From assembly GCA_003252055.1 (NCBI GenBank), contig QKDP01000200.1, positions 1-32,002 on the forward strand: a stretch of 32,002 nt of DNA, given 5' to 3'. This stretch comes from Desulfobacter postgatei (GTDB lineage Bacteria; Desulfobacterota; Desulfobacteria; Desulfobacterales; Desulfobacteraceae). Below are positions 1-32,002 of the stretch, one piece after another. Both the position numbers and the translations under genes were made by a program. The notes under the pieces were generated by a model. That model worked only from the letters and a program-made list of their open reading frames with translations, had not been told where the DNA came from and did not search any database. How positions within the stretch are numbered: position 1 is the stretch's first letter; every line of letters begins with the position of its first letter.

Positions 1-236
1 CCGTGGGCCCCGGCAAAGCCAAGGAACTGCTATTGCAGGATCGGATCAACGCCCGCCAGGCCCAAGAATTTCACATGGTGGAGGATGTGGTGGCACGGGA
101 AACCCTTGATACCAGAGTGCTGGAGATGATCCACCAGTACAATGCGCTTCCTGCACAGACCCTGTTCGGTGTTAAACGGCTGGTGAATTTCAAGTTCGAT
201 GAGCTGAAAACCTACCTTGAGTATGAAACTGAATAA
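1..236 (+). CDS. Enoyl-CoA hydratase/isomerase family protein, C-terminal part (5' end outside window)
   Basis: Frame is open at the left edge; translation ...KAKELLLQDRINARQAQEFHMVEDVVARETLDTRVLEMIHQYNALPAQTLFGVKRLVN... resembles the C-terminus of crotonase-superfamily proteins. Confidence 0.7.
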   Translation, partial: VGPGKAKELLLQDRINARQAQEFHMVEDVVARETLDTRVLEMIHQYNALPAQTLFGVKRLVNFKFDELKTYLEYETE

Positions 237-515
237 ATTCTGAAAATCGGCCAGGATAAAAACTTTTCCAACCAGTAACATTTTCAACATTCATGAACCG
301 TCACCCCTTCCATACCCATACGCTTGGGGGGGATGCCGGTTCCTTAAAAAACCAGGCAGTACGGAATTTATTTTTTATTATTTTCTTGATCTCAAATGCC
401 GGTAAGGTTAATCTCCATAAATTGAATTTTTATTCTAAGCCATTCCACCCAAAAACGAATAGACAGAATTTGACTCTAACCATATCGGGCCATTCTGTAT
501 AGTTAATTAAAAACT

Positions 516-1034
516 ATGAAAAAAATAATAATCATACAAGGTGATATAACTTTGGCCTCAGTGGATGCAATCGTCAACGCTGCTAACCCAAAAATGCTTG
601 GAGGCGGTGGCGTTGATGGTGCAATACATAAAGCTGCTGGTCCAAAACTGTTAGAGGAATGCAGAAAAGTTAAAGCCGTAAATGGCATTCGTTGCCCTGT
701 TGGTGAAGCAAGAATTACACTTGGAGGAAATCTTAAAGCAAAATACGTTATTCATACTGTTGGTCCAAGATACTGGATTGATGAAAATCCTGAACAACTT
801 CTCATTTCTGCTTTTAAAAGTAGCTTAGATCTTGCGATTTCCAATCAGTGCGACGCTATAGCATTTCCCGCCATATCATGCGGAGCTTACGGCTACCCTC
901 CTACTGAAGCAGCGGATATCGCAATTTCAGTATGCAAAAGAGAAAGTTATAATGATCTGATGATATATTTTTACCTTTTCAACGAAAAGTTAGTTGAAAC
1001 TTGGAAAAATGCCCTTAAGAAAACAGACACATAA
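516..1034 (+). CDS. Macrodomain protein (O-acetyl-ADP-ribose deacetylase-like)
   Basis: QGDITLASVDAIVNAANPKMLGGGGVDGAIHKAAGPKLLEEC...GEARITLGG...YVIHTVGPRY...IAFPAISCGAYGYP: hallmark macrodomain motifs. Confidence 0.95.
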   Translation: MKKIIIIQGDITLASVDAIVNAANPKMLGGGGVDGAIHKAAGPKLLEECRKVKAVNGIRCPVGEARITLGGNLKAKYVIHTVGPRYWIDENPEQLLISAFKSSLDLAISNQCDAIAFPAISCGAYGYPPTEAADIAISVCKRESYNDLMIYFYLFNEKLVETWKNALKKTDT

Positions 1035-1159
1035 CTTCTTATTATAACTCTCATATATCATAAATGATTTCCATGTTATACAATTGCCCGACAGCAATTG
1101 AATGTTGAATTGACTTGCTGACTTAACCTGTTGGAAGATAAGGGGAAAAACGATATAAC

Positions 1160-3061
1160 ATGAATTCAAAAGAGAATGATACCAAACCAGATGTTCTGTC
1201 TCCCCAGAAAAAATCCCTTGAAGAGGTCCACGGTACGGTCCAAACTCAGCACCCCAAATTATTGAAGCGCATATTTGCTTTTGCAGGACCGGCCTATCTG
1301 GTCAGTGTGGGGTATATGGACCCTGGCAACTGGGCTACAGACCTGGAAGGCGGCTCGCGCTTTGGTTATGCGCTGATATGGGTGATTCTGATGTCGAACA
1401 TCATGGCTGTGCTTTTACAGACCCTGTCGGCCCGGCTTGGGATTGTTACCGGTAAAGATCTGGCCCAGGCGTGCCGAGCAGAATATTCAAAGGTTGCCTC
1501 ATTTTCACTTTGGATACTTTGCGAAATTGCGATTGCGGCAATGGACCTTGCAGAGGTGCTGGGCACCATCCTCGGCCTAAATCTTCTTTTCGGCCTTCCC
1601 CTGTTATGGGGGGCGGCAGTCACCCTGTTCGATACCTTTCTGCTGCTGGCAATCCAAAGGTACGGAATTCGCAGAATGGAAGCGTTCATTGTGTCATTGA
1701 TCAGCATCATTGCCGGTGGTTTCATTGTCAACCTTTTTCTGGCAAAGCCGGACTGGGGAGCCGCGGCAGCCGGATTGAAACCCTCCCTGCCGGCCGGGTC
1801 GCTGTACATCATTCTTGGTATCATCGGGGCCACCGTGATGCCGCACAATCTTTACCTCCATTCATCCCTGGTGCAGACACGTCAGGTATCCCGAATCATT
1901 GATTCGAAGGCCGCGGCCTGCAAGTATAACCTATTGGATTCAGTCATTGCTTTGAATACGGCCTTTTTTGTCAACGCAGCCATTCTCATTCTGGCAGCGG
2001 CCGTGTTTTACCGCCACGGAATTGTTGTCACCGAGATCCAGCAGGCGGACAAGCTTTTAGAACAACTTCTTGGGACCCGGATCGCGCCCATCGCTTTTGG
2101 GCTGGCATTGCTTGCGGCCGGGCAAAGCTCTACCTTGACAGGTACACTGGCGGGGCAGGTCGTGATGGAAGGCTTTGTAAAGATTAAACTCAGACCCTAT
2201 CTGCGGCGTTTGATTACCCGCGTTATCGCTCTACTGCCGGCCGTGGCGGTCATTTCGATCTCTGGTGATGAAGGTACCTACCAACTCCTGATTCTCAGCC
2301 AAGTGATTCTCAGCCTGCAATTGCCCTTTGCCATCGTTCCCCTGGTGCACTTCACCAGCGATAAGTTAAAAATGGGTGCGTTTACCAGCAAATTGTGGGT
2401 CAAGGTGCTGGCGTGGATTACCTCGGTTGTCATTATCGTTTTGAACGGTAAATTGGTGTATGATCAAATACTGGAATGGGTAAAGGGAGACGCTCCTCTG
2501 ATGGTTTCCATCCTGGCGGTGGGGTGTTCAGCCGCCCTTGCTCTTTTCCTTATCTACATCATTGTCCTTCCGTTACTTCGAGGGGAAAGGCGCTGGGTGG
2601 AAGAGAAATCCGGCAGTGCCTTGGCGATTGTCCAGGGAATTGAAACACATCCGGTGAAGCATATTGCCGCAGCGTTGGGCCGGGACGAAGGAGATACGGA
2701 AGTCATCAGCCGCGCACTTTCATTGGCAAAAACGGAAAAAGCCATGCTGACCCTTATCCATGTTTCCGATTCCGTTTCGGTACAGGTTTACAGCGGAGAG
2801 GGTTATGACGAGCATGCACGGGACGATGAGCGGTACTTGGTGGAAATTGCCGAAGAGTTACGTTCGTCTGAAGTGGTGGTGGAAGTAATGCTCGCCCACG
2901 GCGATCCTGCCACGGAACTGGTTAACTTCGCCATAACACATAAAGTCGATATGCTGATTATGGGGTCCCATGGTCACCGGTTGCTGGGTGATCTTCTGTG
3001 GGGGGAAACAGTAGACCCGGTGCGTCACAGGGTCGATATACCTGTTTTAGTGGTTCGGTAA
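1160..3061 (+). CDS. NRAMP-family divalent metal transporter with C-terminal universal stress protein (USP) domain
   Basis: NRAMP motifs YMDPGNWATD and GATVMPHNLYLHSSL with multiple TM helices; C-terminus VKHIAAALGRDEGDTEVISRALSLA...DMLIMGSHGHRLLGDLLWGETVDPVRHRVDIPVLVVR is USP-like. Confidence 0.93.
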   Translation: MNSKENDTKPDVLSPQKKSLEEVHGTVQTQHPKLLKRIFAFAGPAYLVSVGYMDPGNWATDLEGGSRFGYALIWVILMSNIMAVLLQTLSARLGIVTGKDLAQACRAEYSKVASFSLWILCEIAIAAMDLAEVLGTILGLNLLFGLPLLWGAAVTLFDTFLLLAIQRYGIRRMEAFIVSLISIIAGGFIVNLFLAKPDWGAAAAGLKPSLPAGSLYIILGIIGATVMPHNLYLHSSLVQTRQVSRIIDSKAAACKYNLLDSVIALNTAFFVNAAILILAAAVFYRHGIVVTEIQQADKLLEQLLGTRIAPIAFGLALLAAGQSSTLTGTLAGQVVMEGFVKIKLRPYLRRLITRVIALLPAVAVISISGDEGTYQLLILSQVILSLQLPFAIVPLVHFTSDKLKMGAFTSKLWVKVLAWITSVVIIVLNGKLVYDQILEWVKGDAPLMVSILAVGCSAALALFLIYIIVLPLLRGERRWVEEKSGSALAIVQGIETHPVKHIAAALGRDEGDTEVISRALSLAKTEKAMLTLIHVSDSVSVQVYSGEGYDEHARDDERYLVEIAEELRSSEVVVEVMLAHGDPATELVNFAITHKVDMLIMGSHGHRLLGDLLWGETVDPVRHRVDIPVLVVR

Positions 3062-3083
3062 GGCGAGAAGCTCTATCCACTAA

Positions 3084-3206
3084 AAAACAGAGAAAAAACC
3101 TTTATTTAACTTTTTGCCGGGTTCAAGGGCATTTTCTATCGGAACCGCGGGTTGTGATTTCCACTGTAAGCATTGGCAGAACAGTGACCAGCCTGAGTAT
3201 CAATGA
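3084..3206 (+). pseudogene. Decayed fragment of an AmmeMemoRadiSam-system radical SAM enzyme
   Basis: Translation from 3084: KTEKKPLFNFLPGSRAFSIGTAGCDFHCKHWQNSDQPEYQ*. Matches the remembered FLPGS...SIGTAGCNFxCKxCQN signature of this family, but the third cluster Cys is Trp and no full ORF surrounds it. Confidence 0.6.
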
Positions 3207-3484
3207 AAGTGTTGATTGGATTGGTAAGCCCTCTGGCCTTGATAAGAAATTCATACTGAGTTATCTTGTTGCCTAGCTCCAGATGGAATATATCCCGGAA
3301 GAACTCAACGAGAAACAAATGGAGCATCTTGAAAATCATATCGAGAATTGGTTGGCAAAATATGAAGACGATCCCCCGCAAGCGGATTTTTGAGCACGGA
3401 TGATAATGTCAAGAACTCGGTACTCTCAAGTTAGAAAGGAGAACGGAGTGTGATCATTAGTCTGCACATGGCATTGATGAGTTT

Positions 3485-4459
3485 ATGAAAACCGGCAATG
3501 ATAATGTTAAATCCATGAAAACTTTTGAAACTGACATAAAAAAAACTATCGTATTAGGAATAAGACCCTGGACGATTATTCTATTTATAGTCCTTGTGCT
3601 TGCGCCAATCAGCCAGGCAAAAATTAACCTTGATGACAGGGAGATCCTCACTATTTTCCACCCGAGGCAGGTGGGCGTGGGGCAGCCTTTTCTTGTTCGA
3701 TTGACAACATCACAAGCCCTTGAAGAGCTTTCTGTTAATTGGATGGGGCAAAGGGTTGTTCCATCAGTCTCTCAATGGAACGAATTTCATGTGGCGATTG
3801 TCATGCTGGGTACAGATGTTCTCACAATCAATCCTGGTATCCAGACACTTGTGGTTCGGGCCTGGACAGGGGGAAAGGAGATCGTCCGGCATCGATTAAT
3901 AAAAATCGTTTCCCGGTCGTATCCCCGCCAGGAGCTTGACCTGCCATCCAGGATGGTAACCCCTCCTATTACTGAACTTGAAAGGATAGAGGCGGAAAGG
4001 GTGCGAACTCAGAAAGCCAAAAACACATGGTCAGCCCAACGGTTGTGGTGGCTACCCTTTCATCATCCGGTGGCGGGGAAGACCAACAGCGCTTACGGCT
4101 TGCAACGGATTCTGAACGGAAAACCCAAAAATCCTCACCGGGGAATAGATTTCAGGGCGCCTACAGGAACAGCCATAGAAGCGATCGCTGATGGCAGGGT
4201 TATTCTGGCTGAGCCCCACTATTATGCTGGTAACTCAATGTATATAGACCATGGCAACGGAGTTGTTTCTTTATACTTTCACCTGAGCAAATTCGACGTT
4301 TCCAAGGGCGAATTTGTAAAAAGGGGACAGATTATAGGAAGAGCCGGTAGCACAGGGCGGGCAACGGGGCCACACCTGCATCTGTCTATATCTGTACAAG
4401 GGCAGTTAGTGGATCCAGCACCGTTGTTTGAGGGGACAACCGAGCAATTGCTCAAGTGA
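3485..4459 (+). CDS. M23 family metallopeptidase (LytM-type) with N-terminal signal/TM anchor
   Basis: NPHRGIDFRAPTGTAIEAIADGRVI...YIDHGNGVVSLYFHLS...GRAGSTGRATGPHLHLSISVQG: M23 HxxxD and HxH motifs; hydrophobic N-terminus. Confidence 0.93.
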   Translation: MKTGNDNVKSMKTFETDIKKTIVLGIRPWTIILFIVLVLAPISQAKINLDDREILTIFHPRQVGVGQPFLVRLTTSQALEELSVNWMGQRVVPSVSQWNEFHVAIVMLGTDVLTINPGIQTLVVRAWTGGKEIVRHRLIKIVSRSYPRQELDLPSRMVTPPITELERIEAERVRTQKAKNTWSAQRLWWLPFHHPVAGKTNSAYGLQRILNGKPKNPHRGIDFRAPTGTAIEAIADGRVILAEPHYYAGNSMYIDHGNGVVSLYFHLSKFDVSKGEFVKRGQIIGRAGSTGRATGPHLHLSISVQGQLVDPAPLFEGTTEQLLK

Positions 4460-4588
4460 GTTTTTTTATATTTTGTCCTGGTTGCGCTTTTTGCGGCTAT
4501 CGCCAGCCATAACCGGACCCCAAAAAAATTCGGACCGGGAAATAGGCTGTTTCTTGTTTGGAATTATTGTAACAGGGATGTAAAAAGC

Positions 4589-4610
4589 ACCGCCTCATTA
4601 TTGAGGTGGT
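4589..4610. other. Short stem-loop ACCGCCTCA-TTAT-TGAGGTGGT
   Basis: 9 bp stem including one G-T wobble with tetraloop; minus strand then reads GCTTTTT. Possible weak terminator downstream of tRNA-Gln. Confidence 0.35.
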
Positions 4611-4749
4611 TGGATGTTGGAGGCAGACTGAAAATTCAGCTGACAAAATCAGTTATGATGCCGGGGGCTGGATACTTTTGGGGGTGAGTGGCAAAATAAA
4701 CTTTCACCATGCTTTAAAACGTGGGGCTATGTGGGGGCAAATCCAAATT

Positions 4750-4790
4750 AAAACAAAAAAGGCTTTCAAAGAGAAACCTTGAAAACCTTT
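4750..4790 (-). terminator. Rho-independent terminator downstream of tRNA-Gln
   Basis: Minus strand AAAGGTTTTCAA-GGTTTCTCT-TTGAAAGCCTTT-TTTGTTT: 12 bp stem with one G-U, followed by a T-rich tract. Confidence 0.7.
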
Positions 4791-4798
4791 ATTATCAG

Positions 4799-4872
4799 TG
4801 GCTGGCTGACTAGGATTCGAACCTAGATTGACGGAGTCAGAGTCCGTAGTCCTGCCGTTGGACGATCAGCCA
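4799..4872 (-). tRNA. tRNA-Gln (anticodon CTG)
   Basis: Minus strand TGGCTGA TC GTCC AACGGCA GGAC T ACGGA CTCTGAC TCCGT CAATC CTAGG TTCGAAT CCTAG TCAGCCA G CCA: full cloverleaf, encoded CCA, loop CTCTGAC gives anticodon CTG. Confidence 0.96.
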
Positions 4873-5056
4873 GCAGAAAACAACGTCAGGGTATATACAA
4901 TAAAGATATGATTGAAGTCAAGAAAATATTCGTTGAAAGTTGAGATCGAATTAGGCTATTGTTCCTATCTTTACTCAATATCACTGGGGCAAACAATGGG
5001 CAGGCATTTAAATCCAAAGTGATAGTCCCGGCCGATTTTATTATTAATTAAAATAG

Positions 5057-5902
5057 ATGAACAACAGTATGGTTAATTTTTGGGATTCCGGAAAAGGGCT
5101 GCTGGCCAAAAATAAAGAATTTTCCCTTCTCATTGATTTATTAAAAGAATCTTCGGGTCTGGCCATTGCATTTTCAGGTGGTGCAGATTCGGCGTTTCTG
5201 CTGGCTGCAGCCTTGATTGCAAGGGTGGAATCGGTATTACCTGTTACCGTTGTCTCTGACTTTTTTACAGATGGAGAAAAAGAACGGGTGATCCGTTTGG
5301 GCCAATATTTGGACACAGTCCCCATTCTTGTTTCTGCAAATATACTGGATGATGCCAGGGTTACCCGGAATACGGACAGGCGCTGTTATTTTTGTAAATT
5401 GGTTTTATTTTCCAGGGTCATGGAGGTGGCAGAGAAACGCGGGATTCATACCTTGTTGCACGGGGCAAATCTGGACGATTTACAGGAATTTCGGCCCGGC
5501 ATGGATGCGGCCCGGGAACTGGGTTTTAAAACGCCTTTGGTGGAGGCTGGTTTTACAAAGGAGAAAATCCGCGCATGCTCAAAAATCCTGGGGCTTGAGA
5601 CCTGGAATTTGCCTGCCCAGTCCTGCCTGGCCACCCGTATCCCCCAAGGAGATGTCATCACGAAGGAAAAGCTTGTAAAAGTTGAGCGGGCGGAGGCCTG
5701 CCTCCATGGGTTAGGTTTCGGTCGGGTGCGGGTCCGGTGTCATGGGGATCTGGCCCGAATTGAAGTAGGCCCTGATGAACTGAATCGCTTTGGGGAACCG
5801 GATACCAGGCAGGAAATAGTACAGACATTTAAGCGTGTGGGGTTTCATTCTGTCTGCCTTGATCTGGAGGGTTATGCATCAGCGTTCAGATTGCAAAGAT
5901 AA
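5057..5902 (+). CDS. larE: ATP-dependent sulfur transferase LarE (PP-loop)
   Basis: PP-loop AFSGGADSAFLLAAAL; RRCYFCK; PAQSCLATRIPQGDVIT; GFGRVRVRCHGDLARIEV: LarE family features. Confidence 0.88.
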   Translation: MNNSMVNFWDSGKGLLAKNKEFSLLIDLLKESSGLAIAFSGGADSAFLLAAALIARVESVLPVTVVSDFFTDGEKERVIRLGQYLDTVPILVSANILDDARVTRNTDRRCYFCKLVLFSRVMEVAEKRGIHTLLHGANLDDLQEFRPGMDAARELGFKTPLVEAGFTKEKIRACSKILGLETWNLPAQSCLATRIPQGDVITKEKLVKVERAEACLHGLGFGRVRVRCHGDLARIEVGPDELNRFGEPDTRQEIVQTFKRVGFHSVCLDLEGYASAFRLQR

Positions 5903-5904
5903 AT

Positions 5905-5934
5905 CGTCCCCGGCGTTATGTGCTGCCGGGGACG
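5905..5934. terminator. Perfect inverted repeat between convergent larE and ndk, putative bidirectional terminator
   Basis: CGTCCCCGGC-gttatgtgct-GCCGGGGACG, 10 bp GC-rich stem, located between the two stop codons; no long T tract. Confidence 0.55.
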
Positions 5935-5952
5935 AGGAGATTCTGGGCTGAA

Positions 5953-6372
5953 TTAACGGGAATGAAGTTCTAAGTCGTTGAAGAAATAACCGATCTCAAA
6001 TGCAGCGGTTTCCGGGGCATCAGAGCCGTGGACAACGTTCTTTTCGATGTCCGTGGCATATTCTTTGCGAATGGTGCCTTCTTCTGCGTCTTTGAAATTT
6101 GTGGCGCCCATCAGTTTTCTATTTTTTGAGATAACATCTTCGCCTTCAAGTACCATTACAACGATGGGGCCCGATGTCATGAAATCAGTCAGGCTGTCGA
6201 AAAAAGGACGTTCCTTATGGACCGCATAAAACCCCTGGGCCTGGGATTTGCTCAGATGGATCATTTTCATGGCTGCGATTTTAATGCCGTTGGTTTCAAA
6301 CCGTTTGATGACTTCGCCGATGATGTTTTTTTCTACACCGTCAGGCTTGATAATGGATAAGGTCCTTTCCAC
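5953..6372 (-). CDS. ndk: Nucleoside diphosphate kinase (GTG start)
   Basis: [26 protein letters not shown]...[20 protein letters not shown]; catalytic His in [16 protein letters not shown] upstream of GTG. Confidence 0.97.
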
Positions 6373-6512
6373 GTATGTTCCCCTTTAATAATAGTAAAGT
6401 TAATGGTTGATTGAACGGGCTTGATAAATATCACAGGAATATATTATAAGTCAAACCCGATAAACGCTGGGAATTGAAGGGGAAAAACAATTTAATATAA
6501 CGATGGAACATA

Positions 6513-7127
6513 ATGCTTAAAATAGGGGTGACAGGATCAGCAGGCTCGGGGAAAAGTCTTGTGTGTGAGGGATTTCGGCGTATCGGTCTGGTAACCCTGG
6601 ATTGCGATGAAATTGCAAGGCAGGTGGTAGAGCCGGGACAGGCTGCGTATGCTCAGGTGGTCAAGGCCTTTGGACCCAAGATTGTGGCCCCGGACCGCAC
6701 GTTGGACCGCCCGGCCTTGCGACGTATGATTGTAACCACAAAAGGCAGTCGGGAAAAACTTGAATCCATCCTGCATCCCGTGATTATCAGTGAAACGGTC
6801 AGGCAGATGGATGAAGCGGTCCATTCAAGGCAAAAATCCTGTGCCGTTGAAGTCCCTCTTTTATTTGAACTTGGCATGGAGTGTCTTTTCGATGTGGTTG
6901 TGGTGGTGACAGCTGCGGATAGCACCCTTGTTGACCGGATTGCCGGCCGGGACGGCGTAGACCGGGAGAGTGCCCAAAAACTTCTGGCCATCCAGATGCC
7001 CCAGTCGGAAAAGGTCAAAAGGGCTGATTATGTCATTGAAAATAGAGGCGAGCCGGAAGCTGTTTTTAAATCAGTGGGTATTTTGTATCGAAAACTTGTC
7101 AATCATCGCTTGACAAAAAAACAATAA
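6513..7127 (+). CDS. coaE: Dephospho-CoA kinase
   Basis: IGVTGSAGSGKS P-loop, TLDCDEIARQVVEPG, ESILHPVI, EVPLLFELGME. Confidence 0.95.
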   Translation: MLKIGVTGSAGSGKSLVCEGFRRIGLVTLDCDEIARQVVEPGQAAYAQVVKAFGPKIVAPDRTLDRPALRRMIVTTKGSREKLESILHPVIISETVRQMDEAVHSRQKSCAVEVPLLFELGMECLFDVVVVVTAADSTLVDRIAGRDGVDRESAQKLLAIQMPQSEKVKRADYVIENRGEPEAVFKSVGILYRKLVNHRLTKKQ

Positions 7128-7297
7128 TATTTTAATAAATTTTTTAAATTACTGACGTTTCACATTATCTGTCTTTTTTTCCCGCAGGGTTTGGCTGACC
7201 TCCAGATTGTCAAAAAGACATCTCCAAAAAAAATTGCATTGTGAATTTATAATTAATACACCTTTAACCAGACTGAGGGAGTAGACCAGGAGATTGC

Positions 7298-8545
7298 ATG
7301 AATCTTGTAGAACTCAATAAGATGAAAATCAGTGAGCTCACCAAGCTTGCCAAAAAATACAATATTCAGGGTATTGGCGGCCTTAAGAAACAGGAACTGA
7401 TTTTCGCCCTGCTCCAGGCCAATATTGAAGAAAGCGGTCAGATTTACGGTGAAGGCACCCTTGAAATCCTTCCGGATGGATTTGGGTTTTTAAGAGCGCC
7501 AGGGTACAATTACCTGCCCGGTCCCGACGATATTTATGTGTCTCCCTCCCAGATCCGGCGGTTTAACCTGCGCACCGGAGATACCATTTCCGGTCAGGTC
7601 CGCCAGCCAAAGGACTCTGAACGGTATTTTGCTTTGCTGAAGGTGGAAGCCGTTAATTTCATGAATCCTGAAATGGCGGCTGAAACCATTTTATTTGATA
7701 ACCTTCTGCCCCTGTATCCGGACCGTAAAATGAACCTTGAGGCCGAGTCTGACAACTATTCCATGCGCGTCATTGACCTGATGTCCCCCATCGGATTCGG
7801 TCAGCGCGGGCTTATCGTGTCACCGCCCAAGGCCGGCAAGACCATGCTGCTTCAGAACATTGCCAACTCCATGATCCGGGCCCATAAAAATATTGTTCCC
7901 ATGATCCTGCTCATTGATGAGCGTCCCGAAGAGGTGACTGATATGGCGCGTTCCGTAAATGCGGAAGTGATATCCTCCACCTTTGACGAGCCTGCCGAGC
8001 GCCATGTTCAGGTGGCTGAAATGGTTATTGAAAAAGCCAAGAGAATTGTGGAACAGGGCCATGATGTAGTAATTCTTTTAGACAGTATTACACGCCTTGC
8101 CAGGGCCTACAATGCGGTGATGCCGCCTTCCGGTAAAATTCTGTCAGGAGGCGTGGACTCCAATGCCCTGGACCGTCCTAAGCGCTTTTTTGGCGCAGCC
8201 AGGAATATAGAGGAAGGCGGCAGTCTGACCATTATTGCCACTGCGCTTGTTGAAACCGGCTCCAGAATGGATGAGGTTATTTTTGAAGAATTCAAGGGTA
8301 CGGGTAACATGGAACTCGTACTTGATCGAAAGCTGGCGGACAAGCGCGTATTTCCTGCCATTGATATGAACCGTTCCGGTACCCGGAAAGAGGAACTGCT
8401 CCTTGCACCGGATGTGTTGAACCGGGTCTGGATCTTAAGAAAATTGCTTTCAAGCTTAAATTCTGTGGATGCAATGCAGTTTTTACTTGAAAAAATGCAA
8501 GGAACAAAGGATAATAAAGAGTTCCTTGAAATGATGAATTCATAG
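7298..8545 (+). CDS. rho: Transcription termination factor Rho
   Basis: [123 protein letters not shown]. Confidence 0.99.
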
Positions 8546-8585
8546 CAGGGAGCTTTTTTTTAGCGCTTGAACGCAAAACCTAAGT

Positions 8586-8707
8586 GTTTGGACGCGAAGT
8601 TGCCCAGATGCAAGGCGCAGAGAAATTTGCAACCGGAGCAACCTTATGGTTGTGAGGCGTTGCAAATTTTTTTGCAACGCGGCAGATGGGTGACTTGTCG
8701 TTCAAAC
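8586..8707 (+). repeat. Dispersed hairpin repeat, copy 1 (rho-rpmE intergenic)
   Basis: GTTTGGACGCGAAGTTGCCCAGATGCAAGGCGCAGAGAAATTTGCAACCGGAGCAACCTTATGGTTGTGAGGCGTTGCAAATTTTTTTGCAACGCGGCAGATGGGTGACTTGTCGTTCAAAC; near-identical to 30938-31058 and foldable into a long nested hairpin. Confidence 0.92.
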
Positions 8708-8755
8708 GCCATTTACGGTCTTTTATAACGAAGACGACAAGGAGTGACGTGTAAG

Positions 8756-8974
8756 ATGAAAAAAGACATCCATCCGAACTACACAAAAACAACAGCAACC
8801 TGTGCCTGTGGCGCAACATTTGAAATCAGTTCCACAAAAGAGAACATCAAGGTGGAAATTTGTTCCCAGTGTCATCCTTTTTTTACCGGGAAACAGAAAC
8901 TGGTTGACTCTGCCGGCCGTATTGACCGCTTCAAGAAAAAATACGCAGGGTTTGACGCAAGCAAACTGGTTTAG
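8756..8974 (+). CDS. rpmE: 50S ribosomal protein L31 (zinc-binding C+ type)
   Basis: [48 protein letters not shown]; CxC...CxxC ligands. ORF track begins at GTG 8744, but ATG 8756 gives the canonical L31 N-terminus behind AAGGAG. Confidence 0.96.
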
Positions 8975-9000
8975 CTGTTTCTTATCGGCGGCAAGTATGC

Positions 9001-9046
9001 AAAAGGGGTCTTTGTTCAACAGACTGTTATACAAAGACCCCTTTTT
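9001..9046 (+). terminator. Strong intrinsic terminator after rpmE
   Basis: AAAAGGGGTCTTTGT-tcaacagactgttat-ACAAAGACCCCTTTT(T): perfect 15 bp stem ending in T run. Confidence 0.88.
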
Positions 9047-9072
9047 GAATTTTCATCCGGGACAAATTAACC

Positions 9073-10134
9073 ATGATTGAGAAATTAAAAGGCATTGAAG
9101 AACGATTCATAAAAATTGAGCATCTGCTCAGTGATCCGGCGGTCATGGCGGATCAGAAAAAGTACCAGGAGTATCTCAAGGAACACGGTGAATTGAACAA
9201 GATTGTGCCGGTGTTCCGGGAATATGAGGGCGCAGGGGGAGAGCTTAAGGAAACCAAAGAACTGCTCAAAGACAGCGACCCCGATATCCGGGCCATGGCC
9301 AAGGAAGAGATCCCCGTACTTGAATCCAGAATTGCGCAGCTGCATGAGCAGCTTAATGTTCTTTTGATGCCCAAAGATCCCCGGGATGGGAAAAACGTTA
9401 TTCTGGAAATCCGGGCTGGTACCGGCGGTGAAGAAGCCGGCATTTTTGCCGGAGACCTTTTCCGTATGTACACAAGGTATGCGGAGTCCAAGCACTGGAA
9501 GATCGAAATCATCGAAAAGAATGACTCGGCTGCCGGCGGGTTCAAGGAAGTGGTTTCCATGGTGCAGGGCAAAGGCGCCTATTCCCAGTTCAAATATGAA
9601 AGCGGTATCCACAGGGTTCAACGGGTCCCTGAAACTGAAACCCAGGGCCGTGTTCACACCTCTGCCGTTACCGTGGCCGTGCTGCCCGAAGCCGAGGATG
9701 TGGATATTGACATCAATCCAGCGGATCTGAAAGTGGATGTGTTCCGTTCTTCGGGTCCTGGCGGCCAGTCCGTAAATACCACGGATTCCGCGGTCCGCAT
9801 TACCCATATTCCCACAGGCGTTGTGGCTACCTGCCAGGATGAAAAATCCCAGCATAAAAACAAGGCCAAGGCCTTAAACGTTCTTAAGTCCCGTATTCTT
9901 GATGCCAAGATCCAGGAAGAGGAGGCCAAGCGGGCCGCGGACCGGAAAGGGCAGGTGGGTACAGGTGACCGGTCGGGCCGCATTCGCACTTATAATTTTC
10001 CCCAGGGCCGGATGACCGACCATCGTATCGGTCTTACCTTGTATCGGCTGGACAGCATCATGGAAGGCGACATCCAGGAAATTATTGATGCTTTAAGAAC
10101 GCACAACCAAGCCCTGGCACTGAAAGATCATTAG
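9073..10134 (+). CDS. prfA: Peptide chain release factor 1
   Basis: [22 protein letters not shown]...[46 protein letters not shown] motif; RF1 length and order prfA-prmC. Confidence 0.97.
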
Positions 10135-10151
10135 TCCGGGAGATCTGATCT

Positions 10152-11024
10152 GTGGATGTCTGGACCATAAAATCCATTCTTTCCTGGACAGATACCTATT
10201 TTTCACAGCAAAGTATTGACAGCCCCAGGCTTACGGCCGAAATCCTTTTGGCAAAGGCCCTGGGGCTGCGGCGTCTTGATCTTTACCTTCAGCATGACCG
10301 GCCTTTGGAAAAGCAGGAACTTTTAGATTTTAAAGCCCTGATCCGGCGCAGGACCTCAAGAGAGCCTGTGGCTTATATCACTGGTCGTAAGGGTTTTTTC
10401 AAAGAGCAGTTCAAGGTTGCCCCGGGTGTGCTTATCCCCAGGCCGGATACGGAAACTCTGGTGGAAACGGCTGTGGAAATACTGTCAAAAATAAAACAGT
10501 GCGGCAGGCAGGCCCGGGTGATGGAGCTTGGGGTGGGGTCTGGTGCGGTGATTATTTCTGTTGCCAATGCCTGTCCAGGCCATCTTTATTTTGGAAGCGA
10601 ACTCTCCCCGGTTGCACTTGCCATGGCGTGTACCAATGCAAAGGCCTTTGCCCGGACCCCGGTATCATTATTTAGAGGGGACTGGCTTGCAGCTGTGGCA
10701 CCGTTGCCGCTGTTTGATCTGATTCTGTCCAACCCGCCTTATATCCCCAGTGCCGACATTGAATCCCTGGAACCGGAGGTCAAAGATCATGAACCCCGCC
10801 TGGCCCTGGATGGCGGTGGGGACGGCCTGGATGCCGTCAGGATGATTCTTGTCCAGGCAGGAGATCGGCTATTGCCTTCCGGGCGTCTGATCATTGAGAT
10901 CGGATTTGACCAGCACCCCCTGGTCAAAAGCCTTGCTGAAGGGTTTTCCTGGGTAGATGAACTGGATTTTATCAAGGATCTTGCCGGTCATCGCCGGCTG
11001 GCTGTTTTAAAAAAAATAAATTGA
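10152..11024 (+). CDS. prmC: Release factor glutamine methyltransferase (GTG start)
   Basis: PRPDTETLVE, VMELGVGSGAVIISVA, LILSNPPYIPSADIESLEPEVKDHEPRLALDGG: NPPY motif; adjacent to prfA. Confidence 0.96.
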   Translation: MDVWTIKSILSWTDTYFSQQSIDSPRLTAEILLAKALGLRRLDLYLQHDRPLEKQELLDFKALIRRRTSREPVAYITGRKGFFKEQFKVAPGVLIPRPDTETLVETAVEILSKIKQCGRQARVMELGVGSGAVIISVANACPGHLYFGSELSPVALAMACTNAKAFARTPVSLFRGDWLAAVAPLPLFDLILSNPPYIPSADIESLEPEVKDHEPRLALDGGGDGLDAVRMILVQAGDRLLPSGRLIIEIGFDQHPLVKSLAEGFSWVDELDFIKDLAGHRRLAVLKKIN

Positions 11025-11052
11025 TTGTTTCCTCTCTTTTTGATATAGCAGT

Positions 11053-11080
11053 TTGGATTTTGCTTTTGCAAACATATAAC
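11053..11080 (+). promoter_or_regulatory. Candidate sigma70-type promoter for rpsB-tsf
   Basis: TTGGAT (11053-11058), 16 nt spacer, TATAAC (11075-11080) in the 156 nt gap upstream of rpsB. Confidence 0.4.
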
Positions 11081-11180
11081 ACACACTTCCAGACCTGTGA
11101 TCCGGTGCTTTTTTAAAGTCGATTCCGGGGATGAAGGAAGTGGATGAACATTAAAAACCATTGAAAAAATTGGAGAAAAA

Positions 11181-12053
11181 ATGGCTTACATTACAATTAA
11201 AGAATTACTGGAAGCAGGGGTGCATTTCGGACATCAGACCAAACGCTGGAACCCCAAAATGAAACGGTACATTTTCGGTGCCAGAAACGGAATTTACATT
11301 ATTGACCTTCAGCAGACCGTTAAATTGTACAGGCAGGCCCATGATTTCATTAAAAATGTTGCTGAAAACGGTGGCGATGTGCTGTTTGTGGGTACTAAAA
11401 AACAGGCCTCCGAAGCCATTTACGAAGAAGCCAACAGAGCAGACAGTTTTTACGTTGAAAACCGGTGGCTGGGCGGCATGCTGACCAACTTCCAGACCAT
11501 AAAAAATAATATTTCCCGTTTTCATTTTTTAAATTCCATTGAAAATGACGGTACGCTGGAAAATTATCCCAAAAAAGAACAGGCAAAAATGCTCAAGGAC
11601 AAGGCAAAACTGGAGTTTGCCATCGGCGGCATTTCCGACATGAAAAAGCTGCCCGCAGCTCTGTTCATTATCGACTCCAAAAATGAGACCATTGCCGTGA
11701 AGGAAGCAAAACGGCTGGGTATCCCCATTGTGGCAGTGGTGGACACAAATTGTGACCCCGATGATATTGATTATGTTATTCCCGGCAACGATGACGCCAT
11801 CCGTTCTATCCGTTTGTTTGCCTCCCGGGTTGCCGATGCCGTAATTGAAGGCCGCCAGGTCTGGGAAGAGCGGCAGCGTGCACACTCAGACAAGGATGAA
11901 AGCGTTGGCAAGGTATCTGACAGTGTAGGCGAAAAAATCGGTATTGAGGTTGTTTCTGACGGTACAGACGGGCCTGTGGTTGAGAAAATCAAAAGAAAAA
12001 CAGCGGCGGCGGAAAGTTCAGAAACCCAAGAATCTGTGGCTGCTGATATTTAA
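11181..12053 (+). CDS. rpsB: 30S ribosomal protein S2
   Basis: [57 protein letters not shown]; acidic C-terminal extension. Confidence 0.99.
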
Positions 12054-12080
12054 AATATACGAAACAAAGGAGCATACAAA

Positions 12081-12677
12081 ATGGTTGAGATTACTGCACA
12101 AATGGTAAAGGAGCTCCGTGCCGCCACCGGCTCGGGAATTATGGACTGCAAAAAAGTCCTGGCCGAGGCTGACGGGGATTTGGACAAGGCAATTGAGCTT
12201 CTGCGCAAAAAAGGTCTGGCCAAAGCAGCCAAGCGCGCAGGGCGGTCCACCAGCGAAGGTATTATCTACTCCTACATCCATACCGGTGCAAAACTGGGTG
12301 TGCTGCTTGAAGTGAATTGTGAATCTGATTTTGTGGCAAAAACTGAAGATTTTGCAAATTTTGCCAAAGATATTGCCATGCACATCGCTGCTGCCAATCC
12401 GGCGGGCCTGGTTCCCGAAGACGTGGATCAGTCTGTCATCGAAAAAGAGCGTGAAATCTACCGCGCCCAGATGCTGGAAGAAGGCAAGCCCGAAAACATC
12501 ATTGACAAGATTGTTGACGGTAAAGTGGAAAAATTCTACAAGGATGTCTGCTTGTTAAGCCAGCAGTACATTAAAGATCCCCAGAAAACCGTTGAAGATG
12601 TTCTCAAAGAAACCATTGGAAAGATCGGCGAAAATATTCAGATCAAAAGATTTGCACGTTTCCAGATAGGAGAATAA
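12081..12677 (+). CDS. tsf: Translation elongation factor Ts
   Basis: ITAQMVKELRAATGSGIMDCKKVLAEADGDLDKAIELLRKKGLAKAAKRAGRSTSEG; VNCESDFVAKTEDF. Confidence 0.99.
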   Translation: MVEITAQMVKELRAATGSGIMDCKKVLAEADGDLDKAIELLRKKGLAKAAKRAGRSTSEGIIYSYIHTGAKLGVLLEVNCESDFVAKTEDFANFAKDIAMHIAAANPAGLVPEDVDQSVIEKEREIYRAQMLEEGKPENIIDKIVDGKVEKFYKDVCLLSQQYIKDPQKTVEDVLKETIGKIGENIQIKRFARFQIGE

Positions 12678-12680
12678 ATC

Positions 12681-13415
12681 TTGGATAAGGAGCCTGAGTT
12701 TCAACGGGTTTTGATCAAGTTGAGTGGCGAAGCCCTGATGGGTAATCAGGGCTTCGGCATTACGCCCGAGATGATAAATTATGTAGCTGGTGAAGTGGCC
12801 AAGGTATTCCGTCTGGGCGTGGAAATTTCAATTGTTGTGGGTGGCGGCAACATTTTTCGCGGGGTGGCAGGGTCTTCTGCCGGCATGGACCGGACGTCTG
12901 CCGACAATATGGGTATGTTGGCCACTGTGATTAACAGCCTGGCCCTATGCGATGCTTTGGAAAAGCACGATATCCCCACCCGGGTTCAGTCCGCCATCCG
13001 CATGGACAGAGTGGCAGAGCCTTTTATCCGCAGAAGAGCCATCCGCCACCTGGAAAAGGGCAGGGTGGTAATTTTTGCTGCCGGTACCGGAAACCCTTAC
13101 TTTACAACGGATACAGCAGCCGTTCTTCGCGCCAATGAGGTCCGTGCCCAGATCCTTTTCAAGGCCACCCAGGTGGATGGGGTGTATGACAAGGATCCCC
13201 AGGTCCATGATGATGCTGTGATGTTTGATAAACTGTCGTATATGCGTGTGATTGAAAAACAGCTCCATGTCATGGATATGACAGCCATATCCCTTGCCAT
13301 GGAACATGACCTTCCTTTACAGGTGCTCAACCTGCACAAGGCCGGCAATATTTATAAAGCGATCACAGGCGGGAAAATCGGTACACGGATTTATAATGAA
13401 TTACAGGACGTGTGA
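12681..13415 (+). CDS. pyrH: UMP kinase (TTG start)
   Basis: [59 protein letters not shown]. Confidence 0.98.
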
Positions 13416-13417
13416 AT

Positions 13418-13975
13418 ATGATTAATGAAGTGCTTGAAGAAACCAGAGAACGCATGGGGAAATCCGAGAAAGCCTTTGATGCCGAACTTGACAAAGTGCG
13501 CACCGGAAGGGCTTCCCAGTCCATGCTTGACAACGTCAGGGTAGATTACTACGGCACACAAACACCCCTTCCCCAGATGGCCACCGTATCCGTGCCTGAA
13601 AGCCGGCTGCTCACCGTAAAGCCCTGGGACGCTTCAGTGATCAATGAGGTGGAAAAAGCGATATTAAAGGCAAATCTTGGGCTGACACCTTCCAATGACG
13701 GTAAGCTGATTCGCATTTCCATCCCGCCGTTGACCGAGGAGCGCAGGAAAGAGATCGTAAAAAGCGTGGCCAAAACCTGTGAGGAATTCAAGGTGGCCGT
13801 CAGAAATATCCGCCGGGATTCCAACGAAATGCTCAAGGATCTCCAGAAAGAGGGAGATATATCCGAAGACGACAGCTTCAAAGCCCAGAAACAGGTTCAG
13901 GAGTTCACCGACGCTTCCATCAAGAAACTGGACAACATCTTTGCCGCCAAGGAAAAGGAGATCCTTGAAGTCTGA
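13418..13975 (+). CDS. frr: Ribosome recycling factor
   Basis: MINEVLEETRERMGKSEKAFDAELDKVRTGRASQSMLDNVRVDYYGTQTPLPQMATVSVPE. ORF track starts at GTG 13412; ATG 13418 is the likelier start. Confidence 0.97.
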   Translation: MINEVLEETRERMGKSEKAFDAELDKVRTGRASQSMLDNVRVDYYGTQTPLPQMATVSVPESRLLTVKPWDASVINEVEKAILKANLGLTPSNDGKLIRISIPPLTEERRKEIVKSVAKTCEEFKVAVRNIRRDSNEMLKDLQKEGDISEDDSFKAQKQVQEFTDASIKKLDNIFAAKEKEILEV

Positions 13976-14708
13976 TCCTAAGATCCAGGTGCCCGACGGA
14001 CTGGATCTAAACGCAATTCCCACCCATGTGGCATTTATCATGGACGGAAACGGCCGCTGGGCAAAAAAAAGGCTCATGAACCGCGTTAAAGGTCATGAAC
14101 AAGGGGCGCAAACCGTTAAAGAGGTCGTCACGGCCTGCAGAGAACTGGGCATTGACGTGCTCACCTTGTATGCCTTTTCCACGGAAAACTGGGCCAGGCC
14201 TAAGGAAGAGGTCAAGGCCCTGATGTATCTGCTTAAACGTTTTCTTAGAAACGAAACTGAAGAACTTCGAGAAAAGGATATCCGGCTTAATATCATGGGC
14301 CAAATTGAACGGCTTCCCGACGATGTACGAAAAGAAGCTGAACAGGCCATGGCCGCCACAGAAAAGAATTCAGCCATGATTCTGAATCTGGCCATAAGCT
14401 ACGGCGCACGAGAAGAAATAACCCGGGCAGTTCAACAGATTGCCGCTAAAATCCGGTCCGGAGCGCTTGATGACAAGGACATTACGGATAAAACGATTTC
14501 AGATCACCTCTATACTGCCGGCATGCCAGATCCGGACCTTATCATTCGAACGTCTGCAGAATTCAGACTTTCCAATTTTCTCATGTGGCAGGCCGCATAC
14601 TCTGAGCTGGCCTTTACACCGACGCTCTGGCCCGATTTTACCAGGCAGGAGTTTTATCAGATTTTAATTGATTACCAGCAACGGGACCGGCGTTTCGGGA
14701 AGGTATGA
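13965..14708 (+). CDS. uppS: Undecaprenyl diphosphate synthase (probable TTG start)
   Basis: HVAFIMDGNGRWAKKRLMNRVKGHEQGA; YAFSTENWARP; DLIIRTSAEFRLSNFLMWQAAYSEL. The ORF track extends back through frr; TTG 13965 preceded by AAGGAG (13955-13960) is the probable start. Confidence 0.93.
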   Translation: MKSDPKIQVPDGLDLNAIPTHVAFIMDGNGRWAKKRLMNRVKGHEQGAQTVKEVVTACRELGIDVLTLYAFSTENWARPKEEVKALMYLLKRFLRNETEELREKDIRLNIMGQIERLPDDVRKEAEQAMAATEKNSAMILNLAISYGAREEITRAVQQIAAKIRSGALDDKDITDKTISDHLYTAGMPDPDLIIRTSAEFRLSNFLMWQAAYSELAFTPTLWPDFTRQEFYQILIDYQQRDRRFGKV

Positions 14709-15523
14709 TGCAGCACTTCAAACGATGGCTCACCGCACTAATTCTTATCCCATTTCTGCTCTGGATTATTATTAAAGGGTCTATACTATTGTTTGGCGTC
14801 CTGGTATCCGGGGTGTCCGTTTTTGCGATATTTGAATACCTTAATATCATCTGTGCCAATGATACCGGGCCCATTTCCCAGCCCATCCGGGCTATCTCCT
14901 ATGCGGCTTGCATAGTACTTGCCATGGGGGCGTGCCTTGGGTCCTGGCCGATCCTGTTTTTTATTTGTGCCCTGAATATGATGGCCCTTTGTGTGTTTGT
15001 ACTGGCACGTTTTTCTACCGTGCCCCATATTTTTGACCTGGTGGCCCGGCAGGTGCTTGGCGTTGTCTATATCCCTTTGTCTCTGGCGCTTCTGGTTTTT
15101 ATCCGGGATACGTCGGACGGGGCTTTGTGGGTGATCTGGCTGCTCATTGTTTGTTTTGCCAATGATACCGGTGCGCTTTATGTGGGAACGTTTAAAGGAA
15201 AACGTAAGCTTGCGCCCAACATCAGTCCCAATAAAACCATTGAAGGGGCTGTGGGGGGGCTGGTGATCTCGGTGACAGCCGGGCTTATCTTTAATCTGGT
15301 TTTTTTCCAGGATGTGTCCCTTGCCCTGATCAGTATACCCTGCGCTGTGTGCGTTGCCGTTGCAGGTCAGATCGGTGACCTTTTTGAATCTGCCATGAAA
15401 CGGGTTGGCCACATCAAGGATTCAGGAAAGATTCTGCCGGGTCACGGCGGCATGCTGGACCGCATTGACGGGTTGCTTCTGGCCATCCCGGTATTTTATT
15501 TTTTTTCGGTATTCGTCCTGTGA
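14705..15523 (+). CDS. cdsA: Phosphatidate cytidylyltransferase
   Basis: Multi-TM; C-terminal signature GQIGDLFESAMKRVGHIKDSGKILPGHGGMLDRIDGLL. Confidence 0.97.
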   Translation: MMQHFKRWLTALILIPFLLWIIIKGSILLFGVLVSGVSVFAIFEYLNIICANDTGPISQPIRAISYAACIVLAMGACLGSWPILFFICALNMMALCVFVLARFSTVPHIFDLVARQVLGVVYIPLSLALLVFIRDTSDGALWVIWLLIVCFANDTGALYVGTFKGKRKLAPNISPNKTIEGAVGGLVISVTAGLIFNLVFFQDVSLALISIPCAVCVAVAGQIGDLFESAMKRVGHIKDSGKILPGHGGMLDRIDGLLLAIPVFYFFSVFVL

Positions 15524-16680
15524 AATCGCTCACCATACTGGGATCCACAGGTTCCATCGGCAGATCTGCCCTTAGGGTGGTGGGCATGCACCCGGACAAG
15601 TTCAGGGTCAAATGTTTGGCCTGTGCCACCAATATTGATCTTCTGGCAACGCAGATAAAAGCGTTTAGGCCGGCCATGGTGGCTGTGCTGGACCAACAGC
15701 GTGCTGACCGTCTGGCAAAAAGGCTTTCAGGCTGCTTCTGCCCCGAAATCCTGTGGGGTGATTCCGGTTTTATTGCCGCAGCCCAATGGGCGGATACTGA
15801 TATGGTGCTTGCCGCCATGGTGGGTGCCGCAGGCCTTGCCCCGGCACTTGCCGCCATTGATGCCCGCAAGCAGCTTGCCCTTGCCAACAAGGAGACCCTT
15901 GTCATGGCCGGTGACATTGTCATGGCACGGGCGCGGGAAAAAGGGGTGGATATCCTGCCCGTGGATTCCGAGCACTGCGCCATTTTTCAATGCCTGCAGG
16001 GTAACCAAAAACGCGATCTTAAAAAAATTTTTCTCACGGCCTCAGGCGGCCCCTTCAAGAATCTGTCCCATGACCGGTTTAAGACCATCACACCGGCCCA
16101 GGCCCTGGACCATCCCACCTGGAACATGGGGGCCAAAATTTCCATTGACTCAGCCACCCTGATGAACAAGGCTTTAGAGGTCATTGAGGCGGTCCGGCTT
16201 TTTGATGTCAGTGTTGATCAAATCCAGGTGTTAATTCACCCCCAGAGCATTGTCCATTCCATGGTAGGGTTCAAAGACGGTGGCGTCATGGCTCAATTGG
16301 GAAAACCGGACATGATGCACGCCATTGCCTATGCCTTTTCCTATCCGGACCGCATGGATCTTAATTTAAATTTCCCCGATTTTGCTTCCATGGATGGATT
16401 AACTTTTGACGCCCCTGATACAAAACGTTTTCCCTCCCTTGAGTTTGCCTATGAGGCCTGCCGCAGGGGCGGAACCCTGCCTGCTGTCATGAATGCCGCC
16501 AACGAAGCGGCCGTGGATGCCTTTCTTGGAGAACGTATCGGGTTTCCGGATATTTTCACCTTGGTCAGTGAGGTCATGGGCGCCCATACCTGCATTGACA
16601 ATCCTGAGCTTTCAGGTATTATTGAGGCCGATTGTTGGGCCAGGGAAAAAGCACAATCCCTGATCCAAAGTCTTGCGTAA
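15520..16680 (+). CDS. dxr: 1-deoxy-D-xylulose-5-phosphate reductoisomerase (GTG start)
   Basis: LTILGSTGSIGRSALRVV; LANKETLVMAGD; PVDSEHCAIFQCL; TASGGPF; HPTWNMGAKISIDSATLMNKALEVIEA. Confidence 0.98.
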   Translation: MKSLTILGSTGSIGRSALRVVGMHPDKFRVKCLACATNIDLLATQIKAFRPAMVAVLDQQRADRLAKRLSGCFCPEILWGDSGFIAAAQWADTDMVLAAMVGAAGLAPALAAIDARKQLALANKETLVMAGDIVMARAREKGVDILPVDSEHCAIFQCLQGNQKRDLKKIFLTASGGPFKNLSHDRFKTITPAQALDHPTWNMGAKISIDSATLMNKALEVIEAVRLFDVSVDQIQVLIHPQSIVHSMVGFKDGGVMAQLGKPDMMHAIAYAFSYPDRMDLNLNFPDFASMDGLTFDAPDTKRFPSLEFAYEACRRGGTLPAVMNAANEAAVDAFLGERIGFPDIFTLVSEVMGAHTCIDNPELSGIIEADCWAREKAQSLIQSLA

Positions 16681-16700
16681 CAAATTTTAGGAAAATCGAT

Positions 16701-17780
16701 ATGGGTCACTCTCTTCTTTCATTTATCATTGTTATTGGCGTACTGGTTTTTGTCCATGAACTGGGGCATTTCCTTGCCGCCCGGGCCTGCGGCGTGGGGG
16801 TTGAGGTCTTTTCCCTGGGATTTGGGCCAAAAATTTTGAAAATAAAACGGGGAATGACCGATTACTGTATCTCAGCCATTCCTTTGGGCGGATATGTTAA
16901 AATGATTGGCGAGGAGCCCGGTGACGCCCAGGGCCTGGATGAAAGAGACCTTCCTCTCTCCTTTACCCATAAAAGCGTGGGGCAGCGGGCGTTAATCGTT
17001 GCTGCCGGCCCGGCATTTAATTTTCTGCTGGCCATCGTGATTTTTTACCTTTTATATCAAACCATTGGCATGTATGTGGGACAGCCCCAGGTGGGCCAGG
17101 TGGTGGAAGATTCTGCGGCCATGGCCGCGGGCATTAAAAAGGGGGATGTCATAAAGGAAATTGACAGTGCTCCTGTTCAGTCTTTTGAAGACATTTCCCG
17201 GATTGTTTCAAAAAGTGAAGGTAAACCCCTGGCCATTCTTGTGGAACGGGAGGGTGAAATACGTTCCTTTACGATTACACCCCGAGCCCTGGAAGAGAAG
17301 AACCTGTTCGGGGAGACCGTGAACCGGTTCGTGATTGGTATTATCGGCACCGGCGAAACCTTTCATCACCCCTTAAACCCTGTTGAAGCCGCGGTCCGTG
17401 CCGTATCCGATACCTACGGGATGGTGAAGCTGACGCTTTTGTCCGTGGTAAAAATGTTCACAGGTGCTGTGTCTGCCGACAATTTGGGCGGTCCTATCAT
17501 GATTGCCAAGATGGCCGGGGACCAGGCCCGGGCCGGGTTTGAACATTTTGTATGGTTTATTGCGCTCCTCTCTGTAAACCTTGGGATCATCAATCTGTTT
17601 CCCATCCCGGTTTTAGATGGGGGGCATCTTTTATTTTTAAGCATTGAAGCGGTTAAAGGCAGCCCTGTCAGCACCCGGGTGCGTGAGCAAATGGTTCGGT
17701 TCGGGGCAGCTGTACTGATGACTTTAATAATTTTTGTCTTTTACAACGACATAGTCAAATTATTCAACGGTGGGTTATAA
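16701..17780 (+). CDS. rseP: RIP metalloprotease RseP
   Basis: MGHSLLSFIIVIGVLVFVHELGHFLAARACGVGVEVFSLGFGP (HELGH); PDZ; NLFPIPVLDGGHLL. True start at ATG 16701; the ORF track start 16632 lies inside dxr. Confidence 0.96.
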   Translation: MGHSLLSFIIVIGVLVFVHELGHFLAARACGVGVEVFSLGFGPKILKIKRGMTDYCISAIPLGGYVKMIGEEPGDAQGLDERDLPLSFTHKSVGQRALIVAAGPAFNFLLAIVIFYLLYQTIGMYVGQPQVGQVVEDSAAMAAGIKKGDVIKEIDSAPVQSFEDISRIVSKSEGKPLAILVEREGEIRSFTITPRALEEKNLFGETVNRFVIGIIGTGETFHHPLNPVEAAVRAVSDTYGMVKLTLLSVVKMFTGAVSADNLGGPIMIAKMAGDQARAGFEHFVWFIALLSVNLGIINLFPIPVLDGGHLLFLSIEAVKGSPVSTRVREQMVRFGAAVLMTLIIFVFYNDIVKLFNGGL

Positions 17781-20700
17781 TGATTTCCAACATCGAAATC
17801 ACGTTAAAGCAGGATCTAAGGGATGCCGAAGGCCAGTCTCTTATAAAAAAGGCCAATGCCTATTTCGGCATTAAAATGGATGATGCCCGGTGCATCAATA
17901 TCGTGACCCTGGAGTCTGATCTGGGTCCAGACGAACTGGAAACAATACGCCGGGAGGTCTTTACCAATCCTGTTATTCAGGAATCCAGTCTTGTCCCCTT
18001 GGACCTTGATTTTGATTTCTGTATCTGGGTGGGATTTCGTCCAGGGGTGCGGGACAATGCCGGGGCCACGGCTGTGGAAGCGGTCAGGGATCTTCTTAAA
18101 AAAGATTTTTTGGCCCATGAGAATATTTACACATCTAAACGGTACTGCCTGACCGGCGCTGAATTGACCCGGGAAGATGCTGAAACGATTGCCGGCCAGA
18201 TTCTGTCCAATGGTATTATCCAGCAGTACAAAGTGTTTGGTAAAGACGAATGGGATAAAACGGTCGGGGCGGATGTAAAACCCGCCAAGGTTATTTTAGA
18301 TCATACACCCGGCTTTGACACCATGGACATTGATAGCGATGAGATCCTTGCCAAAATTTCCCATGAGCGCAGTCTGTCATTGAACCCCAGGGATATCCCC
18401 GTGATCCGGAGCTATTTCCTGGATAAAAAGGTCCTGGACGAGCGGGCAAAGATGGGGCTGTCAAAGCCCACGGATGTGGAGCTTGAATATATTTCCCAGT
18501 CTCGGTCCGACCATTGCTGCCACAACACCTTTAACGGCATTTTCAGGTATACGGACACTGCAACCTGCGAAACCACGAAGGAAAATTCACTGTTTAAGAC
18601 CTACATCAAAGCACCTACCCTGGCCCTGAAAGAGACCAAAGACTGGGTGATTTCCGTGTTGTGGGACAATGCCGGTGTGGGCTCTTTTGACGATGAGAAC
18701 AACTATGTCATCACCGGAGAAACCCATAACTCTCCTTCCAACATGGAAGCCTACGGCGGTGCCATCACTGGTATTGTGGGGGTTTACCGTGATCCCATGG
18801 GCACGGGCCTTGGTTCCAAGCTGTTCATGGGAAGTTTCGGATTCTGTGTAGGCGACATCAATTATAAAGGCCCGTTAAAGCCTCCCCTTCACCCCAGGCG
18901 TCTGCTTGACGGTATTATTGAAGGTGTCAAGGACGGGGGCAATAAAAGCGGGGTGCCTACCACCTTTGGTCAGACCCTGTTTGATCCCGGTTACATGGGT
19001 AAATCCCTGGTTTTTGTAACTGCTTTGGGGATTATGCCAAAAATCGTGAATGGTAAGCCAAGCCATGAAAAAACCACCTCCCCGGGTGAACTGATCATCA
19101 TGAGCGGCGGTCGTGTGGGCAAAGACGGGATCCACGGGGTAACAGCCTCTTCCAAAAGCTATTCTGAAAACACCCCGGCCGGACATGTCCAGATCGGCGA
19201 TCCCTATACCCAGAAAAAAATGCATGATTTTCTGCTGAAATGCCGGGATGAAGGATTGATCACCTTTATTACGGACAACGGTGGCGGTGGATTGTCCTCT
19301 TCCGTGGGCGAATCCGCCATGCTCTCCAACGGGTGTGAGGTCTGGCTGGACAAGGTGCCCTTGAAATACGAGGGCCTGGACATGTGGGAAATCTGGATCT
19401 CCGAATCCCAGGAGCGCATGACCATTGCCATCAAACCAGAAAACCTGGACCGGTTTATGGCGCTGTCTGATCTTCATGAGGTTGAATCCACGGTTATCGG
19501 AAAATATACGGATTCCGGCAAACTGCATATCAAGTACAAAGACCAGACCTGTGCTTACGTGGACATGGATCTCCTGGACAAAGGATTTCCGGCCTGGGAA
19601 TTTGATGCGGTCTGGACGCCGCCTGCTGGCCGCGGTCTGACAGAACCTGTCATTTCCACACCAACGAATTTTAATGCCCTGCTTGAACAGATGCTGGCCA
19701 GGCCCAATATCTGCGCCAAGGAGTGGATTATCCGCCAGTACGACCACGAGGTCCAGGGCGGCTCCGTGATCAAGCCCCTGGTGGGCGTCAACCGTAACAT
19801 CCCCACGGATGCTTCGGTTACCCGGCCTGTGCTGACCAGCGAGCGCGGCCTTGCCTTTTCCCAGAGTATTCTGCCCTGGTATTCAAAAATTGATGCGTAT
19901 CATATGATGGCCTGTACCATTGATGAGGCGGTTCGTCGTCTCATTGCCGTGGGTGGGTCGCTGGACCACATCGGCGGCGTGGACAATTTCTGCTGGCCTG
20001 ATATCGGATATGACGCCCGGTCCAATCCGGACGGGAAATTCAAGGCAGCCCAGCTTGTCCGGGCCTGCCGGGCTTTGAAAGATGCCTGCATGGCCTATGG
20101 GATTCCATTGCTCTCGGGCAAGGACTCCATGTATGTGGACGGCCATCTGGAAGGGGCGTTTGGTGAGCGAATCAAAGTGTCAGCCCTTGAAACGGTTCAG
20201 TTCTCCGCTGTTTCCCTGGTTTCCGATGTCAGCCGGTGTGTGACCCTGGAACCCAAAACAGCGGGTGATCTTGTTTATGTGCTGGGCCGCACCGGGGATG
20301 AACTGGGGGCATCGGAGTATTACGAGATGTTCGACAAAACCGGTCTCAATGTGCCCCGGGTGGAGTTTGCAAAGCTTAAAACCTTGTACAAGGCCCTGGA
20401 AAAAGCCATTGACACCGAACTGGTTGCCTCCTGCCATGCTGTGGGACGCGGCGGTTTAGGCATTCACTTCAGCCTTGTGGCAATGGCCGGCGGACTTGGC
20501 CTTGACATTGATCTGGCCGGGCTGCCCCTGACGGATGATCTGCCGCTTTCCAGTGAAAAAGCGTTATTTTCCGAGTCTGCAGGGCGGTTTATCGTCACTG
20601 TGGGCCCGGATCAAAAACAAACCTTTGAAAAACTGTGCAAGGGACTGCCCTGTGCATGTCTTGGCAGGGTCACCGCCGGCCATGACCGGCTTAAAATTGC

Positions 20701-20782
20701 AGCAGACGGTAACCTTGTGGCAGATCTGTCGATTGCAACCCTTGATTCAGCATTCAACAAGACCTTTGGAGATAAGATATGA
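17780..20782 (+). CDS. purL: Phosphoribosylformylglycinamidine synthase, synthetase subunit with PurS-like N-terminal region
   Basis: About 1000 aa; SRSDHCCHNTFNG, DNAGVGSFDDENNYVITGETHNSPS, TDNGGGGLSSSVGES, GGSLDHIGGVDNFCWPD, LSGKDSMYVDG; N-terminal ~170 aa contains two PurS-like segments. Confidence 0.95.
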   Translation: MISNIEITLKQDLRDAEGQSLIKKANAYFGIKMDDARCINIVTLESDLGPDELETIRREVFTNPVIQESSLVPLDLDFDFCIWVGFRPGVRDNAGATAVEAVRDLLKKDFLAHENIYTSKRYCLTGAELTREDAETIAGQILSNGIIQQYKVFGKDEWDKTVGADVKPAKVILDHTPGFDTMDIDSDEILAKISHERSLSLNPRDIPVIRSYFLDKKVLDERAKMGLSKPTDVELEYISQSRSDHCCHNTFNGIFRYTDTATCETTKENSLFKTYIKAPTLALKETKDWVISVLWDNAGVGSFDDENNYVITGETHNSPSNMEAYGGAITGIVGVYRDPMGTGLGSKLFMGSFGFCVGDINYKGPLKPPLHPRRLLDGIIEGVKDGGNKSGVPTTFGQTLFDPGYMGKSLVFVTALGIMPKIVNGKPSHEKTTSPGELIIMSGGRVGKDGIHGVTASSKSYSENTPAGHVQIGDPYTQKKMHDFLLKCRDEGLITFITDNGGGGLSSSVGESAMLSNGCEVWLDKVPLKYEGLDMWEIWISESQERMTIAIKPENLDRFMALSDLHEVESTVIGKYTDSGKLHIKYKDQTCAYVDMDLLDKGFPAWEFDAVWTPPAGRGLTEPVISTPTNFNALLEQMLARPNICAKEWIIRQYDHEVQGGSVIKPLVGVNRNIPTDASVTRPVLTSERGLAFSQSILPWYSKIDAYHMMACTIDEAVRRLIAVGGSLDHIGGVDNFCWPDIGYDARSNPDGKFKAAQLVRACRALKDACMAYGIPLLSGKDSMYVDGHLEGAFGERIKVSALETVQFSAVSLVSDVSRCVTLEPKTAGDLVYVLGRTGDELGASEYYEMFDKTGLNVPRVEFAKLKTLYKALEKAIDTELVASCHAVGRGGLGIHFSLVAMAGGLGLDIDLAGLPLTDDLPLSSEKALFSESAGRFIVTVGPDQKQTFEKLCKGLPCACLGRVTAGHDRLKIAADGNLVADLSIATLDSAFNKTFGDKI

Positions 20783-21606
20783 GCGGCGCAAGCGCTGTAA
20801 ACGCGCTGATACTGACGGGATTTGGCCTGAACTGTGATTATGAAACCGCCTTTGCCTTTGAAAAGGCCGGTGCCAGTGCCCACCGGGTGCATATTAACGC
20901 CCTGATCAGAGGGGATGTCCGGTTGGCGGATTTCCAGATTCTTGCATTCGGCGGCGGTTTTTCCTGGGGGGACGACCATGGGGCCGGGGTGATCCAGGCC
21001 CTGAAGTTGAAGAACAATATCGGCAAAGATTTACTGGCCTTTGTGGATGCCGGCAAACTGGTCATCGGTATCTGCAACGGGTTCCAGGCCCTTGTGAATT
21101 TAGGTCTTTTACCCGGACTGGACCAGGATTATACCCGCAGGTCCGTGGCCATTACCTATAATGACTGCGGCAATTTCAGGGACCAGTGGGTCCGGCTTGT
21201 GCCCGATGCAGACAGCCCCTGTGTGTTCACAAAGGGGTTGGGCGTGTCTGACTATCCCGTGCGCCATGGTGAAGGAAAGGTTGTGGCAGACCCTGAAGTT
21301 ATTGAACGCCTTGTTGCCAACCGCCAGGTGGTGTTCCGGTATGCAGATGCCAATGGTGCGCCCGCAAACGGCGCCTTTCCGGCAAATCCCAACGGGGCCC
21401 TGGATGATATCGCGGGGATCTGTGATCCCACAGGGCGGATATTCGGCCTGATGCCCCATCCCGAAGGCTACAATCATTTTGGAAACCATCCGGACTGGCC
21501 CAGGCAGAAAGCGGCGGCAAAGCGCCAGGGAAAATCCCTTGAAGAGACCATCACCACCGGGATCCGGCTGTTTGAAAACGGTGTGAACTATATGCATGAC
21601 CATTGA
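20779..21606 (+). CDS. purQ: Phosphoribosylformylglycinamidine synthase, glutaminase subunit
   Basis: ALILTGFGLNCDYETAFAFEKAGA; AFGGGFSWGDD; GICNGFQALVNLGLLPG (nucleophile Cys); GLMPHPEGYNHF. Confidence 0.95.
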   Translation: MSGASAVNALILTGFGLNCDYETAFAFEKAGASAHRVHINALIRGDVRLADFQILAFGGGFSWGDDHGAGVIQALKLKNNIGKDLLAFVDAGKLVIGICNGFQALVNLGLLPGLDQDYTRRSVAITYNDCGNFRDQWVRLVPDADSPCVFTKGLGVSDYPVRHGEGKVVADPEVIERLVANRQVVFRYADANGAPANGAFPANPNGALDDIAGICDPTGRIFGLMPHPEGYNHFGNHPDWPRQKAAAKRQGKSLEETITTGIRLFENGVNYMHDH

Positions 21607-22255
21607 TATTGCATTTTTTCTTGGAACACTAAGACAGGAGGTTGAAACCTACCAGGTGCCGGTGGTGGATCTGATTGCCGTCCAGAGCCGGTCTGCCTTT
21701 AAAGTGCTTGTGGCCACCATCCTGTCCGCAAGAACCAAAGATGAGGTTACAGCGGTTGCCGCACAGCGGCTGCTGGAACTGGCCCCGGACCCTGAATCAT
21801 TGAGGGCGCTTTCCATTTCGCATATCCAGGAACTGATTTTCCCCGTGGGGTTTTACAAATCCAAAGCGCAATATTTATCAAAACTGCCCGATGCCCTGGA
21901 CGCTTTCGGAGGACAGGTACCGGATGAAATTGAGGCGTTAGTGACGCTTCCGGGGGTAGGGCGTAAAACCGCTAATCTGGTCAGGGCGGTGGCCTTTGAC
22001 AAGGATGCCATCTGTGTGGACACCCATGTGCACCGGATCATGAATATCTGGGGGTATGTGAAAACAAAAACCCCCCTTGATACGGAAAAAGCATTAAGAA
22101 AAAAGTTGCCTAAAAAATTCTGGAAAGAGGTGAATCGAATCCTGGTTGCCTTTGGCCAGGGTACCTGCCGCCCGGTTGGACCCCATTGTTACCGTTGTGT
22201 GCTGGAAAAATACTGTCCTAAAAAAGGGGTGAAGCCGGCAAAACCGCTTAAATAA
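21596..22255 (+). CDS. nth: Endonuclease III (DNA-(apurinic or apyrimidinic site) lyase)
   Basis: TLPGVGRKTANLVRAVAF HhH; CVDTHVHRI catalytic Asp; C-X6-C-X2-C-X5-C Fe-S loop CRPVGPHCYRCVLEKYC. Confidence 0.96.
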   Translation: MTIDIAFFLGTLRQEVETYQVPVVDLIAVQSRSAFKVLVATILSARTKDEVTAVAAQRLLELAPDPESLRALSISHIQELIFPVGFYKSKAQYLSKLPDALDAFGGQVPDEIEALVTLPGVGRKTANLVRAVAFDKDAICVDTHVHRIMNIWGYVKTKTPLDTEKALRKKLPKKFWKEVNRILVAFGQGTCRPVGPHCYRCVLEKYCPKKGVKPAKPLK

Positions 22256-22258
22256 TAG

Positions 22259-23170
22259 CTATCCCTTATAAAATAACGCTTTAATGATATGCTTCACTAT
22301 GGCCGGATTCTCTTTGAGCCTGCGGGTGGAATAACCAAACCACTGTTCTCCAAAAGGTACGTAAACTCGCATCCTGTGGCCGTTTTGCACAAGTCCCCGG
22401 CGCTTTTTGGGCGTTACGCCGTAAAGCATCTGGAATTCGTATTTGTCCTCTGGTACCTGGTATTTGTCGATCAGGTCAAGTGCCCCCTGGATCAGGGGGG
22501 TGTCATGGGTGGCAATGGCTGCGTAGACATTGTTTTTAAACATGAATTCAAGGTCTTCAAGAAAGTGGGCATTAATTTCGTGGTAATTCTTATATGCAAT
22601 GGCCGCAGGTTCCACATAGACCCCCTTGACCAGTCTGAAATTCAGGTCTGCGCCTTCGCAACGCAGGTCCAGCATGGATTCAAGGTCGCCTAAAGTCCGT
22701 TTCAGGTAGGCCTGGAGCACCAGACCAATGTTCTGGGGAAATTCCTGTTTAAGCCGGCGGAAAATATCAATGGAATCATCCACACAGGGAGAGTCTTCCA
22801 TGTCAATGCGGACAAAATTGCCATGGGAGGCAGCCTCGGCAGTAAGTTCCCGCATGTATTCAAAACAGGTTTTTTTGTCGATCAGGAGACCGAACATGGT
22901 GGGCTTAATAGAATAGTTGCCGTTAATACCTGCCGCTTCAATGGTGCGGATAAGGGAGAGGTAAGCATCCCGGTGCTGTGCTGCCTGGGACATGGTCTTG
23001 ATAAATTCACCAAGAAGATCCAGAGTCACCATAACATTCTCCCGGTTCAGGGTTTTTGAAATGTTCACGGCGTCCTGGGGGGTTTTGCCTGCAATATAGT
23101 TTTTTGAAAACCGCCAGATTAATTGGGGTGGAAAATAGGGCAGGGCATGGCTGATTATTTTATGTAACAT
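22259..23170 (-). CDS. Proline dehydrogenase (stand-alone PRODH)
   Basis: NGNYSIKPTMFGLLID; GNFVRIDMEDSPCVDDSIDIFRRL; RLVKGVYVEPAAIAYK; ATHDTPLIQGALDLI; YEFQMLYGV; RMRVYVPFGEQWFGYSTRRLKENP. AAGGAG upstream of ATG. Confidence 0.95.
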   Translation of the reverse strand: MLHKIISHALPYFPPQLIWRFSKNYIAGKTPQDAVNISKTLNRENVMVTLDLLGEFIKTMSQAAQHRDAYLSLIRTIEAAGINGNYSIKPTMFGLLIDKKTCFEYMRELTAEAASHGNFVRIDMEDSPCVDDSIDIFRRLKQEFPQNIGLVLQAYLKRTLGDLESMLDLRCEGADLNFRLVKGVYVEPAAIAYKNYHEINAHFLEDLEFMFKNNVYAAIATHDTPLIQGALDLIDKYQVPEDKYEFQMLYGVTPKKRRGLVQNGHRMRVYVPFGEQWFGYSTRRLKENPAIVKHIIKALFYKG

Positions 23171-23245
23171 CTTGTTCTCCTTCAGGACGTATATTCCACT
23201 TAGAGCCTGTCTGTTAATTAGGGGACTTCAACCTGAACTTGCTAA

Positions 23246-24619
23246 TCATTTATACGCGCTGCATTCGTCAATCCGCCGGTTGATCTCGTCGTCAATCATG
23301 ACATAGGCCTTTGAATCAAGATCTTTGTACAGTTTTTTAAACTCCAGCGCCATGATCCCTTCGGGCAGATGATCAATCCGCGGCATGAAATCACTCTCTT
23401 GTTTAACAGCGGCCATTTTCTGCTGCAACCGGGAGGCCAGGATATCAGAACCAACGGCCAGTTCTGCCAGTCTCACCCCAGCCCGGTCTGCGGCAAGGTC
23501 TGCAAAACTGAACCCGCTTCCCATGTCTGAATCAGCCACCTCCTTGGAAAGTCCCACAAAATTACTCAGTTTACTTCCGGCTGAAACAGCCAGACCAGCC
23601 GAAACAAGAAGGTGTTTGGGAAGATCATCCCGGCCGTTAAGGGTAAAACGGATATTCGTACGCGGCTTGACCTGTTTAAACTTTTCTTTACTGATCAGTT
23701 TATCGATTCCCTGGTTGATGCAGAACAGGGACAATGCCTGGAGCAATGCCCGGTTCTCCAGCACAGGATCTTTGAAAACTGTGCTTTGTTCCCCTGCCAG
23801 TTGAAACAAAGGACGGATCACCCGGGAAAGGGAGATGGATCCGCTATGATATTTTTTAAGGGTAACAGCAAGGTCAGTCAGGGCATTGGTATAAAAAATC
23901 AATTTATCCTGGTGTTCCGCGGAGATCACCAATGCTTTTCCGCTTTCATGAATTTGTGCCAGGGAATCCGGGTTCCATTCGTAAACAAGGACTAACTGCT
24001 TTTCATGGATTGAAACAGATTGCAAATCATTCATCGTTTCGACAAACAATTTGTAATCCTGCGGGGGCAGGAAATTCTGACAGATAAATGAGGCAGCAAA
24101 GGTAATAACGGTTCCTGGAATTTTAATTTTACCGATACGGATATAATTGATATCAGGCTTGTTTTCTTTAATTGCCAATGTAAGTTCTGTATTGACATAT
24201 CTCCCCAGCGGGGTCTTTGGAATTTTTACCGTCGCATAAAGATGGATCAACTGGTCAAACAATCGGATCTCGGGATAGATAAAAATGTCATCTGTCAGTT
24301 GAGAGACGCCGTAGCCGGCTATAAGATTCAAGTCCTTTTCAGACATTTTTACCTGTCTGACTTCTCTTGTTCGCATGGAATCGGGTTTGTTGTTTTTGAC
24401 AAGCTCTTCCACCCGCTTCACACTGTCAAATGATAGCTTCGGGGGAGGGGCAACCTTGGGGTTTTTTTCAATAGCAGCAAGCAGAAAAACAGCCGGACAG
24501 GCCACGATCAATAGAATACATCCGACTAGCAAACATCTGAGGATGAATTTGATCATGATTTTTGCCTTAGCTTGTGGTTTGAATTCAGAAACGTAATGTC
24601 TCTTTTTAAATAACCACAT
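23246..24619 (-). CDS. Uncharacterised membrane-anchored protein
   Basis: Long ORF with one N-terminal TM segment (MIKFILRCLLVGCILLIVACPAVFLLAAIEKNP); large soluble domain ending GFSFADLAADRAGVRLAELA...MPRIDHLPEGIMALEFKKLYKDLDSKAYVMIDDEINRRI. Start may be the internal Met before IKFILR. Confidence 0.85.
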   Translation of the reverse strand: MWLFKKRHYVSEFKPQAKAKIMIKFILRCLLVGCILLIVACPAVFLLAAIEKNPKVAPPPKLSFDSVKRVEELVKNNKPDSMRTREVRQVKMSEKDLNLIAGYGVSQLTDDIFIYPEIRLFDQLIHLYATVKIPKTPLGRYVNTELTLAIKENKPDINYIRIGKIKIPGTVITFAASFICQNFLPPQDYKLFVETMNDLQSVSIHEKQLVLVYEWNPDSLAQIHESGKALVISAEHQDKLIFYTNALTDLAVTLKKYHSGSISLSRVIRPLFQLAGEQSTVFKDPVLENRALLQALSLFCINQGIDKLISKEKFKQVKPRTNIRFTLNGRDDLPKHLLVSAGLAVSAGSKLSNFVGLSKEVADSDMGSGFSFADLAADRAGVRLAELAVGSDILASRLQQKMAAVKQESDFMPRIDHLPEGIMALEFKKLYKDLDSKAYVMIDDEINRRIDECSAYK

Positions 24620-24806
24620 GACTGATTGATGTCAAGGTGCATTTTTACCCTTACCCCCTAATATAAGGGGCAATAGTTTACATTATAATTTCGTATGAGC
24701 TATCTGAAATTAATATTAAAGAGCAGGCAAGTTACAGGAGATTGCCCTGCTCCGAGTTTAAGTTCAGGTTGCATAGTTCAAGGCTTCTGTGTTAATTAAC
24801 TGGATC

Positions 24807-25139
24807 ATGAAACAGTATGTCATAGACGGCTTTACGCTGAAGGATTACACGGCTTTAAAAGAGTATTTTGACACGTATCTTGAGGCCGCCACCGTGGGCG
24901 GGATCTACTGGATTGAGCTGGATACCGGTATTTTGACACAAACCCAGGCCGCCCATAAGGCCTGCGGTCCCCATGTGTTTGCCCTGATGCTGGAAGAAAG
25001 TTCCCTGTCCTGTGAGCTGTTGGTAAGAATTAAAACCAATATCAGGTGTGATTGTATGGGCTATGCCACGGTTGACCAGCGCAACTGGCTGGTGGACTGG
25101 GCAGACGCCGTTCTCGAAAAACTGTCCATTTGTATTTGA
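24807..25139 (+). CDS. Uncharacterised small protein upstream of RNase J
   Basis: MKQYVIDGFTLKDYTALKEYFDTYLEAATVGGIYWIELDTGILTQTQAAHKACGPHVFALMLEESSLSCELLVRIKTNIRCDCMGYATVDQRNWLVDWADAVLEKLSICI; ends 21 nt before the rnj start. Confidence 0.8.
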   Translation: MKQYVIDGFTLKDYTALKEYFDTYLEAATVGGIYWIELDTGILTQTQAAHKACGPHVFALMLEESSLSCELLVRIKTNIRCDCMGYATVDQRNWLVDWADAVLEKLSICI

Positions 25140-25160
25140 TGCCGGGTCGGGATAATTTAA

Positions 25161-26813
25161 ATGCTTAAACTCATACCCCTTGGGGGGCTTGGAGAAATAG
25201 GCCTGAACATGATGGTGGTGGAGTATGACGATGTCATGTTCATCATTGACGCAGGCCTCATGTTTCCTGAAGACCATATGCTGGGCGTGGATATTGTTAT
25301 CCCGGCCATGGATTACCTTCGGGAAAATATGGATAAAATCGAATTCATTATCCTGACCCATGCCCATGAAGATCACATCGGAGCCTTGCCCTACCTGTTG
25401 CGCGAAATCCGTCTGCCGGTATACGGTACGGCCTTTACCCTGGAGATTGTGCGCAACAAGCTCATTGAGTTTGATCTCAATACCCATGTGGATCTTAACC
25501 TGGTCAATCCGGGAGAGGTGCTGACCATTGAACCCTTTGACATAGAGTTTATCCGGGTCAGCCATTCCACCATTGACGGTGTGGGGATGGCCATCACAAC
25601 CCCCGAAGGTGTTGTGGTGCATACCGGAGATTTCCGCATCAGCCACTCTGCCGATATCATGAAAAATACTGATATTTCAAGTTTTGCCCGGTTTGGCGAA
25701 AAGGGTGTGCTGGCGTTGCTGTCCGATTCCACCAATGTGGAAGTAGAAGGCTATGCCATGTCTGAGCAGGAGGTGGCAAAAAATTTGGGAGAACTGGTTG
25801 AAGTGTCGCCCGGACGGGTGATTGTTTCGCTTTTTGCCTCCAATGTGTTCCGGATCCAGCAGGTGATTGATATTGCCAGGCACAACAACCGCCGGGTCAT
25901 CTTTAACGGCCGCAGCATGGAACAAATTACGGATGTGGCCATGCGCTTAGGCTATCTTGACTGCCCCCCGGGTCTGGTGGTGGATATCAAACAGATTCAA
26001 AAACTTGAAGACCATGAAGTGGTGATCGTCACCACAGGTACCCAGGGTGAGCCCATGTCTGCTCTGGCCCGCATGGCCTCGGGGGTTCACAAGCACATCA
26101 ATGTCCGCAAAGGGGATACCGTGATTTTGTCGAGCAAACATATCCCCGGAAACGAAAAAGCCATTGCCGGCATTATCAACAAGCTTTACCGCAGGGGCGC
26201 CGACGTGGTTTATTCCAAGATCGCCCAAATTCATGCTTCGGGGCATGCCCACCAGGAAGAGCTTAAGATGATGATCAACCTGACAAGACCTAAATATTTT
26301 ATCCCCATCCACGGGGAATACCGGCATCTTGTGATGCATGCAAGGCTTGCCGAAAAATTGGGTATGCCACGCAGTAACGTGATTGTGGCTGAAAACGGCC
26401 AGGTCATTACCTTTAACGGGGAAAAAGGGGGCAGGATTGAAGAGCGGGTGCAGACCGGCCGGATTCTTGTGGACGGAAAAGGCATCGGTGATGTGGGCCG
26501 GTCCGTGCTCAAAGAGCGCCGGGAACTGTCCGAAGGCGGTCTTGTGGTGGTGACCATGATCATTGACGAGGAGACCGGGGTGGTGCTGTACGGACCGGAA
26601 CTGATTTCCAGGGGCTTTATATTTGATTCCGCCACGGGATATCTTGTGGACGATGCCCAGTGCGTAATCCTGGAGATTGTTGAAGAGATTGATGCCGGGA
26701 TTGATTCCCGGGTGGAACTGATTCGAAAGAGGCTGCAGCGGGCGCTTAAACAGTATTTTGCCTTTGCCATTAACCGAAGGCCCTTGATTGTACCCATTAT
26801 CATTGAAGTATGA
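25161..26813 (+). CDS. rnj: Ribonuclease J
   Basis: KLIPLGGLGEIGLNMMVVEYDD; ILTHAHEDHIGALPYLL; VVHTGDFRI; SDSTNVEVEGY; HASGHAHQEELKMMINLTRPKYFIPIHGEYRHL. Confidence 0.97.
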   Translation: MLKLIPLGGLGEIGLNMMVVEYDDVMFIIDAGLMFPEDHMLGVDIVIPAMDYLRENMDKIEFIILTHAHEDHIGALPYLLREIRLPVYGTAFTLEIVRNKLIEFDLNTHVDLNLVNPGEVLTIEPFDIEFIRVSHSTIDGVGMAITTPEGVVVHTGDFRISHSADIMKNTDISSFARFGEKGVLALLSDSTNVEVEGYAMSEQEVAKNLGELVEVSPGRVIVSLFASNVFRIQQVIDIARHNNRRVIFNGRSMEQITDVAMRLGYLDCPPGLVVDIKQIQKLEDHEVVIVTTGTQGEPMSALARMASGVHKHINVRKGDTVILSSKHIPGNEKAIAGIINKLYRRGADVVYSKIAQIHASGHAHQEELKMMINLTRPKYFIPIHGEYRHLVMHARLAEKLGMPRSNVIVAENGQVITFNGEKGGRIEERVQTGRILVDGKGIGDVGRSVLKERRELSEGGLVVVTMIIDEETGVVLYGPELISRGFIFDSATGYLVDDAQCVILEIVEEIDAGIDSRVELIRKRLQRALKQYFAFAINRRPLIVPIIIEV

Positions 26814-29221
26814 AAAAAGAACTGTCCGGCATTTTTTTAATATTTTTGATTATTCTGGCATCGGTAAGCCTTTTTTCATACCATGCCGGTGATCCTTGTG
26901 TGGGAAATCATTTTTTTACCCTCCCGGACCAGGTCCACAATCTGTTCGGCCTGGTCGGTGCACATGTTGCCGGGCTGTTTATATTTCTATTTGGCATTGG
27001 TGCCCTGTGGGTACCTTTGATCCTCTGTATTTTAGGTCTGTGGCTTATCAAAAATAAATCCCGGAACGTGATCTGGGTGACCCTGACAGGGGGACTGATC
27101 CTGATGATGACTACGGGCAGTATTTTTTTTCTGTTCAATGAAACCTATGCGTTTTCCGACACCACGATTTCTGCCGGCGGGAAAGTGGGTGGGCAGCTTG
27201 CAGGGGTTTTGCTTAAATATGCCAATATCACCGGCTGTGCCATATTCTTATGTTTTTTTGTGATAGTTGGCTTCATGCTGGTTACCGGCATTTCCCTAAA
27301 AGATGTGCTGAACGTTATCTGGGTCTGGCTGGTTCGCCTTACCCGGAGAATTAAACAGGACATGGCCGAAGGTTCCGGGTATTTAAAACAGACCCTGGAA
27401 AACAAAAGGCAGGAGAGAAAGGCCGCCAGGCTTGCCCGGGCTGAAAAACTAAAAGCCTTGACCGTCCTTCCAAGATTCGATGAAAAAAATCATGGAGATG
27501 ATGTTGAGCCTGATATGGATGAGTCCGATAGTCATGCGCCTGATTTTTTTCCTGGGCCGGGAACAAATGGGGATGTGATCCTGGAAAATTTTGATGCCCC
27601 CATGCCTACCCCCATCCGAAAGGTCTCTTCACCTAAAAGAAAATCCGGGTCTGAAAAATTATCTGGTCCCACCATTGTGGAAGTGGAAACCGATGACAAG
27701 GAGTATGTGCCAGATCCTGGCCTAAAAGATATCCGGGAAAAGCCCGATTTTGTTCTGCCCGGTTTGTCTTTTCTGGATGAAAAACCAAAAATCCGCAGGC
27801 AGATCGACACGGATGAACTCCAGAACAAGGCAAGTATTTTGAAGAAAAAGCTGGAGGATTTTAATGTTAAGGGCGAGGTGGTGGAAATTCTTCCCGGACC
27901 TGTGATCACTACCTTTGAGTATCGTCCGGCACCCGGCATCAAACTGTCAAAGATCGTGGGGCTTTCCGATGACCTTGCCCTTGCCCTTGCCGCCATTTCC
28001 ATCCGCATTGTGGCCCCTATTCCGGGTCGCGATGTGGTGGGCATTGAAATTCCCAATGATGAACGTGAACTGGTCAATTTAAGGGAAATGATCGCATCCA
28101 GGGAGTTTGTCCAGTCCAAATCTTTACTGACGCTTGGTCTTGGAAAGGATCTTCTTGGTCAGCCCGTGGCCACCAAAATGGATAAAATGCCCCATCTGCT
28201 CATTGCCGGTGCCACAGGTACGGGTAAAAGTGTGGGGCTGAATTCCATGATCATCAGTTTGCTGTACAAGGCCGCGCCTGATGAGGTCAAACTCATCATG
28301 ATTGACCCAAAACGTATTGAACTCTCTGTGTATAATGATATTCCCCATCTGATTACCCCTGTGGTCACGGATATGAAAAAAGCCACCAATGCACTTTTTT
28401 GGGCGGTTCGGGAAATGGAGCGCCGGTATGAGTTGTTGGAATTGTCAGGCTTAAGAAATATCGGACAGTTCAATGAAATGATCGACGAACGACTCAGCCA
28501 GATTGCTCCGGGCGCCTCTCCCGAGGATATTGTGCTTCCCGGCGGACTGCCCCTGGAGCGCCTGCCTTTTATTGTAGTGATCGTGGACGAACTCGGGGAC
28601 CTGATGATGGTCGCCTCCAAGGATGTGGAATATGCCCTGACACGCCTGGCCCAGATGGCCCGGGCTGCAGGTATCCATCTGATTATCGCCACCCAGCGTC
28701 CGTCCGCTGACGTGCTCACCGGCACGATCAAGGCCAATTTCCCCACCCGGATATCTTTTCAGACCTCTTCAAAAATCGACGGCAGGATCATCATTGACCA
28801 GGGCGGTCCCGAAAGCTTGCTTGGCAACGGAGACATGCTGTTCTCTCCCCCGGGCACAGGAAAGCTCATGCGTATCCAGGGCGCCTTTATTTCCGAAAAA
28901 GAGATTGGCCGGATTACTTCGTTTCTTAAAGATCAGCGGCAGCCGGATTACAACGAAGAAGTGATCCAGGGCGACGACGACGGCCAGGAAAAAGTGTTTG
29001 ACGAATCTGAATATGATGAAAAATACGACGAAGCTGTGGCCCTGGTGACCAAAGATCGTCAGGCCTCCATTTCCTATGTCCAGCGCCGGTTGCGAGTCGG
29101 TTACAACCGGGCTGCCCGGCTCATTGAGATGATGGAGCATGAGGGGATTGTCGGACCCCAGATCGGTTCCAAACCCCGGGACATACTGGTGAAAAGTTAT
29201 GATGAGGGGGAAACCGTATGA
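26810..29221 (+). CDS. ftsK: DNA translocase FtsK/SpoIIIE
   Basis: N-terminal TM helices; Walker A IAGATGTGKSVGLNSMI; VIVDELGDLMMVA; HLIIATQRPSADVLTGTIKANFPTRISFQTSSKIDGRIIID; C-terminal winged-helix gamma domain. Confidence 0.98.
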   Translation: MKKELSGIFLIFLIILASVSLFSYHAGDPCVGNHFFTLPDQVHNLFGLVGAHVAGLFIFLFGIGALWVPLILCILGLWLIKNKSRNVIWVTLTGGLILMMTTGSIFFLFNETYAFSDTTISAGGKVGGQLAGVLLKYANITGCAIFLCFFVIVGFMLVTGISLKDVLNVIWVWLVRLTRRIKQDMAEGSGYLKQTLENKRQERKAARLARAEKLKALTVLPRFDEKNHGDDVEPDMDESDSHAPDFFPGPGTNGDVILENFDAPMPTPIRKVSSPKRKSGSEKLSGPTIVEVETDDKEYVPDPGLKDIREKPDFVLPGLSFLDEKPKIRRQIDTDELQNKASILKKKLEDFNVKGEVVEILPGPVITTFEYRPAPGIKLSKIVGLSDDLALALAAISIRIVAPIPGRDVVGIEIPNDERELVNLREMIASREFVQSKSLLTLGLGKDLLGQPVATKMDKMPHLLIAGATGTGKSVGLNSMIISLLYKAAPDEVKLIMIDPKRIELSVYNDIPHLITPVVTDMKKATNALFWAVREMERRYELLELSGLRNIGQFNEMIDERLSQIAPGASPEDIVLPGGLPLERLPFIVVIVDELGDLMMVASKDVEYALTRLAQMARAAGIHLIIATQRPSADVLTGTIKANFPTRISFQTSSKIDGRIIIDQGGPESLLGNGDMLFSPPGTGKLMRIQGAFISEKEIGRITSFLKDQRQPDYNEEVIQGDDDGQEKVFDESEYDEKYDEAVALVTKDRQASISYVQRRLRVGYNRAARLIEMMEHEGIVGPQIGSKPRDILVKSYDEGETV

Positions 29222-29841
29222 CCGCATTGCTTGATTTTGAATTTTTAAATACCATCAAGGGGTTTATGGATGATGATGAAGCCCTTCGTTTATATGATCT
29301 TTCCCTGGCTGCCGCAAGGTTGGGTCCGGTGCTTGAAATCGGCTCCTATTGCGGGCGCTCTGCTGCCATTATCGGGTCTGCCTGCAAGCTGAACAGCGGT
29401 ATTTTATTTTCCATAGACCATCATGCAGGCTCCGAAGAACAACAACCGGGCGAACAATATTTTGACCCTGACCTTTACGATGAGAAGACCTTAAGCGTCA
29501 ATACCTTCCCCTTGTTTCGTCAGACGCTTTCCCGGGCAGGCCTGGAAGACACGGTGGTGCCTATTGTCTGCACTTCAAAAACGGCAGGCCGCATGTGGAA
29601 GACTCCGCTTTCCATGGTGTTCATTGACGGCGGGCACTCCTTTGAAGCGGCATATACGGATTTTCTGACCTGGGCACCCCATATTATCCCGGGAGGCTTT
29701 CTGGTCATCCATGATATATTTTTCAATCCCCAGGAAGGGGGCCAGCCCCCGCGCCAGGTATATGAACTGGCACAGGCAACCGGGGGGTATGATGTGCTTG
29801 AGATGACGAAAACCTTGGGTGTGCTGCAGGTGAAAGTTTAA
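29218..29841 (+). CDS. Class I SAM-dependent methyltransferase
   Basis: VLEIGSYCGRSAAIIG (motif I), ILFSIDHHAGSEE, SMVFIDGGHSFEAAYTDFLTWAPHIIPGGFLVIHDIF. Confidence 0.85.
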   Translation: MTALLDFEFLNTIKGFMDDDEALRLYDLSLAAARLGPVLEIGSYCGRSAAIIGSACKLNSGILFSIDHHAGSEEQQPGEQYFDPDLYDEKTLSVNTFPLFRQTLSRAGLEDTVVPIVCTSKTAGRMWKTPLSMVFIDGGHSFEAAYTDFLTWAPHIIPGGFLVIHDIFFNPQEGGQPPRQVYELAQATGGYDVLEMTKTLGVLQVKV

Positions 29842-30890
29842 TCCCTTTTGCGCTTTTTCATTTTTTCCAACTCTGTTTTAAATTTTTCACAGGGGTCTTC
29901 ATAGGATACCCGCTGGGTGAACCACAGGTAATCGGCAGGGGGCACCGGATTAAACCCTTCAAGGGACAGCGGTTCCAAATACTGCGCGATGCCAGCCGGT
30001 TTTCTTTCAATTTCCGTTATGGACAGATTTGTCTGGGAGATGTTCGGTTTCAGGTGATGTACCCGGTCCATGACACCTAAACCATATTCGGTATGGCCCG
30101 CCCCTATTATGATGACAACAGGGCCTGTTTTTCGTCCTGCCTCATCGCGGTCTTGGGTTTGCACGGCATTGAACAGTTCAACCACGGACAGGGCCATCCG
30201 GTCATTGCGCGCCATCCAGGTATCATATAACCGGTCTGTCATCCGGCCATGATCCATGCCGCAATGAACTGATACAAAAACCGATTTCATGTACGATTCA
30301 TACGCGGTATTTGACAGTCTTGTGGAAAACAGCTGCTGCAATTCAATGGGGGACAGACCGTCGAGTCCTTTGCGGGTAATCCGGAGCTTCTGGGTGGCGG
30401 ACAGATCAAGGCCTGCGGCAGGAAGGTCGTTATCTGCCGCAAGCCTTATCAGATCCCAGTAGTAGCCCCACATGGTGTCGGACTGGTTTTTCCATCCCAG
30501 TTTTTTCCTGATTCGTTGTTCAACGGCTTTTTCCATCTTGGGCGTGTGTGCTTTTCTGCCGGCATCCACCAGGTTGAGCAGCAAAGGGGTGTCCTGGTAT
30601 GAAAAAAATTCAAAGCCGAGGATTGGGGCCCGCCCCTGGTGAATAAGAGCCTGGATAACCCGGTGCTGGATGGCATGGTGCATGGGATTGTCATGCTTTT
30701 CGGATAGATAGATAATATCGCTGTGGATAAGCATGTCCATAAGGCCGGTAAAGCTTACAGGTTCCCCAGTATCCCCTTTGACCAGGGTGCCGATTAACGG
30801 ATCATCGCGCATGACAATTTTGGATGTTGTGGCACAACCGCAAAACAGACACAGTACGCTCCCTATTAAAAAATAAATCAGACGTTGCAT
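29838..30890 (-). CDS. ChaN-family lipoprotein (haem-binding-like)
   Basis: Start corrected to MQRLIYFLIGSVLCLFCGCATTSK (lipobox; AAGGAG upstream). IIYLSEKHDNPMHHAIQHRVIQAL, ILGFEFFSYQD, VVIIIGAGHTEYGLGV. The ORF-track extension to 30965 reads into the repeat at 30938-31058. Confidence 0.9.
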   Translation of the reverse strand: MQRLIYFLIGSVLCLFCGCATTSKIVMRDDPLIGTLVKGDTGEPVSFTGLMDMLIHSDIIYLSEKHDNPMHHAIQHRVIQALIHQGRAPILGFEFFSYQDTPLLLNLVDAGRKAHTPKMEKAVEQRIRKKLGWKNQSDTMWGYYWDLIRLAADNDLPAAGLDLSATQKLRITRKGLDGLSPIELQQLFSTRLSNTAYESYMKSVFVSVHCGMDHGRMTDRLYDTWMARNDRMALSVVELFNAVQTQDRDEAGRKTGPVVIIIGAGHTEYGLGVMDRVHHLKPNISQTNLSITEIERKPAGIAQYLEPLSLEGFNPVPPADYLWFTQRVSYEDPCEKFKTELEKMKKRKRD

Positions 30891-30937
30891 TAATCTCCTT
30901 GTACAAACACTATGTAGTGCGCGACCAAAGCTCCTGT

Positions 30938-31058
30938 GTTTGGACGAAAAGTTGCCCAGATTCAAGGCGCAGAAAAATTTGCAACCGGAGCATACTAAAG
31001 TATGTGAGGATTGTAAATTTTTCTGTAACGCCGCAGATGGGTGACTTTTCGTTCAAAC
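30938..31058 (+). repeat. Dispersed hairpin repeat, copy 2 (AIM24-chaN intergenic)
   Basis: GTTTGGACGAAAAGTTGCCCAGATTCAAGGCGCAGAAAAATTTGCAACCGGAGCATACTAAAGTATGTGAGGATTGTAAATTTTTCTGTAACGCCGCAGATGGGTGACTTTTCGTTCAAAC; homologous end to end with 8586-8707. Confidence 0.93.
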
Positions 31059-31063
31059 TCTAT

Positions 31064-31855
31064 TTAATCTCCGTCCAGCAGGCGTCCAAGACCGCCTAAA
31101 ACAGAACCTTCACCTTTAGCTGTGCCCCCGGTACTTGGCGCATGGCTGATGATACGGTCTGCCAGGCGGGAAAAAGGCAGGCTTTGCAGATAAACATTGC
31201 CGTATCCTTCCAGTGTGGCCAGAAACAAACCTTCGCCGCCGAAAAACATGGATTTAAGCCCGCCTGCCCGCTGGATGTCATATTGAATCCCCTGGGAAAA
31301 GGCCACGATGCAGCCGGTATCCACCATCAGCCTTTCGCCGTTCAGCTCTTTTTTAACGATGGTACCGCCGGCATGAATAAACGCCATGCCGTCACCTTCC
31401 AGGCGCTGGAGAATAAACCCTTCGCCGCCGAAAAAACCGGCCCCAAGTTTTTGGTTAAAGGCAATGGAAACTTTCGTGCCAAGGGCTGCGCACAGAAACG
31501 CATCTTTCTGGCAGATCAGCTGTCCGCCGATGGCGGCCATGTCAACGGGAATAATTTTTCCGGGATAGGGTGCGGAAAAGGCCACCCTTTTTTTATCATG
31601 TGCCTGGTTGGTGAAATGGGTGAGAAACAGGCTTTCACCGGTGAGCGCCCGTTTGCCTGCATTAAAGAGCTTGCCCATAATCCCTTTGTCCGCTTCAGAG
31701 CCGTCCCCCATTTTTGCTTCAAATTCAATACCCTGTTCCATCCAGTTCATGGCACCGGCTTCGGCAATCACGGTTTCGCCGGGATCCAGTTCCACCTCAA
31801 CGGCCTGCATGTCATCCCCAAAAATTTCGTAATCCACTTCATGGCACTGCATCAT
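31064..31855 (-). CDS. TIGR00266/AIM24 family protein
   Basis: [44 protein letters not shown]...[10 protein letters not shown]...[25 protein letters not shown]...[36 protein letters not shown] upstream of ATGATG. Confidence 0.93.
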
Positions 31856-32002
31856 TTATCTCCTTCGACGTGTTGTGATGAAAGATTTAGCCTTCTTTGG
31901 CAGGCAGATAAAAATTTTTTGATATGCGGCACAGTATATCAGATTTTTCAGGTATTTTTCCATTAAAAAGCTACTTAAAATAAATGAGGTCACAGTGAAA
32001 TT

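Follow-up and report, generated by a model that had tools for sequence, protein, structure and literature searches.

What is the hairpin-forming sequence that occupies the spacer between rho and rpmE (the L31 gene) in Desulfobacter postgatei and recurs within the same window (the whole stretch of DNA analysed, 32,002 nucleotides), and is its fold that of an RNA or of a piece of mobile DNA? A sequence-only reading had delimited two copies, at 8586-8707 and 30938-31058, and had taken them as a two-copy element with an RNA fold under selection, a case to be judged by a covariance-model search of related Desulfobacterota, a covariation test and an Rfam search.

Extent and insertion of the repeated unit

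Alignment and fold prediction confirmed that the two stretches match over their full length and fold as had been described. Both the copy number and the limits had to be revised, as blastn against the assembly to which the window belongs, 384 contigs totalling 2.79 Mb, recovered 40 copies (matching strand, 76-100% identity), a lower bound that puts the count at 40 or more, and alignment of all copies with their flanks moved the ends, AGTG...CACT, outwards (Table 1). The repeat unit is ~146 bp (146-149 bp), lacks a protein gene and carries terminal inverted repeats, AGTG(CC)TGAACG being paired with CGTTCAAACACT. The ends of copy 1 have decayed to AGCG...CGCC. The neighbours of copy 2, both - strand genes, encode a ChaN-type haem-uptake protein and an AIM24-family protein. 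Directly after rpmE, a near-perfect inverted repeat of 22 bp that includes A and T tracts (9001-9045) is probably the ordinary terminator of that gene.

Table 1. Positions of the two copies and of their parts within the window
Feature	Position	Strand	Basis or remark
Element copy 1, full extent	8562..8710	+	rho-rpmE intergenic; flank consensus and 4-bp duplication statistics, orthologous empty/filled sites
Conserved structured core, copy 1	8598..8695	+	stretch used in alignment A2 and model R1; R1 matches in three phyla
Apical part, copy 1	8635..8657	+	fold and covariation analyses
Internal loop GGA / GA, copy 1	8635-8637 with 8654-8655
Fixed wobble, copy 1	G8638.U8653
Covarying apical stem CAACC/GGTTG, copy 1	8639-8643 with 8648-8652
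Right target duplication ATTT, copy 1	8711..8714	.	left partner 8558-8561 = TTTT
Element copy 2, full extent (AGTG...CTCT)	30916..31061	+	flank consensus
Conserved structured core, copy 2	30950..31046	+	alignment in register with copy 1
Left target duplication ATGT, copy 2	30912..30915	.	right partner 31062-31065 = ATTT, one mismatch

An exact 4-bp direct repeat borders 33 of the 69 Desulfobacter- and Desulfobacula-type copies with recognisable ends. In 1000 shuffles, such repeats averaged 5.95 and never exceeded 14; other lengths suited few of the copies, 7 at 2 bp, none at 3 bp and 1 at 5 bp. The duplication has the form ANNT (A..T in 32 of the 33), and a TA target duplication of the mariner/ERIC-like kind was rejected on this measurement. 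Inspection of orthologous rho-rpmE sites revealed that four congeners are empty (G012, G005, G004 and G006) and three genomes filled (G000, G008 and G009), with the ortholog of copy 1 in G009 having lost its apex and still being bordered by ATTT on both sides. The ~146-bp unit inserts as DNA, as demonstrated by the 4-bp duplications and the empty sites, and the element is therefore very probably of the MITE type. Indeed, the Desulfobacter element displays every MITE-defining property that was tested, except for a known autonomous partner.

The search for such a partner was limited in scope, and did not recover any autonomous relative sharing these ends: among the matches listed in four congeners, no ends formed an inverted pair at a spacing of 0.7-3 kb, and none of the DDE_Tnp_1 insertion sequences sampled in four congeners had matching ends. 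Three further candidates were rejected, as the genes beside half-elements are ordinary genes, AGTGACTGAACG, repeated in G005, lies inside an unrelated insertion sequence whose ends differ, and a 1.3-kb inverted pair in a Salinicola genome represents two separate elements. G005 also holds an insertion sequence with the end CCTGGATTCCCGGC, in about 11 occurrences (G005:C1:177473, 1601406, 2107131 and others), which is unrelated to the element and which, by protein motif, we presume to resemble the IS1380 family.

Several variant copies were encountered. Core-less or internally deleted versions with the same ends exist (e.g. L082, L087 and L099), and L082 (G005:C1:3352581 region) is a simple hairpin, GTTTGAACGGCTCGTTAGAGGAGC-TAAA-GCTCCTCTAACGAGCCGTTCAAAC, possibly a carrier predating acquisition of the core or a separate subfamily. 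L027 (G000:C181:10607-10718) and L034 (G000:C303:3078-3195), both from the window's genome, combine one usual arm with one from a longer variant (GGCTCGTTAGAGGGGCGCATGCCCAC) and look like recombination products of element types, or misassembly. Extra small hairpins of the CCCGATTTATAATTTGG type are seated at the bulged A after UGAGG in L142, L154, L185, L206 and similar Desulfobacter/Desulfobacula copies, and another is found in the left arm of a Halomonadaceae copy (L323, 1050-1260), in all cases leaving the remaining core intact.

The surroundings of the copies were assessed with genes called from ORF length alone, so that single assignments are fallible (copy 1, for example, was scored with a wrong right neighbour): across 58 window-family copies, a gene directed towards the element typically has its stop codon 2-10 bases from the right end of the copy, and same-direction contexts give - strand read-through in 21 cases versus 8. 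A general orientation rule relative to genes was nevertheless rejected, as the Desulfobacula-type loci (- strand read-through 21, + strand 7) stand against Halomonas-type loci (18:10 favouring the + strand) and diverse loci (13 + strand, 17 - strand). The element ends supply a TAG stop, and Halomonadaceae duplications such as CTAA can, as judged by eye, include a stop codon, so that the persistence of copies where genes end suffices to account for the gene-context pattern. Copy positions, also inspected by eye, displayed no clear trend of replication-strand bias.

The conserved core and its fold

The inner ~98 nt, AAGGC..GGA(G)..hairpin..UGAG(G)..CAACG, constitute a core whose distribution reaches beyond that of the element. 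The pattern of fixed loop bases matches in Desulfobacter, Desulfobacula, Halomonadaceae, Methylophilus, Methylovulum, Lysobacterales, Legionellales and Nitrosomonadales genomes. A covariance model (R1), generated from an alignment of 34 diverse cores, detected the core at E <= 1e-4 (the E-values being rough) in Desulfobacterota (68 of 297 genomes, 53 of 199 genera), in Pseudomonadota, to which Billgrantia belongs (79 of 299 genomes), and in the phylum of the MAG Bacteroidetes bacterium 4572_114, probably Bacteroidota (47 of 299 genomes). The search of related Desulfobacterota hence returned a positive answer, plus two further phyla. Third-phylum carriers of 2.0-2.8 Mb resemble, at a guess, Chlorobia. 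Nearly all listed matches span the whole model and many carrier genomes are multi-copy, with copy numbers being lower bounds as up to 13 candidates were scored per genome. We conclude that the core is far older than the element. Using blastn, a single plasmid match was obtained, in a Nitrosomonas plasmid, and no element match in phages.

The same core copy occupies what appears to be the same locus in three genomes of 6-6.7 Mb (L289, L290 and L292, in G416, G420 and G504), immediately past the stop codon of presumably purH, a gene whose product terminates in GMRHFRH; it looks like an old insertion that has long been kept.

The predicted + strand RNA folds reach -65.6 kcal/mol for copy 1 and -63.2 kcal/mol for copy 2 (z = -8.2 and -14.2), with none of 200 shuffles folding as well. 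The preference for the + strand that had been proposed was recovered both with RNA parameters (- strand -43.8 and -45.6 for copies 1 and 2) and with DNA parameters (+ versus - strand, -29.4 versus -24.2 for copy 1 and -33.8 versus -27.3 for copy 2).

Covariation likewise agrees with the sequence-only reading, with regard to the apical stem and for the core at large. In the 34-core alignment, 94.4% of the cells of paired columns are paired, versus 25-47% when partners are slid, and 130 cells carry double changes, versus 9-28. The corresponding figures for 74 diverse R1 hits, an alignment that was fitted to the model and thus favours its pairs, are a score of 0.596 versus at most 0.084, and 406 double-change cells versus 52-100. 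Against a phylogeny-aware null, 13 of the 23 core pairs covary at E < 0.05 (a custom test that combined a FastTree phylogeny with parsimony counts of substitutions and 20 simulated alignments). The top-scoring column pairs overall fall mostly within the structure, and most others in the top twenty extend the outer stem. The pair adjoining the GGA/GA loop flips between C-G (37) and G-C (33), visible only after divergent sequences had been added. The internal loop, previously described as near-invariant, is indeed fixed, as merely one of several fixed non-Watson-Crick features of the + strand that are common to other phyla: GGA/GA, a G.U wobble (core columns 47/118, 61 of 72 sequences), an AAG/N loop, a CAA bulge and a bulged A.

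RNA, single-stranded DNA or a separate module

The evidence on strand and type of nucleic acid is mixed. The 13 covarying pairs comprise 869 Watson-Crick cells, 12 G.U (1.3%) and 13 A.C (1.4%) across the 74 diverse sequences, while in established RNA families G.U is normally far commoner than A.C. Because G.U is as rare as A.C, the covarying pairs behave as Watson-Crick DNA complementarity. Outer-stem columns outside the model show G.U in 67 cells versus A.C in 15, with many of the wobbles fixed within a lineage. In the 60 Desulfobacter-type copies the ratio of G.U to A.C is 51:20 for cells (p = 0.0003, although the cells share ancestry), and 25:14 (p = 0.11) when counted as distinct variants; all five non-Watson-Crick consensus pairs of this type are G.U. 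The fixed + strand wobbles and loops imply that one strand is special and that a single strand folds, and fit + strand RNA and + strand single-stranded DNA equally. Of the RNA-fold interpretation, the dispersed, mobile, structured and strongly covarying character and the absence from Rfam hold, and selection on an RNA fold is not established.

We favour a non-autonomous DNA element of MITE type, the ~146-bp unit of which inserts with the 4-bp ANNT duplication; a DDE transposase acting in trans on the outer ends would presumably mobilise it. Within it, the ~98-nt hairpin core changes its stems by compensation and keeps its loops, bulges and one wobble fixed across phyla, which suggests that the folded strand itself is the conserved object. 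Arms, gene orientation and surrounding genes differ, yet the core keeps its fold; the fold is therefore most likely to benefit the spread or persistence of the element itself, as folded + strand DNA at the time of replication or excision, and not a gene of the host. Survivors lie mostly directly after stop codons, where harm is small. For this combined proposal, a MITE whose folded + strand, probably as single-stranded DNA, serves its own spread, we see an even balance of probability. For a simple MITE one would expect the ends to be conserved and the interior to be unconstrained, the reverse of the situation here, and the fixed + strand wobbles together with the Desulfobacter G.U excess are also expected of an RNA.

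The core may instead be a structured RNA, the + strand transcripts of which fold and are protein-bound or processed, with MITEs carrying the RNA because it is helpful to them or to the host. Strong covariation with fixed loops, the wobble at columns 47/118, the better folding of the + strand and the G.U excess within Desulfobacter all speak for such an RNA, as do the MITE-derived sRNAs known in Coxiella (PMC5896051). Against it speak the lack of G.U preference in the covarying pairs, and the same-direction contexts, which give mainly - strand read-through in Desulfobacter/Desulfobacula and no consistent direction elsewhere. Moreover, copy 1 displayed neither a promoter nor a terminator pattern, and Rfam 15, queried at gathering and permissive thresholds with the window and 30 related loci, returned nothing beyond tRNA, establishing that the element is not catalogued there. 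We therefore consider a structured RNA possible, yet unlikely.

The outer arms raise another alternative, being unrelated between clades. One Pseudomonadota genome (G548) joins the same core to about five arm types. In two third-phylum genomes, 13 of 19 copies have own arms that pair at 13 or more of 16 positions, compared to 5 of 342 mismatched-copy pairs, and the arms of different copies are alike at chance level on average, rendering them locus-specific inverted repeats; several begin directly after a stop codon. A terminator function of the arms was rejected, as the locus-specific arms, upon reading, are without T tract. These arms may have arisen through insertion into a palindrome or through inverse copying of the target. 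The core might be a mobile module in its own right, entering the centres of palindromes or hairpins, or inversely copying its target, and riding in many MITE families. Such behavior would be congruent with the constant core being flanked, in the two genomes, by palindromes that differ from locus to locus and are in several cases perfect, with one core within several end types in G548, with the core-less simple hairpin bearing Desulfobacter ends (L082), and with the right arm of L420, which reads as a gene end with its stop codon. However, the Desulfobacter core and ends act as one unit with a target duplication, and no empty palindrome was found; at the one locus tested, common to three third-phylum species, relatives without the element have unrelated sequence. 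We know of no enzyme for entry into palindromes or for inverse target copying, which also counts against such a module, and we judge it improbable as an account of the core. A broader proposition, doubtful though worth stating, is that the ~98-nt core represents a folded module of ancient origin that is separate from its carrier transposons and hitch-hikes in them. In many phyla, such a module would invade palindromes or else copy its target inversely, a trans-acting enzyme would recognise it in the form of a folded single strand, and its outer arms would be exchanged.

Finally, arm-to-arm correction of an ordinary inverted repeat through quasi-palindrome template switching, yielding covariation without selection on the fold, would agree with the almost exclusively Watson-Crick covarying pairs and the often perfect arms, yet is weakened to the point of being very improbable, since it would erase the mismatches, bulges and wobbles (GGA/GA, G.U, the CAA and A bulges, AAG/N) that all persist in three phyla.

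Known repeat families and significance

The element works like a MITE, and is absent from Rfam 15 and, in terms of exact strings, from the searched papers; the comparisons below are with families as published in outline. Queries with exact strings of several element versions retrieved chance matches only and no relevant paper, with figures, supplements and subscription journals being beyond reach of the search. ERIC of Enterobacteriaceae and Vibrionaceae is similar as a ~127 bp, high-copy intergenic sequence forming one long imperfect stem-loop. ERIC inserts at TA, in contrast to the 4-bp ANNT duplication here, and occurs in other taxa, a distinction drawn from insertion site and host range. 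REP/BIME sequences with their tyrosine transposase share the palindromic, intergenic, high-copy nature and the idea of a strand-specific hairpin, however REPs are units of 20-40 bp with a GTAG or CGTC tag (PMC3733652) and without target duplication, unlike the ~146 bp unit and its 4-bp duplication.

Bacterial MITEs (PMC10969869), among which the Chunjie MITE of Geobacter is named, likewise are shorter than 500 bp, have inverted ends, a short target duplication and no gene, and occur in many intergenic copies, often at gene 3' ends, with a stable predicted hairpin; as a rule, such families are identified from their ends and confined to related hosts, whereas here the interior fold is cross-phylum and the ends vary. 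QMITE1 and QMITE2 of Coxiella burnetii (PMC5896051) are MITEs with a stable fold and a source of sRNA, QMITE2 lying mostly in 3' untranslated regions, but their direct repeats measure 2-3 nt and 7-11 nt, respectively, versus 4 bp here, and QMITE2 differs additionally in holding a GTAG REP. The stem-loop families of Cozzuto et al. 2008 (PMC2267715) are repeated intergenic families with shared predicted secondary structure, and are by description different, 92 families being grouped by species with Desulfobacterota unnamed in the text.

Aggregated, one folded core that is missing from RNA-family catalogues is carried by roughly one in four of the Pseudomonadota and Desulfobacterota genomes sampled and by roughly one in six of those of the third phylum, reversing the usual logic of MITEs in that the interior is kept and the ends are free. 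Model R1 makes copies of the core annotatable in many genomes now. Once explained, the reader of this fold would lead to a widespread RNA- or single-stranded-DNA-binding factor, or to a new mode of spread for non-coding elements.
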